Source: Chlorobaculum limnaeum (lineage in GTDB: Bacteria > Bacteroidota > Chlorobiia > Chlorobiales > Chlorobiaceae). From it: a stretch of 64,000 nt of DNA. The notes beneath the pieces are model-generated. The model saw nothing but the letters and a program-made list of their open reading frames with translations. It searched no databases and was not told the origin of the DNA. The translations under genes were made by a program, and so were the position numbers. Shown here piece after piece: positions 1 through 64,000 of the stretch (positions within the stretch are counted from its first letter, which is position 1; each line of letters opens with the position of its first letter). The stretch lies in assembly GCF_001747405.1 (NCBI RefSeq), contig NZ_CP017305.1, forward strand, positions 142,001-206,000. Reading direction: 5' to 3'.

Positions 1-8
1 CTTATCGG

Positions 9-1358
9 TCAGGGTTGCGGTTTCTCGAACCTGAAGCTGTCGAGGAAGCTGGTGTCGAACTCTCCGCTTCTGAAGACCGGGTCGTGCATCACCTGTTTGT
101 GGAAGGGAATGGTGGTCTTGATGCCCACGACGATGAACTCGTCGAGCGCTCTCGACATGCGGGCGATGGCTTCGTCGCGGTTATGGGCCGTGACGATGAG
201 CTTGCCGATCATCGAGTCGTAGTTCGACGGCACGACGTAGCTCGCGTAGCAGTGCGAGTCGATTCTGACGCCGGGGCCTCCGGGCGTGTGGAACACCTGT
301 ATTTCGCCTGGTGACGGCCTGAACATGTGCTCCGGGTCTTCAGCGTTGATGCGGCATTCGATGGAGTGACCTCGCGGCTCGAAGGTTTTTCCTTCCAGGC
401 TGCCGCCCGCTGCGATACGGATCTGCTCGCGGACAAGATCGACGTCGTAGCGCTGCTCGGTGACCGGATGCTCCACCTGGATGCGCGTGTTCATCTCCAT
501 GAAGTAGAACTTCTTGTGCTTGTCGAGCAGGAACTCGATGGTGCCCGCGCCTTCGTAGTTGATCGCCTTTGCCGCCGCGATCGCCGCCGCGCCCATCTCC
601 GCGCGCAGTTCGTCGCTAACCACCGGTGACGGGGTCTCCTCGATCAGCTTCTGGTGGCGGCGCTGCACGGTGCAGTCGCGTTCGCCGAGGTGCAGCACAT
701 TGCCATGCTGGTCGGCCAGAATCTGGATTTCGATGTGGCGGGGGTTTTCGAGGAACTTCTCGATGTAGACGCCGCTGTTGCCGAAAGCCATGCCGGCTTC
801 GCTCTGGGCGGTCTTGAGATTCTTTTCGAGCTGGCTCTCTTCATGTACGACTCTCATGCCTTTTCCGCCGCCGCCAGCCGTCGGCTTGATGATGACCGGG
901 TAGCCGATCTTTTTGGCGGTTTCGATGGCGTGGGCAACGTCTTCAACCAAACCTTCGCTTCCGGGAACGACCGGCACGCCGGCGGCGATCATGGTCGATT
1001 TGGCGGTGTTTTTGTCGCCCATCCTGTTGATCATGTCAGCCGATGGGCCGATGAACTTGATGTTCGAGGAGTGGCATACTTCCGAGAAATCAGCGTTTTC
1101 GGCCAGGAAGCCGTAACCAGGATGAATCGCGTCGGCATTGGTGACCTCGGCGGCGGCGATGATTCGCGGTATATTCAGGTAGCTCTCTCTCGAAAGCGGC
1201 GGCCCGATGCAGACCGCCTCGTCGGCGTACCTGACATGAAGGGAATCGGCATCGGCGGTCGAATAGACGGCCACGGTGCAAATGCCCATCTCCCGGCAGG
1301 TATGCATGACCCGCAAGGCGATCTCCCCACGGTTGGCTATGAGTATTTTCTTGAACAA
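9..1358 (-). CDS. accC: Biotin carboxylase subunit of acetyl-CoA carboxylase
   Basis: Carboxylates the biotin of AccB with ATP and bicarbonate, the first half-reaction of malonyl-CoA formation in the cytoplasm. The 449-residue length is normal for the family. The N-terminal start ([14 protein letters not shown]), the ATP-grasp glycine loop GGGGKG (residues 162-167), the HQK metal/ATP segment near 235 and the catalytic RIQVEH motif (292-297) are all present. It lies 18 bp downstream of accB on the same strand, so the two are probably co-transcribed from the efp side. The stop codon is nine bases from the window edge, so anything further downstream is not visible. Confidence 0.97.
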
Positions 1359-1376
1359 GGTGCAGTGCGATTGACG

Positions 1377-1850
1377 TTATGGCTTGACTCGGAACAGTAC
1401 CTGGTCGTATTCGACAGGCTGTCCGTTTTCGACGAGAACATCGACAATGGTTCCCGAAACCTCAGACTCGATCTCATTCATCAGCTTCATGGCTTCGATG
1501 ATGCAGAGCACATCACCGGCTTTGACTTTGTCGCCTTCGTTGACGAACGGAAGCGAATCCGGAGAGGGTGAGCGGTAGAAGGTGCCCACGATGGGTGAAT
1601 GGATATCGATCAGATCACTCGCGGCAGGTTCGGCGGCAGCCGGGGCAGGGAGCTCCTGCACGGCCTGACGCACGGCAGGCTGAGGCGCCTGAACGGGTTG
1701 CGCGACGACAGGAGCGGTTGGTAAGACAGCCTGTGCTTTCGAGTTGTTTCGTCTCAACGTGATTTCGGACTGCCCATCCCTGATGATCACTTCATCAAGA
1801 GAGGAAACGTTGACGATCTCGATAAGCTGCTGAATTTCCTTGAGGTTCAT
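1377..1850 (-). CDS. accB: Biotin carboxyl carrier protein of acetyl-CoA carboxylase
   Basis: Carries biotin between biotin carboxylase (AccC) and the carboxyltransferase (AccA/AccD). The 157 residues split into an N-terminal domain ([13 protein letters not shown]), an Ala/Pro/Gln-rich flexible linker at about 50-80, and a C-terminal biotinyl domain. The biotinylation motif EAMKLMNE is present, with the target lysine at about residue 122. The gene sits directly upstream of accC. Length and domain order are typical. The accD partner is not in this window. Confidence 0.97.
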
Positions 1851-1901
1851 GATTGTGGTCTTAAGATTTTACGCGCGATTCGGTAATAACAGTCAAATTA
1901 A

Positions 1902-2468
1902 TCACTTTTTAACTCTGTCCATGTACTCGCCGCTACGGGTGTCGATGCGGATGATGCTGCCGGTCTGGATGAACATCGGCACGTTCACCTCGGCCCCGGT
2001 TTCGACGATGGCCGGTTTGGTGCCGCTGGTGGCGCGGTCGTCCTTGCTGGCGGGGCTGGTTTCGGTGACTTCGAGTTCGACGAAGGTCGGCAACTCCACT
2101 TCGAGGATCGAGTTGTCATCGGCGAAGACGATATCAACCATCACCGAGTCCTTGAGAAAGCGGGAGGCCGAGCCGATGGCCACTTCGGGCACGTGGATCT
2201 GGTCGTAGGTTTCGGTGTCCATCATGACATAGTCGTTTCCGTCACGATAGAGGTACTGGTACTTTTTTCTTTCGGTGACGATGACATCGACCTGTTCTGA
2301 GGAGCTGAAGCGGTACTCGACGTTGCGGCCAGTTTTGAGGTTTTTCATGCTGGCCTGGTAGAAGGCGCGAAGATTGCCGGGCGTGCGGTGCACGAGACTT
2401 TCGATACTGTGTGGAACCCCATTCCAGCGAATGATGGCGCCTCTTGAGACGTTACTGATAGAAACCAT
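1902..2468 (-). CDS. efp: Translation elongation factor P
   Basis: Relieves ribosome stalling at polyproline stretches. I chose the ATG at 2468, giving 188 residues, because the family begins with a short strand like [17 protein letters not shown]; an upstream in-frame extension of 36 residues has no EF-P character. The C-terminal OB domain ends in the usual basic tail. The proline-loop tip reads TPGNLRAF: the residue that is Lys34 in E. coli EF-P or Arg32 in the Pseudomonas type is Asn32 here, so neither the EpmA nor the EarP modification can apply at that residue. It lies upstream of accB and accC on the same strand. Confidence 0.95.
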
Positions 2469-2699
2469 GATTTGACTTGCAGATAGGCGATACAGTGCTG
2501 AGCCTGAATATCGAAGTTGAAAAGTTAAAGACGCGCAATATAATACAGCCAGGACTGAATAACAATGACCGGCCAAGAGCCGCGTGGTTTAAGGGATAAA
2601 AACAAATTGGATGTTTGTAGCTCAGTCTTTAAATTGAATTATAGTAGTAATTGGAAGCAGGTAAGCTGATTTTCCTCCAACGTAAATGTTAAACTTCCT

Positions 2700-2975
2700 A
2701 TGTCGAAAGCCGAGTTAGTAGAACAAATCGCAGAGCAGACCGGTTTGACCAAAGCTGATGCAGAAAGAGCGGTCAATGCATTCATCAATGTAGTGACTTC
2801 GACCCTCAAGGGCGGTGAAGATGTGACTCTCGTTGGTTTTGGTACATTCACCACCGGTGACAGGGCAGAGCGTCAGGGTCGAAATCCCCAGACTGGCGAG
2901 TCCATCACCATTTCAGCGAAGAAAGTGGTCAAGTTCAAGCCGGGTAAAGCCCTGAAGGATGAGGTTGGTGGCTGA
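2700..2975 (+). CDS. hup: HU-family DNA-binding protein
   Basis: A small histone-like nucleoid protein that bends DNA as a dimer. At 91 residues it matches the family length. It starts [22 protein letters not shown] and carries the signature GFGTF followed by the beta-arm [10 protein letters not shown], with the proline that intercalates into DNA. It is divergent from efp, with a short AT-rich spacer between them that probably holds both promoters. A clear intrinsic terminator follows, so it is likely monocistronic. Confidence 0.96.
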
Positions 2976-3017
2976 GCCATTACCGGAGCGCAAGATACCA
3001 TCGTTCGAGTTTTCAAG

Positions 3018-3054
3018 GTCCATCATTAGCCTGCGCAGTGATGGACTTTTTTTT
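3018..3054 (+). terminator. Rho-independent terminator after hup
   Basis: An 8-bp perfect stem, GTCCATCA (3018-3025) with TGATGGAC (3039-3046), is followed at once by eight T residues (3047-3054). It ends the hup transcript immediately before the accA ribosome-binding site. Confidence 0.85.
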
Positions 3055-3070
3055 AAGGAGCAAGCAGACT

Positions 3071-4075
3071 ATGGCTGGCAAAGTAGTTCTCGATTTTGAA
3101 AAACCCCTGTATGAGCTTGAAGAGAAGCTCAGTGAAATGCGGGTTTATCTGAAAAGCGGCGAGGTCGATTCCATGTCGGAGGGCCGCCAGGGCCTGAAAC
3201 GCGAGATCGAAGCGCTCGAAGCGAAGGTCGAATCGCTTCGCAAGACGATCTACAAGAACCTGACCCGGTGGCAGAAGGTGCAGTTGGCCCGTCACCCGGA
3301 ACGCCCCTATACGCTCGATTACATCTACATGATGACGAAGGATTTCGTCGAGCTGTCGGGCGATCGCAACTTCGGTAATGACAAGGCGATCATCGGCGGC
3401 TTTGCCCGCATCGAGGATGAAGCGACCGGCTTTTCGCAAAGTGTGATGGTCATTGGCCACCAGAAAGGGCGCGACACCAAATCGAATCTTTACCGGAATT
3501 TCGGCATGGCGCAGCCCGAAGGCTATCGCAAGGCGCTTCGGCTTATGAAAATGGCCGAGAAGTTTCGCAAGCCGGTCATCACGCTGATCGACACGCCTGG
3601 CGCATTTCCCGGCATCGAAGCCGAAGAGCGCGGACAGGCTGAAGCCATCGCGCGTAACCTTTATGAAATGGCCGCGCTGAAAGTGCCGGTCATCTGCGTC
3701 ATCATCGGCGAAGGGGCCAGCGGCGGCGCGATTGGCATTGGCGTCGGCGACCGCATACTCATGGCCGAAAACGCCTGGTACTCGGTCATCTCTCCGGAGA
3801 GCTGCTCGTCGATTCTCTGGCGGAGCTGGAACTTCAAGGAGCAGGCCGCCGAAGCGCTCAAGCTCACCGCTGACGATCTGCTCTCGCAGGGCATCATCGA
3901 CCGGATCGTCATCGAACCGCTCGGTGGCGCGCATCACAATCCCGAAGCGATGGCCGCGACGCTCAAGGCGATTCTGATCGAGGAGTTGCAGGGATTATTG
4001 CCAAAAGCTCCAGCCACTCTGGTGGACGAGCGGATCGCCAAGTTCTCCGCGATGGGCGTGTGGGAAGAGAGTTGA
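3071..4075 (+). CDS. accA: Acetyl-CoA carboxylase carboxyltransferase subunit alpha
   Basis: Transfers the carboxyl group from carboxybiotin to acetyl-CoA together with AccD. I chose the ATG at 3071 (334 residues, [17 protein letters not shown]) because AAGGAG at 3055-3060 is well spaced from it and the protein then starts like other AccA proteins; an earlier in-frame ATG at 3038 would overlap the hup terminator. Family segments include [22 protein letters not shown], the oxyanion-type [10 protein letters not shown] and [10 protein letters not shown]. It is on the opposite strand from accB/accC; accD is not in the window. Confidence 0.97.
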
Positions 4076-4109
4076 TAACGGACAATGGATGATTTTCCAT
4101 CGTGAAAGC

Positions 4110-4146
4110 AAAAAAGCAGGTGCGGTCTCCGTAGCCTGCTTTTTTT
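4110..4146. terminator. Bidirectional terminator between accA and the kor operon
   Basis: AAAAAGCAGG (4111-4120) pairs with CCTGCTTTTT (4135-4144) around a 14-nt loop. The A-run on one side and T-run on the other mean it can end transcripts from both strands; it most directly serves accA. Confidence 0.8.
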
Positions 4147-4218
4147 ATACGCCATCACAATAGCTTCCGCTGCTTGTTCACTGCGTCCATCCGGCATAGC
4201 CCCATGTCAGCCAGTGCG

Positions 4219-4256
4219 CAAAAAAACCGTCCCGAAAAGTCGAGACGGTTTTTTTG
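4219..4256 (-). terminator. Terminator after korB
   Basis: ACCGTC (4226-4231) pairs with GACGGT (4244-4249), flanked by seven A on the left and seven T on the right. Read on the minus strand it is a hairpin followed by a U-run, 19 bp after the korB stop codon. Confidence 0.75.
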
Positions 4257-4274
4257 CGGAATGTCGTGCTGAAC

Positions 4275-5303
4275 TCAGTTAATCGTCCAGGTGCTGTTGC
4301 CGGCGAGCAGCTCTTCGAGCGTGCCTTCGCCTTTTTCCTGCGCCTTGTCGATCTGGGCGTCAAGAGCGGCTTCGTAGGTAAAGCGGTCTTCGACATAGAA
4401 GATGCCGAACGGTCTCGGGAGGAACTCCCCGGTGGAGTTTGGATCGTCGAAGAAGCGTGACAGGATGTTGGCCTTGATGAGGTCGTTTTCGTCGTGAATC
4501 CAGAGATCGTCTTTCGAAACGCCCGATGCTTCGAGGTCGATGACCGTCGGCTTGAAGCCGTCGAGGCGAATGCCTTTCGAGCCGTTTGCACCGAAAACGA
4601 GAGGTTGGCCCTGTTCGAGGTAGAGGGTCGTGTCGTCCTTGCGCTCCTTGTCGCTGAATGGCCCGAACGCGCCATCGTTGAAGATCGGGCAGTTCTGGTA
4701 AATCTCGACGATCGAGGTGCCCTTGTGGTTGTGGGCGCGTTTGAAGATCTCCTTCATCATCTTGCCGTCCCGATCCATGACGCGGGCCACGAAGGTGCCG
4801 CCAGCGCCAAGGGTCAGGGCGATGGTGTTGATCGGGTGATCGACCACGCCGTTCGGCGAGGTGACAGTTCTCAGGCCGACCTTCGAGGTGGGTGAGTACT
4901 GCCCCTTGGTCAGACCGTAAATCTCGTTGTTGAACAGCACGACGTTCAGGTCGAGGTTACGGCGAACCGTGTGGATGTAGTGGTTGCCGCCGATGGAGAG
5001 CGCGTCGCCGTCGCCGGTGCCGACCCAGACGCTGAGGTCTGGACGGGCCGCCTTCAGGCCGGAAGCCATCGCCATGGCGCGGCCGTGGATGCCGTGCACG
5101 CCGTAGGTGTTGATATAGTACGGCAGCCTCGACGAGCAGCCGATGCCGGAGACCACGACGACCTCTTCGGTTTTCAGGCACAGTTCGGCCATCGCGTTCT
5201 TGAGCTGCTGGAGAACCATGAAGTCACCGCAACCGGGGCACCACTTCGGCTCCTGGTTCGAGGTGAAATCCTTGGCGGTCATACAGGTATGTGTGTCGGT
5301 CAT
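4275..5303 (-). CDS. korB: 2-oxoglutarate:ferredoxin oxidoreductase, beta subunit
   Basis: Thiamine-diphosphate-binding subunit that, with KorA, interconverts 2-oxoglutarate and succinyl-CoA plus CO2 with ferredoxin. In green sulfur bacteria it runs in the carboxylating direction of the reductive TCA cycle. The 342-residue protein has the N-terminal CPGCG motif (22-26), the TPP signature [14 protein letters not shown] (from 95) and NNEIYG (125-130). Only three bases separate it from the korA stop, so the two are translated as one unit. The choice of 2-oxoglutarate rather than another 2-oxoacid rests on the organism type and the known KorAB arrangement. Confidence 0.92.
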
Positions 5304-5306
5304 GAT

Positions 5307-7190
5307 TCAGAGCTCCTTTAAGATATCGGTGATTTTTGCTTCGATTTCCATCTCGTTGAACGGCAGGCCCTGAACCTTGCTGAAGCCGACCGGTTCGATG
5401 AGAAACTTGTCCCTGATGATGCTGAGCAACTGGCCGCAGTTGTTTTCAGGAATCAGCACCTTTTTGTAGTTGCCGAGCATCGCGCCGAGATTTTTCGGGA
5501 ACGGGTTGATATAGCGGAGATGCGCGTGAGCGACGTCGAGGCCGCCTTCGCGGGCCTGTTCGACAGCTTTCTTGATGGCGCCGTAGGTCGATCCCCAGCC
5601 GAGCACGAGCAGATCGCCTTTTTCCGGGCCGTTGTCGATGGTGAGATCGGGAATGATGTCCGCAACCTTCGCCACTTTTTCTGCGCGCAACCTGGTCATG
5701 AGCGCATGGTTTTCCGGATCGTGGGAGACATGGCCGGTTTCGTGCTGCTTTTCGAGACCGCCGATGCGGTGCTCCAGGCCAGGCGTGCCGGGAATGCCCC
5801 ACGGCCTGACGCCGCGCTCGTCGCGCTTGTAGGGCAGGTACGGCGGATCGTCGGCCTTGCGTTCCGGCGAGAAGACGGGAGTGATCGAGGCCAGATCGCC
5901 AGGCGCGGGCACGAGCATCGGCTCGGAGCTGAGCGCGAGGTAGCCGTCGGTGAGGCAAAGGACGGGGGTCATGTACTCGACGGCGATCTTCGCGGCTTCG
6001 TAGGCTGCGTAGAAACAGTCAACCGGCGACATGGCCGCGATGACCGGCATCGGAGCTTCGCCGTGGCGTCCGTACATGGCCATGAGCAGATCGGACTGCT
6101 CCGGCTTGGTCGGCAAGCCTGTGGACGGGCCACCACGCATCACGTTGATGATTACGAGAGGAATTTCGAGAATGACCGCGAGGCCGAGACCTTCGGTCTT
6201 GAGGGCGAGGCCGGGGCCGGAGGTGTTGGTGGCCGCAAGCGCACCGCCATAAGCCGCGCCGATGCTGGTCAGGACGCCGGCGATTTCATCTTCGGCCTGG
6301 AAGGTCTTGACGCCCCATTTCTTCAGGCCGGCGAGGGTCTGGAGAATTTCGGAGGCCGGGGTGATCGGATAGGAGCCGAGGAAGAGTTTCAGCCCGGCCT
6401 TTTTGGCAGCTGCTGCCAGACCGATAGCCGATGCCTCGTTGCCGGTCACGCGGCGATAGACGCCCGCCTTTTTCTGAGCCGGAGCGACGCAGAAGCGGCC
6501 ATGCTGCGAGAACATCTCGGTTTCATCGCCGAAGTTGTAACCCGCCTGAACGGCCTTGATGTTGGCGTTTGCAATATCCAGTTTGTTTTTGAACTTCGTC
6601 TGCAAGGTCTCGATCGTGGTTTCGAGCGGCAGGCTGTAGAGCCAGTAAAGCACGCCGAGCACGAACATGTTTTTGCAGCGGTCGATGATCTTGACGCTCA
6701 GGCCGGTATCGGCAAGCGCCTGGCGGGTAAGGCTGACCACCGGAATTTTGAAGACGGTATAGTCGTTCAGCGTGCCATCTTCAAGCGGATTGTTGGCTTC
6801 GCCATACCCGGAGAGGTTCAGGTTCTTCGCATCGAAGCCGTCGCTGTCGGCGATGATGATGCCGCCGTGGTGCAGATTCTTCAGGTTCGCCTTCAGCGCC
6901 GCGGCGTTCATGGCGATCATGACGTCGAACTTCGCGCCCGGAGTGTAGACGCCGGTCGTTCCGAACTGTAACTGAAATCCCGATACGCCTGAAACTGTCC
7001 CTGCGGGAGGTCTGATTTCCGACGGAAAGTTCGGAAATGTGTTCAGATCCGAGCCGTACACGGCCACCGTGTTGGCGAACTGGGTGCCGGTAAGCTGCAT
7101 GCCGTCACCGGAGTCGCCGGCAAAAAGCACTGACACGCTGGTTTTTGATATTACCATGTCGTTGTTGTTTAAGATTGCGGTGTCACTCAT
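5307..7190 (-). CDS. korA: 2-oxoglutarate:ferredoxin oxidoreductase, fused gamma-alpha subunit
   Basis: Partner of KorB in ferredoxin-dependent CO2 fixation. I chose the ATG at 7190 (627 residues, [16 protein letters not shown]), preceded by a GGAAGAGGGG ribosome-binding site; the longer in-frame start at 7250 reads through that site. Residues about 15-200 form the gamma domain ([15 protein letters not shown] near 22). The alpha domain follows, with [12 protein letters not shown], the [14 protein letters not shown] segment and [18 protein letters not shown]. The gamma-alpha fusion is the normal form for this enzyme type. The start of the operon lies near 7200-7400. Confidence 0.93.
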
Positions 7191-7402
7191 GGGTATCCCC
7201 TCTTCCTTTTTTTCAGAAAAAAGTTCTGGACGACAAAAAAACTCCTGCAAATGACGTGGTCATTGTGAAGAGACTATGTCGAAATTGTATGGAGAAATTC
7301 ACTCAACGGGGGGTTCGGGCAGACAATACTAAACCCGAGGCAAATGTTTGCCTATTTAAGAATATACGGCAAGACGGTTGCCGATGCAAGAGTATCCGAG
7401 GG

Positions 7403-7666
7403 TTAGTCAGTTTTTTTCTTCTCGACCACCATGTTGTTTTCCTTCAGCCAGGCCTGCCACTCTTCCTCCTCCCTGACCGGGCACTGGTGGCTCAGGTCGC
7501 AGATGTCGCAGCGCATCAGTCCGTAAATCTGATCCATCCAGCAGCCATTGGTGCTTTTCTGCACTTCGTTGACGTAGTTTGGATTGGCCATGGTTTTTCT
7601 GACGCCGATATCCATCAGGTCGAGGATGTCCTTCCTCTTGTTCGGATTTTCGATTCCCCAGCTCAT
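7403..7666 (-). CDS. Small Cys-rich protein of unknown function upstream of korA
   Basis: I do not recognise a named family. The 87-residue protein (MSWGIENPNKRKDILDL) has four cysteines in a C-x12-C-x2-C-x6-C layout (NGCWMDQIYG, RCDICDLSHQCPV) that could hold a metal ion or an iron-sulfur cluster. The ends are rich in charged residues and there is no signal peptide or membrane segment. It is on the same strand as korA/korB, about 210 bp upstream, so it may share regulation with them. It is more likely a real gene than chance because its composition and codon use match its neighbours, but its role is open. Confidence 0.65.
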   Translation of the reverse strand: MSWGIENPNKRKDILDLMDIGVRKTMANPNYVNEVQKSTNGCWMDQIYGLMRCDICDLSHQCPVREEEEWQAWLKENNMVVEKKKTD

Positions 7667-8016
7667 GATGCTTTTTGTGCTTTAGGGTTGAGAGAATAGT
7701 ACCCTTTGGGACGTATAGGTCTTATTGGACTTATGGGAAAAGAGTTACGACGAAGCTCACCCGTTCCATTCGTTTTGTCACTAAAAAAAGAATATAGTGT
7801 CTTTTCTGTGAACACCATCGTTGAGGTCAGGATTAGCCAGGTTTCTGGCCAAAAAAGCTCCTCATAAAATCCGTTGGTAACGGGAGTTGAAAAGCGTAAA
7901 TTTCCGCCCAAAAACCGCTGTGGCTGGGGATTTTCCGCCAGTCGCAGTTCAACCCACAAGGGTGTCGCCGGATTGCCGTCACTGATTTTCCCGATGCCCG
8001 CAAGCTACAGATAGTT
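7667..8016. other. Intergenic region without a visible gene, upstream of alaS
   Basis: These 350 bases separate two divergent genes. Open frames here are short and unlike coding sequence. The segment at 7680-7800 is AT-richer and probably carries promoters for both sides, but I cannot assign firm -35/-10 boxes. Confidence 0.4.
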
Positions 8017-10674
8017 ATGAATTCACGAGAGATACGGCAGTCGTTCCTCGATTTTTTTGCCGGCAAGGAGCACCGGATCGTCCGCTCCGCACCGGTCATT
8101 CCCGCCGAAGACCCTACCCTTCTTTTCACCAACGCGGGCATGAACCAGTTCAAGGATGTGTTCCTCGGCAAGGGCGCGAGGGAGTACGTTCGCGCGGCGG
8201 ACACGCAGAAGTGCATTCGTGCTTCGGGCAAGCACAACGACCTCGAAGATGTCGGGCGCGACACCTATCACCACACCTTTTTCGAGATGCTCGGCAACTG
8301 GTCGTTCGGCGACTATTATAAAAAAGAGGCGATCGGCTGGGCGTGGGAGCTGATGACCGAGGTCTGGAAGCTGCCGAAAGAGCGTTTGTACGCAACGGTC
8401 TATCAGGACGACGACGAGAGCCTCGAACTCTGGAAACAGGAGACCGACATCGATCCGTCGCACATCCTGAAGTTCGGCAACAAGGACAACTTCTGGGAGA
8501 TGGGCGAGACCGGCCCGTGCGGCCCCTGCTCGGAGATTCATATTGATCTCACGCCCGATGGTTCGGGTGGCCCGCTCGTCAACGTCGGTGATTATCGGGT
8601 CATCGAACTCTGGAACCTCGTGTTCATCCAGTATGACCGTCAGGCCGACGGCACTCTTCAGCCGCTGCCGCAGAAGCATGTCGATACCGGCATGGGCTTC
8701 GAGCGTGTGGCCGCCGTATTGCAGGGGAAATCCTCGAACTACGATAGTGACGTCTTCGCGCCGCTCTTCGACCGCATCACGGAGCTGACCGGCGTCGTCT
8801 ACACCGCCTCACTCGATAGCCCGTCCGACATCGCCATGCGCGTGATTGCCGACCACTGCCGCACGCTCACCTTCGCGCTCTCCGACGGCGCGATGCCGGG
8901 CAACGAGGGACGCGGTTACGTGCTGCGCCGCATCCTGCGCCGCGCGGTGCGCTATGCGGGCACGCTCGGCTGCCACGAGCCGATCATGTACAAAATGGTC
9001 GAGGTGCTGGCGGGCACGATGGGTGACGTATTCCCGGAGCTGGAAAAGCAGCGGGCGACGGTCGAAAAGATCATCCGCGCCGAAGAGGAGAGCTTCCTCG
9101 TCACCCTCGGACGCGGCACCGAAATCTTCAACGAAGTGGTCGCAGGCATGAAAACCGCCGGAAGCACCACCATCTCCGGCGCGGACGCCTTCAAGCTGTA
9201 CGACACCTTCGGCTTCCCGCTCGACCTGACCCGCCTGATGGCTGCCGAAGTCGGCCTCGGCATCGACGAGGAGGGTTTCGAGCACTGCATGACGGAGCAG
9301 AAAACCCGCGCCCGCATGGATCGCAAGGACAAGATGCAGATGCAGGATGACGGCGGCGAGTGGCAGCGGTTCGCGCCGGAAGCGCCGACCATGTTCGTCG
9401 GCTACGAAACGCTCGAAACGGCGGCATCGCTCGTTGCCGTCCGGGTCAGCGGCGACAAGCTTCTCGCGGTGCTCGACCGGACGCCCTTCTATGCCGAAAG
9501 CGGCGGCCAGGTTGGCGACCACGGCACGCTTGAAACCGCCGGATACCGCCTCGACGTCACCGACACGCGCAAGGATGGCGAGCAGATCGTCCACGTCGTC
9601 ACCTCGGCGCACGACAAGGTGCGCGACTGTGCGACCACGCCAGCCGACGTACGCTTCGATGGCTTGGTTGCCGTCGAAGCCGCAGTTGACCGTGAGCGCC
9701 GCGTCGCCACCGAGCGCAACCACACCGCAACGCACCTGCTCCACGCCGCCCTGCGCAAGGTTCTCGGCGAGCATGTGCAGCAGAAAGGCTCGCTCGTCAC
9801 GCCAGAGCGGCTGCGTTTCGACTTCAGCCACTTCTCGAAGGTGAGCGCCGAGGAGATCGAGCAGGTCGAGCACGAGGTCAACGCGGAGATTCGCAAGGCG
9901 GCGGGCGTCACCAAACACGCCGACGTGCCCTACGAAGAGGCGCTTTCGCTCGGCGCGCTCGCCTTCTTCGGCGATAAATACGCCGACCGCGTTCGCGTCG
10001 TCGAAGTATCGGGCATCTCCATCGAGCTGTGCGGCGGCACTCACGTGGGCAACATCGGCCAGATCGGCCTTGTCAAGATTGTCAGCGAATCGTCGGTCGC
10101 CGCCGGTATCCGGCGCATCGAGGCAGTCACCGGCGCGGCAGCCGAAGCGCTGCTCTGGCAGGAGTATCGCAACCTTCAGGAGATCAAAAATCTGTTGAAG
10201 CTCAAGGCGGACGAAGAGGCCGGGCCGAAAATCCGCGAATTGCTCGACGAGAAAAAATCGCTCGACAAGCAGCTTCAGGAGAGTCGCCTCGCCGGATTGC
10301 TCGACCGCCTGTCGGCGTCGCTCGCCGGAGGCGAGGAGATCGCCGGATGCCGCGTCATGACCGAGCAGCTCGACGGCGTCGGTGGCGACGAGCTTCGCCA
10401 GGCGGCAGTGGCGCTGCGAGAGCGCGTACCCGTCGCGGTCGGACTGCTGTGCAGCGTGGCCGATGGCAAGGTGTCGCTGGTTGCTTTCGCGTCGGACGAG
10501 GCGGCCAAATCGCTGAAGCTCGATGCGGGCAAGCTGGTGCGCGAAGCGGCGGCTTGCGTCAAGGGCGGCGGCGGCGGAAAGCCGGAGCTGGCGACCGCGG
10601 GCGGCAAGGAGCCTGCCGGAATCGACAAGGCCATCGAGACTTTCGTCGCCTCGGTCAAGTCCGCGTTACAGTGA
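8017..10674 (+). CDS. alaS: Alanine--tRNA ligase
   Basis: Charges tRNA-Ala and edits mis-serylated product. The 885 residues show the full domain order: the aminoacylation core starting [14 protein letters not shown] with [35 protein letters not shown] and the [13 protein letters not shown] segment; the editing domain with the zinc-binding HTATHLLH (about residue 568) and [10 protein letters not shown] (about 671); and a C-terminal oligomerisation/DHHA1 domain ending in a [15 protein letters not shown] stretch. Full length, no interruptions. The two ferredoxin-like genes follow on the same strand. Confidence 0.98.
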
Positions 10675-10804
10675 GGAACGATTTGAATCTGAATGAGTTA
10701 TGCTGATTTTTGACTGTTTTTTCGGACGATGTGAAAAGCCCTCGTGCGATGGATGCGGCCTGGTGCCCGTCCGCAATCTGCGGCGTGCGCTCAAGTCGCG
10801 CTCG

Positions 10805-11194
10805 ATGAATAAAAAAGATGACTCGTTCGTCGAACCGGACGAGTCATGGAAAAAAGCGGTGGACGCAACGCTTGCCGCGAAGGCCCCGGCAGCCAGCAAG
10901 GCATCGGCGAAGCGCAAAAAGCGGTTGCTCGTGCCGCGCGAAGAGATTCCGTGGTTTCCGATCATCAAGCCGGAGCTTTGCAACGGCTGCGGCGACTGCA
11001 AGGTGCTCTGCAAGCCCGGCGTCTTCGAGCTGGGCGAACCCGACCCGACCGGCATTCACCGCCCGAAGCTCGTCGTCGCCCACCCCATGAACTGCCTCGT
11101 CCTCTGCGACCGCTGCGTGCCCATCTGCACCTCGGGCGCGATCGTGTTGCCGAAGAAAGAGGAGTTCGAGAAGTACGTGGAGTATCTGGATTAG
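10805..11194 (+). CDS. Two-cluster 4Fe-4S ferredoxin-like protein (first of a tandem pair)
   Basis: Likely a soluble electron carrier or subunit. From the ATG at 10805 ([15 protein letters not shown]) it has 129 residues; an in-frame ATG at 10700 would add 35 residues including extra cysteines, so the start is uncertain. After a Lys/Ala-rich segment come [15 protein letters not shown] and two cluster motifs: [16 protein letters not shown], then [17 protein letters not shown]. The next gene is a clear paralogue ([15 protein letters not shown]). In green sulfur bacteria ferredoxins drive CO2-fixing oxidoreductases such as KorAB; the specific partner is not shown by the sequence. Confidence 0.85.
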
Positions 11195-11229
11195 TGGCCG
11201 CCGATAATTAATAATTAATAAGGATTGGA

Positions 11230-11517
11230 ATGAAGAAACGGCTGCTCGCGCCGAGGGAGGAGATTCCCTGGTATCCCGCCATCGATGCGGAGATCTGCAA
11301 CGGCTGCGAAGCCTGCGCCGAATTCTGCCGCCCCGGAGTGTTCGCGCCCGGCCCGCCGGAAACCGATGCCGTGGTGGTGAAACGTCCGAAAATGCAGGTA
11401 GCAAACCCCTACAACTGCCTCGTTCTCTGCACCCGCTGCGAGCCGGTCTGCCCCTCCGGCGCGATTACTTTGCCTGACCCACGCGAATTCGAGAAGTTCG
11501 TGGAGTACGTAGAATAG
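11230..11517 (+). CDS. Two-cluster 4Fe-4S ferredoxin-like protein (second of a tandem pair)
   Basis: A 95-residue paralogue of the preceding gene with the same opening ([16 protein letters not shown]) and the same cysteine pattern: [16 protein letters not shown], then [17 protein letters not shown], ending [10 protein letters not shown]. An AAGGA ribosome-binding site lies 6 bases before the ATG. It lacks the basic N-terminal extension of its neighbour. The pair probably arose by local duplication, and the 35-bp spacing suggests co-transcription. Confidence 0.9.
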
Positions 11518-11536
11518 CGAAAAGCGGTGGACTGAG

Positions 11537-11554
11537 TGGACGTTGTGGACAGTG
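11537..11554. repeat. Short dispersed repeat, copy 1
   Basis: GTGGACGTTGTGGACAGT occurs here just after a gene end and again exactly at 25366-25383, also just after a gene end. It is built of GTGGAC units. Confidence 0.6.
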
Positions 11555-11612
11555 CAGGAAATGACGTTGCGTTACCGGTTTGCCTCTTTTGCCGTTGTCC
11601 GTTTTTCCCTGT

Positions 11613-12836
11613 TTACACCGCCAGCGAATCCCTGTCCCTGAATCCCATCAAATACAAAATCGCGTCGAGGCCTAACGTGGAAATCGATTGCCGCGCCGTT
11701 TCGCGCACGATCGGCTTGGCGCGGAAGGCGATGCCGAGTCCGGCCTTGCCGAGCATGGGGAGGTCGTTGGCGCCGTCGCCGACCGCGACGGTCTGTTCGA
11801 GCCGGATGTTCTCCGTGGCAGCGATCTGTTCGAGCAACTCGGCTTTGCGCTTGCCGTCCACCACCTGGCCGATCACCTGGCCGGTCATTTTGCCCTCCAC
11901 GATCTCCAGCTCGTTGGCGAAGACGTAGTCGATGTTGAGCTTTTTCTGCAAATGGCGCCCGAAGTAGGTGAAGCCGCCGGAGAGGATGGCGGTTTTGAAG
12001 CCGAGGCGGTGCAGGTTGTGGAATAGGTGCTCGGCCCCCTCGGTGAGTTGCAGCCGCTCGGCCACCGTTTGCAGCGTCGATTCCTCCAGCCCCGCCAGCG
12101 TCGCGACGCGCTTTTTCAGGCTCTCGGTGAAGTCGAGTTCGCCGCGCATCGCCTGCTCGGTGATTGCCGACACCAGCTCGCCCGATCCCGCCTCTTTCGC
12201 CAGTTCGTCGATCACCTCTGACGTGATCAGCGTCGAGTCCATGTCGAACACCACGAGCCGCCGCGTCCGCCGGAAGATGTTGTCCTCCTGATAGGCGATG
12301 TCGATGCCGAGGCTGTCGGTGATGTCGAGCATCTCCGCGCGGAACCGCTCTTCGCTTTTCGGCGCTCCCCGGAGCGAGAATTCGATGCACGCCTTGGTGC
12401 AGCCGGGGTCGCGCTCGTCTTCGAGCGGCAGGCGACCGGAGAGGCGGTTGATGGTGTCGATGTTGAAGCCGTGGCTGGCAACCAGCGTAGTGACCCGTTC
12501 GAGATGTTCCGACGTGATTTTTCTGCCGAGCAGCGAGAGCAGGTAGCGCGGCTTGCCCTGTTCGCCGACCCATTTGTGGTAGTCGCGCGTGGTGATGGGC
12601 GAAAAATCGATCTCCAGCTTGAGCGTGTGCGCCGTGTAGAGCAGGTCTTTCAGGATCGGCGCGGAGGCGGACTCCTTCGGCACCTCGATGAGCATTCCGA
12701 GCGAGAGGTGGTTGTGAATGACCGACTGGCCGATGTCGAGCACCGGCACGTCGTATCGCGCAAGCACTTCGGTGATCTTGGAGGTCAGGCCCGGCTTGTC
12801 CGGCCCGGAAATGTTGATAAGCAGCAGTTCGCGCAT
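11613..12836 (-). CDS. serB: Phosphoserine phosphatase with N-terminal ACT domains
   Basis: Removes phosphate from L-phosphoserine in the last step of serine synthesis. In the 407 residues an ACT-type regulatory region comes first (MRELLLINISGPDKPGLTSKI, about 1-85, with a second related segment near 98-180). It is followed by a HAD phosphatase core with the nucleophile motif DMDST (198-202), LSGGFTYF (motif II) and GDGANDLPML (motif III). Length is typical of the ACT-fused SerB type. Its start faces the accessory TIR locus, 300 bp away. Confidence 0.95.
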   Translation of the reverse strand: MRELLLINISGPDKPGLTSKITEVLARYDVPVLDIGQSVIHNHLSLGMLIEVPKESASAPILKDLLYTAHTLKLEIDFSPITTRDYHKWVGEQGKPRYLLSLLGRKITSEHLERVTTLVASHGFNIDTINRLSGRLPLEDERDPGCTKACIEFSLRGAPKSEERFRAEMLDITDSLGIDIAYQEDNIFRRTRRLVVFDMDSTLITSEVIDELAKEAGSGELVSAITEQAMRGELDFTESLKKRVATLAGLEESTLQTVAERLQLTEGAEHLFHNLHRLGFKTAILSGGFTYFGRHLQKKLNIDYVFANELEIVEGKMTGQVIGQVVDGKRKAELLEQIAATENIRLEQTVAVGDGANDLPMLGKAGLGIAFRAKPIVRETARQSISTLGLDAILYLMGFRDRDSLAV

Positions 12837-13010
12837 GTGCTGAAGGTGTCGGTTAATCCCTCGTCGAAAGAGGGGGGAGCGGCAAGGCGTTGCCTCGTAA
12901 TGGCTTATGGTGTCGCCCGCTTTACGGGAGAAGCACCGGGAAAGATAGCGTTGTTTCGGGAACCTGCAAAAAGCGGGGGGATGGTGGATGCGGGGGTTGA
13001 TTTGGTGTTT

Positions 13011-13038
13011 TTGACGAAGTGCGAATGTTGTTTAAATT
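13011..13038 (+). promoter_or_regulatory. Putative promoter of the TIR gene, shared with the 39.5-kb locus
   Basis: TTGACG (13011-13016), a 16-bp spacer and TAAATT (13033-13038) fit a sigma-70-type promoter. The block 12996-13039 matches 39339-39382 at 38 of 44 bases, spacer included, so it is homologous rather than merely consensus-like. Confidence 0.6.
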
Positions 13039-13055
13039 TTTATAAAAGCAGATTA

Positions 13056-13092
13056 CTAATACAGAAATAAACCTTTTTCTTTTTTGTATTAG
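13056..13092 (+). promoter_or_regulatory. Leader hairpin upstream of the TIR gene
   Basis: CTAATACA (13056-13063) pairs perfectly with TGTATTAG (13085-13092) around a 21-nt loop rich in T. It lies between the promoter and the ATG. The 39.5-kb locus has a hairpin of different sequence in the matching position, and both are followed within a few bases by GATCAG. Confidence 0.5.
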
Positions 13093-13139
13093 GAAGATCA
13101 GTCTGAACTTTGTTAGAACGGCAACCCCACCGAGTCTTC

Positions 13140-14009
13140 ATGCGACCCATTGAACGCCTTAACCTGATTGATCGAATTGGTCGCGAGTTACAAGCTCGCA
13201 TGAGCTATTCCGATATTGACATTTTCCTCAAGGGCTTTGGTATCGATACCACCAAAACTACCTCCAGTACTAACAGCAAGTGGATCTATGTTAAGGAACT
13301 TCTGGGGGATGCAGTCGATGCCGTCGTATTGCGGATTGCTGATGAACTGGAAATTGCACACGGACACACGGTTGTCGGAGGTATCGTACAGGAAGAGAGC
13401 CGCTTCTGGATGCCTGGTTACTTTCGTTTATTCATCAGTCATTTATCCGAGCACAAACTGAAGGCTACAGCCCTGAAAGAGGCACTCCGAAAGTACGCAG
13501 TATCTTGCTTCGTCGCCCATGAGGACATTAACCCTACGCTCGAATGGCAAGGCGAAATTGAGAAAGCGCTTGCTTCAATGGACGCACTTGCCGCGATCCT
13601 TATGCAGGGGTTTCACGATAGCAAATGGACAGATCAGGAAGTTGGTTTTGCTCTTGGCCGGGGCGTTCTGGTCGTTCCACTTCGAAACGGCTTAGACCCG
13701 TACGGGTTCATTGGTAAGGTTCAAGGTGTTCCGTGTCAAGGCAGAACAGTCGCTCAGGTTGCAGCATCAATATTTCATGCGCTTGCAAGCAACAGACTGA
13801 CCAAGAATAAGTTGGCAACAGCGCTCGTCGATCAGATTGTCGCCTCCCCAGTCGTTGAGTCTGGGCTCCAGTTGTTCGGTAGCTTAAAGCAGATCGAGAC
13901 TCTTGCACAGATCCATCTGGAGCGCTTGCGCGACAACATTGGCACAAATCAAATTCTTACAAGTGATGCATCATTCGTTAAAGAGTTGAATTTATTTCGG
14001 GTCTGCTGA
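13140..14009 (+). CDS. TIR-domain protein, 3' end replaced by an insertion sequence
   Basis: A probable immune-type effector. I chose the ATG at 13140; a TTG at 13110 is possible. Residues 1-75 form an N-terminal helical domain (IERLNLIDRIGREL) of unknown family. Residues about 94-220 resemble a TIR domain: FRLFISHLS (box 1), FVAHEDINPTLEW, then SKWTDQEVGFALG, where Glu167 is at the place of the NADase catalytic glutamate. The helical C-terminus runs into the insertion sequence, so the last codons (RVC-stop) come from the element. Without it, the frame continues to a stop at 15701 (310 residues). Base composition is lower in GC than the neighbours. TIR proteins often act in phage defence by consuming NAD; that is inference here. 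Confidence 0.75.
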   Translation: MRPIERLNLIDRIGRELQARMSYSDIDIFLKGFGIDTTKTTSSTNSKWIYVKELLGDAVDAVVLRIADELEIAHGHTVVGGIVQEESRFWMPGYFRLFISHLSEHKLKATALKEALRKYAVSCFVAHEDINPTLEWQGEIEKALASMDALAAILMQGFHDSKWTDQEVGFALGRGVLVVPLRNGLDPYGFIGKVQGVPCQGRTVAQVAASIFHALASNRLTKNKLATALVDQIVASPVVESGLQLFGSLKQIETLAQIHLERLRDNIGTNQILTSDASFVKELNLFRVC

Positions 14010-15621
14010 ATAATGGTTAAATTGTTTTATGGTAATGAATTAAGCGGTATTTTTGTATCTTGAATGCAAGGAAAAGCCTGAAAAAGCCCCAAAAACCCTG
14101 CACCTCGATACCGCCGATTCATGTACCAGCCGAAGTTTCAGCAGCTCACGTTCGAAAATTTCCATCTGCCGTTTGGTGGTAAACTCGATCCGGAAAACCG
14201 GTGGGTGAAGCTCGCCGACGTAATTCCCTGGCACGTCGCCGAGACGATGTATGCCAAAAACTTCATGTCGAAACGGGGCGCTCCTGCACTGACGGTTCGC
14301 ATGGCGCTGGGGTCCTTGATTATCAAGGAGAAGCTCGGCCTTTCGGATATCGAGACGGTCGAACAGATCAAGGAGAACCCGTATCTCCAGTTCTTTATCG
14401 GTCTTGAAACGTACCAGCATGCAGCGCCCTTCGATGCCTCGATGCTGACCCACTTTCGGAAGCGGCTGAAGCATACCGATCTGGCCGCGTTGCAGGAGGA
14501 ACTCCTGCAACGCCATCTGGCTGAAGAGCGCAGGAAGGCTGAGGAAAGGAACCAGAATGACGACGGAGACGGTGGTTCCGGCAACAAGGGCAAACTCATC
14601 GTTGATGCCACCTGCGCACCGGCAGACATCGCCTATCCGACGGATATTGGTCTGCTCAACGAAGCACGGGAAAAGACCGAGAAAATCATCGACCAGTTGT
14701 GTGCCAATGCTCCGCAGGAGTTGGGCAAGCCGAGGACGTATCGCAAGAAGGCCAGGAAAGCGTTTCTCTCGGCAATCATGAAGCGGAACCTGTCGAAAAA
14801 AGCGCTTCGTCGAGCCATTCGCCAGCAGTTGCAGTACATCGGTCGAAACCTGAAGCATATCGAAGCGCTCAGCGCCGCTGTACCGCTGACCGTCCTCTCG
14901 ACAGCGCGGTATCGCGACCTGCTGGTGATCGATGAGCTGTATCGGCAGCAACAGGAAATGTACAAGAGTGACAGGAAGAGCATCAGCGATCGAATCGTCA
15001 GCATCAGCCAGCCCCATGTCAGGCCGATCGTACGGGGCAAGGCCGCAGCCAGGACGGAGTTCGGCATGAAGCTCTCCATCAGCGTCGTCGACGGCATCAG
15101 CCTGCCGGAACGGATGAGCTGGAACGCCTACAACGAAGGCTGCGACCTGGTGCGGGATATCGAGCGATATCGCGAGCGCTACGGGCACTATCCCGAATCA
15201 GTCCATGCCGACAAGATCTACCGGACGCTGGCCAACCGGATGTGGTGCAAGGCACGAGGAATCCGGCTGAGCGGCGTGCCGCTCGGTCGGCCCCCGAAGG
15301 ATGTTGAGAAGAACCGGGCCCGCCGGCGGCAGATCAGGGAAGACGAAGGAGTCCGGAATGCCGTCGAAGGCATGTTCGGTAAGGCGAAGCGCCGATACGG
15401 GCTGGGCCGGGTAATGGCGAGGCTTGCCGAGAGCAGTCTGAGTGTGGTCTCGATCACGTTCCTCGTGATGAACTTGGACCGGCTGCTCGCCGCTCCTTTT
15501 TTGCGCCTGTTTGAATGGCTCCTTTTGGAGCTTGATGTAATCAGAAATTTGTTCGCGTGGTCACCTCCCCGAGCGGCGATTGAGTGCCGCGGGGCGATGG
15601 CTTGAATTCTTCAGCAAACCC
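13999..15621 (+). mobile_element. Complete IS5/IS1182-like insertion sequence with 6-bp target duplication
   Basis: A 1623-bp element. Its left end GGGTCTGCTGAATAAT and the reverse complement of its right end GGGTTTGCTGAAGAAT are imperfect inverted repeats (14 of 16). The target TATTTC is duplicated at 13993-13998 and 15622-15627. It carries a single full-length transposase gene. Intact ends and an exact duplication suggest a recent insertion. The family assignment is from transposase layout only. Confidence 0.9.
14121..15605 (+). CDS. DDE transposase of the IS5/IS1182-like element
   Basis: Cuts and joins DNA at the element ends. The 494 residues begin with an N-terminal domain that includes RMALGSLIIKEKLGLSD and SMLTHFRKRLK. 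The probable DDE triad is Asp in LIVDATCAPAD, Asp in SVHADKIYRT and Glu in AVEGMFGKAKRRYG. The middle carries a variable Arg/Lys-rich insertion typical of IS1182-like enzymes. The frame is intact, so the element may be active. It is the only gene in the insertion sequence. Confidence 0.92.
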   Translation: MYQPKFQQLTFENFHLPFGGKLDPENRWVKLADVIPWHVAETMYAKNFMSKRGAPALTVRMALGSLIIKEKLGLSDIETVEQIKENPYLQFFIGLETYQHAAPFDASMLTHFRKRLKHTDLAALQEELLQRHLAEERRKAEERNQNDDGDGGSGNKGKLIVDATCAPADIAYPTDIGLLNEAREKTEKIIDQLCANAPQELGKPRTYRKKARKAFLSAIMKRNLSKKALRRAIRQQLQYIGRNLKHIEALSAAVPLTVLSTARYRDLLVIDELYRQQQEMYKSDRKSISDRIVSISQPHVRPIVRGKAAARTEFGMKLSISVVDGISLPERMSWNAYNEGCDLVRDIERYRERYGHYPESVHADKIYRTLANRMWCKARGIRLSGVPLGRPPKDVEKNRARRRQIREDEGVRNAVEGMFGKAKRRYGLGRVMARLAESSLSVVSITFLVMNLDRLLAAPFLRLFEWLLLELDVIRNLFAWSPPRAAIECRGAMA

Positions 15622-15701
15622 TATTTCTGACGGAGCGCGATATCAAACCGTTTGAACATCCTGAAAAGCTTGTCGCACAATATGATGACTTACCGTTCTA
15701 A
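15622..15701 (+). pseudogene. Severed 3' end of the TIR gene
   Basis: Beyond the right target duplication the original reading frame resumes. Joining 13998 to 15628 gives LFLTERDIKPFEHPEK and onward to a TAA at 15699-15701, adding 25 in-frame residues. That the frame survives across the junction is strong evidence that this is the displaced end of the interrupted gene. Confidence 0.85.
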
Positions 15702-15778
15702 ACCTTTAGCCGAGAGGTTAGCTAATAAGCTACACTTGTCATCTTCCGGTTCCCCCAACGCTTACCTTCCCCCCAACA

Positions 15779-15808
15779 CAAAACCCCGCCGAAATCGACG
15801 GGGTTTTG
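15779..15808 (-). terminator. Bidirectional terminator, mainly for guaA
   Basis: CAAAACCCCG (15779-15788) pairs perfectly with CGGGGTTTTG (15799-15808) around a 10-nt loop. On the minus strand a GC-rich stem is followed by a U-rich end, 28 bp after the guaA stop. Confidence 0.8.
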
Positions 15809-15836
15809 TCTTATCTCCAACAAACTTTCTTCCTTC

Positions 15837-17390
<1,554 letters not shown>

Positions 17391-17420
17391 GGTTGATGTT
17401 GAAACCGGGTAATGTATTGT

Positions 17421-19658
17421 TTAAAAAGGTTCTGGTGGCGCTGCTGCCGGCGACGGCGCGGGCATTTTCTGTACGCCGGTGCTGTCCGGAAGCTCGACCG
17501 CGCCGGAGTTCACCGGGGCCGGGGTGCTGTTGAAATCGCCAGCCTGGTCGCGCGCGTAAGCTTTCGGTGTGTAATATTCGACAGTGACGTTATTGATCGG
17601 TGCGTCGGGTGACTCCGGCGAGCCGCCGCTTGGCACGGCGATGATGTTGTCGGGCATCGTGAAATAGCGGTTTTCAAGCTTGAGCGATGGATCGGAATAG
17701 CACTTTTTCATGAAGGTCGCCCAGGCCGGAAGCGCTGCTCTTGCGCCCTGTCCATACTCCATCGAGGTGAAATGAACCCGTTCGTCGTCGAAGCCCGCCC
17801 AGACAACGGCGACGACCTGCGGGGTGAACCCGGCGAACCAGGCATCGCGGTGGCTCTGGGTCGTGCCGGTTTTGCCGGCAGCCTCCATGTCGAGTCCGTA
17901 TCGCGCCCTTGCGGCGATGCCCGTGCCCCGGTCGATCACATCCTTGAGCATACTGACCATGATGTAGTTGGCTGCCGGATCGAGTCCAAGATGGCTGCTT
18001 GGCTGGTGTTCGGCGATGACGCGGCCGTTTTTGTCGAGCACCTTGAGCACCGGAAGCGGGTCGCTCCAGACGCCGTTATTGGCGAACGTGGTGTATGCCC
18101 TGGCCAGTTCGAGCGGTGAAACCTCCGATGTACCGAGCGCGATCGACAGATTGGGTTGCATCGGAGAGGTGATGCCCATGCGTCGGGCATAGTTGATGAT
18201 TTCCGATGGACTCAGGAATTCGTAGGCGAGCCTGACCGTGACCTGGTTTAGCGAATGGGCCAGCGCGTAACGCAGGGTGGTCATGCCGCCGGAGTTGCCT
18301 TCGGAGTTTCTGGCGATCCAGAGGCCACCGCTTCCGCTTCTCAGCGCGAGAGGCTGGTCGAGAATCCGGTAGCTTGCCGGAACGCCCTGGTCGATGGCTG
18401 CGGCGTAAACGAAAGGCTTGAATGCCGAACCCGGCTGGCGTTTGGCCTGCCAGACATGGTCGAACTGGTAGCGGTAGTCTTCCGGTCCAAGATTGGTGCC
18501 GCCAACCCACGCCTTGACGTGTCCGTTCGACGGGTCGAGGGCGACGAGGGCCATCTGCACCCTTGTTTTGTTGTACAGCAGATTTTTGATCCATGCGGCA
18601 TCAGCTCTCAGGCGGGCCAACGCCACTTTTTCTGGAATGCCCTCCTCGTTGACCATCTCCTTGAATCTCGGACTCTCCTTGATGAACTGCGTCTTGAGAG
18701 ACTCGGGGCATCTCCAGCTTCTGTCGAACTGCGCCTGCAGAATTGCCGCCTGAGCGGCGATAGCCTCCTGCGCATAGCGCTGCATACGGCTGTCGAGCGT
18801 GGTCTGGATGGTCAGGCCGTCGCGGTAAACGTTCACCCCGTCCAGCATGGAGCCTGACTTGACGGTCTGGCGGATGTACTCGGTGAAGTAGGGTGCGAGG
18901 CCCTGATGGCTCACGGGCGTATAGCGCAGCACGAGCGGCGTCGCTTTGGCCTTGACGGCCTGTGCGGGGGTTATGAACTTCTCTTTTTCCATCAGGCCGA
19001 TGATCAGGTTCCGGCGAGACAGCGAAGCGGAGGGATATTTGGAGGGATTGTATGCCGTCGGATTTTTCAGCGTGGCGATCAGGGTGGCGCTTTCGGGTAT
19101 GGTCAGTTGGCTGGCCGGTTTGCCGAAATAGGTCTGGGCTGCCGATTCGATGCCGTAAGAGCCGGATCCGAAATAGACGGTGTTCAGATAGAGAGCCAGA
19201 ATCTCATTCTTGGTATAGGTTCGTTCGAGCTGAACCGCCGTGACCAGTTCCTTGGCCTTCCGGCTCAGGGTTCGTTCCTGGGTGAGGAACAGGTTTTTGG
19301 CGAGCTGCTGCGTAATGGTGCTGGCTCCTTGCCAGCGGGTACGACCCTTGATGACGTTCTCGCCGACCGCAATGCCGAGACGCCTGAGATCGACACCCCA
19401 ATGCTTGTAAAAAGCCACATCCTCGGTAGCGATGAGCGCCGCCGGAGCCCACCGGGAGATCGACCTGAGTGGCACGAAGGTTCTGTTTTTCAGGAAAAAC
19501 TTGTGCAGGAGCACGCCATCCTCCGAGTAAACCAGGGAGGCCAGCTCCGGCTTGGGATTTTCGAGTTCTTCAAGACTGGGAAGACCTCTGAAAAGGTTGA
19601 TGCCGAACAGAGCGCCGGCGCCGAGAAGAACAACGAGGAGTAGTCCGGTAACTTTCAT
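17421..19658 (-). CDS. Class A penicillin-binding protein (PBP1A type)
   Basis: Builds peptidoglycan at the cytoplasmic membrane with both glycosyltransferase and transpeptidase activity. In the 745 residues a single N-terminal membrane anchor (VTGLLLVVLLGAGALFGINL) is followed by the GT51 domain (EDVAFYKHWGVD, RTRWQGASTITQQLAKN). The transpeptidase domain has the SxxK motif in PGSAFKPF, SLN in AHSLNQVT and KTG in AGKTGTTQSHRD. The tail is Pro/Ala-rich. It lies 30 bp downstream of the guaA start region, on the same strand, but an operon is uncertain. Confidence 0.95.
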   Translation of the reverse strand: MKVTGLLLVVLLGAGALFGINLFRGLPSLEELENPKPELASLVYSEDGVLLHKFFLKNRTFVPLRSISRWAPAALIATEDVAFYKHWGVDLRRLGIAVGENVIKGRTRWQGASTITQQLAKNLFLTQERTLSRKAKELVTAVQLERTYTKNEILALYLNTVYFGSGSYGIESAAQTYFGKPASQLTIPESATLIATLKNPTAYNPSKYPSASLSRRNLIIGLMEKEKFITPAQAVKAKATPLVLRYTPVSHQGLAPYFTEYIRQTVKSGSMLDGVNVYRDGLTIQTTLDSRMQRYAQEAIAAQAAILQAQFDRSWRCPESLKTQFIKESPRFKEMVNEEGIPEKVALARLRADAAWIKNLLYNKTRVQMALVALDPSNGHVKAWVGGTNLGPEDYRYQFDHVWQAKRQPGSAFKPFVYAAAIDQGVPASYRILDQPLALRSGSGGLWIARNSEGNSGGMTTLRYALAHSLNQVTVRLAYEFLSPSEIINYARRMGITSPMQPNLSIALGTSEVSPLELARAYTTFANNGVWSDPLPVLKVLDKNGRVIAEHQPSSHLGLDPAANYIMVSMLKDVIDRGTGIAARARYGLDMEAAGKTGTTQSHRDAWFAGFTPQVVAVVWAGFDDERVHFTSMEYGQGARAALPAWATFMKKCYSDPSLKLENRYFTMPDNIIAVPSGGSPESPDAPINNVTVEYYTPKAYARDQAGDFNSTPAPVNSGAVELPDSTGVQKMPAPSPAAAPPEPF

Positions 19659-19748
19659 AACACTTTTTTTGCTTGCGTGAACACGGGTTCAGGATGGTGA
19701 ATCATAACGGTCTTTTTTCAGCGGGAGCGTTTGTCCCGTTGAATCGTT

Positions 19749-20672
19749 TCATTGAATCTGCACCCGTTCGGCCAGAGGCGCGGCGGGCTGAGTCTTTTTA
19801 TAAAAATGTTGCGCAAAATCAAAATGTTTTTTCAGCTCTTCGACGAAGCGCGGCGCATCTTCGAGCATGGGAAGGTGGCCGAGGCGCATGAACTGCACGA
19901 GCCGCGTCGGCGAAGTCGCTGCCGCCTTGCGCTTTTCGAACAGCGTCACGGTGCCTTCGGGCGGAATGGTGTGGTCGGCCATGCCCACGCAGCAGAGCAC
20001 CGGCGAGGTGATTTCGATGACGCTCCGGGTGTAGTTGCGCAGCGCTTCGGGATCGATGGAAAAATGGCCGACCGCGTTGGTGGCCGCTTTGTCCGAAGTG
20101 GTGAAGTCCTCGATGATGATGTCGCTGTACTCCTTGCTGATGTGGCCGGTGGCCGCCCGCTTGATGAAAAGCGTACGCAGCGGCTCGACCTGAAAGATGT
20201 TCCGGAAATTCATCGAAAAGTCGATCAGGCCGCCGAGGAACATGAGGCCGAGCGAGGTGAACGGAGTCTCCTCGAAGATGCCGCAGGCCAGGATGGTCGA
20301 TGAGAGCAGCGCGTCGCGGTAGCGGAGGCAGAGCTCCGTGGCCACCATGCCGCCCATCGAGTGGCCGATGATGTGCAGGTTCCGGCTTTTGTCCAGGCCG
20401 AGATGCTCGATCAGGGTGCCAGCCTCGTCCGCGAAACCGCGAATCGTGAAATCGGGCAGGAAGCCGTCGATCGAGGTTCTTCCGGTACCGCTCTGGTCGT
20501 AACAGACGCAGCGGAAATCGCTCTTGAGCAGGTCGATGGCGGGTTTCCAGTACCGTGACGAGATCGCCCAGCCGTTGACGAAAAGAATCGCCGGTTTCTC
20601 TTTCTGCGAAGGATCGTTCTCAGCCGTATCCTCATAGAAGAGCCGGCAGCGCGAAGTAGTCAGATAGCTCAT
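19749..20672 (-). CDS. Alpha/beta-hydrolase family protein
   Basis: A soluble hydrolase of unknown substrate, about 307 residues from the ATG at 20672 (a GTG two codons upstream is also possible). Family features are the oxyanion segment ILFVNGWAISSRYW, the nucleophile elbow GHSMGG near 125, and a late histidine in MRLGHLPMLED near 280. The active-site layout resembles the broad BioH/haloperoxidase-like group, which does not fix a function. It lies upstream of the penicillin-binding protein on the same strand. Confidence 0.85.
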   Translation of the reverse strand: MSYLTTSRCRLFYEDTAENDPSQKEKPAILFVNGWAISSRYWKPAIDLLKSDFRCVCYDQSGTGRTSIDGFLPDFTIRGFADEAGTLIEHLGLDKSRNLHIIGHSMGGMVATELCLRYRDALLSSTILACGIFEETPFTSLGLMFLGGLIDFSMNFRNIFQVEPLRTLFIKRAATGHISKEYSDIIIEDFTTSDKAATNAVGHFSIDPEALRNYTRSVIEITSPVLCCVGMADHTIPPEGTVTLFEKRKAAATSPTRLVQFMRLGHLPMLEDAPRFVEELKKHFDFAQHFYKKTQPAAPLAERVQIQ

Positions 20673-21020
20673 GGGCACGCATGATGGTTTGCGCTCTGTA
20701 AAAAAATCGAACCGAAATATACCATATAGAATTATGAATTATGAATTATGAATGAAGAGGCAAGCGAATGGCGAGGTGCTGCTGCATGTTCGGCCGGAAC
20801 CATCCCGAAGGCAAAAAAGCAGGCTTGGTTCTCCGCAGTCTGCCCGCGCCGTCCACCAGCTCCAGAACGTCCATGCAATCCATCGGGGCGAGTCGCTTGC
20901 GAAATTTCAGGATATTTATTTCATACCAGTATATTGCTGCTTGCAGCACGGATTTCTCCGAACTGGCGGGTTCCCTTGTAATGCACTTGTTCAAAAAAAC
21001 TTACCACAGGTTTTGATCTT
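20673..21020. other. Intergenic region without a visible gene
   Basis: These 348 bases separate the hydrolase gene from the divergent dedA-type gene. They hold the GAATTAT tandem repeat at 20729-20753 and an imperfect GC-rich hairpin near 20818-20850. Short open frames here look like chance. Confidence 0.45.
20729..20753. repeat. Tandem 7-bp repeat (GAATTAT, about 3.5 copies)
   Basis: Three full copies of GAATTAT and a partial fourth run from 20729 to 20753. Similar AT-rich short repeats (ATAATTAATAATTAATAA) occur before the second ferredoxin gene near 11205. It may vary in copy number. Confidence 0.7.
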
Positions 21021-21665
21021 ATGGAGCTTATCACTGCGCTTGCCGATTTCATTCTGCACATTGACGGGCATCTTCAGCTTCTCGCCTCGGAGTATGGTCT
21101 GTGGCTCTACGGTATCCTTTTTCTGATCGTGTTCTGTGAGACCGGTCTGGTGATTTTTCCGCTTCTGCCGGGCGACTCGCTGCTGTTCGCTGCCGGATCG
21201 CTGGCCGCGATTCCGATGTCGCAGCTCGATCCGCACTGGCTATTCGCCATCTTCACCAGCGCGGCCTTGCTGGGCGACACGCTCAACTACTGGATCGGCA
21301 GGAGTCTCGGGCCGAAGGTGTTCCATTTCGAAAAGTCCGCATTCTTCAACCCGGAGCACTTGCAGAAGACGCACGCCTATTTCGAGAAGTATGGCGGCAA
21401 GACCATCATCATCGCCCGTTTCATTCCCATCGTCCGTACCTTCACGCCCTTCGTGGCGGGTATCGGAGCCTTGCCCTATCCGAAATTTATCATGTTCAGC
21501 ATAGCGGGGGCGCTGCTCTGGGTCGGAGTGTTCAGCTATGGCGGATACTTTTTCGGGCAACTGCCGGTGATCAAGAGCAATCTGAAGCTGATGATCGTGG
21601 GCATTATCGTGGTGTCGCTGATGATTCCGTTCGTCGAGTTCCTGAAGCATCGCCTCCGGAAGTGA
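21021..21665 (+). CDS. DedA-family membrane protein
   Basis: An integral membrane protein of the DedA/SNARE-associated group, linked to lipid flipping and envelope upkeep. The 214 residues have several hydrophobic segments, the early acidic motif FCETGLVIFPLLPGDSLLF and the later FIPIVRTFTPFVAGIG segment with its conserved arginine and proline. Length is normal. It stands alone, followed by tRNA-Pro. Confidence 0.93.
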   Translation: MELITALADFILHIDGHLQLLASEYGLWLYGILFLIVFCETGLVIFPLLPGDSLLFAAGSLAAIPMSQLDPHWLFAIFTSAALLGDTLNYWIGRSLGPKVFHFEKSAFFNPEHLQKTHAYFEKYGGKTIIIARFIPIVRTFTPFVAGIGALPYPKFIMFSIAGALLWVGVFSYGGYFFGQLPVIKSNLKLMIVGIIVVSLMIPFVEFLKHRLRK

Positions 21666-21747
21666 ACAGCGAGGTCTCGATTATCCCGAAAAGGGCAAAA
21701 AAATATTATGGTAATTTCCCGAATCTTCTTATAATCCAGTCCTTCAT

Positions 21748-21821
<74 letters not shown>

Positions 21822-21884
21822 CAAGTTTTTCCCTCCTTCAGTATCCGGAAGAGTTCCTTTCTCAACAAAAACCGGAAATTATCC

Positions 21885-22361
21885 ATGGACTTTGAATGCG
21901 AATTCGTGTGCGAGCTGAAAGAGCTTGCGCCGACGCCAGCCCTTCTGATTCGTACGAGCACCACCATGAGCGAACTCGGCCCGCTGTTCGAGACTGGCTA
22001 CCATGAGATTCTGCAAGAACTTGCGAGTCAGGGTAAATCGCCGACGGGACCGCCCTTCGCGCATTACTTCGGCATGAGCGCCGGGACGTTCGAGGTCGAA
22101 TTCGGCTTTCCCGTCGAGAACGGCGTCGAGGGCAACGGTCGCGTCGTCAGTGGCTCGACCCCGTCGGGCAAAGCGGCGAGCAGCCTCTACATTGGACCGT
22201 ATGGCGAAATCGAAGCGGTTTACGACGCGCTCATGAAATGGGTTGACGACAACGATCTGACCCTCAGCGGCGAGGCGTACGAAATCTACCTCGACAATCC
22301 CGCTAAAACTTCGCCCGACCAGCTCAGGACGCGGGTCTATCTGATGCTGCACGAAGGCTGA
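21885..22361 (+). CDS. GyrI-like / effector-binding domain protein
   Basis: A stand-alone small-molecule-binding domain of the type found in GyrI and in the C-terminus of some AraC/MerR regulators. The 158 residues contain the double repeat typical of the fold: PALLIRTSTTMSELGPLFETGY, then ASSLYIGPYGEIEAVYDALM, and the late SGEAYEIYLDNP segment with its conserved Glu and Tyr. No DNA-binding helix is present. The ligand is unknown. It precedes the oxidoreductase gene by 73 bp on the same strand. Confidence 0.85.
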   Translation: MDFECEFVCELKELAPTPALLIRTSTTMSELGPLFETGYHEILQELASQGKSPTGPPFAHYFGMSAGTFEVEFGFPVENGVEGNGRVVSGSTPSGKAASSLYIGPYGEIEAVYDALMKWVDDNDLTLSGEAYEIYLDNPAKTSPDQLRTRVYLMLHEG

Positions 22362-22434
22362 CGGGAATTGTCTTTCCGTTGCGGCGATTGTTATCAAGAT
22401 CAAGAGCGTCTTGCTAACAATCGCCGTTTGCCTC

Positions 22435-23913
22435 ATGGAACTTCGCGACCTGCACTGCATTGTCATCGGAGCCGGAATCGGCGGGCTTGCCGCCGGAGCG
22501 CTGCTTGCCCGCCGTGGCGTACAGGTGGTGGTGCTCGAAGCACAGCGCTATCCGGGCGGCTGCGCGGCCACCTTCGCGTTCGGCGGCTATCGCTTCGACG
22601 CGGGCGCGACGGTCGGGTGCGGATTCCACTCCGGCGGGCCGCTCGACCGGCTTGGCCGCGAACTCGGCATCGCCTGGCCGGTGCGCCGGGAGCCGCTCGC
22701 CTGGCAGTATCGCCACGGCGACCTTCGCCTCGATCTTTTCTCCTCGCGAGACTCGATTCTCGCCCGCTTCCCCCGTTCGAAGTTCTTTTGGGACGAACAG
22801 GCCCGCCTCGCTCGCGCGCTTTGGCATTTGTCCGCCGATGGCCTGCCGTGGCCTGTGTCCGGCGGTCGCGATCTTTTCGGCATCGCTGGCAAGGGGCTCG
22901 TGTCGCTGCCAGACTCCCTCCGGCTCCTGCCGTTCGCGCGACAAACCGCCTGGGAGTGGCTGCGTCGGCATGAGCTTCACGACGAGCCGGACTTCGTGCG
23001 TTTCATCGACGCGCAGCTCCTGATCTCCGCGCAGACCACCTCGCGCCACGCCAACGCGCTGAGCGCAGCTATCGCGCTCGACCTGCCGGTTGCGGGTACC
23101 TGGAGCGTCGAGGGCGGCATCGGCACGGTCGCCCGGCGGCTCGCCGACTCCATCGAGCGCGACGGCGGTGCGGTGCTGTACGGCAAGCGGGTGACGCGGC
23201 TCGACACGATCAATCGCGAAGCGCTCGGTGTCGAAACCGCCGATGGCGACGCGCTGGCCGCCGATGCGATAGTCGCCAATCTCACGCCCGACTCCTTCGA
23301 TCTTCTCGAAGATTTCCATCCGGCGGGCGAACCGGAAGCGCCGACCACCTGCGGCTGGAGCGCCTTCATGCTCTATCTCGGCGTTGATGCGTCGCTCTTC
23401 GAGCACGCCGGAGCCGACCATCTCCAGATCGTCGCATCGGGTGGCGAGCTGGGTGAGTGCCGGAGCCTCTTCGTCTCGGCCTCTCCGGCCAGCGACGCCG
23501 GACGCGCGCCCGAAGGTCAACGCGCCGTCACTGTCTCCACGCATACCAGTCCGGAGCGCTGGTTCGAGGCGCGGCGGCAGGGGCGCGAAGCCTATGAAGC
23601 GCTGAAGCGGGAGTACACCGACCGGGCGCTCGGGCTGCTGCGCGAGCAGCTTCCGGAGAGCGACGGCGCGATCCGCTCGGTCACAGCCGCCACGCCATGC
23701 TCCTGGGAGCGGTGGACGGGTCGTCGCCACGGGCTGGTCGGCGGCTACCCGCAAACCTCGCTTTTCGGTGTGCGCGGGCCGGAGACGAAGTACAAGAATC
23801 TGTTCCTCGCCGGCGACTCCATTTTCCCAGGCCAGTCTCTGCCGGGAGTGGTCACCGGTGCGCGCCGGACGGTCGAGCTGCTGTCGCAGCGGGCGTCGAA
23901 ACTGCGGTGGTGA
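22435..23913 (+). CDS. Carotenoid isomerase/desaturase-like FAD-dependent oxidoreductase
   Basis: A member of the CrtISO/phytoene-desaturase-type flavoproteins. I chose the ATG at 22435 (492 residues, MELRDLHCIVIGAGIGG), placing the dinucleotide-binding GxGxxG close to the start. ARRGVQVVVLEAQRYPGGCAATF is the usual second half of the FAD site, and the C-terminal LFLAGDSIFPGQSLPGVV closes the FAD pocket. Possible roles are carotenoid cis-trans isomerisation or saturation of a polyene; the sequence does not settle it. Green sulfur bacteria make chlorobactene-type carotenoids, so a pigment role is plausible. Confidence 0.85.
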   Translation: MELRDLHCIVIGAGIGGLAAGALLARRGVQVVVLEAQRYPGGCAATFAFGGYRFDAGATVGCGFHSGGPLDRLGRELGIAWPVRREPLAWQYRHGDLRLDLFSSRDSILARFPRSKFFWDEQARLARALWHLSADGLPWPVSGGRDLFGIAGKGLVSLPDSLRLLPFARQTAWEWLRRHELHDEPDFVRFIDAQLLISAQTTSRHANALSAAIALDLPVAGTWSVEGGIGTVARRLADSIERDGGAVLYGKRVTRLDTINREALGVETADGDALAADAIVANLTPDSFDLLEDFHPAGEPEAPTTCGWSAFMLYLGVDASLFEHAGADHLQIVASGGELGECRSLFVSASPASDAGRAPEGQRAVTVSTHTSPERWFEARRQGREAYEALKREYTDRALGLLREQLPESDGAIRSVTAATPCSWERWTGRRHGLVGGYPQTSLFGVRGPETKYKNLFLAGDSIFPGQSLPGVVTGARRTVELLSQRASKLRW

Positions 23914-23924
23914 GGCAACATTCT

Positions 23925-23949
23925 GGGCAACCGCGAGGGTTGCCCCTAC
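23925..23949 (+). repeat. REP-like palindromic repeat, copy 1
   Basis: Begins GGGCAACCGCGAGGGTTGCC and ends CCTAC: an inverted repeat with a CCGCGAGG-type centre. Related copies are at 24047-24071 and, in the other orientation, 33804-33829. All three lie between genes. Confidence 0.7.
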
Positions 23950-24046
23950 CTCAAATTGGCCGAGAATCCATAGGTTTTGCAGGTGCAGGCCTCGCGCCTG
24001 CCCGGATTCCGGGCAAGCACTGAATCTTGTACAAACCGACGAATCA

Positions 24047-24071
24047 GGGCAACCGCGAGGGTCGCCCCTAC
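24047..24071 (+). repeat. REP-like palindromic repeat, copy 2
   Basis: Differs from the copy at 23925 by one base (GGGTCGCC for GGGTTGCC). It lies 32 bases before the start of the radical SAM gene, so it would fall in its leader. Confidence 0.7.
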
Positions 24072-24102
24072 AATTTTCCGCTCATCCGTGTATATTCCTG
24101 CT

Positions 24103-25353
24103 ATGGAGCTTCAGGAGAAAATCACGATCCTTTCGGGGGCGGCGCGGTACGATGCTTCGTGCGCTTCGAGCGGTTGCAGCAACGATACGCCGCGCGGCGG
24201 AATGGGCAACACCTCGCAGGGGGGCATCTGCCATTCGTGGGCGGATGACGGGCGCTGCATTTCGCTCCTGAAAATCCTGCTCTCCAACGACTGCCGCTAC
24301 GACTGCGCCTACTGCGTCAACCGCTCCTCCAACCCGGTGCCGCGTGCTTCGTTCACCGCAAGGGAGGTGGTCGATCTGACGATGGAGTTCTACCGGCGCA
24401 ACTACATCGAGGGTTTGTTCCTCAGCTCGGCGGTCAACGTGAGTCCCGACCACACTATGGAGGCGATGGTGCAAGTGGCTGAAATCCTGCGCAACGAGGA
24501 GCGTTTCGGCGGCTACATCCACCTCAAAGTCATTCCCGGCAGCAGCCCTGAACTGGTGCGCCGCGCCGGGCTGGCCGCCGACCGCATCAGCGTCAACATC
24601 GAGCTGCCGTCCAGCGAGTCGCTCAAACGTCTCGCGCCGCAGAAGAGCAAGGAGGCGATTCTCGCCCCCATGAAGCTCATCGGCGCGGAGTCTGGTATGA
24701 GCCTCGTCGAGCGGCGCAAAAGCCGCAAAGCACCGCGATTCGCCCCCGCCGGGCAGAGTACGCAGATGATTATCGGCGCGAGTCCCGAAACCGACCTGCA
24801 AATCCTCCGCCTCTCTCAGGGGCTATACAGCCGGATGAACCTCAAGCGCGTCTACTACTCGGCCTTCGTGCCGGTCAACGAAGACAACCGCTTGCCGGTG
24901 CTCGCCGCACCGCCGCTCTTGCGCGAACATCGCCTCTACCAGGCCGACTGGCTCTTGCGCTTCTACGGCTTTTCGGCGGAGGAGATTCTCTCGGACGACG
25001 CGCCCAACCTCGACGAATCGTTCGATCCCAAAACCGCCTGGGCGCTGCGCAATCCCGGATTTTTCCCGGTCGAAGTCAACCGCGCCGACTACGCTACGCT
25101 GCTGCGCGTACCGGGCATCGGCGTCACCTCGGCGCGGCGCATCATTGCCGCCCGCCGCTTCGCGCCCATATCGCCCGAGGGGATGAAAAAGATCGGCGTG
25201 GTGATGAAGCGGGCGAGATATTTCATTACCTGTTCGGGAAGACCGTTCGAGAGAGTTGACCAGCAACCCGCCCGCCTCCGCCAGAGGCTCCTGCTTGGCG
25301 ACGGCAGCGAACCGAAATTGCCGAGGCAACTCGTGTTGCCGGGGCTGGGGTGA
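24103..25353 (+). CDS. Putative DNA modification/repair radical SAM protein
   Basis: A radical SAM enzyme of the family usually linked to uracil-DNA glycosylase. I chose the ATG at 24103 (416 residues, MELQEKITILSGAARYDASC). The cluster motif is CX3CX2C in NDCRYDCAYC (about residues 65-72), and a C-terminal helix-hairpin-helix-like stretch (VPGIGVTSARRIIAARRF) could bind DNA. Its standard partner follows 134 bp downstream (25488). A family-4 uracil-DNA glycosylase, the usual third member, is in this window but 29 kb away. The substrate is not known; a repair role is inferred from gene linkage in the family. Confidence 0.9.
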   Translation: MELQEKITILSGAARYDASCASSGCSNDTPRGGMGNTSQGGICHSWADDGRCISLLKILLSNDCRYDCAYCVNRSSNPVPRASFTAREVVDLTMEFYRRNYIEGLFLSSAVNVSPDHTMEAMVQVAEILRNEERFGGYIHLKVIPGSSPELVRRAGLAADRISVNIELPSSESLKRLAPQKSKEAILAPMKLIGAESGMSLVERRKSRKAPRFAPAGQSTQMIIGASPETDLQILRLSQGLYSRMNLKRVYYSAFVPVNEDNRLPVLAAPPLLREHRLYQADWLLRFYGFSAEEILSDDAPNLDESFDPKTAWALRNPGFFPVEVNRADYATLLRVPGIGVTSARRIIAARRFAPISPEGMKKIGVVMKRARYFITCSGRPFERVDQQPARLRQRLLLGDGSEPKLPRQLVLPGLG

Positions 25354-25365
25354 CGTGTGGACGGC

Positions 25366-25383
25366 GTGGACGTTGTGGACAGT
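25366..25383. repeat. Short dispersed repeat, copy 2
   Basis: Identical to 11537-11554 (GTGGACGTTGTGGACAGT); here preceded by one more degenerate GTGGAC unit. It lies 13 bases after the radical SAM stop. Confidence 0.6.
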
Positions 25384-25487
25384 AGAGAAAAAAAGATTCC
25401 AACTAATAAGCGTCCAGCGCAACGCATCACTACATTCCTTTACTTCTCCCGTTCGTCCAATATGACCCATAAGTCCTATTCTTCACC

Positions 25488-26225
25488 ATGAACAACTATC
25501 TCTACGACGGCACACCTGAAGGGCTGGTTTCGGCTATCGCCTCGATTCTCGACTCAGGTGAAAATCCCGAAGAGACACACCTCGCCGTCCGGCAGGATAC
25601 GCTCTTCGAGGAGGGGTTGTTCCTGCGCACCGACTCCGCCCTTGCCGAAGCGCTCTTCGAGCGGCTCCGCCAGCGAGCGCCCGACGCCGTGTACACGCTG
25701 TGGTACTTCATGATGGCCGAAGCCGACGGGCTGGAGACGAGCCTGTTGCGCTACATCGCGCTCGCCTTCGAGCATGGCGACCGGGTCAACGGCTACCTGA
25801 CGCACGCCGACGTGAAGGGGATTGTCGGCACGGCTCGCAAGGCTGGGCGGGAGCTGCACCGCATGAAGGGTCTCCTTCGCTTCGAGCAGCTTCGCGATGG
25901 CACCTGGCTGGCGCGGATGGAGCCGGACTGCAACGTCATCCAGCCGCTCGCCCGCCACTTCAGCCGTCGGCTCCGCGCGCAGGAGTGGTTCATCTACGAC
26001 GCCCGCCGCCGAAGCGCCGCCCACTGGAATGGCAGCGATCTCAGCTTTGGTACCCTCGAACAGTTCTCCCGCCCCGAACTCTCCCCGGAGGAGCAGGCCG
26101 TGCAGCAGCTCTGGCAAACCTTCTTCAAAACCATCGCCATCCCCGAACGCAAAAACCCCCGCCTCCAGAAATCCAACATGCCCGCCAAGTACTGGAAATA
26201 TCTCACCGAAAAGCAGGGGGAGTGA
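25488..26225 (+). CDS. DUF4130-type partner of the radical SAM protein
   Basis: A 245-residue protein (MNNYLYDGTPEGLVSAIASIL) of the 'probable DNA metabolism protein' family that accompanies the radical SAM protein just upstream. Typical segments are YLYDGTPEGLVSAI at the start, a central RKAGRELHRMKGLLRF, ADVIQ-like DCNVIQPLARHFSRR, and a C-terminal WQTFFKTIAIPERKNPRLQKSNMPAKYWKYL. No catalytic residues are established. The pairing with the upstream gene is conserved in many bacteria. Confidence 0.88.
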   Translation: MNNYLYDGTPEGLVSAIASILDSGENPEETHLAVRQDTLFEEGLFLRTDSALAEALFERLRQRAPDAVYTLWYFMMAEADGLETSLLRYIALAFEHGDRVNGYLTHADVKGIVGTARKAGRELHRMKGLLRFEQLRDGTWLARMEPDCNVIQPLARHFSRRLRAQEWFIYDARRRSAAHWNGSDLSFGTLEQFSRPELSPEEQAVQQLWQTFFKTIAIPERKNPRLQKSNMPAKYWKYLTEKQGE

Positions 26226-26268
26226 AGGGGAGCGATCAAAAAATTGAATCGCTTTGTCTGTGCTTCGC

Positions 26269-27654
26269 TTATTCTTTCAGTAACCGTTCGAGCTGATTGA
26301 CCAGATAAAACGGCAGATCGATCAGCGTGAATGGTTTTTCCTGTTTGTTTGATCTGGCGGTAAGGAGTTGAACGGACGGTTTGCCGGAGCTGATCCGAAT
26401 CGCGTCCATGGCCTGTTTTTTTATGATATAGGAGTGCAGTGATTTGATGCTTCCCGAAACTCCCGACTTGACTTCGACCGGATAAATCCTGTTTCCGCAT
26501 TCGAAAAGAAAATCGATTTCGGCTTGCAATTCCGATTTCGGTGGATGCCAGAAGTAGAGCGCAGGATTGACATAGGATGGTTTTGCATACAGTAACTGTT
26601 GACCGACAAACTGTTCAGCAATAATTCCCCGGTTGGTCAGTTCAAGGGGCGAGTTCATGATCGACTGAGGCGGAATTCCCTGAACTGCGAGCAACAAACC
26701 GATGTCGATAAACAGGAATTTGCTGATCCTGATTTTCGTCTCGCCGCCTAACGGAATGCTGTCAGCGCCGGAATGGACGACGCGATAAAACAGCCGGGCT
26801 TCGAGAAAACGCTCGATAGCGTTGTTCAACTGCCGGTAATCGCCGCTCGTGCTTTGCGCGATTTCAGAGGCAAGTTTGTGAGAAAATTGTTGTCCGGTTT
26901 GACTGATGAGCCCATTGAAAAAAGCAATGAGTTTCAGCGAGATTTGCGAACCGGAATATTTCGAGAAATCATCTTTGTAGGTTTGCAGAAGCTCTGTTTG
27001 ATATCTGATGATTTCCTGATGATTGAAACGGGTATCGATGGCCGTTTGAACGCAATAAGGCATTCCTCCAGTGAGAATATATCGTCGGACATGCGCCAGC
27101 AGGTCGTCATGCAGGCTTTGGGGAACGAGATGCATGTTGCTCAGATTGAGCATGCTGATGCTCTCCAGCGCTTTGGATTCTCCGGTAGCGGCAAGGAATT
27201 CCTCGAAGGTCAGCGGCCCCATGAAGCAGTGCTCGATTCTGCCGACCGGCATGGGCAGAGTATAGTCATGAAGCACCTGATCGAGCAGCGATCCGGTCAA
27301 AATGACCGCCAGGTTTGGAACTTCTTCATAAAAATATCTCAGGCAGGAATAAGCCGCCGGCGTCGCCTGAGCTTCATCCAGAAACAGGAGCACGCTGCTT
27401 TGCCGGTCGATCTGTTTGCCGCTGATGAGTGAAACGTTGAAAAGCAGCTCGTCGAGTTTGTATGCTTTGAACAAAGCGTCGAGTTCGGGATGCCGTTCGA
27501 GGTTGATCTCGATCAGCTCGACGCCCAAACGGCTTGCAGCAAGCCTGACTGCGGTGGTTTTGCCTGTTTGCCTCGCCCCACGGATGACCAGCGGTTTACG
27601 GTTGTTTCGCTGGTACCATGCCTCGATCTCCTCGACTGCCCGGCGGTTGAACAT
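26269..27654 (-). CDS. AAA-type ATP-binding protein with DUF4143 domain
   Basis: A 461-residue protein of the widespread AAA/DUF4143 group, whose role is unknown. It has a near N-terminal P-loop (VIRGARQTGKTTAVRLAA, residues about 22-39), a Walker B at LLFLDEAQATP (near 89), and a C-terminal nuclease-like fold with EIDFLFECGNRIYPVEVKSG, where D, E and K match the core of PD-(D/E)XK enzymes. Two operator-like repeats lie just upstream (27679-27725). It is AT-richer than its neighbours, in keeping with transfer. Families of this kind are often found near mobile or defence genes. Confidence 0.9.
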   Translation of the reverse strand: MFNRRAVEEIEAWYQRNNRKPLVIRGARQTGKTTAVRLAASRLGVELIEINLERHPELDALFKAYKLDELLFNVSLISGKQIDRQSSVLLFLDEAQATPAAYSCLRYFYEEVPNLAVILTGSLLDQVLHDYTLPMPVGRIEHCFMGPLTFEEFLAATGESKALESISMLNLSNMHLVPQSLHDDLLAHVRRYILTGGMPYCVQTAIDTRFNHQEIIRYQTELLQTYKDDFSKYSGSQISLKLIAFFNGLISQTGQQFSHKLASEIAQSTSGDYRQLNNAIERFLEARLFYRVVHSGADSIPLGGETKIRISKFLFIDIGLLLAVQGIPPQSIMNSPLELTNRGIIAEQFVGQQLLYAKPSYVNPALYFWHPPKSELQAEIDFLFECGNRIYPVEVKSGVSGSIKSLHSYIIKKQAMDAIRISSGKPSVQLLTARSNKQEKPFTLIDLPFYLVNQLERLLKE

Positions 27655-27678
27655 GGTTTTTGTGCTCTGTTTTTATGA

Positions 27679-27725
27679 AAATGTACCATTTTTATGCGGA
27701 TTGAGCAGCGAAATGTATCATTTTT
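27679..27725 (-). promoter_or_regulatory. Two operator-like repeats upstream of the DUF4143 ATPase gene
   Basis: AAATGTACCATTTTT (27679-27693) and AAATGTATCATTTTT (27711-27725) differ by one base and are 32 bp apart, about three helical turns. Each has short inverted arms AAATG/CATTT around a 3-bp centre. They lie 25-71 bp upstream of the ATPase start codon, where a repressor could block transcription. Confidence 0.5.
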
Positions 27726-27775
27726 CTTCTTTCATGATAAGGGGAACTGTGCGAGGGATTTTCAATGGATCACCT

Positions 27776-28621
27776 TTACCTCACAATCGTCGGATACAAT
27801 TTCGAGGTCACGACGATGAGCGCGATGAGCATTCCAATCAACATCAAGAAATCCGTCCCGATGCCGAAGGTGCTCGCGCCGCCGGTGACCATCAACGCGC
27901 GGAGGAGGTCAACCTGGTAGGAGAGCGGGTTGATGTGGGCGACGATTTTGAGCCAGTCGGGCATGATCGAGATGGGGTAGATGGCGTTGCTGGCGAAGAA
28001 GAGCGGCATGGTCATGATCTGGCCGATGCCCATGAAGCGTTCGCGCGACCGGACCAGGCAGGCGATCATGAGCGAGAAGGTCGAGAAGAGCGCCGCGCCG
28101 AGCACGATGGCGACCAGCACGCCGCCGAGCGCCAGCGGCGACCAGTTCAGATTGACGCCTGCGACGAGCGCCATGAGATAGACGATGGCCGCCTGCGCGA
28201 TGGCGCGCATTCCCGCCGAGACCGCCTTGCCGAAGACGAGGGCGCTACGCGGGGCGGGGCTGGCGAGCAGCTTCTGCAAAATGCCGAGGTCTTTTTCCCA
28301 GATGACGTTGATGCCGTAGAAGATCGCGATAAAGAGCACGCTTTGCGCGAGGATGCCCGGCGCAAGGAAGCTGAAGTAGTCGAGGTCGCCGGTGGGGATG
28401 GCGCGCATTCGCCCGAACACCTGGCCGAAGACCAGCAACCAGAGCGCAGGCTGGATCGAGCGGCTGAGGATTTCCGACGGGTCGCGGCGCAGCTTGACGA
28501 TCTCGGTGGCGACGATGGCCGCCGTGTCGCGCAGGAACCCGGCGGGGTCGAACTTGTCAGCCCAGCCGTTTGGCCGTCCGGCGGGCGCGGTTGATGTCGC
28601 GGAAGTTTGGCTTGCTGTCAC
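27776..28621 (-). CDS. ABC-2 type transporter permease (DrrB-like)
   Basis: Membrane part of an exporter with the ATPase encoded just upstream. I chose the GTG at 28621 (281 residues, starts VTASQTSATS) because AGGAG is seven bases upstream; a TTG at 28636 is also possible. About six hydrophobic segments follow LRRDPSEILSRSIQPALWLLVFGQVFG, the usual opening of daunorubicin-resistance-type permeases. The 3' part includes the family segment MPLFFASNAIYPISIMP. It overlaps the 3' end of the ATPase gene by 65 bp, so translation is coupled. Substrate unknown. Confidence 0.9.
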   Translation of the reverse strand: MTASQTSATSTAPAGRPNGWADKFDPAGFLRDTAAIVATEIVKLRRDPSEILSRSIQPALWLLVFGQVFGRMRAIPTGDLDYFSFLAPGILAQSVLFIAIFYGINVIWEKDLGILQKLLASPAPRSALVFGKAVSAGMRAIAQAAIVYLMALVAGVNLNWSPLALGGVLVAIVLGAALFSTFSLMIACLVRSRERFMGIGQIMTMPLFFASNAIYPISIMPDWLKIVAHINPLSYQVDLLRALMVTGGASTFGIGTDFLMLIGMLIALIVVTSKLYPTIVR

Positions 28622-29366
28622 TGAACTCTCCTGCAAAGTGAATGAAAACCTGGTTCATCGATTCCGTCCCGGCCTGGCGCTTCAGTTCCTCAGCCGACCC
28701 CTCGGCGGCAATGACTCCCTCCTTCATGATGGCGATGCGATGGCACAACTTCTCGGCCTCCTCCATGTCGTGCGTGGTGAGCAGAATCGTGGTGCCGAAG
28801 GTTTCGAGCAGCTCCTTCAGCCGCTTCCAGACCTGGAGGCGGGCGGCGGGGTCGAGGCCGATGGTCGGCTCGTCGAGGAAGAGTACCTCGGGGCGATGAA
28901 GCATCGAGAGGGCGATTTCGAGCCGCCGGATCATGCCTCCCGAGTAGGTGCGCACCAGCTTGTCGCGCGCATCGGTGAGGCCCATGAAGGCGAGCGCTTC
29001 GTCGATGCGTCGGGCGCGCTCGCGGCGCGGCACGCCGTAGATGCGGGCGAAGAGCAGGAGGTTCTCGAAGCCGGTCAGCGCCCCGTCCGCCGAGATCATC
29101 TGCGAGACGTAGCCGATCCGCTTGCGCACGCCGATGCTGTCGCCGAGGATGCTGTGCCCGGCGACGGTCGCCGCGCCGCTCGACGGCGGCAGCATGGTGG
29201 TGAGCATCTTGATGGTCGTCGTCTTGCCCGCCCCGTTCGGCCCCAGCAGCCCGAAAATCTCGCCCGACTGTACCGTCAGATTCAGCTCCTTCACAGCGAC
29301 AAGCGACCCGAACGAGCGGGTCAGCCGGTCGGTCTGGATGGCGATGTCGGTTGTTGGTTGCAGCAT
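28557..29366 (-). CDS. ABC transporter ATP-binding protein (DrrA-like)
   Basis: Powers the downstream permease. I chose the ATG at 29366 (269 residues, MLQPTTDIAIQTDRL); a longer in-frame start at 29432 adds residues unlike the family. The Walker A GPNGAGKTTTIK, the signature TYSGGMIRRLEIALSML and the Walker B VLFLDEPTIGLDP are in order, followed by LLTTHDMEEAE. The type is that of drug- or lipid-exporting DrrAB pairs; no substrate can be read from the sequence. Confidence 0.92.
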   Translation of the reverse strand: MLQPTTDIAIQTDRLTRSFGSLVAVKELNLTVQSGEIFGLLGPNGAGKTTTIKMLTTMLPPSSGAATVAGHSILGDSIGVRKRIGYVSQMISADGALTGFENLLLFARIYGVPRRERARRIDEALAFMGLTDARDKLVRTYSGGMIRRLEIALSMLHRPEVLFLDEPTIGLDPAARLQVWKRLKELLETFGTTILLTTHDMEEAEKLCHRIAIMKEGVIAAEGSAEELKRQAGTESMNQVFIHFAGEFSDSKPNFRDINRARRTAKRLG

Positions 29367-29466
29367 TGTCGTGCAGGTCAAAGGCTGTTTCTGGCGCGTC
29401 TTGAAGGTACGGTTCGGCGACGCTTTCCGCAACTGCCGAAGCGTCCGGCGGATCGGAATTTATCCT

Positions 29467-29606
29467 TTATTACTCCAGCGAACAATAAAACGCAAATACC
29501 GCCGCAGAAAGAGATTCGGCTAAAGCCCTGATTGATTTTGCTTTATCGGCATACCCCGGACTGAAGTCCGGGGCAATTGTTAAAATTTCAATCGTCGGAG
29601 AAATAA
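29467..29606 (+). repeat. MITE-like 140-bp element, copy 1
   Basis: 140 bp with imperfect terminal inverted repeats (TTATTACTCCAGCGA at the left; TTATTTCTCCGACGA read inward from the right). Inside is a near-perfect palindrome CCCCGGACTGAAGTCCGGGG (around 29553-29573). A second copy of exactly the same length and orientation lies at 31382-31521. It ends 50 bp before glpK, so it may contribute to its leader. No open frame of note. Confidence 0.85.
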
Positions 29607-29655
29607 TAGGTATCTTGCGCTCTGGTATCGGGTTAAATCTTTCAATCCTCCACGC

Positions 29656-31107
29656 ATGGCCATTCTTTCCATCGACCAGGGCACGACCGGCACCACCTGC
29701 ATGATCTACGACAGAACGGGCGCGGTGCTCGCACGCGCCTACCGCGAGCTGACGCAGCACTATCCGCAGGCGGGGTGGGTGGAACATGATCCCGAGGAGA
29801 TTTGGCGGACGGTGGCGGAGTGCGTCACCGAGGTGCGGAGCTTGTATCCGGGGAAGATCGAGGCGGTCGGAATCACCAACCAGCGCGAGACCACCGTTGT
29901 GTGGGATCGCCGGAGCGGCCAACCGGTGCACCGCGCCATCGTCTGGCAGTGTCGCCGAACCGCTGAGTTGTGCAACCGCTACCGCGCCGAGGAGGAGGCG
30001 ATCCGCGCGAAAACAGGCCTGCCGCTCGATGCCTACTTCAGCGCCACCAAGATTCGCTGGATTCTCGATGCGCATCCGGAGGCCGATTCGTCCCATCTTT
30101 TGTTCGGCACTATCGACACGTGGCTCATCTGGAAACTGACTGGCGGAGACGTTCACGCGACCGATTTGACCAACGCTTCGCGGACGCTACTCTTCGACAT
30201 CCACGAGCGGCGCTGGTCGTCCGACCTGTGCGAGCTGTTCGGCGTGCCGCAGTCGATGCTGCCGGAGGTGCGGCCGTCGATGGGCGGCTTCGGCGTGGTG
30301 CGTGCGATTGCGGCGCTCGATGGCGTGCCGGTGGCGGGCGTGGCGGGCGACCAGCAGGCGGCGCTCTTCGGGCAGTGCTGCTTTGAGTCGGGGTCGGTCA
30401 AGAATACCTATGGCACCGGCTGCTTCATGGTGATGAACACGGGCGACAGGTGCATCAGTTCGGAGCACGGTCTCCTGACGACGCTCGCGCTCGATGGCGC
30501 GGGGCGGAGCTGCTACGCGGTGGAAGGCTCGGTGTTCATCGGCGGCGCGGTGATGCAGTGGCTGCGCGACGGCTTGCAGCTCATCGGCAGCGCCGCCGAA
30601 TCGGAAGCGATCGCCCGCTCGGTGGAGTCCAATGGCGGCGTTTACCTCGTGCCCGCCTTCGTCGGCCTCGGCGCGCCGCACTGGAACATGGAGGCGCGGG
30701 GCGCGATCACCGGCCTGACGCGAGGCTCGTCGCGGGCGCACATCGTCCGCGCGGCGCTCGAATCGATTGCCTGCCAGTCGCACGACGTCTTCCGCGCGAT
30801 GGAGGCCGATACCGGTATCGAGCCGCAGGCGCTCACCGTCGATGGCGGCGCGGTGAGCAACGAGTTTCTGATGCAGTTCCAGGCCGACCTGCTCGGCGTG
30901 CAGGTGCATCGCCCTTGCAACGTCGAATCGACCTCACTCGGAGCGGCCTGCCTCGCGGGCCTCGAAGCCGGAGTGTGGAACTCTGCCGACGAACTGCGGT
31001 CGCTCAACGGCGTCGAGCGGGTCTTCACTCCCGCAATGCCGGAGGGCGAACGGGAGGCGCTGCTGACGGGTTGGCAAAAAGCACTGAGGCAGACGTTGGC
31101 ATCGTAA
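29656..31107 (+). CDS. glpK: Glycerol kinase
   Basis: Phosphorylates glycerol to glycerol 3-phosphate in the cytoplasm. The 483 residues are a little short for the family (about 495-500) but cover both FGGY domains: the ATP site MAILSIDQGTTGTTCM, the substrate segment GITNQRETTVVWDRRSGQPVH, GTIDTWLIWKLTGG, the hinge GDQQAALFGQCCF and the C-terminal VDGGAVSNEFLMQFQADLLG. No transporter or glycerol-3-phosphate dehydrogenase is beside it. It and the small gene after it are bracketed by two direct copies of a MITE-like element, which may mean it arrived as a cassette. Confidence 0.96.
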   Translation: MAILSIDQGTTGTTCMIYDRTGAVLARAYRELTQHYPQAGWVEHDPEEIWRTVAECVTEVRSLYPGKIEAVGITNQRETTVVWDRRSGQPVHRAIVWQCRRTAELCNRYRAEEEAIRAKTGLPLDAYFSATKIRWILDAHPEADSSHLLFGTIDTWLIWKLTGGDVHATDLTNASRTLLFDIHERRWSSDLCELFGVPQSMLPEVRPSMGGFGVVRAIAALDGVPVAGVAGDQQAALFGQCCFESGSVKNTYGTGCFMVMNTGDRCISSEHGLLTTLALDGAGRSCYAVEGSVFIGGAVMQWLRDGLQLIGSAAESEAIARSVESNGGVYLVPAFVGLGAPHWNMEARGAITGLTRGSSRAHIVRAALESIACQSHDVFRAMEADTGIEPQALTVDGGAVSNEFLMQFQADLLGVQVHRPCNVESTSLGAACLAGLEAGVWNSADELRSLNGVERVFTPAMPEGEREALLTGWQKALRQTLAS

Positions 31108-31125
31108 ACCATTCAATCAAAAAAG

Positions 31126-31338
31126 ATGACACACAACGACCATTCCACCGAAAGCGCGCCGAAAACCGTCGTTTGCCCCATGTGCGGCGAGCAATTCACC
31201 TGCGGCATGTCCACCTCATGCTGGTGCGCCACTCGCGTGGTGCCCGATTCGGTGCGCCGCTACCTCGCCGAACGCTACGAAACTTGCGTATGCAGCACCT
31301 GCCTCGACCGGCTGATCGCCGAGGCGAAGGGGGAGTGA
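31126..31338 (+). CDS. Small Cys-rich CWC-family protein
   Basis: A 70-residue protein of the Cys_rich_CWC type. The zinc-ribbon-like pattern is VCPMCGEQFTCG, then TSCWCATR, then CVCSTCLDRL, nine cysteines in all, so metal binding is likely. It starts 19 bp after the glpK stop and is probably co-transcribed. The function is unknown. The stop is followed by the second MITE-like element. Confidence 0.8.
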   Translation: MTHNDHSTESAPKTVVCPMCGEQFTCGMSTSCWCATRVVPDSVRRYLAERYETCVCSTCLDRLIAEAKGE

Positions 31339-31381
31339 AGGTAAGGGGGAAAAGACAGCAAGGACTCAAAGGACTTAAAGG

Positions 31382-31521
31382 TTATTACTCCGGCGACAAT
31401 AAATCGCAAAAGCACCCCCACGAAGAGATTGGGCTAAAGCCCGGATTTATTTTGCGTTATCCGCATACCCCGGACTGAAGTCCGGGGCTATTTTGAAGAG
31501 TTTTAATCGCCGGAGTAATAA
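31382..31521 (+). repeat. MITE-like 140-bp element, copy 2
   Basis: 140 bp with perfect 15-bp terminal inverted repeats, TTATTACTCCGGCGA at 31382-31396 and its complement at 31507-31521. Internal palindromes GGGCTAAAGCCC and CCCCGGACTGAAGTCCGGGG are shared with copy 1 in the same orientation. I see no clear target duplication. The better-preserved ends suggest this copy is younger. Confidence 0.9.
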
Positions 31522-31590
31522 GAAGAAAAAATGCGTTTTTGGCCTCTTCGTCCTTGCTGCCCCTGACGTCCTTAAAGTTCTTGATTGACT

Positions 31591-32421
31591 TCACCCTTTT
31601 CCCGACTCCACCACCATGCCCGCATATCCCGGCTCTACCGGAAATGGCAACTTTTCGCGGAACCGCTTGGCGGCCTCTTGGCCGGTGCAGTGGCAGGGGA
31701 TGAGCCGCTGGATGTCGCGCTTTTCGAGCGCTTCGATGGTGCGTTCGAGGCGCTCCGGGCTTGCCGCCGAGAGGTGGAGACCGCCGATGAGCCGCGCGAT
31801 TGGCTTCGGGCCGGTAAGGCTTTCGATGTAGTCGAGCGTGTTGACGATGCCGGAGTGGCAGCATCCGGCCAGCACGGTCAGCCCCTCCGGCTCCTCGATC
31901 CAGAGCGACAGGTCGTCCTGGATCGGGTCGGGCCGCTGGCCTTCCGGGTCGAAAAAGAACGGGCCGCCGGTGTCCTCGAAAGCGGTGTTCCGGGGAACCG
32001 GGCCGGTCAGAAAGACGCCGCCGGTGAGTTGGAGCGGCTCGTTGACCCACCGCACCCGCTCCGGCGGGAGTTCGTCAATCGCCCGTTTCGCGGATTCGGG
32101 CATGTCGATGGGTTTGGGCTGGCCGTTGCGGATGCTGTAGCGCTTGACGAGCGCCGACGGGTGGAGGTAAAGCGTTGCCGGGTCTGCGATCCGGAGCAGG
32201 TCGGCGAGGTTGCCGGTGTGGTCGTAGTGGCCGTGGCTGAGCACGATCATGTCGATGCCCGCCATGTCGATGCCGAGCGCGCGGCAGTTGGCGTCGAGCG
32301 CCGTGAGCTGGCCGGTGTCGAAGAGAATCCGCTTGCCGCCGGTTTCGATCAGAGCCGCGAAACCGTGTTCGCAGGCAAGCCCAGGCGCGGCGTGGTTGTC
32401 GGTGAGAATGGTGAGTTTCAT
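31591..32421 (-). CDS. MBL-fold metallo-hydrolase
   Basis: A 276-residue metallo-beta-lactamase-fold protein (MKLTILTDNHAAPGLACEHGF). The zinc-binding HxHxDH motif is SHGHYDHTGN (about residues 62-71), with further ligands in GCCHSGIVN (near 187) and a late PCHCTGQEA. It resembles the group annotated as 7,8-dihydropterin-6-methyl-4-(ribofuranosyl)aminobenzene-phosphate synthase-like, but that label is loose, so the substrate is unsettled. Length is normal. Divergent from the cytochrome gene. Confidence 0.88.
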   Translation of the reverse strand: MKLTILTDNHAAPGLACEHGFAALIETGGKRILFDTGQLTALDANCRALGIDMAGIDMIVLSHGHYDHTGNLADLLRIADPATLYLHPSALVKRYSIRNGQPKPIDMPESAKRAIDELPPERVRWVNEPLQLTGGVFLTGPVPRNTAFEDTGGPFFFDPEGQRPDPIQDDLSLWIEEPEGLTVLAGCCHSGIVNTLDYIESLTGPKPIARLIGGLHLSAASPERLERTIEALEKRDIQRLIPCHCTGQEAAKRFREKLPFPVEPGYAGMVVESGKG

Positions 32422-32601
32422 GGTTCAGATGTCGATGCAATGTTTTGCGGCGTTCAGCCGTTCAGTGACAAGGTAACGTTCTTTTCGGAGAACAATTCTG
32501 AGGGCGAGCCGCTTCTTTCTTCCCTATATTTCGAGAGTTGTCTTGCCGTTCTGAAAAGAGTCGGTTTTCCCGGAAACGATAATCGACAAGGAGGATTCGA
32601 T

Positions 32602-32916
32602 ATGATGAAGTCAGCGAAAGCGGCGATGCTGGCCGCAGCGATGATCGCGATGGGCGCGAGCGCTCACGCGGCGCAAACGCCATCCGTGGCGCTTGGCGAG
32701 AAGCTGTTCAACGATCCGAAGCTTGGCGGCGCAGCCGGAACCAAGAGCTGCGCCAGTTGCCATCAGGACGGAGCGGGGATCGAATTTTCCTACAAGAAGC
32801 CCAATCTTCCCCAGATCATCAACATGTGCATCACTCGCGGCCTGAACGGCACTCCGCTGCCGCTGGAGTCGGTCGAGATGAAGTCTCTGATTCTGTACCA
32901 TCAGTCGTTCAGGTAA
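32602..32916 (+). CDS. Small exported c-type cytochrome
   Basis: A 104-residue class I-like cytochrome. I chose the ATG at 32602, well placed after AAGGAGG. A signal peptide (MMKSAKAAMLAAAMIAMGASAHA) is cut near residue 23, leaving a mature protein of about 80 residues. The heme site is CASCH (about 50-54). The distal methionine could be the Met in INMCI or the one in VEMKSL, which the sequence does not decide. It is probably periplasmic. Small cytochromes of this kind in green sulfur bacteria serve sulfide or thiosulfate electron transfer; this one's role is not shown. Confidence 0.88.
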   Translation: MMKSAKAAMLAAAMIAMGASAHAAQTPSVALGEKLFNDPKLGGAAGTKSCASCHQDGAGIEFSYKKPNLPQIINMCITRGLNGTPLPLESVEMKSLILYHQSFR

Positions 32917-32947
32917 GCGGCAGATTTTTCCATTTTAACCTATCACT

Positions 32948-33778
32948 GTGAAAAAAATATCGATTCTCGGTTGCGGGTGGCTCGGATTGCCGCTCGGGCG
33001 TTTTCTCTGTGGCGAGGGCTTTGCCGTCAAAGGCTCCACGACGAGCGACGCGAAGCTCACCAGGCTGAAAGAGGCCGGTATCGAGCCGTTCAAAATCGTC
33101 GTCGGCGAAGCGCTCGAAGGCGACATCGCCTCCTTCCTCGACAGCGACATTCTCATGCTGGATATTCCGCCGGGACGTGGCGATACGGTGGTCGAGCATC
33201 ATGTCGGCCAGATTTCGCTCCTGATCGACGCCCTCGCCGATTCGCCGGTGAGGTATGTGCTTTTCGTCAGCTCGACCTCGGTCTATCCCGCAGCCGGGCG
33301 TGAGGTGGTCGAACATGACGCCGAGGATCCCGAGGCTGCTGACTCGCTTGCGGGACGAGCCTTGCTCTACGCCGAGGAGATGCTGCGTTCGGAGTCCTCG
33401 TTCAGCACCACCGTGGTGCGTTTCGGCGGGCTGATCGGTCCCGGACGCAATCCGGCGGAGTTCATCCAGCGCATGACGGAGATCGCCAATCCCGCCCAGC
33501 CGGTGAACTTCATCCATCTCGACGACTGTATCGGCATCATTGCATCGATCATCCGGCAGGGTGAATGGGACGAAGTGTTCAACGCCTGCGCGCCGCTCCA
33601 TCCGACGCGCAGCGAGGTCTATGCCGCCGCCGCCGAGAGTCATGGCCTCGCTGCGCTGCCGGAAGAGCAGTGCAGCAGCACTCACTTCAAGATTGTCAAC
33701 AGCGGCAAGCTCGTCACGAAACTGGGTTACAAATTTCTCCACCCTGATCCGCTCGCCATGGCAAGGGGGAGCAATTGA
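32948..33778 (+). CDS. NAD(P)-dependent epimerase/SDR-family protein (YeeZ-like)
   Basis: A 276-residue Rossmann-fold protein with a GTG start at 32948. It has an early GCGWLGLPLG dinucleotide-binding motif, the SSTSVYP segment of extended SDR proteins, RFGGLIGPGRNP and FIHLDDCIGII. It lacks the usual YxxxK pair in clear form (ALLYAEEML). It may modify nucleotide sugars or be a non-enzymatic relative; the substrate is unknown. It lies 31 bp after the cytochrome gene on the same strand. Confidence 0.85.
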   Translation: MKKISILGCGWLGLPLGRFLCGEGFAVKGSTTSDAKLTRLKEAGIEPFKIVVGEALEGDIASFLDSDILMLDIPPGRGDTVVEHHVGQISLLIDALADSPVRYVLFVSSTSVYPAAGREVVEHDAEDPEAADSLAGRALLYAEEMLRSESSFSTTVVRFGGLIGPGRNPAEFIQRMTEIANPAQPVNFIHLDDCIGIIASIIRQGEWDEVFNACAPLHPTRSEVYAAAAESHGLAALPEEQCSSTHFKIVNSGKLVTKLGYKFLHPDPLAMARGSN

Positions 33779-33803
33779 TAGTGGATAATTGAGGATTGTA
33801 ATC

Positions 33804-33829
33804 GTAGGGGCAAGCCCTTGCGGCTGCCC
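33804..33829 (-). repeat. REP-like palindromic repeat, copy 3 (inverted)
   Basis: Read on the minus strand this matches the repeats at 23925 and 24047 in outline (GGGCAGCCGCAAGGGCTTGC and a CCTAC end). It lies between the SDR gene and a convergent unknown gene. Confidence 0.6.
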
Positions 33830-33862
33830 TGTAGCGGCTCGATCGTTGCCGGAGTGCCGGGG

Positions 33863-34333
33863 CTACAGGATGAATTCGAGATCGTAGCCTTTTTCGGCTG
33901 CGGTGGCGGCGAAATCGCGGAGGTTTTGTAAGAAATCGAGCGTCCTGGCAGGTTCGATTTCGCGCCAGTAAGCGATGCGTTCGGGGTCGTCCTGCCAGCC
34001 GATCATGATGCGTTCGGGGCTTTTTCCGGCGATCTTTTCGATGCTTTGGTCGATGATTCCAATCATCGCCCCGATGCTGGCCGATGCGAGGAACGCCTCG
34101 TCCCAACTGTCGAGCCCGTTCTTCGATTCGGAGATGAATGGCAGCGCGTTGAGCGCTTCGATCACGTCGTAGTGGAACAGGGCGGCATAATCGTGCGCAT
34201 CGATTGCCATCGAATCGTAAGTTTTGTACTCGCTGTCCGAAAGCCTGACGGCGCCGATCTGTCCGGCGCGGTAGATCGGCAGATCGAGGTGCAGGGAGTT
34301 CTGGTCGTCGATGAGGATGTGTCGAACGGTCAT
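33863..34333 (-). CDS. Conserved-looking protein of unknown function
   Basis: I do not recognise this 156-residue protein (MTVRHILIDDQNSLHLDLPIY). I placed the start at the ATG 34333, since the 43 in-frame residues upstream look non-coding and AT-rich. It is acidic, without signal peptide or membrane segments, with a helical centre (DYAALFHYDVIEALNALPF) and a late LDFLQNLRDFAATAAEKG helix. It could be a cytoplasmic partner or sensor. It is divergent from clpC. Confidence 0.7.
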   Translation of the reverse strand: MTVRHILIDDQNSLHLDLPIYRAGQIGAVRLSDSEYKTYDSMAIDAHDYAALFHYDVIEALNALPFISESKNGLDSWDEAFLASASIGAMIGIIDQSIEKIAGKSPERIMIGWQDDPERIAYWREIEPARTLDFLQNLRDFAATAAEKGYDLEFIL

Positions 34334-34527
34334 GGGGTTTGGGTGGGCTGAAACGTTTAATTTATCGACGCTGTTTTTGCTGAATGAATTGATTTGAAAT
34401 GGCGTCTTACTTATAATAATTATTTTAGTTGTTGCAGTGAAGTGGTTGCCTGGAAATGACACGAGTCAGTGAAGATAGGCAATGCATCTCAAGGAGCTTC
34501 CCGTCAATTTTACCGATACAGGATATA

Positions 34528-37086
<2,559 letters not shown>

Positions 37087-37121
37087 GCGGTACCATTCTC
37101 TCGTCAGTACCGGTATTTTCT

Positions 37122-37158
37122 TCAGTGCTCCAGCTCCCAGCCGGGGCACTGAGCTTTT
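37122..37158 (+). terminator. Putative terminator after clpC
   Basis: TCAGTGC (37122-37128) pairs with GCACTGA (37146-37152), and the stem extends by about three more pairs inward; GCTTTT follows. The T-run is short, so it is only a fair candidate. Confidence 0.5.
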
Positions 37159-37236
37159 AAGCCGTGATCGCTGAGCGGGTTGCAGCCTTTTCGGCATCCA
37201 TCGGTCAACCCGGACAAATGATACAAGGAGGATACG

Positions 37237-37662
37237 ATGATTACCATGAAAAGCGTTGGATTACCCCTGATCCTGGCCGCCGCGATGCTCCATGCACCCT
37301 CGACATCGCAGGCCGCTGATCCGAAAGACAAAGACAGCCAGCCACAACAACAGCAGGAGTATCCCGACGGCATGGCTCCATACGGCGGCCCGATGCGTGG
37401 TTCCGGAATGCCGATGTGGGGCGGCTGCTACGGGCATATGCGCGAGCCCGACATGGTCTACGGCTACGAACTCATGACTCCCCAGGAACGGATTGACTAC
37501 ATGGGCCGCTTGCACAATGCCAGAACACTGGATGAGCGCGAGAAGATCCGTATGGAACATTACAGGCTGATGCAGGAACGCGCGAAGAAGCGCGGGGAGA
37601 CTCTTCCTGGCGCGCCCTGTCCCGGCCCGGGTTATTACGGCCCCGGCGGCCGGTGGCGCTGA
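37237..37662 (+). CDS. Exported Met/Gly/Pro-rich small protein
   Basis: A 141-residue secreted protein with an ideal AAGGAGG ribosome-binding site. The signal peptide (MITMKSVGLPLILAAAMLHAPSTSQA) is cut near residue 26. The mature part begins with a Gln/Lys stretch, then a Met/Gly/Pro-rich run (MRGSGMPMWGGCYGHM), then LMTPQERIDYMGRLHNARTL and a basic helix. The LMTPQER...EREKIRMEHY layout recurs in small periplasmic proteins of other bacteria. Methionine-rich runs can bind copper, but binding here is not shown. Confidence 0.8.
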   Translation: MITMKSVGLPLILAAAMLHAPSTSQAADPKDKDSQPQQQQEYPDGMAPYGGPMRGSGMPMWGGCYGHMREPDMVYGYELMTPQERIDYMGRLHNARTLDEREKIRMEHYRLMQERAKKRGETLPGAPCPGPGYYGPGGRWR

Positions 37663-37693
37663 ACTGTACAGGCTTTCCGAAGTTTGAATTATT

Positions 37694-37739
37694 CAGAAGG
37701 CCGCCCCGATTTTGTTTCGGGGCGGCCTTCTGCTTTTTT
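37694..37739. terminator. Strong bidirectional terminator
   Basis: A 16-bp perfect stem (37694-37709 with 37717-37732) around a 7-nt loop, then a T-run at 37734-37739. It sits between two convergent genes and mainly ends the exported-protein transcript. Confidence 0.85.
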
Positions 37740-37802
37740 CCGGTTGTCGAGCGGCCGGAGCGCGACGGGTGAGTTGTGACCGTGTTCGCCGTATCGGCAG
37801 TT

Positions 37803-39176
37803 TTACAGCTTTGGCACCTGCGGGTGGCCTTCAAGCGAGGAGAGTGAGCGTTGCAGCATCTCTTCGGGCAGTGGGAAGTCGCTGATCCTGCCCGACATGT
37901 AGGCATCGTAGCCCTGCAAATCCATCAGGCCGTGGCCCGACCAGTTCATCAAAATCACCTTCTCCTTGCCCTCCTCTTTGGCCTGCTTCGCTTCGCGGAT
38001 GGTCTGCGCGATGGCGTGCGAGGTCTCCGGCGCGGGGATGAACCCTTCGGTGTGGGCGAAGAGCAGCGCCGCTTCGTAGCACTCGGTCTGCGGCAGCGCG
38101 GTGGCCTCGATCAGCCCGATGCGCTTGACGTGGCTCACCAGCGGAGCCATGCCGTGGTAGCGCAGGCCGCCTGCGTGGATCGCCGGAGGGATGAAGCGGT
38201 GGCCGAGGCTGTGCATCGGCAGGAGCGGCGTCATTTTCGCTACGTCGCCCGAGTCGTAAACGTACGGCCCCCTCGTCAGCGTCGGGCAGGCCTCCGGCTC
38301 TGTGGCGATCACCCGCACATCCTTGCCGTGAATCTTGTCGCAGATGAACGGGAAGCTGATTCCCGCAAAGTTCGAGCCGCCGCCTGCGCACCCGATGACG
38401 ATGTCCGGGTAGCGCCCGATTTTGTCGAACTGCTTTTTGGCTTCCAGACCGATGATGGTCTGGTGCAGCATCACGTGGTTCAGTACGCTGCCGAGGGCGT
38501 AGCGGGTATCGTCGCGCTCGACCGCCTGCTCGAGGGCTTCGCTGATGGCGATGGCCAGGCTGCCCGGCGTGTCGGGATCCTCTTCGAGCATCTTGCGCCC
38601 GATGGCCGTCAGTGGACTCGGGCTGGGGATGCACTCCGCGCCCCAGGTCTTCATCATGATCTTGCGGAACGGCTTCTGGTCAAAGCTGATGCGCACCATG
38701 AACACCTTGCACTCGATGCCGATCAGCTTGCAGCTCATTGCCAGTGCGCTGCCCCACTGCCCCGCGCCGGTTTCGGTGGTGAGGTACTTGATGCCGAACT
38801 CTCGGTTGTACCACGCCTGCGCCACCGCCGTGTTGGGCTTGTGGCTGCCGGCGGGCGAGACTCCTTCGTTCTTGTAGTAGATTTTGGCCGGAGTGCCGAG
38901 CGCCGCTTCGAGCCGCCGGGCGCGGTAGAGCGGCGATGGCCGCCAGAGTTTGAGGATGCCGAGAATCTCCTCCGGAATATCGATCCAGCGTTCTGTGCTG
39001 ACCTCCTGTTCGATCAGGTTCATCGGAAACACCTGCGCCAGCGCGTCCGGCCCGATCGGCGTCCCGTCCAGCCCCACCGGCGGCGGCATGGGAGTGGGCA
39101 GGTCAGCCTGAATATTGTACCACTGACGGGGCATTTCATCCTCGCTGAGGAGGATTTTGGTAGGCTCTGTACTCAT
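37803..39176 (-). CDS. TrpB2-type tryptophan synthase beta-like enzyme
   Basis: A PLP enzyme of the TrpB2 group, which joins indole (or a related acceptor) to serine. The 457 residues start [21 protein letters not shown]. The PLP lysine is in AGSHKPNTA, and the phosphate-binding loop is [11 protein letters not shown]. TrpB2 proteins are longer at the N-terminus than the TrpA-dependent TrpB1, as seen here. No trpA is nearby, in line with a stand-alone enzyme. Its start faces the 39.5-kb accessory locus. Confidence 0.92.
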
Positions 39177-39353
39177 GCGTGTAATGCTTTGAAGTAAGAG
39201 AAAAGAGGGCGTTGGCGGCTCTCATGGCCGGGATGTGTGGTGGCCATTATCAAAGGTAGGTAGAGCGCGGGCGGATTGCAAAGGTTGGGTGTGGGGAATC
39301 GGTGGGAGGGGGAAAAATGGTGGGGGAGGTGACAGCGGGATGATCTGGTATTT

Positions 39354-39381
39354 TTGACGAACTGCGAATGTTGTGTACATT
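39354..39381 (+). promoter_or_regulatory. Putative promoter of the NTPase-like gene, shared with the TIR locus
   Basis: TTGACG (39354-39359), a 16-bp spacer and TACATT (39376-39381). The spacer is nearly the same as at the TIR locus (TGCGAATGTTGT in both), which points to a common origin. Confidence 0.6.
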
Positions 39382-39390
39382 TTGAGAAAG

Positions 39391-39419
39391 CTGCCGTCTG
39401 TGTTTTCTCAGTCCGGCAG
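39391..39419 (+). promoter_or_regulatory. Leader hairpin upstream of the NTPase-like gene
   Basis: CTGCCG (39391-39396) pairs with CGGCAG (39414-39419), with further CTG/CAG pairs inside. It is unlike the 13.1-kb hairpin in sequence but sits in the same place, again next to GATCAG (39417-39422). Confidence 0.5.
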
Positions 39420-39474
39420 ATCAGCCGAAACATTGTAGGTACGAAAAAGACCATCATCATGGAGAAATCACCCA

Positions 39475-41028
39475 ATGAGTTCCAATGATAAAAAACTGAC
39501 AGCCCTTCGCCAGAAGATCACCGAAAGCCTACGCATACAACGCGACAGTTCAGAGGCAGTCCCTTACATTGATGCTGCCAACATTCTTGCTGATGTTTGC
39601 GCTCGACAAAACCACGCGATTTTTGCAAGACGCGGATGTGATAAGACGCTACTTCTACATCACTCAGGTCGGTTGCTTGATAAATCGATCCGAACCGTTT
39701 ACCTAAATTGCGAAGATTTTAAAAGACACTCGTTTCCTAACGTACTCATTGAAATTCTTGATGCTCTTTTCCGTGAACTCGAACGGCATCTTACTGGTTG
39801 GTTTGGAAAAAAGAAGCGGTCACGTGAACTTATAAAACAGATCCGCGCAGAACTTTTAAAGCTCAAAAGTTCTGCTGATTCACTTGAAGAATCTGTTCGA
39901 AATATAACAAGCGCAGAACAAAGCACGTCTGCCGAGGCAGCGCTTGGCGTAACCATCAATGATGTGTCTGCGAAGATCGGAGATTCTATCGGAGCCAAGT
40001 CAAAGACTGAGACCGAGCGTAGCTTTAAGGTTCGTAGCGATAAATTACGAGAGTTGGACATGTGGTTGCCGCGCTTAAAGGAGCAAGTGCGTGAGTTTTT
40101 CGAGGTATCCAATTCTGTTAAAGCTGTATTTCTTCAGATAGACGACTTCTATCACCTAAAGAAGACCGATCAGCCCTTTGTCATTGACTACATCCATCGT
40201 CTCTGCAAAGACGTCCCGCTTTACTTCAAGATTGCAACACTACGACATGCTTCGTCGCTATACATCGACCGTGACGGACAACCCTTTGGTGCCCAGGAAC
40301 GACATGATTATCAGCCTATCAATATTGACTACACATTTGCAGATTTTGTGCGAACACGCGATCAGAATCGGCGAATATTTCACGAGTTCGGAAAGTTGGT
40401 AGGACTGAGATCGGATGATATTGACGGCCTTTTTAAGGGTGAAGGCTTTGACCGGTTAGTCATGGCCGGAGGTGGTGTTCCGCGCGACACACTTTCGTTA
40501 TTCCTTGAGGTTCTCAGCTCAGTTCAATCAAACGGCGGAGACAAAATCGGAAAAGATGACGTGCGAGTAATGAGTCGATCGAATTTTGAGCGCCGTATAG
40601 AAGAGTTGAAACATGACTCAGAAGGCGGAGAACAAGATGTTCTGATGCGCGGAATTCATGTTTTTCGCACCTTTTGCCTATCGAAGAAGTCCAACGCCTT
40701 CGTTATTGCAGAGCAGGCTCTTCAACAGCGTGATGAATTTCGTGATCTAGTAAACCGCCTTCTTGACTATCGAATTATTCACAACGCTGGTGCTGCAATA
40801 ACCCACAAGTCAAAAACGGGAACGTATCAGGCTTTTTCTATTGATATAGGATGCTACGCGAATTTTCGGAAGCTTGATGGTCGTTTCGTTGAGATTGATC
40901 TTTCAGAAAAAGATGCAAAAGAAAGATTGCGTTCAGCGCCAGTGTTCGATTCCTCCGATTTTGAAACGTTGTTTGGGTCTACACCGAAAGACATTGAGTT
41001 GGCGTTGATGAATGAAGTTGTTACCTAA
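39475..41028 (+). CDS. NTPase-like protein of unknown function (degenerate P-loop)
   Basis: A 517-residue cytoplasmic protein that I cannot place in a named family. GGAGA upstream supports the ATG at 39475. A P-loop-like motif, ARRGCDKT (51-58), has Asp where the family has the last Gly before the Lys. A Walker B-like segment is AVFLQIDD (217-224). Between them is a charged, coiled-coil-like stretch (about 110-205). The layout recalls ORC/Cdc6- or STAND-like ATPases. Codon use is AT-richer than the neighbours. It is followed by a toxin-antitoxin pair and shares its upstream region with the TIR gene, which hints at a defence role. Confidence 0.75.
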   Translation: MSSNDKKLTALRQKITESLRIQRDSSEAVPYIDAANILADVCARQNHAIFARRGCDKTLLLHHSGRLLDKSIRTVYLNCEDFKRHSFPNVLIEILDALFRELERHLTGWFGKKKRSRELIKQIRAELLKLKSSADSLEESVRNITSAEQSTSAEAALGVTINDVSAKIGDSIGAKSKTETERSFKVRSDKLRELDMWLPRLKEQVREFFEVSNSVKAVFLQIDDFYHLKKTDQPFVIDYIHRLCKDVPLYFKIATLRHASSLYIDRDGQPFGAQERHDYQPINIDYTFADFVRTRDQNRRIFHEFGKLVGLRSDDIDGLFKGEGFDRLVMAGGGVPRDTLSLFLEVLSSVQSNGGDKIGKDDVRVMSRSNFERRIEELKHDSEGGEQDVLMRGIHVFRTFCLSKKSNAFVIAEQALQQRDEFRDLVNRLLDYRIIHNAGAAITHKSKTGTYQAFSIDIGCYANFRKLDGRFVEIDLSEKDAKERLRSAPVFDSSDFETLFGSTPKDIELALMNEVVT

Positions 41029-41076
41029 CCTCATCATTCACACGAACTGATGCCAAACGTTAAATGTAAATGCTAT

Positions 41077-41292
41077 ATGGAATCTGTAGAGGAACTGGCG
41101 AAAAAAGCTATTGATCTCGATCCTAAGGAGAGAATTCGGCTGGTGGAGGCTATTTTGTACAGCCTCGATAAGCCTGATCCTGAAATTGAGAAAAGCTGGA
41201 TAGCAGAATCTGAGGCTCGTTATGATGCGTTCAAGCGAGGGGAGCTTCAGGCTGAGGATTGGGATAAAATCAGAAAAAGGTACGAACGTTGA
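41077..41292 (+). CDS. Antitoxin-like small protein (addiction module component family)
   Basis: Antitoxin of a two-gene module. From the ATG at 41077 it has 71 residues (MESVEELAKKAIDLDPKERIRL), matching the putative addiction-module component group of short helical proteins. An in-frame ATG at 41050 would add nine residues. The C-terminal part (EAEDWDKIRKRYER-like) is charged and probably binds the toxin. Its TGA overlaps the toxin's start, so translation is coupled. Confidence 0.85.
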   Translation: MESVEELAKKAIDLDPKERIRLVEAILYSLDKPDPEIEKSWIAESEARYDAFKRGELQAEDWDKIRKRYER

Positions 41293-41582
41293 AGGCCCGG
41301 TTCATAGCGCCAGCTTCTCTTGAGTTGGATGAAGCTGTGATGTACTACGAGCATCAGTTGCCGGGTTTGGGGTATCGCTTTTTTAAAGAAACATCGGCTT
41401 CCATAGATCGGATTTTATTTATGCCCGAGGCATGGCCGAAAGTAGGTGAACGAACAAGGCGATGCATGTTGAAAGGTTTTCCATATGCTCTGTTCTACGT
41501 GAAAGAGAATACGGAAATTCTTGTCACTGCGGTGGCTCATCTTCACAGGGATCCTAAGCACTACTGTGATCGGATTGAATAG
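41289..41582 (+). CDS. RelE/ParE-family toxin
   Basis: Toxin partner of the preceding gene: 97 residues with a TTG start at 41289 that overlaps the antitoxin stop. It has the ParE-type opening (KARFIAPASLELDEAVMYYE), then GLGYRFFKETSASIDRI, MPEAWPKV and the C-terminal LKGFPYALFYV and VAHLHRDP strands. ParE-type toxins act on gyrase or, for RelE-type, on translating ribosomes; the target here is not known. Intact in frame. Confidence 0.88.
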   Translation: MKARFIAPASLELDEAVMYYEHQLPGLGYRFFKETSASIDRILFMPEAWPKVGERTRRCMLKGFPYALFYVKENTEILVTAVAHLHRDPKHYCDRIE

Positions 41583-41583
41583 C

Positions 41584-41637
41584 TTACCACTCAATCGTGG
41601 TTGGTGGCTTCAAGGAGATGTCGCAGGCGAGTCGGTT
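41584..41637 (-). pseudogene. Relic of a foreign guaA 3' end
   Basis: Read on the minus strand, these bases encode NRLACDISLKPPTTIEW and a stop, matching the last residues of GMP synthase (the intact gene here ends in [18 protein letters not shown]). At the DNA level it differs from the resident guaA at about a quarter of positions, partly at third codon bases, so it came from another guaA, not from local copying. It lies between the toxin gene and tRNA-Leu. Confidence 0.75.
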
Positions 41638-41660
41638 TCGGGGAAGAACGAGAGAGATTT

Positions 41661-41749
41661 TGGTGCCGAAGGCGGGAATCGAACCCGCACGTCCATTGCT
41701 GAACACGGGATTTTAAGTCCCGGGCGTCTACCAGTTCCGCCACTTCGGC
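41661..41749 (-). tRNA. tRNA-Leu (anticodon UAA)
   Basis: Read on the minus strand: acceptor GCCGAAG with CTTCGGC, an anticodon loop CTTAAAA within a GGGA/TCCC stem (anticodon UAA), a long variable arm as in class II tRNAs, and a T-arm with GGTTCGATTCC. The CCA end is encoded (41661-41663). tRNA-Leu genes are common integration sites; this one is intact. Confidence 0.96.
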
Positions 41750-41856
41750 ATCCGTTCCGGTTGGAACTCGTCTAATGTAGCATCTTTAAAGGGAATACAC
41801 AACTTTCCAGGACTGGATTCCAGAGTGCTCCGGCAGTCGCACATAACTCAAAAATG

Positions 41857-41891
41857 CTGGATTGCCGCGTCGCTTTGCTCCTCGCAATGAC
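41857..41891 (-). repeat. Widespread GTCATTGCGAG-type interspersed repeat
   Basis: On the minus strand the 35 bases begin GTCATTGCGAGGAGCAAAGC and end GGCAATCCAG. This matches a repeat known in many unrelated bacteria. It lies 34 bases after the thiL stop. One copy is seen in the window. Confidence 0.7.
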
Positions 41892-41924
41892 AATCAAAAA
41901 AACAACTTACCGTCTCGTCCGCAC

Positions 41925-42995
41925 TCACCCCGCGAAGTGGTCGAAGCCCCGCTTCATCTCGGCCATGTCGATGGTCATGCCGAAGATGTCGGTCAGTAAC
42001 ATGCCCTCCTCTTTCTCGGTGATTTCGCCGATGACCGTGATGTCGCGGTGGGCGGCGACGAGGTCGTACTGCGACTTCGGCAGTGTGAAGAGGAGCTGGT
42101 AGTCCTCGCCGCCGGTGAGCGCCCAGTCGAAGGCGTCCTGCTGGAACTCTTCGGCCACGGCTCGCGCTTCGGGCAGCACCGGAATGCGGCTCTCGTCGAT
42201 GTGCGCCCCCACGCCGGAGCGGCGGCAGAGGTGGCCGAGGTCGGCGACGAGGCCGTCGGAAATGTCGATCATCGCGGTTGGCACGATGCCCTCCTCGCTG
42301 AAAAAGTCGATGATGTCGATGCGCGCTTCGGGCAAGAGGTGGCAGCGGATCGCTTCGGCGTACTCCTGCAATTCGGCCATCACCTCCTTGTTGTACGGCT
42401 CGTTGTTGCGCATCTGCTCGATCATGGTGGCCCGTTCGCGTTGCAGCAGGTGCAGCCCGGCGGTCGATCCGCCTAGAGTGCCGGTGACGCAAATCAGGTC
42501 GCCCAGCGCGGCTCCCTTGCGCAAGGCGAGCTGTTCGGGAGTTGTCCGCCCGGTCATCGAGACCGAGATGAAGAGGCCCGATGGTGACGACGAGGTGTCG
42601 CCGCCCGCGATGGCGAGGCCGTACGCCGAAGCGGCGTGTTCGATGCCGCGGTACAGCTCCTCGACCATCTCGACCGGCATCTTCGGCGGCACGGCAATCG
42701 AGATGAGCGCGTAGTCCGGAAAAGCGTTCATGGCGCAGATGTCCGAGACGTTGACGCTGATCGCCTTGCTGCCGAGGTGGTGCATGGGCGTGGTCAACAG
42801 GTCGAAGTGCACGTGCTCGGTCAACAGGTCGGTCGTGACCACCTGCACCTCCGACTCGCCAAGCTGCCAGACGGCGCAGTCGTCGCCGATGCCTTCGAGC
42901 AGCTCCGGGCGCTTCTTCGCGGATGGCGCGGTGATCTTTGAAAGCCGCTCGATGAGGCCGAATTCGCCGATCTCGGAAATAGGTTTATATGACAT
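41925..42995 (-). CDS. thiL: Thiamine-monophosphate kinase
   Basis: Phosphorylates thiamine monophosphate to thiamine diphosphate, the cofactor of KorB. I chose the ATG at 42995 (356 residues, MSYKPISEIGEFGLIERL). Family features are GDDCAVW near 40, the magnesium-binding TTDLLTEHVHFDL, SVNVSDICAMNAFPDYALIS, AGGDTSSSPSG and the late MIDISDGLVADLGHLC. The ATP site is complete. No thiamine-biosynthesis neighbours are seen and there is no obvious TPP riboswitch before it. Confidence 0.95.
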   Translation of the reverse strand: MSYKPISEIGEFGLIERLSKITAPSAKKRPELLEGIGDDCAVWQLGESEVQVVTTDLLTEHVHFDLLTTPMHHLGSKAISVNVSDICAMNAFPDYALISIAVPPKMPVEMVEELYRGIEHAASAYGLAIAGGDTSSSPSGLFISVSMTGRTTPEQLALRKGAALGDLICVTGTLGGSTAGLHLLQRERATMIEQMRNNEPYNKEVMAELQEYAEAIRCHLLPEARIDIIDFFSEEGIVPTAMIDISDGLVADLGHLCRRSGVGAHIDESRIPVLPEARAVAEEFQQDAFDWALTGGEDYQLLFTLPKSQYDLVAAHRDITVIGEITEKEEGMLLTDIFGMTIDMAEMKRGFDHFAG

Positions 42996-43014
42996 ATATT
43001 TGCGTACATTGAAG

Positions 43015-43156
43015 GGCACCTCTAAAAACTTATTCCGCGTTTCGATTGCTTCGTTGGGTGGTGCTCGAAATCCTCACGTACTCCATGTACGCTCCGGTTT
43101 CTGCGCTCCAGCCGCCTTGCACTCGGGCCGCTCATGACACTGTATCAGAGGTGTCC
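43015..43156. repeat. MITE/REP-like intergenic element with inverted ends
   Basis: About 142 bp with near-matching inverted ends (GGCACCTCTA at the left; GGACACCTCTGAT read inward from the right). The middle (TCACGTACTCCATGTACGCT) holds a GTAC-centred palindrome. It is between thiL and ftsY, not coding. Elements of this look are common intergenic repeats in bacteria; its family is not assigned. Confidence 0.6.
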
Positions 43157-43230
43157 AGAATTTTCAAGCGGGTTTACCGGAATCCGTTCCGGCCCCTTCG
43201 TCCGTAAACATAGCCAATTTCTCATTTTCC

Positions 43231-44196
43231 ATGGGCTTTTTTGACAAGTTAGGGCTGTCGCGCCTCAAGGAGGGGCTCACCAAAACCCGCGACACGCTCA
43301 AGGAGAAACTCGCGTTCGTCTCCAAAGGCAAGACCGAGGTGGATGACGAGTTTCTCGAAGAACTCGAGAACATCCTCGTCGCCGCCGACGTTGGCGTCGA
43401 GACCACGCTCGACATCGTCGATGCAATCACCGAGCGCTCGAAAGGCAAAACCTACCGTTCGGAGGAGGAGCTGAACGCGATGGTGATGGAGGAGATTCGC
43501 AAGCTGCTGGTCGAATCGAGCCACGACCATCCGGTCGATTTCGACGCGCCGCTCTCGGCAAAACCCTACGTCATCATGATCGTCGGCGTGAACGGCGCGG
43601 GCAAGACCACCAGCGTCGCAAAACTGGCGCACAACTACGACAAGGCGGGCAAAAAGGTGGTGATCGCCGCCGCCGACACCTTCCGCGCCGCCGCCTACGA
43701 GCAGCTCAAAATCTGGGCCGACCGCGCCGGAGTGCCGATCATCGGCCAGGGGCAGGGGGCCGATCCGGCCTCGGTGGTGTTCGACTCGGTCAGCTCGGCG
43801 GTCTCGAAAGGCACCGACGTGGTGCTGGTCGATACGGCGGGCCGCCTGCACAACAAGAGCCACCTCATGGAGGAGCTGGCCAAGATCATGCGCGTCGCAA
43901 AGAAGAAGATTCCCGAAGCGCCGCACGAAGTGCTGCTCGTGCTCGACGGCACCACCGGCCAGAACGCCGTGCAGCAGGCCCGCGAGTTCACCAAGTTCGT
44001 CAACGTCACCGGTCTCGTCGTCACCAAGCTCGACGGCACCTCGAAAGGCGGCATCGTGCTCTCGATTTCGCGCGAGCTGAACCTGCCGGTCAAGTACATC
44101 GGCGTCGGCGAAAAGATCGACGACCTCCAGCTCTTCGACCGCGGCAGCTTCGTCGAAGCGCTGCTCGAAAAGGAGAATGGTAAAGCGGAGGGGTGA
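43231..44196 (+). CDS. ftsY: Signal recognition particle receptor FtsY
   Basis: Docks ribosome-SRP complexes to the membrane. The 321-residue protein (MGFFDKLGLSRLKEGLTKTR) is short because it lacks the acidic A domain of E. coli FtsY; that is common outside proteobacteria. It has the NG domain motifs: Walker A GVNGAGKTTSVAKLA, AADTFRAAAYEQL, DTAGRLHNKSHL, TKLDGTSKGG and KYIGVGEKIDDLQ. A truncated ATPase start follows 4 bp after its stop. Confidence 0.97.
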   Translation: MGFFDKLGLSRLKEGLTKTRDTLKEKLAFVSKGKTEVDDEFLEELENILVAADVGVETTLDIVDAITERSKGKTYRSEEELNAMVMEEIRKLLVESSHDHPVDFDAPLSAKPYVIMIVGVNGAGKTTSVAKLAHNYDKAGKKVVIAAADTFRAAAYEQLKIWADRAGVPIIGQGQGADPASVVFDSVSSAVSKGTDVVLVDTAGRLHNKSHLMEELAKIMRVAKKKIPEAPHEVLLVLDGTTGQNAVQQAREFTKFVNVTGLVVTKLDGTSKGGIVLSISRELNLPVKYIGVGEKIDDLQLFDRGSFVEALLEKENGKAEG

Positions 44197-44199
44197 AGC

Positions 44200-44301
44200 A
44201 TGATCCGCGAGCTGCATCTGCAAGGCGTCGGCCCGGCGCCGGAACTGTCCGTCTCGTTTGACGACAGGCTGAACCTGTTTACCGGCGACAATGGCATATG
44301 A
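44200..44301 (+). pseudogene. Truncated start of an AAA/RecF-like ATPase
   Basis: Thirty-three codons (MIRELHLQGVGPAPELSV, then DRLNLFTGDNG) read like the opening strand and first half of the Walker A of an AAA_23/RecF-like ATPase, but the frame meets a stop just before the GKS/T. The rest of the gene is missing. The final ATGA overlaps the start of the satD-like gene, so the fragment may still couple its translation. Confidence 0.65.
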
Positions 44302-45002
44302 GCGTTCCCGGAAATATCCGTGCCGTTCTGACCGGCGATCTGGTCAGATCCTCTCGTCTGGCAAGCGGGTTGAGTCGTGAGGCGATGGCGGAGCTGCGGC
44401 TCGCCGCGAATGATTTCAACTCGGCATTTCCCGAAACCGTGCACGGCGAGATGGACACCTTCAGGCACGATAGCTGGCAGCTTCTGCTCGATAACCCGGT
44501 GCTTGCCTTTCGGGCCGCGCTTTTTCTGCGCTGCGTACTTCGGATGAAGTCCAGCGCCAGCATCAAGTACGACACCAGAATTTCCATTGGCCTCGGCCCG
44601 GTCGAATACGTGGCGGAGCAGCGGATATCCGATTCGCGCGGGCTTGCCTTTACCCTGTCGGGCAAGGGGCTGGACGGCATGAAGCAGACATTGCTCGCTT
44701 TCGACGGAGCGTTTGCCAACCGTGACGGGTGGTGCGATGTGACGCATGGCGTCGTGCCGCTGCTTGATTGCGTCGTTTCCGACTGGACTCCCGTCGAGTC
44801 GGGCGTGGTTTCGGCGGCGCTTCTCGGAAAAAACCAGGCGGAAACGGTTGACTATCTGCTGGCCCGGCAAGGCGACGCCCCTTCGCGCCAGGCCGTCAGC
44901 GATTCGTTGTCGAGAGCACACTGGAACACGGTGCTCGACGTCCTGATCCGGATGGAAGAGAAGATTTTCCGCTCATTGGATTATGGTTTTGTGCAAGCTT
45001 GA
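44298..45002 (+). CDS. SatD-family protein
   Basis: A 234-residue soluble protein (MSVPGNIRAVLTGDLVRSSRL) of the SatD group, known from Streptococcus acid-tolerance loci but of unknown biochemical role. The opening VLTGDLVRSSRL and the DTRISIGLGPVEYVA segment are family-like. The ATG overlaps the stop of a truncated ATPase fragment. A DUF3307 membrane protein follows, the usual neighbour. A palindrome covers the stop codon. Confidence 0.82.
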   Translation: MSVPGNIRAVLTGDLVRSSRLASGLSREAMAELRLAANDFNSAFPETVHGEMDTFRHDSWQLLLDNPVLAFRAALFLRCVLRMKSSASIKYDTRISIGLGPVEYVAEQRISDSRGLAFTLSGKGLDGMKQTLLAFDGAFANRDGWCDVTHGVVPLLDCVVSDWTPVESGVVSAALLGKNQAETVDYLLARQGDAPSRQAVSDSLSRAHWNTVLDVLIRMEEKIFRSLDYGFVQA

Positions 45003-45039
45003 GAGCTTGCTTTTATCTTTTGCAAGCTTGAGAGCTTGC
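44993..45039 (+). repeat. Two tandem copies of an 18-bp palindrome
   Basis: GCAAGCTTGAGAGCTTGC occurs at 44993-45010 and 45022-45039. Each can form a hairpin with arms GCAAGCT/AGCTTGC, the first overlapping the satD-like stop codon. They may stabilise or end the transcript. A T-rich linker separates them. Confidence 0.8.
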
Positions 45040-45084
45040 GTTGCGACTCTTCAGCCGAGATGAACTTTTTCATCCTGTTGCTCC

Positions 45085-45771
45085 ATGGAAAAGATTGCCG
45101 CCGTTCTCATAGCCGCGCATGTTCTGGGGGATTTCGTGTTCCAGCCGGATTTTATCGCGCAGAACAAACGGCAGCCACTCGTGTTGCTGCTCCATGCAGC
45201 GATCCACGCTCTGCTCGCCTGGCTGCTGTTGCAGTCATGGCATTGCTGGAGGGTGCCGGTTTTCGTCATGATTGCCCATGCCGCCATCGATCTGCTCAAG
45301 CAGCGGTATCCGCAGGAAAGCCTCAACGCATTCATCGCCGATCAGGCGGCCCATATTCTGTGTCTTCTCATTCTTGCCTGGTACCTTGTCAGGAACTCGA
45401 TTCTTCCCGGCTTTCCCGGAACCGGTTATCAAGCCATCATCGAGGTTGCCGGATTTACGAGCGTCGTCAGAGGCAGCGGTTTTCCTGTGGCCTATGTTTC
45501 CGGCAAGTTGCTTCGTGAAAACGATTTAAATTTTGATGGAATTCCAAATGGCGGTAAACTCATCGGTTACTTCGAGCGGGCGCTGATTTTCCTTTTTTTT
45601 GTCATCGGCCACCCGGAAGGCATCGGTTTTCTCGCGGCGGCCAAATCGATTCTGCGGTTCGAGGAGGCAAAAGAGCAAAAGCAGGCTGAATACATTCTGA
45701 TCGGAACGTTATTGAGCTTCTCGATCGCCATTGCCCTGTCGTCACTCACGCTGTATGCGATGAGGTTGTGA
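45085..45771 (+). CDS. DUF3307 membrane protein
   Basis: A 228-residue integral membrane protein (MEKIAAVLIAAHVLGDFVFQ). The conserved AHVLGDFVFQPDFIAQNK, LLHAAIHALLAW and HAAIDLLKQ segments mark the DUF3307 family, with at least five more hydrophobic stretches. It is the common partner of SatD. The function is unknown; transport or membrane scaffolding are guesses. Confidence 0.88.
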   Translation: MEKIAAVLIAAHVLGDFVFQPDFIAQNKRQPLVLLLHAAIHALLAWLLLQSWHCWRVPVFVMIAHAAIDLLKQRYPQESLNAFIADQAAHILCLLILAWYLVRNSILPGFPGTGYQAIIEVAGFTSVVRGSGFPVAYVSGKLLRENDLNFDGIPNGGKLIGYFERALIFLFFVIGHPEGIGFLAAAKSILRFEEAKEQKQAEYILIGTLLSFSIAIALSSLTLYAMRL

Positions 45772-45890
45772 GTGGTTTCAGCGCTCCGCTGCCGACCATA
45801 TCGTTGTCCAATGTTGAAGAAGCTTTCAGAAGAGTTGCTGAATTGATTGACAGACGGATCGACCCGACAGCAATGCTCACCTCCTCGATC

Positions 45891-46454
45891 TCACCCCTCC
45901 CGAACCATCGCCTTCCACGCAGCCTCCAGCCGTTCAAGCACCGCTGCCGTATCATCGATCCTGAAAAAATGCGTGCCCGAAGCGGCGTCCTGCGCTCCGA
46001 GGCGGTCGACAACGGGAATCGCGCCGGTCGTTGCAGCCAGGAGCGCGGCGAGCTGCGGCTCCAGTCTCGTTTCGCCCGGAAAGATGAAGAGGTGTTCGAT
46101 TTCAGCCTCCTCACGGTCGAGCAGGTAGTCGATGTGCCAGTGCAGTTTTTTATCCCCCCGACCGGCGGGCAGTCGGTATCCCCATGACATGAAGAGATCG
46201 TGCAACGCGCTCCTGATGGCGTGCGCCGCTTTTCCGTCGCTTCGCGATGCGTGGCGCAAGAGGCGAGAGGCGAGCGGGAAGCGGCCTTTCGCGCTGCCGA
46301 GCGCCGAGCCGACGTAGAGGTAACGGCCCGGCACCAGCTCGATCGCCGCGCCGTTCCTGAATTTGCCGAACGCCACTTCGATCCTGCGGTCGAGGCCGAT
46401 CAGCAGAACGTAGCTGCCCTGTCGGGAATTCTGCCCGAAAATGGTATACTGCAT
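45891..46454 (-). CDS. Uri/GIY-YIG-like (DUF123) nuclease-family protein
   Basis: A 187-residue protein from the ATG at 46454; an ATG at 46469 is also possible. The DUF123 group is related to GIY-YIG endonucleases: SYVLLIGLD, PGRYLYVGSALG (in place of GIY-YIG), RLLRHASR and WHIDYLL. The arginine and glutamate positions suggest a DNA-acting role, but activity is not established here. It is convergent with the DUF3307 gene. Confidence 0.85.
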   Translation of the reverse strand: MQYTIFGQNSRQGSYVLLIGLDRRIEVAFGKFRNGAAIELVPGRYLYVGSALGSAKGRFPLASRLLRHASRSDGKAAHAIRSALHDLFMSWGYRLPAGRGDKKLHWHIDYLLDREEAEIEHLFIFPGETRLEPQLAALLAATTGAIPVVDRLGAQDAASGTHFFRIDDTAAVLERLEAAWKAMVREG

Positions 46455-46549
46455 TGCCCGGAATTGCATTATCTTTTGTCAGATGCAATAGTAGCGAATC
46501 TTCCGCGGATTCCATGACAGCGTGCTGACTGGAACGGGTTGGGAAAACG

Positions 46550-47215
46550 ATGATGATGCAACAGAATGGCGACATGGCGCGTGAGCGCCAGGAGATGGTG
46601 GCGCAGCTCGAACTGTACGGCATCCGGAACGCTCGCGTGCTCGATGCGTTCCGAACGGTCAGGCGGCACCTGTTCGTCGATGAGGAGAGCAGGCCATACG
46701 CCTACAGCGATGGAGCCATGTCTATCGGATTCGGCCAGACCATCTCGCAGCCCTACACGGTGGCCTATATGACTTCGCTTCTCGTGGAGCGCCGCCCTTC
46801 CGGCAGGGTGCTGGAAATCGGCACCGGTTCGGGCTACCAGGCGGCCATTCTCGACGCGCTGGGCTACGAGGTGTTCACCATCGAGCGGATCGCCGGACTC
46901 TACGAAGCGGCGGGGCGTGTGCTCGATGCGCTGGAATTGCCCGTTCAGCGGCGTCTCGGTGATGGAACGCTCGGCTGGCCGGAGGAGGCGCCGTTCGACG
47001 GCATCATCGTGACCGCCGCCGCGCCTCACGAGCCTCGCACGCTCATGAGCCAGCTTGCCGATGGTGGCGTGCTCGTCGTGCCGGTCGGCGACCTCGGCTC
47101 CCAGCAGATGACCGTGATCCGGCGCAGGGGCGAGAGGTTCGAGCACGAGCTATTTCACAGCTTCGCCTTCGTGCCGCTTTGCGGGAGCGAAGGTTGGGGA
47201 GACAACAACGAATAA
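46550..47215 (+). CDS. pcm: Protein-L-isoaspartate O-methyltransferase
   Basis: Repairs age-damaged isoaspartyl residues. The 221-residue protein starts at one of three successive ATG codons. The family has SDGAMSIGFGQTISQPYTVA (the active-site strand), the SAM motif EIGTGSGYQAAIL near 98 and IIVTAAAPHEPRTL near 150. Length is normal. Between it and ppiD there are 25 bp. Confidence 0.95.
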   Translation: MMMQQNGDMARERQEMVAQLELYGIRNARVLDAFRTVRRHLFVDEESRPYAYSDGAMSIGFGQTISQPYTVAYMTSLLVERRPSGRVLEIGTGSGYQAAILDALGYEVFTIERIAGLYEAAGRVLDALELPVQRRLGDGTLGWPEEAPFDGIIVTAAAPHEPRTLMSQLADGGVLVVPVGDLGSQQMTVIRRRGERFEHELFHSFAFVPLCGSEGWGDNNE

Positions 47216-47240
47216 CAGTCAAGACTGAAAAAAATACGTT

Positions 47241-49343
47241 ATGGCACTCATGAGCAAGTTGAGGGACAAGACGCATATCGTGCTCTTTGTCCTTGTAGCA
47301 GCGTTCCTTGCCCTCATCGTTTTCGAGTGGGGGATGAACTTCACCGGCCCGACCAGTAAAGCGGGCGTCGCCGGAAAGGTCAATGGCGAGTCGATCTCCA
47401 TGAAGGATTACGAAACGCTCTACAACAACCTCGTCAACAGCTACCGGCAGAGCAATCCGGAGGCTGAAATCACCTCCAGCATCGATGCAAAGCTCCGTGA
47501 ACAGGCGTGGAATTACGCCGTCGATCAGGCGCTCATCCAGCAACTCCTCAAAAAATATGGTATCGATGTGACAGATCAGGAGGTGCTCGACGCGGTCAAC
47601 AGCGATCTCAATCCGCCGATGATCATCCGCCAGAACTTCACCGATCCGCAGACCGGTAAAATCGACCGCAAGCTGCTCGAACAGGCGCGCAGCGACCCGA
47701 AGGCCAAGGAGTTCTGGGTCAACGCCCAGGAGGCGGTCAAGCGAGAGCTGATGGTGGGCAAGCTGCTCATGGCGCTGAAAACCATGGTCGTAGTCACCGA
47801 TCCCGAGCTTACCGAGGTGGTTCAGCGCCAGTTCACCACCTTCACCGGCTCCTTCATTCCGTTCCCGATCAGCTATGCGGGGGCCGAAAGCAGTTTCCCG
47901 GTCAAGGATGAAGAGATCAAGTCGTGGTACGAGGCTCACAAGGCGCAGTTCAGGGAGGAGCCGACACGCAGCGCTGAATTTGTGTTTTTCCCGCTGACCC
48001 CCTCCGCGCAGGACAGCCTTCAGGTCAAAAAAGAGATCGACGGCCTGATTCCGCAGTTCGCCTCGGCGGCGAGCGACAGCGAGTTCGTCAAGATTCAGAG
48101 CGACATGCCGAACGCGGTGAACGTGGCGCTTTCGAGAGCCGATTTTTCACCCGCGGCAGGCAATGCGGTGTTCGGTTCACCGAAACTCGCGCCCGGCCAG
48201 ATTGTTGGCCCGATTGCCGATCAGGGCTACTACCGCCTGCTGAAAATCAAGAGTATCACGACCGGCGAGCCGGTGGCAAGCGCCTCGCATATCCTGATTC
48301 GCCTCAATCCGGCGGACAAGGCTGATGGCGAGCGCGTCATGGGGCTGCTCAGGAAGATTTCCGATGAGATGAGGAGCGGCGCGTCATTCGCTTCGCTGGC
48401 CGCGAAATATTCGCAGGATCCCGGCAGCGCCCGCAATGGCGGCTCTGTCGGCTGGTTCACCAAAGATCGTATGGTGCCGCAGTTCGCCCAGGCGGTGTTC
48501 GCCGGACGTCCTGGCCAGATCGTCGGGCCGGTGCAGACCCAGTTCGGACTGCATATCATAAAAATCGAAGGGTTTGACAACCGGCGCATCGTCTCTTCCG
48601 AAGTCGTCCGTCAGATCAAGGCCTCCACGCAGACCTCCGAGTCGATCAAGCGCAATGCCGCGGCCTTCCAGTCCGAGGCGAAGTCGAAAGGGTTCGAAGC
48701 GGCGGCCAAGGTGCAAAAGCTCGAAGTGGGCAAAACCGGAGATTTCACGCGCCAGAGCCTCCTCGCCGTTCCCGGAATGGGCGAGACCGTCACCAAATTT
48801 GCGTTCAAAGCGAAAGAGGGAGATGTTTCCGATGTGCTCGATACCGACAAGGGTTTTGTCGTCACGAAGCTCCTGTCGAAGAACGATACCGGTTATCATC
48901 AACTCGATGAACAGCTTACGGCGATGATCAAGGCCGAGCTGGTGCGCGAGAAGCAGGGGACGGCGCTGAAATCGAAGCTGGTCACCCTGTCGAAAAGCTC
49001 CGGCGGATCACTCGACGCTATCGTCGCGAAGGATCCCTCGCTGCGCAAGATCACCTCGAACGAGATTCGCTGGCGTGACGGTTACATCGATGGCTACGGC
49101 GTCGATCCCCGGCTCGTGGAGGCGATGGCCGGCATGAAGCTGAACACGCTCTCGCAGCCGGTACAGAGTGGCGGCGGCTATGCGCTCGTGGTGCTGACCA
49201 GCCGCCAGCTTGCGCCTGGCCTCGATCTTGCCGCCGAGAAGCAGAAGGTGCTGCCGCAACTCATGAAGGTCAGGCAGGAGCAGTTCCTCTCCGAATATCT
49301 GAACGCTTATCGCCGGAACTCCAAGATCGAGGATTTCAGGTAG
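47241..49343 (+). CDS. Membrane-anchored peptidyl-prolyl isomerase (PpiD/SurA-like)
   Basis: An inner-membrane foldase facing the periplasm. The 700 residues start with a short cytoplasmic tail, one membrane segment (VLFVLVAAFLALIVFEWG), then a SurA_N-type chaperone region. A parvulin domain runs from about 345 to 450, with SHILIRLNP, SQDPGSARNGGSVGWF and FGLHIIKIEG. Two further parvulin-like repeats follow. It is of full PpiD length and architecture. A terminator lies downstream. Confidence 0.93.
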   Translation: MALMSKLRDKTHIVLFVLVAAFLALIVFEWGMNFTGPTSKAGVAGKVNGESISMKDYETLYNNLVNSYRQSNPEAEITSSIDAKLREQAWNYAVDQALIQQLLKKYGIDVTDQEVLDAVNSDLNPPMIIRQNFTDPQTGKIDRKLLEQARSDPKAKEFWVNAQEAVKRELMVGKLLMALKTMVVVTDPELTEVVQRQFTTFTGSFIPFPISYAGAESSFPVKDEEIKSWYEAHKAQFREEPTRSAEFVFFPLTPSAQDSLQVKKEIDGLIPQFASAASDSEFVKIQSDMPNAVNVALSRADFSPAAGNAVFGSPKLAPGQIVGPIADQGYYRLLKIKSITTGEPVASASHILIRLNPADKADGERVMGLLRKISDEMRSGASFASLAAKYSQDPGSARNGGSVGWFTKDRMVPQFAQAVFAGRPGQIVGPVQTQFGLHIIKIEGFDNRRIVSSEVVRQIKASTQTSESIKRNAAAFQSEAKSKGFEAAAKVQKLEVGKTGDFTRQSLLAVPGMGETVTKFAFKAKEGDVSDVLDTDKGFVVTKLLSKNDTGYHQLDEQLTAMIKAELVREKQGTALKSKLVTLSKSSGGSLDAIVAKDPSLRKITSNEIRWRDGYIDGYGVDPRLVEAMAGMKLNTLSQPVQSGGGYALVVLTSRQLAPGLDLAAEKQKVLPQLMKVRQEQFLSEYLNAYRRNSKIEDFR

Positions 49344-49372
49344 CGCGTTCAGAACGCTCGCCAAAGCACAGC

Positions 49373-49410
49373 AAAAAGTCGCCCGGATTGCTTCCGGAGC
49401 GGCTTTTTTT
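49373..49410 (+). terminator. Terminator after the ppiD-like gene
   Basis: An imperfect GC-rich stem, from AAAAAGTCGC at 49373 to GCGGCTTTTT near 49408, with a CCGG/CCGG core, ends in seven T (49404-49410). The 250 bases after it up to 49656 hold no gene I can support. Confidence 0.75.
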
Positions 49411-49656
49411 ATGGCATGACAGAGCCGGATTTGCCAAGTGTTCAAACGCTTTCGTGTCAAGGTTCTGGATGGAGCGTGGCGGGCGGATGTTGCTGATGCG
49501 CCGGACAAGGAAAGAGCTTTTACGAAAGATGCTTATCGAGGCTCGTTGGCTCGTAAGCAACGTGGTTTTGTAAGGGGAGCGTGGATGTGGAATTTGAATC
49601 GGACAGGGCGAAGCGCGGCGGGCTTGAATTGCTGGAGCATCTTGTCGTGCGGGCAT

Positions 49657-49697
49657 AAAAGCAGAAACCTCCTGGCGTTCAGGAGGTTTCTGCTTTT
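49657..49697 (-). terminator. Strong terminator after the PEP-CTERM gene
   Basis: An 18-bp perfect stem (49657-49674 with 49680-49697) around a 5-nt loop, with AAAA on the left and TTTT on the right. It ends the minus-strand PEP-CTERM transcript 22 bp after the gene. Confidence 0.85.
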
Positions 49698-49718
49698 CAG
49701 ATGTATCGAACAATCAGA

Positions 49719-50336
49719 TCAGACTCCGGCAGGAGACTCTTCTTTCGAGTTCAGCTTTCTGAAGCCGAAAAGGAACGCGCCTCCGACGCCAAGCAGCGCA
49801 ACGCTGGCCGGCTCAGGCACGGGCGTGGGAGAGTTCGTCGTGATAGTTATTGCATCCATGCCCGCCTGATAAGGATACGCGCTCAGAATCATGGACTTTG
49901 CTGTGCCGAATCCTGAAAAGCTCATCTCTTCGAAATCGGTTAACGATCCGGTAATGTCAGCGTATGCCAATACGTCACCAGTACCGTTATCTCCGGACAT
50001 GATCAATATCTGCGCTTGAGGTGTGACGCTACCCCCAAAGCCACTGTATGATGCGGCAGCAGCACCGGCGGTTAATGTCAATGCAGTAAAGCCATCATTA
50101 ACCTGCATTACCTGGTATCCTGCCTTTGTGCCAACAGCAATATTCGGTTCCGAGGTGTTGCCAATACCATCTGCCGAAAAGGTGGTAAATCCTGTAAAAG
50201 ATATGCCTTCAGTGCTATAAGCAGTACCCACCGAAACGCCTGTTGACAAAGTATCAAAGTTAAGGTTAACGATGTCTGCCCTGGCTATACCAGGAAGGGT
50301 TACAAGCATCAAGCCAAGCGTGATTAATTTTTTCAT
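49719..50336 (-). CDS. PEP-CTERM sorting-domain protein
   Basis: A 205-residue exported protein (start ATG 50336; MKKLITLGLMLVTLPGIARA is the signal peptide). The middle is Gly/Thr/Ser-rich, without cysteine, a beta-rich surface type. The C-terminus has the VPEPASVALLG motif, a membrane segment and FRK, the PEP-CTERM signal cut by an exosortase in exopolysaccharide-producing bacteria. Eleven residues beyond the basic cluster are a little unusual. No exosortase is in the window; the polysaccharide permease begins at 63.8 kb. Confidence 0.88.
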   Translation of the reverse strand: MKKLITLGLMLVTLPGIARADIVNLNFDTLSTGVSVGTAYSTEGISFTGFTTFSADGIGNTSEPNIAVGTKAGYQVMQVNDGFTALTLTAGAAAASYSGFGGSVTPQAQILIMSGDNGTGDVLAYADITGSLTDFEEMSFSGFGTAKSMILSAYPYQAGMDAITITTNSPTPVPEPASVALLGVGGAFLFGFRKLNSKEESPAGV

Positions 50337-50873
50337 GGTTACGTCGCGGTTTTTTTTGAAGAGTTTTCGTTGATAAAGCAATTTTAGCGAAACAGTGCAT
50401 CACAGACAGTTCTGTTTTCAGAACCGGACTGCCAGCGGATAACCTGCTATGAAGGGGTACGGTTTTGCTCTTGTACTGACGAACTGTTTACCGCGCCGTT
50501 TTAAATAGATAAAGCTTTCGTAAAATTTCCGCAGGATTTGCCGTTAAAAGTACTGAAATCGAAACGCTTCAGCAAGGACTGATAGTGAAATTGTATGTAT
50601 ATTTGTTGGAAAAAGCGCGTGGCGATGCTATCAGCTAAAATATTTAGATAGAATAATTTATAGGTATAGTTTTCTCTAAGTGTTGCTGCTGCCTTGCGTA
50701 TGCCGCGTTGTTGGTGTACCTCTATATACAGATAGCTTAGCGGCGGGGTTGTGGGGAGTTTCATTGATGGCCTGTTTTGGCGCTCCGGGATGAGCGCCGC
50801 TTGTGTGCAGGCTATCGGTCAGTTGGGGGTGCGGAGTCTGAAACCGGGCAGGCAGGAGCCGTTCGCCGCCTGC
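50337..50873. other. Intergenic region without a supported gene
   Basis: 537 bases, AT-rich in the middle (50480-50720). An open frame of 87 codons at 50501-50764 on the minus strand has no family resemblance or ribosome-binding site, so I leave it out. The promoter of the PEP-CTERM gene should be at the left edge. Confidence 0.5.
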
Positions 50874-52673
50874 TCAGTGCGCTTTGACGAACGCTTCGAG
50901 GCGGGCTTTGATTGTCGATGAACTGGAGAGTTTGAGGCATTCGGCGGCGAGCGCTTCGCACTCCTCGACCGTGTATTTGCCAACCGCCGCCTTGAGCGCC
51001 GGAATGTCGGAGCTGACGATGCTGAACTCCCGGAGTCCGCACCCGATGAGGTAGGGTGTTGCCAGGGAATCCGAACCCATGTCGCCGCAGAGCGAGACCC
51101 GGCAGCGGTTTCTTTGCGCTGTCGTAATGACGCGGTGGAGCTGGCGGATGATGGCCGGGTGGAACTTCTCGAACAGATCTTGCACGATCAGGTTGTTGCG
51201 GTCAACGGCGAGGGTATATTGGGTCAGGTCGTTGGTGCCGATGCTGACGAAATCGACGATCCGGCTGATTTCGTCGATCAGCTCGACTGCCGCCGGAAGC
51301 TCGATCATCGCCCCGATGCCCGGCTTTTCGAGCGGCTCGCTGGAGAGTGTGTTGAGGTGTTTGTGGTGCTTCTCGATCGCCTGCCTGATGTGCATGATCT
51401 CCTCGATCGACGAAATCATAGGGATCAGCACGTCGATGTTGCCGTGAATGTTGGCCTTGATGACCGCCTGCAACTGCGCGTCGAGAATCTCCGGCACGTC
51501 GATCAGAATCCTGACGCCCCGCCAGCCGAGGTTCGGGTTCGGCTCCTTGACCGGCGAATAGATCAGCTTGTCGCCGCCGATGTCGAACAGGCGGATGACG
51601 AGCGGTTTCGGGGTGAGCATTCCGGCCATTTCGAGGTAGTAGGCCTGTTGCATCGACTCTTTTGGCGGCTTGAGATCGTCGAGGAAGAGGTTTTCGGTTC
51701 GGAACAGCCCCACGCCCTCCGAGCCGGTCGAATCGAGATGTTCAATCTCCTCCTTGAAATCGATGTTCGAACAGACTGAAATTCTCACGCCACAACGGGT
51801 ATAGGTGTGGCGATGAGCCATGATCGAGTCGTCGGCCTCGCGTTTGTTCTCCTCCTCCCGCTTTTTGATGTAGGTTTCGACGGTTTCATCTGCCGGATCG
51901 GTGATGACTACCCCTTCCGATCCATCGAGGATCATTCGACTGCCCGAGAGCGCCTTTTGCGAGAAATTGCCCAGGCCCACCACGATCGGAATGTTGAGCG
52001 ATTTGCAGATCAGCGAAATGTGCGAGGTCTTGCCGCCGGTGTCGGTGGCGAAGCCCTTGATGTTGCTGCGGCTGAGCAGAATGATGTCCGCAGGCGAGAG
52101 GTGGTGCGACACCACGATGGAACCTTCGGGCACCCAGGAGTGGAGCTTGCGGATGTGCAGGTTCCGGATGATCCGGTCCTTGATGTCGTGCAGGTCGGCC
52201 GCCCGTTCGCGAAAGAAGAGGTCGTCAGATTTGAGGAAGTGTTCGAGGTACTTGCCGAACTCCTGCTCGATGATGAGATGCGCGGGTTTCAGCTCCTCGC
52301 GGATGCGGCGGGTGATGTTGCCGGTCAGCACCGGATCGTTGAGGAGCATGATCTGTGCCTGGAACAGGTCGGAGTAGAGCCGGCCGATCTTGCGGGTGGT
52401 CACCCGTTCGATCTTTTTCAGCTCCTTTTCCGAGCGGTGCAGGGCGGTCATGAAGCGCTCGACCTCCTCCTCGATGTTCTCCGGAGAGAGGTCAGCGGTT
52501 TCGTGCTCGATGGTCTCCCTGACGAATTCGTACGTCTCCCCGATGGCGAAGCCTTTCGCGCTGCCGATGCCGTGATACCGGCGCTCTCTGGAGGGCGGCT
52601 CCGGATGATCGCCAGGGTTTGCTTGTGATTCCGGCGCGTCGCCGGAGGATTTCGGGGCTTTTCGGTAAACCAT
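50874..52673 (-). CDS. ptsI: PTS phosphoenolpyruvate-protein phosphotransferase (enzyme I)
   Basis: Takes phosphate from phosphoenolpyruvate and passes it to HPr. The 599 residues have the N-terminal HPr-binding helical part (residues about 35-150), the phospho-histidine motif GGKTSHISLICKSLNIP, the PEP-binding signatures VIRLFDIGGDK and DVLIPMISSIEEI, and the GIGAMIELPAAVELI and CGDMGSD segments. No HPr or sugar permease is nearby, so the likely role is regulatory rather than sugar uptake, but that is inference. Confidence 0.93.
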   Translation of the reverse strand: MVYRKAPKSSGDAPESQANPGDHPEPPSRERRYHGIGSAKGFAIGETYEFVRETIEHETADLSPENIEEEVERFMTALHRSEKELKKIERVTTRKIGRLYSDLFQAQIMLLNDPVLTGNITRRIREELKPAHLIIEQEFGKYLEHFLKSDDLFFRERAADLHDIKDRIIRNLHIRKLHSWVPEGSIVVSHHLSPADIILLSRSNIKGFATDTGGKTSHISLICKSLNIPIVVGLGNFSQKALSGSRMILDGSEGVVITDPADETVETYIKKREEENKREADDSIMAHRHTYTRCGVRISVCSNIDFKEEIEHLDSTGSEGVGLFRTENLFLDDLKPPKESMQQAYYLEMAGMLTPKPLVIRLFDIGGDKLIYSPVKEPNPNLGWRGVRILIDVPEILDAQLQAVIKANIHGNIDVLIPMISSIEEIMHIRQAIEKHHKHLNTLSSEPLEKPGIGAMIELPAAVELIDEISRIVDFVSIGTNDLTQYTLAVDRNNLIVQDLFEKFHPAIIRQLHRVITTAQRNRCRVSLCGDMGSDSLATPYLIGCGLREFSIVSSDIPALKAAVGKYTVEECEALAAECLKLSSSSTIKARLEAFVKAH

Positions 52674-52684
52674 GACCGGCAGGG

Positions 52685-54220
52685 TTAAAAGGGTGCGGCG
52701 TCCGAATTGTTGATGAAACTGTCCATATCGAGCGGCGGCGGTTCGGGCAGTGACGCTTCGAGGTAGCCGCCTCCCCGGGCGGGTTCGGGTTCATGTTGTC
52801 CGTTCTCGGCAGCTGTCAGGTAGCTGTTGGCCGTCGACTGGAATCGACCGTAATTTTTCAGGAAGAGCAGCCTGACCGTGCCGATCGGGCCGTTTCGCTG
52901 TTTGCCGATGACCACCTCGGCGATGTCTTTTGTCGAGGAGCCGTCCTCGAAGTTCTTGATGCCGTACATCTCCGGGCGCGACAGGAACATCACCATGTCG
53001 GCGTCCTGCTCGATGGAACCCGATTCGCGAAGGTCGCTGAGCTGCGGACGGCGGTCGCCGGAGCGCTGTTCGACCGAGCGGTTGAGCTGCGCCAGCGCGA
53101 TCACCGGAATGTTCAGCTCCTTGGCCAGCGCCTTGAGCGAGCGCGAAATCTGGGCGATCTCCTGCTCGCGGTTGGATTTGCCGTCCCTCACCGGCGTGAC
53201 GAGCTGGAGGTAGTCCACCACCACCATGCCGATGCCGTGCTCCTGCTTCATGCGGCGGGTCTTGGCGGCCAGCTCCATGATCGAAATGCCGGGCGTGTCG
53301 TCGATGAAGAGCTTCGCCTCGGCGAGCGCGTCCATACTGTTGATGATCTTGTTCATCATCTCGGGCGAAATCTGGCCGCGTCGGACGAGCTGCGATTCGA
53401 CGTACGCCTCGGCGCACATCAGCCTGAGCGCGAGCTGGATTTCCGCCATTTCGAGGCTGAAGAAGAGCACCGGCGTGTTGAAGTTCACCGCCGCATTGCG
53501 CGCTAAGGCCAGCGAGAAAGCGGTTTTGCCGGCGGACGGACGGGCGGCGATGATGATCATGTCCGACGGCTGGAACCCGGCGGTGTATTCGTCGAGATCG
53601 GAGAAGCCAGAGCCGATGCCTGTGACCGAGGAGTGCGAGGAGCCGAGATTCTCGATCATTCTCGTGGCGGTCTTGAGCAGATCCTTGATGCTCGAGGCCC
53701 TTTTCTTGATGCCCGCCTGCGAGATGTTGAAGAACTGCTGCGAGGCGTTTTCGACCAGGTCGAAGATCTCCATCGAGGTGTTGTAGGCGGCGCTCGAAAT
53801 GTGCGACGAAATCGAGATGAGGCGGCGGTAGAGGAACTTCTCCTTCACCAGCCGGGCGTAGAACTCGATGTTGGCCGAGCTGATCACCTTGCCGGAAAGC
53901 TCGCCGAGGTAGGGGCGTCCGCCGATGTTCTCCAGTTCGCCGACCCGCGACAGCTCTTCGCTCACCGTGATGAGGTCGATAGCCTGCCTTTTCTGGTAGA
54001 GCTGCATCATCGCCTTGTAGATGATCTGGTGGCGCTTCTCGTAAAAGACCGCTTCGCCGTTGTCTCCGAAAATCTGGATAACCTGTTCGATCGGATCCTC
54101 TTCGAGCAGGATGCAGGCGAGCACCTCCTGCTCGACCTCCAGCGAATAAGGAGGCACCCGGCTCTCCTTGCTGAAGTCGATGTCACGGCTTAAATCGAGT
54201 TGCGGTTCGCGCGGCTTCAT
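52685..54220 (-). CDS. dnaB: Replicative DNA helicase DnaB
   Basis: Hexameric helicase that opens the replication fork. The 511 residues have an N-terminal domain (PPYSLEVEQEVLACILLEED) and a RecA-like core with Walker A ARPSAGKTAFSLALA, VVDYLQLVTP and the DLRESGSIEQDADMV segment. No intein is present. It lies 11 bp upstream of ptsI on the same strand. Its C-terminal tail is Pro-rich. Confidence 0.97.
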   Translation of the reverse strand: MKPREPQLDLSRDIDFSKESRVPPYSLEVEQEVLACILLEEDPIEQVIQIFGDNGEAVFYEKRHQIIYKAMMQLYQKRQAIDLITVSEELSRVGELENIGGRPYLGELSGKVISSANIEFYARLVKEKFLYRRLISISSHISSAAYNTSMEIFDLVENASQQFFNISQAGIKKRASSIKDLLKTATRMIENLGSSHSSVTGIGSGFSDLDEYTAGFQPSDMIIIAARPSAGKTAFSLALARNAAVNFNTPVLFFSLEMAEIQLALRLMCAEAYVESQLVRRGQISPEMMNKIINSMDALAEAKLFIDDTPGISIMELAAKTRRMKQEHGIGMVVVDYLQLVTPVRDGKSNREQEIAQISRSLKALAKELNIPVIALAQLNRSVEQRSGDRRPQLSDLRESGSIEQDADMVMFLSRPEMYGIKNFEDGSSTKDIAEVVIGKQRNGPIGTVRLLFLKNYGRFQSTANSYLTAAENGQHEPEPARGGGYLEASLPEPPPLDMDSFINNSDAAPF

Positions 54221-54261
54221 TCCTTGTCCTCTTGTCGTCGTATCATGGTTTCATGTCGTGG

Positions 54262-54888
54262 TCAGCCGTTCGGGCAGACCTTGTCGTAATGCGCCCTGAG
54301 CATCTGCACATCTTCCCAGCAGAGGCGCTTCCAGTTCGGGTTCCTGAGCAGCGCGGCGGGATGGTAGGTCACGAAGCAGTCGAAACCGTTCCAGCGGATC
54401 AGTTTGCTGCGCATCGAACCCATCGATTGCGTGTTTTCGAGTATCGTGTTGGCCGCCACCCGTCCGAGCAGGAGCAGTACCTTCGGCCTGACGATTTCGA
54501 GCTGCTCCATGAGCCAGGGCTTGCAGCACTCGATTTCGTCCGGGAGCGGATTGCGGTTCTCCGGCGGACGGCACTTGATGATGTTGCCTATGTAAACGTC
54601 CTTGCGTTCGAAGCCGATGGCGAGCAGGATCTTGTCGAGCAGTTGCCCCGAGCGCCCCACGAACGGACGACCTTGCGCATCTTCATCCGCCCCTGGGGCC
54701 TCTCCTATAACGAAGAGTCCGGCTTTGGGATTCCCTTCGCCGAAGACCACGCTTTTGCGCCTCTCTGCCAGGCGGCACTTCCGGCATTCGATGGCAGTCC
54801 TGCAAAGGGCGTCGAGACCATCCGCCGAAGAGCCATGCCGGGTGGGGGTTTCGGGAACGGGATCGAAAAGGGATTCCTGCTTCATCAT
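54262..54888 (-). CDS. Family 4 uracil-DNA glycosylase
   Basis: Removes uracil from DNA. The 208-residue iron-sulfur protein has an N-terminal extension, the cluster cysteines in ECRKCRL with further cysteines in KCRPPENRNP and ECCKPW, the catalytic GEAPGADEDAQGRPFVG and the HPAALLRNP segment. It belongs to the type associated elsewhere with the radical SAM and DUF4130 pair found at 24-26 kb. It lies 41 bp upstream of dnaB, on the same strand. Confidence 0.92.
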   Translation of the reverse strand: MMKQESLFDPVPETPTRHGSSADGLDALCRTAIECRKCRLAERRKSVVFGEGNPKAGLFVIGEAPGADEDAQGRPFVGRSGQLLDKILLAIGFERKDVYIGNIIKCRPPENRNPLPDEIECCKPWLMEQLEIVRPKVLLLLGRVAANTILENTQSMGSMRSKLIRWNGFDCFVTYHPAALLRNPNWKRLCWEDVQMLRAHYDKVCPNG

Positions 54889-54906
54889 GGTACTTCGCGA
54901 ATTGAA

Positions 54907-56127
54907 TTAACGGCGCAGGAGAGGTTCGATTGCGTCGAGCAGCTTTCCGGCGGCCTCTTCCTTCGGGAGCAGCGGCAGTTCGGTGACGCTGCCGTCGCGC
55001 CCGAGGAGCGTCAGCGCGTTGGTATCGACCTCGAAGCCGGAGGTGCGGCCATCGTAGATGTTGAAGGCGACGAGGTCGAGCTGCTTGTCCACGAGCTTCT
55101 TGCGGGCGTATTCCACTCCTCCGGCGGTCTCCAGTGCGAAACCGACGGCGAGCTGGCCGGGCTTCCGCCCGGTGGCGAAGGTCGCGAGAATGTCGGGATT
55201 CCTGACGAGGTGAAGCTCCATCTCCGCCGCGTTTTTCTTGATCTTGCCTTCGACCGGCGCTTCGGGGCGGTAGTCGGCCACCGCCGCCGCGCCGATGAAG
55301 AGGTCGCAGCCGTCGAAGAGCGGTCGGGCCGCCGCAAGCATCTGTTCAGCGCTCTCGACGTCGAGGCGCTCCACGCCGGGCGGCGTCGGCAGGTTGACTG
55401 GCCCGGTCACGAGGCGCACCACGGCACCGCGCCGCGCCGCATCCGCGGCAATGGCGAAGCCCATCTTGCCGGAGGAGTAGTTCGAGAGAAATCGCACGCC
55501 GTCGATCTTCTCCCGCGTCGGTCCCGCCGTCACCACCACCGTTTTGCCGCGAAGCGCCGAGTCTTTCGGCGCGGCGAGCATCTCCGTCAACGCCTCGAAG
55601 ATCGTCTCCGGTTCGGGCATTCGTCCGAGCCCGCACTGTCCCGAGGCGAGCGAGCCGATTTCGGGTTCCATGACGTGGCAACCCTGTCTCGTCAGCACTG
55701 CGAGGTTGCGCTGCACCGACGGGGAGTCGTACATGTGGCCGTCCATTGCCGGAGCGACGAGCACCGGCTTGCCGGGGCGGAGGGTGAGGAAGCAGAGCGA
55801 GAGCATGTCGTCGCACAAGCCGGCGCTCAATTTTGCGAGCGTGTTGGCCGTGGCGGGCGCGATGACGAAAGCGTCGGCCCACTCGCCGAGCGTGATGTGC
55901 ATCGTCCGCTCGCTTTCGTGTCCGGTATCCGCCGAGAAAATATCCGTGAGCACCGGTCGTCGGGAAACCGTTGCCAGCGACAGTTCGCTCACGAACTTCA
56001 GCGCCGAGCCGGTGGCGAGCACCTGCACCTCGGCGCCCGACTTCTTCAGGAGCCTGACCAGGTGAGGCGTTTTATAGGCGGCGATGCCGCCCGAGATGCC
56101 AAGAAGAATGTTCCTGCCAGTCAGCAC
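54907..56127 (-). CDS. coaBC: Bifunctional coenzyme A biosynthesis protein CoaBC
   Basis: Couples cysteine to 4'-phosphopantothenate and then decarboxylates it. The 406 residues have the CoaC flavin domain first (GGIAAYKTPHLVRLLKKSG, ITLGEWADAFVIAPATANTL, catalytic APAMDGHMY) and the CoaB domain second (VVVTAGPTREKIDGVRFLSN, GALVD-like segment, KKNAAEMELHLVRNPDIL). Normal length. Between it and tamB there are 76 bp. Confidence 0.96.
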   Translation of the reverse strand: MLTGRNILLGISGGIAAYKTPHLVRLLKKSGAEVQVLATGSALKFVSELSLATVSRRPVLTDIFSADTGHESERTMHITLGEWADAFVIAPATANTLAKLSAGLCDDMLSLCFLTLRPGKPVLVAPAMDGHMYDSPSVQRNLAVLTRQGCHVMEPEIGSLASGQCGLGRMPEPETIFEALTEMLAAPKDSALRGKTVVVTAGPTREKIDGVRFLSNYSSGKMGFAIAADAARRGAVVRLVTGPVNLPTPPGVERLDVESAEQMLAAARPLFDGCDLFIGAAAVADYRPEAPVEGKIKKNAAEMELHLVRNPDILATFATGRKPGQLAVGFALETAGGVEYARKKLVDKQLDLVAFNIYDGRTSGFEVDTNALTLLGRDGSVTELPLLPKEEAAGKLLDAIEPLLRR

Positions 56128-56203
56128 GGTTGACGATTGAATCGATGGTTCAGCTCTGTGAAGATATCATTAAAGGTATGAAAAATAATGAGCATACGAA
56201 GCT

Positions 56204-59200
56204 TCACTCTTTTTTATCCTTCTCTTTTTCCTTCTTTTTTCCGCCAAAAAGATTGTTCCAGAACTGGCTCCAGGTGTGAAATTTCTCGCGATACGACACG
56301 CTGACCCCCCAGTTTTCGGAAGGCTTCTGCAAGTTGATGTACGCAGCGTCATTACCGGCCATGCCATATGAGCGGAACGCCTCGACATAGACTTTCGGGG
56401 AGACCCGGTATTCGATTTTCTGCGAAGAACCGTTGTAGTAATTCGTCGTGTTGCTGCTGCCAGCGATGGGCGTTGTGTTGGTGCCGACAAACCTGATTTT
56501 GCCGCTGGTGCCAGGCACAAGCATGGCGTAGGACAGCTCCAGGCCGCTCAGGTTGCCTTTCGCGCCGGTGCCGAGGTTGAGGTTGAAGCTCTCCAGCCCG
56601 GCGAGATTTTGCACGATGTTCGACACCTGCGAGGAGAGCAGGCCGGTGCCCGCGGAGATGCCGACGCTCGATACGGGACTGACGCCCCTCGACGCCTGTC
56701 CTTCCGGATGGAGGTACCATTGCCTTGAAAAAAGCATCGAGATGACGTTCAGGTCGGCGTTCGGATCGATGTGGCTCGATTGGCGTCCGATCATATTGAC
56801 CGCTGACCAGGGCTGGGGATCGTCATTCAGATAGTAACCCATGCGAACGTTCGGCTTTTCGATGGTGCCGCTGACGGCGATGAGCAGTTTGACGTTGTCG
56901 CGTTCTCCTGTCTGGACGTCGGTAGCCGTCACCTGTTTGCCGCCATAGATGTCGATGAGGCGGCCCTCCCTGATCTCGTCGTTGTTCCACGACACCCTGC
57001 CGCTGTTTTCGAGGTCGAAGCTCGTGTTCGAGAAGGTGTACTTGCCGCCGGTGATATCGACCGAACCGAGCAGGCTGAAGCGCTGTCCGGCTTTGTTGAC
57101 CAGGAGCGAAAGGTTGCTCAGGGTGGCCTCGATTCTCTCGCCCCTGATCCGGTCGAAAATCATGGCGCCCTTGATTGGCGCGCTGAACGACAGCCTGAGG
57201 TTTCTGATTTGCAGAATGTCGAGCAGGTTGTAGTGAAACTGCGCGGATACCGGCGCGGCAGCCGTTTCGACCGGCTTTGGCGCGGGACGGCGCGGCACGA
57301 AGGTGATGTATTTTTCGACGCCGATGTATTTGGCGCTTTCGCTCGATCCTTTGCGGTAAAGGCTGAAGTTGGCCGAAGTGAGCATGAGATTGCCCTCGGC
57401 GACCGGAGCGGTCATATCGCCGTAGAAGCGGAGGTTATTGGTCGTGCCGCTGATCGTGCCGAACGAGGTGTCGTCCTTCATGTCCTTTTTGCTGTAGAGC
57501 AGGAGGTCTCTGAACGAAGCAGCAAGGTTGACCGTGACAGGTTTCAGGCCGTCGAGGCCGATCATGCCGCTGATCGTGCCAGAGTTCTCCTGCGAGTCCC
57601 TGAGTTCGATGCGGCCAAGGTCGATGCGCGACGGTGTGCCGGTAATCTCGCCATTGACGCGGTAGGTGACTTGCGTCGGCCCGACCCGGATTCTGGTATC
57701 CCTGAGGAGGGTGGTCAGGAAAATGTCCGGTTTCGGCATCGTACCGGTGATGCGCAGTCCGGTCGGAATGACTCCTTCGGCACGGTCGAAGATCGGCACG
57801 ATCCAGGTGATGATTCTGGCTGACAGATCGTCCGAATTGAGTGCAATTCGCAAGGGGCGATTTTCGGGTATCCTGATCTCGACCGGCGAGTAGTTCAGCA
57901 CCAGCGGGATCGTTCCGGAACCCCTGATGGTATTGACCGGGAGAAGCGCCCTGGATCCGTTTTGCGCTGCCGCGCCCCGGCTCTCGTACTCGAAGCGCAA
58001 CTGATCGCCGGAATGACGGGCCGTCAGATGAATCGCGCCGATGTTCAGCTCGTCGTACGTCACTCCGGAGCCTCTCAGATCGAGATCGCCCGTTTTGGCT
58101 CCGGGGGTTCCGCTGACCGTGAAGCTCGCGTTGACCGCGCCGCTCATCGCCTTCAGCGCGGGATCGAGCAGAAAATAGTTCGCTTCGGCAAGGTCGATAT
58201 TGGCGAGCGTGCCCCTGAAGGTTCCCGAAACCTCGTTGCTGAGCAGGCCGTCGAGTTGCAGCGACTGCGCTCCCTTCTCGAATCTGACCCGGTTGAAACG
58301 CAGAAAATCCTTCGCCACTTCGAGCGTGCCGCCGGGCGCGCTTTGCCAGATGCCCTTTGGCGTCGTGAGCGCGAGCCGGTCGATCGACACCGCGGCGACG
58401 TTGCCGACGCGCCGGGCAGTGAAGGCTGCGCTCAGTTTTTCGGTGAACTGTGGCATGGCAACGTCGAACGAGGCGTCGAGACGGTCATTGTCGAACGATG
58501 CATTTAGTCGAAGGCTTCTCAGCTCCCTGCCGAAGAGGCTCATCGAGCCAGCCGTGCCGGAAAGGCGCGCTGTCTCGACGCCTGCCGACGCGCACTGAAT
58601 CGAGCCGGTCATCGCGGCGTTGTCCATGCGGAGCGACGGGCTGTTGGAGAGAGACGGGCTGGAAATATCGGTATCCAGCAAGAGACGACCTCCCTCCCAG
58701 GCGGCCTTGCCTGAGGCCGTGCCTCTGAACTGCAACTCTTTTGCCGGAAGCAGGGGCCTGAGCGGCGCGAGATCGCGCACCGTAAGCCTGTAGGTAAATG
58801 TCCAGGGCGATTGCCCCTGCGGTAACGGAACGGCGGCGGCGTTGCCGGTCTCCCTGGCGATGCAGGCCGACGCCATCTGAATAGTCTCGATCATCCGGGC
58901 CATCGATGCGTTGCCCTGCACGGAGAAATCGAAAGCCTCGCTCTCCAGGGACACCGAAGAGGAGCCTGCGCTCTGCACGACGCTTGCCGATACCGCCGAA
59001 CGCTCCCTGAAGCGGAAATCGCTGAACGACGATGGCTCCAGCACCATGCTGGCCTTGAGGTTGAGCGAAGCCAAATCGAGACCCTGTCCCTTCACATCGA
59101 ACCTGCCGTTCAGATCGCTCCTGAAATCCTGAAGGCCGGTCGCTTTGGAGAGATCGAGCTTTCTGACCGTTCCGCCCGCCTCGTACGATGGCGCGAGGGT

Positions 59201-60715
59201 CGAGAAGTCGATGAGGCCCGCCATGACGAGGCTGCCGCCGTCCGGGCTTTTGAGGTCAGTCGAAAGGTCGAGCTTCTTGCCTTTCAGATCGAGCGTGACC
59301 GACCCCGACGAAATGGTCTGCTGCTGCCAGAACGCGTTTTTGACGGATGCCTCGAAATGGGCGGTCTCGATGCCGCTCGCGCCGAGCGAGCCGCTGAACG
59401 ATCCCAGACCGGAGAATCCGCTCTTGACCTCTCCAAGGTCAAGCAGCCGGTGCGGTTCCGTTTTTTCGAGCGTGAAGGCACCGTCCACCTCGTATTTTCC
59501 TCCGGCCAGCCGTTTGGTTTCGAACTCGGTCGATCCGCTGCCGATGGCGGTTTTGAAGTCGATGCCGGTCATCCACTCGTCGAGCCGTCCCCGCAACATG
59601 CCGGTGAAGCTGATCCCTTTCGCCTCTCGCGCCAGCTTCCGGTAGCGCTCGTCATCGAGCACCTTGGTCAGCAGTGCCGGTGAGAGCGTCGATTTGTCGA
59701 TTTGCAGGTTGAACGAGAGGCTCTCCGGATCGAGAGGATTGAGCATTTCGCCCTTGAACGCAATCCGGCTGTCGCCATGCTCTATGCTCACCGGCAAAAT
59801 TTCAAGATTGGCGAAGGTGCCTTTCGCATCGCCCTTGAGCTGATAGACGCCTGCCGGAAGCGCCGGAATCGAAATGAAACGGTTCAGCTCCGAAGTGTCG
59901 AGGCTTAGTGATTCGACGTGGATGAATGTCCTGTTTTTCAGAAGCTTCTTTTTCGTGATGCCGGAAAAAATATCCAGGCCATCCACGGAGATCGACAGCT
60001 TCGCATGGCTTTTGGCGGTTTCGAGATCAAGGCCGAGTACGTCGCTGCGCACCGATGAAAAGGCGAGCGAGCCGGAACCCTTTTTGAGCGTCAGCCCCCG
60101 GTCGGGCATGGTGAACTGCATCTGTTTGATGGTTCCCATGAACTCGTATTTGGCGACGAACGCTTTCGACATGTCGATCCGGAGATTTTGCAGCCGGTAG
60201 GCTGGCGCGTTGTCCGGTTTCCATGAAAGCGAACCGTTCCGCACTTTGAGCCGTCTGGCGCGAAACTTTTCGATAGCAAGCACTTCAGGATCGTCCGGAC
60301 GTTTTCTGGTGAAGATCTTTTCAATGTTGAATTTGCCGTCGGGATACTCTGCAATGTTCACCTGCGGGCCGTCAACATCGACCTCCTTGAACGAAAGCAG
60401 GGTGATCTTCGGCCTGAGAAGCGAAAGGAAGTTGAACTTCAGCGTGATGCTGTCCGCGCGGGCCGCCGGTTGCGCCGCTTTTTCCTCGAAGATGCCGGGA
60501 TTGACGAGCGTGACCTGATCGGGGAAGCGCAGCTTGACCTCCTTCAGCTCGAGCCGTCCCTGGTACTCATTGTTGAAGAGCGACAGGAGCTGCTTTTTTG
60601 CGAAAAGATCGATCATGCCGCTGTTGAGCACCAGCGCGGCGGCGATGACCAGCATAATGATGATCGCCGAAGCCGCGGTCATCAAAAAAAAGCTGAATTT
60701 TCTGACTCTATCCAC
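56204..60715 (-). CDS. tamB: TamB-like translocation/assembly protein
   Basis: A 1503-residue envelope protein of the AsmA/TamB superfamily, thought to bridge the membranes and move lipids or help insert outer-membrane proteins. It has one N-terminal membrane segment ([21 protein letters not shown]), a long beta-rich body with repeated groove-like strands, and a C-terminal TamB domain (near 1150-1480). The tail is Lys/Glu-rich. Its start overlaps rfaE2 by 8 bp. No tamA is in the window. Confidence 0.9.
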
Positions 60716-61214
60716 CGGTTTGTTGCGGGCAATGAAGTTGAATGATGGTCTCGATGATGCCGGTCGTCGAGCGGCCTTCGAGGAGCGGCACGGTCAGGAC
60801 GGAGCCGCCGTGCGCAATGACGGCACTGGCTCCTGCGATTTTGTCGATCGCCCAGTCGGCCCCCTTGACCAGAATGTCCGGCAGTAACATGCCGATCAGC
60901 GCTTCGGGCGTATCGTCATCGAAAAGCGTGACGGCATCGACCGCTCCGAGCGCCGAGAGCACCTCGGCGCGGTCATGCTCCGGAGCCACCGGGCGCTTCG
61001 GCCCTTTGAGCCGCCTTACCGAAGCGTCGGTGTTCAGCCCGACCACGAGCCGGTCGCCAAGCCCGCGAGCTGCGGCGAGGTAGCGCACATGCCCGGCATG
61101 AAGAATGTCGAAGCAGCCGTTGGTAAAGACGACCTTCTCCCCGTTGGCCTGCCAGTTCCGAACCTTCAGCATCATATCGTCATGGGAGCACAGCTTGCTT
61201 GGCATGTCGGGCAT
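60708..61214 (-). CDS. D-beta-D-heptose 1-phosphate adenylyltransferase (RfaE2-type)
   Basis: Cytidylyltransferase-fold enzyme that adenylates heptose 1-phosphate for LPS core synthesis. The 168 residues show [24 protein letters not shown], with the HxGH motif as HAGH, then [16 protein letters not shown] and [13 protein letters not shown]. It corresponds to the C-terminal half of E. coli HldE; here it stands alone. Its 3' end overlaps the tamB start. An LpxL-type gene is nearby, so this end of the window is envelope-related. Confidence 0.92.
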
Positions 61215-61515
61215 TCATGAATTATTACGTTGAACGGAAACACCTTTTATATAATAAATAAATATAATGCGAGAACGCATTCGGGAATAACCGGAAAAGC
61301 AGGAAATGGGTTCCGGCGAAATTTTGCCGTCGCGGCTCAACTTCCTGTTTTCTTCTATCGCTTGGTTTCGTACCTTCTGAAAAGTTTTCCGGTCATGGAT
61401 CAATTAACCGGAGGGGCAGCTGAAGAAATTCATCGCATTTTGCCAGATGCATGGAACAGCCAGCTCTCGGCGGTTTTGCTGTTTTCCATGACTATGGACA
61501 GAGAAGTTGTTTGTC
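61215..61515. other. Intergenic region between divergent envelope genes
   Basis: About 300 bases, AT-rich near 61230-61270. I see no gene with a family match. Promoters for rfaE2 and for the acyltransferase should lie here. Confidence 0.4.
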
Positions 61516-62454
61516 ATGGGATTAAATGCAAAAGTGTCGCCAAAACGATTCTGGAAAAAAATCCGGAGAAAATCGAAGGCGGCATCCGGGAGGTTGATGT
61601 ACGTCATACTCACCCTGCTCGGAGTTATAGTGCGGAAACTCGACCGGCGTCAGGCACGCCGGTTTGCCGTCCTGATCGGGGATTTTATGCATCGCGTGCT
61701 CGGTATCCGGCGCGACCTCGTCTATCGAAACCTCAGTCTCACCTTTCCTGACAAATCACCGGACGAAATTCGCCGGATCGCCAGGGGCGTTTACCGAAAC
61801 GTGGCCTCGGCGCTGCTCGAAGTCCTCAATCTGCCGTTGATCCGGAGCCGGGAGGACGCAGCCGCGCTGGTCGATATTGAGGGCGATACCGCATTCGAGG
61901 AGTGGCGTCGCGCCGGAAAGGGTGGCGCAGTGCTCATTTCAGCCCATTACGGCAACTGGGAGCTGATGGCGATGGCTTTCGGCCTCATGATCCGCCCCAT
62001 CACTATCATCGTCAAACGGTTGCGCAACCGGATGGTCGATCAGAAGATGAACGGGTTCCGCACCATGCAGGGGAACCGCATCGTATACCCGCGTCAATCG
62101 GTCAGGGCGGGGTTGCGCCTGCTACAGAATGGCGGCACGCTGGCTATACTCGGCGACCAGTCTGACCCGGACGAGGCGAATTTCGGCGAGTTTCTCGGGC
62201 GGCGGGCCACCATATTGCACGGCGCGGCTTTTTTTGCGCTCCGGGCGAAAGTGCCGCTCTTCATGCCCATCTGCACGAGCAACGGCGACGGGCGTTACAC
62301 CATCACCGTCAGCCAGATCGACACCTCCGGCCTCACCTTCAACAAGGCGGATATCGCCACGCTCGCCGCCCGCTACACCAGCGCCATTGAAGCACAGATC
62401 CTCCGTCGCCCCGAAGAGTGGTTCTGGCTGCACGATCGCTGGAAGCGAAGCTGA
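61516..62454 (+). CDS. LpxL/HtrB-type lysophospholipid acyltransferase
   Basis: Adds a secondary acyl chain to lipid A or a related lipid at the inner membrane. From the ATG at 61516 it has 312 residues; a later ATG at 61597 is possible. The HX4(D/E) acyltransferase motif is HYGNWE near 140, preceded by GGAVLISA. One membrane anchor is at the start (LMYVILTLLGVIV). The C-terminal PEEWFWLHDRWKR is standard for the family. It is followed by the AT-rich region. Confidence 0.93.
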   Translation: MGLNAKVSPKRFWKKIRRKSKAASGRLMYVILTLLGVIVRKLDRRQARRFAVLIGDFMHRVLGIRRDLVYRNLSLTFPDKSPDEIRRIARGVYRNVASALLEVLNLPLIRSREDAAALVDIEGDTAFEEWRRAGKGGAVLISAHYGNWELMAMAFGLMIRPITIIVKRLRNRMVDQKMNGFRTMQGNRIVYPRQSVRAGLRLLQNGGTLAILGDQSDPDEANFGEFLGRRATILHGAAFFALRAKVPLFMPICTSNGDGRYTITVSQIDTSGLTFNKADIATLAARYTSAIEAQILRRPEEWFWLHDRWKRS

Positions 62455-63809
62455 AGGGGGCTTCGGGTTATCCGGTAAAGGTTCACTCAAAAGACTGAAC
62501 CCGCTCTTCAAGAGGCCACTCAGGCTCTTCGGTCGGATGCCCAATTCCTGTCTAACGTCATGACGTCGCATCCAACGTATTCGATATTGCCAGCCAGAAT
62601 AAAACATGTACGCGATTTGGCAACGCCAACTGGACGCATGCGTACATTCGTCTTGAATATGCCGATCCACATGCGCTCATCCTCAGATAAAACCATAAAA
62701 AATTATGGGTTATACACAATTGACAAACCGCTGTACTGATAAAAGAGCTTCCCGAGTATTGAGACGTGAACTTTCCGGTTGAACATAGTTTTTTTGATTT
62801 CAACGGTAACCGTCATTCATGGTATTTGAAAAGAGGTATCTCCATATTGAATTATAAGGTTATGGATGTTTTTGCATAGGACTTCAAGGTCTTGTTTATA
62901 ACGAAGTCAATGCACACTTTATCGCCTCTGGAGCCAGAATATGCGCGAGTTGGATAAATAGTGTTTGGGCAAAAAATCGCTCCGGTAACAAAATATCACC
63001 ACATAGCCGCTGAAATTGATTTGGGTAAAATCTCTTTTTTGCTCAAGATTCTCGAGACAGCCTGAAAAAGATTGCCTTTTTCATAAGATTAAAGAGTAGG
63101 GTACTCTAAGAGTAGTTTTGTTGGTTTGATGTATTTATATTATCGGTATTACTTGAGTTGCGCGCTATATATATTGTGTATATTTATGTTATTATTTAGT
63201 CATAACATTGTGCCTTGAGAATTAATTTATTGTGCATTATTACTTTGATGTTGTATATTATGGTAATATTTTGTCAGGAGATTTAGGAGCAGTTATTGCT
63301 TTGTATACCTATTATCTATATATTGATGAGGGGCTAAATTAAGCGACACCTTGAGCAGGTGAGTGTTCATTGAATCGATCTGGTTTAGATGATTTTGGTC
63401 TGTCTGATGAACTTTTAATACCGGTAATTCTTATGTCTCGGAACAGCCAGCTTGTCTTGTTAACTGTCAAAATTCTGATTGAATGTCAGAAGGAATTCAC
63501 TTCTGACGAGATCGAGAATTCAGTCAATAGTAGAGTGTAATACATGTATATGATCAATTTATATAATCAGTATACAGGTGCCTGTTCTGGTTAATAAAAG
63601 GCATGGTAAGTATCGGCAATACTGTTTTGGTTTGCTATGGTTAAACTTTATATGGTTAAGTAAAGTATTTTATTAATAGGGTTATATCATGACAGCAGTA
63701 TTGATATCTTTTATAAGTACTCTGTTTCTATTCGTCAATATAATGTACAAGATATGAGGCAGGCGGTTTGTTTGGTGATCAACTTCAGGAAAAGTGAAAT
63801 AGTCAGTAA
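62455..63809. other. AT-rich region with almost no coding content
   Basis: 1355 bases, with GC content falling to roughly a third in parts. The only candidate is the small frame at 63370-63540. No rRNA, tRNA, insertion sequence or clear repeat array is seen. It marks the change from high-GC chromosome to an AT-rich polysaccharide-type region. Confidence 0.6.
63370..63540 (+). CDS. Possible small gene, unknown
   Basis: A TTG-started frame of 56 codons (LNRSGLDDFGLSDELLIPVI, then an ILIECQKEFTSDEIENSV segment) with AGGTGA about 9 bases upstream. Its composition is protein-like (amphipathic helices, few rare residues), unlike the surrounding sequence. No family recognised. It could be a remnant of a longer gene. 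It is weakly supported. Confidence 0.3.
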   Translation: MNRSGLDDFGLSDELLIPVILMSRNSQLVLLTVKILIECQKEFTSDEIENSVNSRV

Positions 63810-64000
63810 ATGAAGCTTTTTCAGAATAGCGTTTATTTAGCTTGGGCCGATACCAAGGCTCGTTACAAAAAGAGTGTTCTTGGGCCATTCTGGCCAGTAC
63901 TTACTAATCTGATAGGTGTACTTGGTCTTAGTGTAGTTTGGGCTAATCTGCTTAATGAAAACATGACTACTTTTGTTCCTTCTCTGACTTTAGGGCTGAT
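63810..64000 (+). CDS. ABC-2 type polysaccharide-export permease, N-terminal part
   Basis: The gene continues beyond the window. The first 63 residues (MKLFQNSVYLAWADTKARYK, then SVLGPFWPVLTNLIGVLGLSVVW) match the opening of Wzm/RfbA-type transporters that move O-antigen or other polysaccharide to the periplasm. The first membrane segment is at about residue 28-46. A stop codon directly before the ATG fixes the start. It is probably the first gene of an AT-rich surface-polysaccharide cluster. Confidence 0.82.
   Translation, partial: MKLFQNSVYLAWADTKARYKKSVLGPFWPVLTNLIGVLGLSVVWANLLNENMTTFVPSLTLGL

Follow-up and report, generated by a model that had tools for sequence, protein, structure and literature searches.

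Two related leaders in front of unrelated genes

The window analysed here, a 64-kb stretch of the Chlorobaculum limnaeum chromosome, raises the question of why two unrelated, defence-like genes, coding for a TIR-domain protein and a P-loop NTPase, are preceded by related leaders. Positions 12996-13039 and 39339-39382 are identical, without gaps, at 38 of 44 bases, while random 44-mers (n = 400) matched at most 22-29 bases at any other position of the window, with a single exception of 36. GATCAG occurs in the downstream block of both the TIR (~13097) and the NTPase leader (~39418). A whole-leader search revealed that each leader is made up of two separate repeats, a promoter block (A) and a part containing the hairpin and GATCAG (B), which travel apart. 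The promoter-like core TTTTTGACGAANTGCGAATGTTGTNTANATT of block A (~31 bp) is present without mismatches at 13008-13038 and 39351-39381. It occurs in four copies in the 2.8-Mb genome (at 155.0, 181.4, 2302.5 and 2309.6 kb), and a pattern search for further copies in the family identified 25 in 13 of the 86 Chlorobiaceae genomes, with no matches to the reversed control pattern in the same 86 genomes. Together with the 38/44 match, these counts indicate that the similarity reported in the first-pass annotation is genuine and extends past the window.

The first copy of A (TTGACG-N16-TAAATT, plus strand; model R2 match 12998-13042) points away from serB (11613-12836, minus strand; Pfam ACT/HAD), while the second (plus strand; R2 match 39341-39388) points away from a trpB2-like PALP gene (37803-39176, minus strand; Pfam PALP). 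Both neighbours are core genes, with orthologues of serB in 19 and matches to the trpB2-like gene in all 21 of the 21 genus genomes, and form the left edges of hotspots 1 and 2, respectively; a tRNA gene (41664-41749, minus strand; Rfam RF00005) forms the right edge of the latter. A marks the left boundary of orthologous hotspots that adjoin trpB2, serB, aroA and asd and is oriented into the hotspot, and the gene held at the trpB2-adjacent site differs between nearly all species of the genus. The nearness of the two leaders to serB and trpB2 thus reflects orthologous insertion hotspots. The genes behind A copies include DUF4160/DUF2442 and Unstab_antitox/ParE pairs, PIN, Fic, TIR and SduA. The model of A gave few matches outside the genus, and wherever such a distant copy has a clear downstream gene, this encodes DUF4160 or DUF2442. 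A was probably in origin the promoter, perhaps with an operator, of a DUF4160-DUF2442 toxin-antitoxin-like unit, to which units of attI and cassette were subsequently joined.

Several further features were observed at these hotspots. At the aroA site of G004 (L250:3011-6999), a full Gabija pair (GajA, E = 3e-287; GajB, E = 8e-236) follows A and toxin-antitoxin genes. A XerA/IntI-like tyrosine recombinase gene, split in two frames, lies beside an aroA copy of A (L010:1990-3171), and other species retain degenerate 5' remnants of such a gene at this site (L248, L250 and L259). In G015 (L077, L078), serB adjoins an A site and is found in two overlapping frames, while the trpB2 hotspot of G007 (L081) contains a different, by eye TIR-like gene with neither promoter A nor attI.

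Block B corresponds to the attI site of Chlorobiaceae integrons

Integrons have previously been reported in Chlorobi (PMC2426708, PMC9024848). Integron integrases (IntI) scoring above the TIGR02249 cut-off (293-487 bits) are encoded in 15 of the 86 family genomes, while a model of B gave 212 matches (summed from the table) in 59 of the 86, with a maximum of twelve per genome and eight in C. limnaeum. At the intI loci examined, a strong or divergent B copy follows the intI stop codon directly and precedes the first cassette, with the exception of a partial gene in G029 and of G002, whose contig ends within this region; divergent copies, identified partly by eye, are those in G053, G066, G079, G084, G083, G052, G041 and G051. 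The cassettes behind intI-linked B carry canonical attC sites, such as GCCTAACAAGGCG...GGACGTTAGGC. Alignment of 52 B copies showed conservation of ~90% or more through ...GATCAGTCTAAACATTG^TT (CATTG^TT), which becomes partial over RRRY and then falls to background. The integron crossover point is G^TTRRRY, and attI1 is laid out as CCCTAAA ... GTTRRRY, in the order L-spacer-R (PMC12901181). The right end of B, TCTAAAC-ATT-GTTAGGC, has the same layout. On the basis of its position next to intI, conservation that ends at the crossover and the L-spacer-R end, B can be assigned as the attI of the integrons of this family. The block with the hairpin and GATCAG common to both leaders represents the right half of this attI.

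The last intI codons (GGHGVKSPVD) are retained in front of several orphan attI copies. No match to the attI core was found in viral contigs, plasmids or phages. The hairpin block was also considered as a standard attC and rejected, since its ends lack the RYYYAAC/GTTRRRY arms. One class of orphan attI (L168, L170-L173, L175-L177, L181, L192, L199 and L205) shares ~190 nt of common, non-intI sequence upstream at unrelated loci. Directly behind an attI of G052 (L237:4053-4111), a 57-nt delta-attI unit, TTATGCAG...CAATG, is bounded on both sides by a G^TT crossover point and constitutes a cassette of truncated attI without an ORF.

Truncated attI sites in the window and the C. limnaeum genome

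Model R1 was trained partly on copies from promoter-A loci, so that its E-values at these loci are circular; the independent test there is model R3, trained on 33 attI copies of which none derives from a promoter-A locus. R3 matches the delta-attI of the TIR leader at 13056-13119 (plus strand; 58.2 bits, E = 2.9e-9), with the crossover G^TT at 13112-13114. The delta-attI of the NTPase leader (39378-39442, plus strand; 28 bits, E = 0.0046) aligns to attI copies and is strongly decayed, its crossover core at 39435 reading GTA in place of GTT. R3 also matches the leader of an SduA gene (E = 0.002; L009:3999-4064) and those at the trpB2 sites of G002, G003 and G014, and all eleven of its matches in 213 kb sit behind promoter-A copies. 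An attI relic was also suspected in the DUF4160-type leaders, which have CTTTTTTCTGAATC in common, and did not reach significance with R3. The junction of A with the right half of attI is not located at a G^TT point.

The eight attI-derived sites in C. limnaeum precede three TIR genes, the NTPase gene, the SduA gene and two unknowns, the remaining site having no co-oriented ORF of at least 60 aa. At the third A site (L009:2584-4064; 2309.6-2311.1 kb), an ISL3-type insertion sequence is situated between A and the delta-attI, which is followed by the Shedu (SduA) gene. In terms of the parts of a complete integron, both window loci contain an attI with a G^TTRRRY core like that of the intI-linked site of relatives (GTT altered to GTA in the NTPase copy); promoter-like block A lies directly upstream of it and may act as the Pc promoter, and no intI is found beside either site. 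No IntI scoring above the TIGR02249 cut-off is encoded in the C. limnaeum genome (G000), the best match (108 bits) being a XerA-like recombinase. The sites in this genome are orphan platforms, given the absence of the integrase.

Probable captured genes and their attC sites

Of 51 attI copies, 38 are followed by a co-oriented start codon no more than 120 nt from their 3' end, as against 8.9% of random positions. A strict canonical attC was identified behind five of 37 attI-following genes and none of 190 control genes (Fisher p = 9e-5), at a threshold chosen after the scores had been seen and with a detector tuned over successive versions; its loosest setting is unspecific, with ten of the 190 controls detected at score 14. 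The strict attC sites include those at the C. limnaeum attI sites at 588 and 1722 kb, and a further one was recognised by eye (AGCTAAC...GTTAGCG) at the 2172-kb gene of this genome.

The NTPase gene (39475-41028, plus strand), which shows a weak ORC-CDC6-like Pfam match, ends in a putative shrunken attC (41023-41065, plus strand) with an R'' of ACCTAAC, in which the TAA stop codon is contained, and an R' of GTTAAAT ~30 nt later. It has no close homologue elsewhere in the family, and its relatives (46-85% identical) are mostly from Proteobacteria and also from Acidobacteria, Bacteroidota and Phycisphaerales. The closest of these (L277, Burkholderiaceae, 85% identical over its length) has a complete attC end, ACCTAACCCATCATTCCACGG...CAGACGTTAAGC, with the stop codon in R'', as has, by eye, a relative from Dokdonella. 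The attC in the window is homologous to that of L277 and looks like a shrunken form of it, and the NTPase gene appears to be an integron cassette. An Unstab_antitox/ParE-like toxin-antitoxin pair (41050-41582, plus strand; Pfam) follows the cassette.

The TIR-domain gene (13140-14009, plus strand; likely start ATG 13140; Pfam TIR_2, E = 5.9e-12) gave only distant TIR matches in the others of the 86 family genomes, and the weak ThsB and SAVED-TIR matches of the encoded protein did not identify Thoeris or another named TIR defence system. No recognisable attC was found behind it in the attC search, so that the attI-derived site is the feature that points to a cassette origin. Transposase-like and core genes make up the ORFs that follow. 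The ORF directly behind the TIR gene (14121-15605), by eye transposase-like, may have removed or displaced the attC. Similarly, no attC was detectable behind the SduA gene, which is assigned by PADLOC with E = 1e-153.

In the genes scanned behind attI copies, the Pfam domains comprise TIR, HNH, Mrr and Eco29kI restriction enzymes, HsdM, PD-(D/E)XK nuclease, KAP and OLD-like ATPases and, as a weak match, SMODS synthetase; many of the genes are unknowns. TIR domains were found in five of the ten genes scanned first, which had been selected in part by eye on account of their TIR starts. By our own count, ~13 of 30 scanned genes encode domains that are frequent in phage-defence systems, while the remaining cargo is unknown or unrelated (DsrE, peptidases). 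The first-pass annotation had noted that TIR and NTPase proteins occur in phage-defence systems, and the captured genes may protect against phage.

Alternative explanations for the common leader

The first-pass annotation had interpreted the leader as carrying a structure-conserved hairpin, possibly for joint control of the two genes. Both leader hairpins are indeed foldable as single strands (z of -2.6 for the TIR and -1.4 for the NTPase leader), although this is weak evidence, with the strong stem of the TIR copy not being that of the NTPase copy. Compensatory change is not supported for any pair of the family alignment, where double changes number 0 and 1, like those of shuffles, and the Rfam scan of the window returned two tRNAs and nothing else. 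Downstream, the leaders resemble each other more in sequence, that of the right half of attI, than in structure. That the leader would be a structured 5' UTR or regulatory RNA controlling an accessory-gene regulon, for which the conserved promoter spacer, the foldable leader and the placement of copies ahead of many accessory genes might speak, is very unlikely, since its hairpins lack compensatory changes, and a stand-alone RNA leader was rejected for the same reason; its conservation also ends at the integrase crossover and the same block adjoins intI. Joint control through such a structure is likewise not borne out, the hairpin block being an integrase recombination site. The annotation had also proposed that the block is part of the promoters of serB and trpB2, both divergently oriented to it, which would account for its equal distance (~170 bp) from both start codons. 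This is extremely unlikely, as A faces away from both genes, occurs in the same form at aroA and asd, is found elsewhere as well and precedes DUF4160/DUF2442 genes in other genera, while several orthologous serB and trpB2 loci are devoid of the block.

Full B copies of ~185 nt with 14-bp inverted ends are dispersed in the genomes and contigs often break at them, as would be expected if the block were a transposable repeat, MITE-like or of another kind, that is bounded by terminal inverted repeats (TTTAGACTGATCTG ... CAGATCAGTCTAAA), by chance came to lie upstream of genes and brought promoters. The linkage to intI makes this very unlikely: in many genomes the block is found constantly at the 3' side of intI, immediately next to it, and intI 3' ends precede several orphan copies. 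The copies are, furthermore, strictly oriented toward a start codon, their conservation stops at G^TT and attC sites lie behind the genes. A stronger but still rather unlikely alternative is that promoter A defines the sites, as the promoter/operator of toxin-antitoxin genes at hotspots where genes are swapped by homologous recombination between the flanks, the attI remnant being a passenger. The flanks are orthologous and many A copies without attI precede DUF4160/DUF2442 or Unstab_antitox genes; however, at ~7 A loci the attI remnant is located exactly between A and the gene, and the NTPase gene has an attC of its own. Loci that had already formed may nevertheless have spread between strains by homologous recombination. 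What endures from the first-pass interpretation is a mobile cassette type, here an integron with unrelated defence-like genes behind its sites, while the conserved hairpin, the joint control and the serB/trpB2 promoter do not.

Probable integrase-less capture sites and known integron classes

The two leaders are very probably leftovers of integron gene-capture sites, a repeat dispersed among green sulfur bacteria that here has lost its integrase, each with a different captured defence-like gene. The block is the same element as the intI-linked attI, its conservation stops at the crossover, and canonical attC sites occur behind several orphan-attI genes, the NTPase gene likewise terminating in an attC. 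Each leader would be a fusion of short promoter A with a truncated attI serving as cassette insertion site, and the TIR, NTPase and SduA genes would each be a cassette inserted at the G^TT of the respective attI-derived site. An IntI presumably made these insertions, acting either in trans or, before it was lost, in cis. The captured gene would now be transcribed from promoter A, and the sites would be fixed unless an IntI returns.

Sedentary chromosomal integrons (PMC2426708, PMC9024848) similarly have an L/R simple-site attI with a G^TTRRRY crossover, attC cassettes and defence-like cargo, but here intI is missing both from the locus and from the whole genome, several sites occur per chromosome with one cassette each, and a site consists of promoter A and the right half of attI only. 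CALINs, defined as clusters of at least two attC sites without an integron integrase (PMC9024848), also comprise cassette-derived genes in the absence of intI, whereas the present sites are attI-derived and have at most one, decayed, attC, with one decayed attC found behind the two window genes. The delta-attI gene cassettes of mobile integrons (PMC12901181) likewise involve a truncated attI away from its usual place, which there replaces the 3' attC in an array, while in the window it precedes the gene and stands alone on the chromosome. The attG sites (PMC12901181) resemble those described here in receiving single cassettes at scattered chromosomal positions, but diverge from classical att sites, whereas the window sites are plain copies of the attI of the family. 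Phage-defence genes have also been described as being stored in integrons (Darracq 2025; Kieffer 2025; reviewed in PMC12409362); cassettes with defence-type genes are similarly present there and are held in arrays and often thought silent, in contrast to the one gene per promoter-bearing site observed here. Scattered integrase-less attI platforms with single cassettes do not fit the In0 and CALIN classes, and no description of a family-wide scatter of such platforms was found in the literature searched, which excluded most subscription journals.

Tentatively, the Chlorobiaceae could possess a distributed integron, in which a single long array is replaced by numerous attI platforms that lack an integrase, have a promoter each and offer space for one expressed first-position cassette; these would be loaded in trans when an intI is present, with a bias to single-gene phage defence. 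Integron surveys target intI and attC and would miss an orphan attI with one cassette. Such sites, with the above 212 matches, are the commonest integron trace in the whole family. The 65-nt attI tag is searchable for new single-gene defence candidates. The orphan attI sites may mark single defence-like genes in an expressed position, which bears on how integron defence cassettes come to be expressed.

Follow-up and report, generated by a model that had tools for sequence, protein, structure and literature searches.

A sporadic, phage-borne family of ORC/Cdc6-STAND-like ATPases with an aspartate-bearing Walker A allele in Chlorobaculum limnaeum

ATPases of the ORC/Cdc6 type are used in defence, and the BREX protein BrxC has winged-helix domains, as set out in part of the account in PMC12839542. 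A second point of comparison is DS-41, which belongs to a set of 42 transcription units that the DefensePredictor work validated in E. coli, with homologues in Halobacteria according to part of the same report (PMC13092281). The gene described here lies in the window, the 64,000-nucleotide stretch of Chlorobaculum limnaeum DNA that was analysed, and its predicted product is of the same ATPase class as the defence proteins BrxC and BrxD; these act in multi-gene systems, whereas for the family of the window protein no partner conserved across distant loci was found. The modelled protein resembles archaeal and eukaryotic Cdc6 and ORC subunits in its AAA+ core (Z 13.3 to 13.5) and in the probably winged-helix-like part behind it, but the window family has a coiled-coil insert, is sporadic in bacteria and is encoded by a single gene. 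Its Asp-Asp Walker B also contrasts with ORC.

The open reading frame at 39475..41028 (+ strand) starts with ATG and is intact over 517 residues. It had been reported as such in a preliminary description of the same DNA, together with the motif ARRGCDKT, a plausible Walker B, a coiled-coil-like insert of about 100 residues, an AT-richer composition than the neighbours and a toxin-antitoxin pair behind the gene, and all of these traits were recovered here. The chance of an open random frame of the same length and base composition is approximately 7e-14, which rules out a chance open frame as the origin, and the gene is real and intact. By eye, TGGAGAA upstream of the frame is a candidate ribosome site, and scans for promoters and terminators gave a site count no higher than in shuffled sequence. 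The GC content of the gene is 0.448 versus 0.633 in both flanking genes, named by eye as a trpB-type gene (37803-39176) and thiL (41925-43019), and its third-position GC is 0.416 versus 0.853-0.874 in the same two. The composition of the gene is foreign.

The Walker A motif occupies residues 51-58 (39625..39648, + strand). It is followed by a coiled-coil-like helical insert at residues 114-211 (39814..40107, + strand), which is poorly conserved in the family and was modelled with AlphaFold2 as two long helices, 114-155 and 168-211, with pLDDT below 50 at 146-184. The Walker B motif FLQIDDFYHL spans residues 219-228 (40129..40158, + strand), where Asp223 and Asp224 are invariant in both the 25-row and the 15-row alignment and give the hydrophobic strand of the motif its acidic pair. 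KIATLRH at residues 252-258 (40228..40248, + strand) is conserved in the family and occupies what we take to be a sensor-1-like position. GGVPRD at residues 333-338 (40471..40488, + strand), with Gly333, Gly334, Val335, Arg337 and Asp338 invariant in the 15-row alignment, is similar to the sensor-2 or GxP motif of ORC/Cdc6 and STAND proteins. The AlphaFold2 model from 25 sequences (mean pLDDT 72.4, pTM 0.67) has an AAA+ core, the insert helices and a C-terminal helix-and-strand part.

The preliminary description had left the fold open between ORC/Cdc6, STAND and other classes. The best structural match of the model was the Drosophila ORC-Cdc6 chain 7jgr_G (Z 13.5, rmsd 3.9, 242 aligned), followed by archaeal Cdc6 1fnn_A (Z 13.3, rmsd 4.5, 240 aligned), and the STAND proteins Dark (Z 13.0) and CED-4 (Z 12.8) came within 1 Z of these. 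TnsC was also among the fold matches, and a viral structure library returned mainly giant-virus and clamp-loader ATPases. When modelled alone, the C-terminal 146 residues gave better values (pLDDT 83.0, pTM 0.79); the structural matches of this domain were weak and included ORC chains (Z 5.1 and 4.8), and Foldseek gave no match to it at E up to 0.001. A probable winged helix is placed at residues ~385-456 (40627..40842, + strand) by the model and the weak matches to ORC winged helices. Searches for solved homologues gave none with the single window protein at E up to 1, and the family profile retrieved no more than three coiled-coil proteins and a secretion ATPase, none of them better than E 0.17. 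Pfam scans of the family gave no nuclease, TIR, repeat or other effector domain. On the model, the family is best described as ORC/Cdc6-STAND-type AAA+ ATPases with a coiled-coil insert.

With a limit of E 0.01, the Pfam model PF24389 (ORC-CDC6-like) matches 24/25 members, the best at 49.4 bits, while AAA_14 matches 21 and AAA_22 12 of the 25. The likeness to PF24389 is concentrated in the P-loop or Walker B part, where the best stretches of the members lie. Of five homologues scanned, four pass its cut-off of 27 bits, namely L002 (29.7), L004 (36.0), L016 (30.0) and the divergent L024 with the best score, whereas L022 (17.5) and the window copy (23.7) miss it. When whole genomes were searched with PF24389, the window copy was not picked up at E up to 0.001, and 1/14 control genomes gave a below-cut-off match; a full-text literature search found no paper for the accession. 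The NCBIfam model NF047389 (P-loop ATPase Sll1717 family) matches 17/25 members at E up to 0.01 over residues ~35-230 (best 9.8e-12), does not reach its cut-off of 75 bits (best 42.1 among the 10 members scanned) and leaves the C-terminal half of the family unmatched. DS8 was matched by 5/25 members at E up to 0.01. In PADLOC the window copy gave a weak DruC match (0.0054), and of the 25 members 17 matched mad8 (best 8.6e-5), three PDC-S01 (5.2e-5) and three PDC-S20 (1.8e-4), the remaining matches being weaker; these weak matches are read as shared ATPase similarity.

The likeness to DS-41 is a weak match in the ATPase region. The NCBIfam model DS41_1 (NF053860 DS41_1_antiphage), which is tied to DS-41 by its name only, matches 21/25 members when E is limited to 0.01, with 3.5e-7 as the best value, and its equivalog cut-off of 370 bits was not reached, with 29.6 as the best score among 10 members scanned. 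The same model matches 25 of 394 genomes of the phylum, one of them above cut-off, and one of 14 control genomes below cut-off, so that the link to the ATPase family is not specific. In hhalign, the family and the only DS41_1 member over the cut-off, L068, were aligned over just 80 columns around the P-loop. Because the score is far under the cut-off, weak matches are common and the profiles overlap in so few columns, the identification of the family with DS-41 was rejected. A separate P-loop ATPase in the congener G015 (L069, 1468-3048) has a weak DS41_1 match of its own (43.7 bits, E 8.1e-12).

A pattern scan of 84,980 genomes, one per species, turned up 33 related loci. Judged from record titles and tree labels, they are spread over Proteobacteria, Acidobacteria, Planctomycetes, Myxococcota and Bacteroidota. 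The gene was absent from 100/100 genomes of relatives, and in the sample of 394 genomes from the phylum the profile matched six, the window's own included, the others being two clear and three weak partial matches. In the tree the window copy groups with L002 from a Burkholderiaceae bin and then with L007 from Comamonadaceae, with support of 98/95 and 96/99, although counts of tree labels do not by themselves prove transfer. From these comparisons the distribution of the family is taken to be sporadic and the gene to be horizontally transferred.

Viral contigs gave four further loci, L036 to L039. The gene in L037 (5962-7536) is flanked by a tail-completion gene (phrog_26) and a head-maturation protease (phrog_328); upstream of it are a terminase (phrog_38), a minor head gene (phrog_220) and, by eye, a portal-type gene. 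The L036 gene (4325-5887) has a terminase (phrog_38) on one side and, by eye, a portal-like gene on the other, and a head protease (phrog_3244) is found downstream. The ATPase gene of both contigs is thus inside the packaging/head cluster and on its strand. The L038 gene adjoins an integrase (phrog_1), and the L039 contig holds scaffold, capsid and small-terminase genes (phrog_73, 70 and 74), a set that we take to be P2-like. Anti-phage hotspots have been described for E. coli in PMC9122126.

The phage copies bear on the possibility that the family helps mobile elements themselves in replication, partition or packaging, as an initiator- or TnsC/MuB-like ATPase, and is not a defence protein. 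Such a role would agree with ORC/Cdc6 and TnsC among the fold matches and with carriage by phages, inside packaging/head modules in two of them, but the place within the phage differs between all four contigs and no transposase or replicase neighbour is conserved. At E up to 0.01 the window protein moreover has a single match among 50,697 phage records and none among 72,556 plasmid records, and many copies, by eye, sit among ordinary chromosomal genes. We regard the helper role as unlikely. The divergent member L024 matches 24 plasmid records (22 from Burkholderia, one each from Paraburkholderia and Acetobacter), at 24% identity among the 20 listed.

The window gene occupies a site of variable content, the segment 39436..41590, defined by G010, G013 and G015, in which homology stops on the left at 39434-39436 and resumes on the right at 41590-41652. 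The segment lies between the trpB-like gene and a tRNA-Leu(taa) gene (41661..41749, - strand) whose 3' end faces the insert, and is filled by the ATPase gene and the toxin-antitoxin pair. The flanking DNA was matched in all 21 genus genomes searched, the window's own included, with an 87-base piece near the tRNA part as the sole match in G007. In 15 of the 20 other genus genomes, where the site was compared (loci L046-L060), the trpB-like gene and the tRNA lie 27 to 9,094 bases apart, and fewer than 400 in six; in the window they are 2,484 bases apart. Among ten cargo proteins picked by eye and without a random-gene control, seven had a Pfam match at E up to 0.01 and three had none. The cargo of the congeners includes TIR_2 with TPR, PIN, a Phd antitoxin, Fic and HEPN, with below-cut-off matches to HATPase_c and NS_2 endonuclease, and the longer sites (G003, G012 and G017) also hold ordinary-looking genes, by eye sensor-kinase- and transporter-like. 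One congener has a second tRNA-Leu inside the site and another a tRNA-Ser. At the left edge of the window segment no attachment repeat of the tRNA end of at least 9 bases was found, and no direct repeats of at least 16 bases were found in the window region. Judged by these comparisons, the tRNA-Leu site behaves as an insertion hotspot with recurring defence and toxin-antitoxin genes.

The pair is of type II. Its addiction-module antitoxin gene (41050..41292, + strand; PF09720, TIGR02574) scores above the PF09720 cut-off, and the gene of the ParE-like toxin (41289..41582, + strand; PF05016) falls just below its own, with 21.2 bits against 23. The DNA of the pair (41077-41583) recurs elsewhere in this genome at 85% identity (G000:C1:2301321-2301827) and, at approximately 85% identity, in the three congeners G001, G010 and G015. 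Since this DNA occurs apart from the ATPase gene, and no neighbour family was common to the window and the homologue loci (~6 kb flanks, E up to 1e-8, a comparison that could miss small diverged toxin-antitoxin proteins), a fixed system of ATPase and toxin-antitoxin pair was rejected. The pair looks like an independent module.

Common neighbours were found mainly within five close loci, four from Pseudomonas and one from Pantoea, and one neighbour family occurs, in positions that differ, at three of these Pseudomonas loci and at L020 from Halomonadaceae. Within the same flanks and threshold, no partner recurs widely across distant loci, so that a protein working by itself or with factors of the host is most likely. 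At L011, L015, L021, L024 and L030 the homologue has restriction- or defence-type genes less than ~4 kb away. Of ten neighbours at other loci, picked by eye like the site cargo and likewise without a random-gene control, seven match PADLOC at E up to 1e-5 (QueC, which may also be housekeeping, a type IIG N-terminus, type I restriction, PDC-M54A, a type II methyltransferase, a Druantia/type II cytosine methylase and Vsr) and three do not. Two observations on single loci are added here. The L020 neighbourhood holds QueC-family and nucleoside deoxyribosyltransferase-like genes (7980-10575), possibly a base-modification cluster. A 796-residue gene lies ~1 kb downstream of the homologue in two Pseudomonas genomes (L015 and L019), and the N-terminus of the L015 product matches PADLOC PDC-M54A (1.2e-26) and, weakly, LmuA.

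The one abnormal residue of the window protein is in Walker A. The family form of the motif is [AG]RRGCGK[TS], which agrees with GxxxxGK[TS] except for a frequent Ala in the first position; as Ala is found there in most members, only the Asp of ARRGCDKT is abnormal, and with it the window copy departs from GxxxxGK[TS] and its close form. Asp56 is encoded by GAT at 39640-39642. The other copies number 38, from 33 species-genome loci, four viral contigs and one annotated phage, and Gly is found at residue 56 in all 37 that show the position, L039 ending before it. Asp is thus seen in the window copy alone. Two distant relatives from the phylum of the window, L062 (33% identity) and L063 (26%), have FGRRGSGKS and so also Gly, and the nearest homologue L002, 85% identical, keeps Gly56 with a GGC codon at this site. 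A degenerate P-loop as a trait of the family is thereby ruled out. The preliminary description had suggested a regulatory or defence NTPase perhaps no longer hydrolysing ATP; the NTPase stands, as ORC/Cdc6-like, foreign, plausibly defensive and in this copy probably unable to use ATP, but there is no support for the degenerate P-loop as the defining mark of the protein, and a regulatory NTPase no longer hydrolysing ATP does not describe a family that keeps Gly56.

Substitution of the residue that precedes the Lys of a P-loop is expected to block the binding of nucleotide. Asp56 should put a negative charge at the phosphate-binding spot, so NTP binding should be lost in the window protein, which is then most likely inactive. 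In the rest of its length the gene appears constrained. Only two departures, G56D and Y395H, are found at columns invariant in the other 22 rows of the alignment, the other rows having 0 to 12 such departures each, and the dN/dS of the window copy versus L002 is 0.081, which indicates purifying selection over most of the recent history of the gene. Against an inactivation, the dN/dS and the branch counts for the window copy (27 residue changes against 20, 19 synonymous against 11) show no relaxation of selection. The window allele most likely arose recently, as a form dead for ATP binding in a gene that is otherwise under constraint.

Two other explanations of Asp56 were weighed. A base-calling or assembly error would leave the gene an ordinary member, and a single codon does account for the change while the other motifs are conserved; the genome is, however, a single contig with 99.98% completeness, and we find an error distinctly improbable. 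Less probable again is an adaptive Asp56 that would make the window protein a nucleotide-free regulator or scaffold. The intact frame and other motifs, the low dN/dS and the paucity of changes at invariant columns are what such a regulator would be expected to have, but the change is in one copy only while an 85% identical homologue keeps Gly, and a low dN/dS averages over a long time and is blind to a recent single change.

Interrupted copies are seen elsewhere in the family. Stops, frameshifts or a deletion interrupt 10 of 31 genome loci (L010, L015, L025, L026, L027, L029, L030, L031, L033 and L034), a count made without a control gene and in which frameshifts of draft assemblies can be errors; L032, which runs off its contig end, and L028, which loses its C-terminus less than ~100 bases from a contig end, were left out. 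Six of the interrupted loci (L010, L015, L026, L030, L031 and L034) are among the 17 of 31 that do not have a MAG title. In a Bradyrhizobium prophage, an IS1380-like transposase gene divides the copy in two. The interruptions fit a gene that is acquired frequently but retained only in some cases. In two of the interrupted homologues, L010 near residue 52 and L030 near 53-57, the lesion falls within or next to the P-loop, where the window copy has its substitution, although with ~13 lesions seen in all interrupted homologues chance may explain these two.

That the gene encodes a housekeeping AAA+ protein, a replication initiator or a relative of Hda or DnaA, is hardly credible. It would agree with weak Hda matches in 4/25 members (best 6.8e-6, E up to 0.01) and weak DnaA and Orc1 matches of one member, all far below cut-offs, but this reading is contradicted by the sporadic distribution, with none of the 100 relatives and only five further genomes of the phylum sample matching, and by the foreign composition of the gene.

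The reading preferred here, to which we give about an even chance, is that of a solitary, mobile, probably anti-phage and DNA-binding NTPase of the ORC/Cdc6-STAND class that has been inactivated in the window genome. A defence role is proposed from the weak kinship to DS41_1, the use of ORC/Cdc6-type ATPases in defence, the carriage by phages and the genomic context; against it stand the lack of specificity of the DS41_1 link, the missing effector domain, the failure to find a partner conserved across distant loci, and the place of the L036 and L037 genes in head clusters, which is unusual for a defence gene expressed in lysogeny. In an active member, binding of ATP at RRGCGKT and IDD would close the AAA+ core into an oligomer, which would hold DNA through the C-terminal winged helix. 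The coiled-coil insert may sense a phage component or contact a partner, upon which the oligomer would block phage replication or halt the infected cell in its growth. As we propose, the gene would be carried as cargo by phages and at chromosomal insertion sites because it excludes competing phages, and in the window genome Asp56, directly before the catalytic Lys, would abolish NTP binding.

More tentatively, and with the odds somewhat against it, the family may be a single-protein immune ATPase on a Cdc6/ORC core, distinct from DS-41 and BREX and carried in phage head-gene clusters, that bacteria gain and then repeatedly inactivate, the window allele being an example in which inactivation has so far gone no further than a single residue of the ATP-binding loop. 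A literature search found no paper on such a family.

The comparison corrects a tempting misreading, in that the degenerate P-loop belongs to a single copy and does not mark out a family of pseudo-ATPases. The family looks like an uncharacterised, phage-borne defence ATPase. If it is defensive, it would add a solitary Cdc6-like ATPase to bacterial immunity, together with a natural loss-of-function allele, and the phage copies would place the family among competing viruses.
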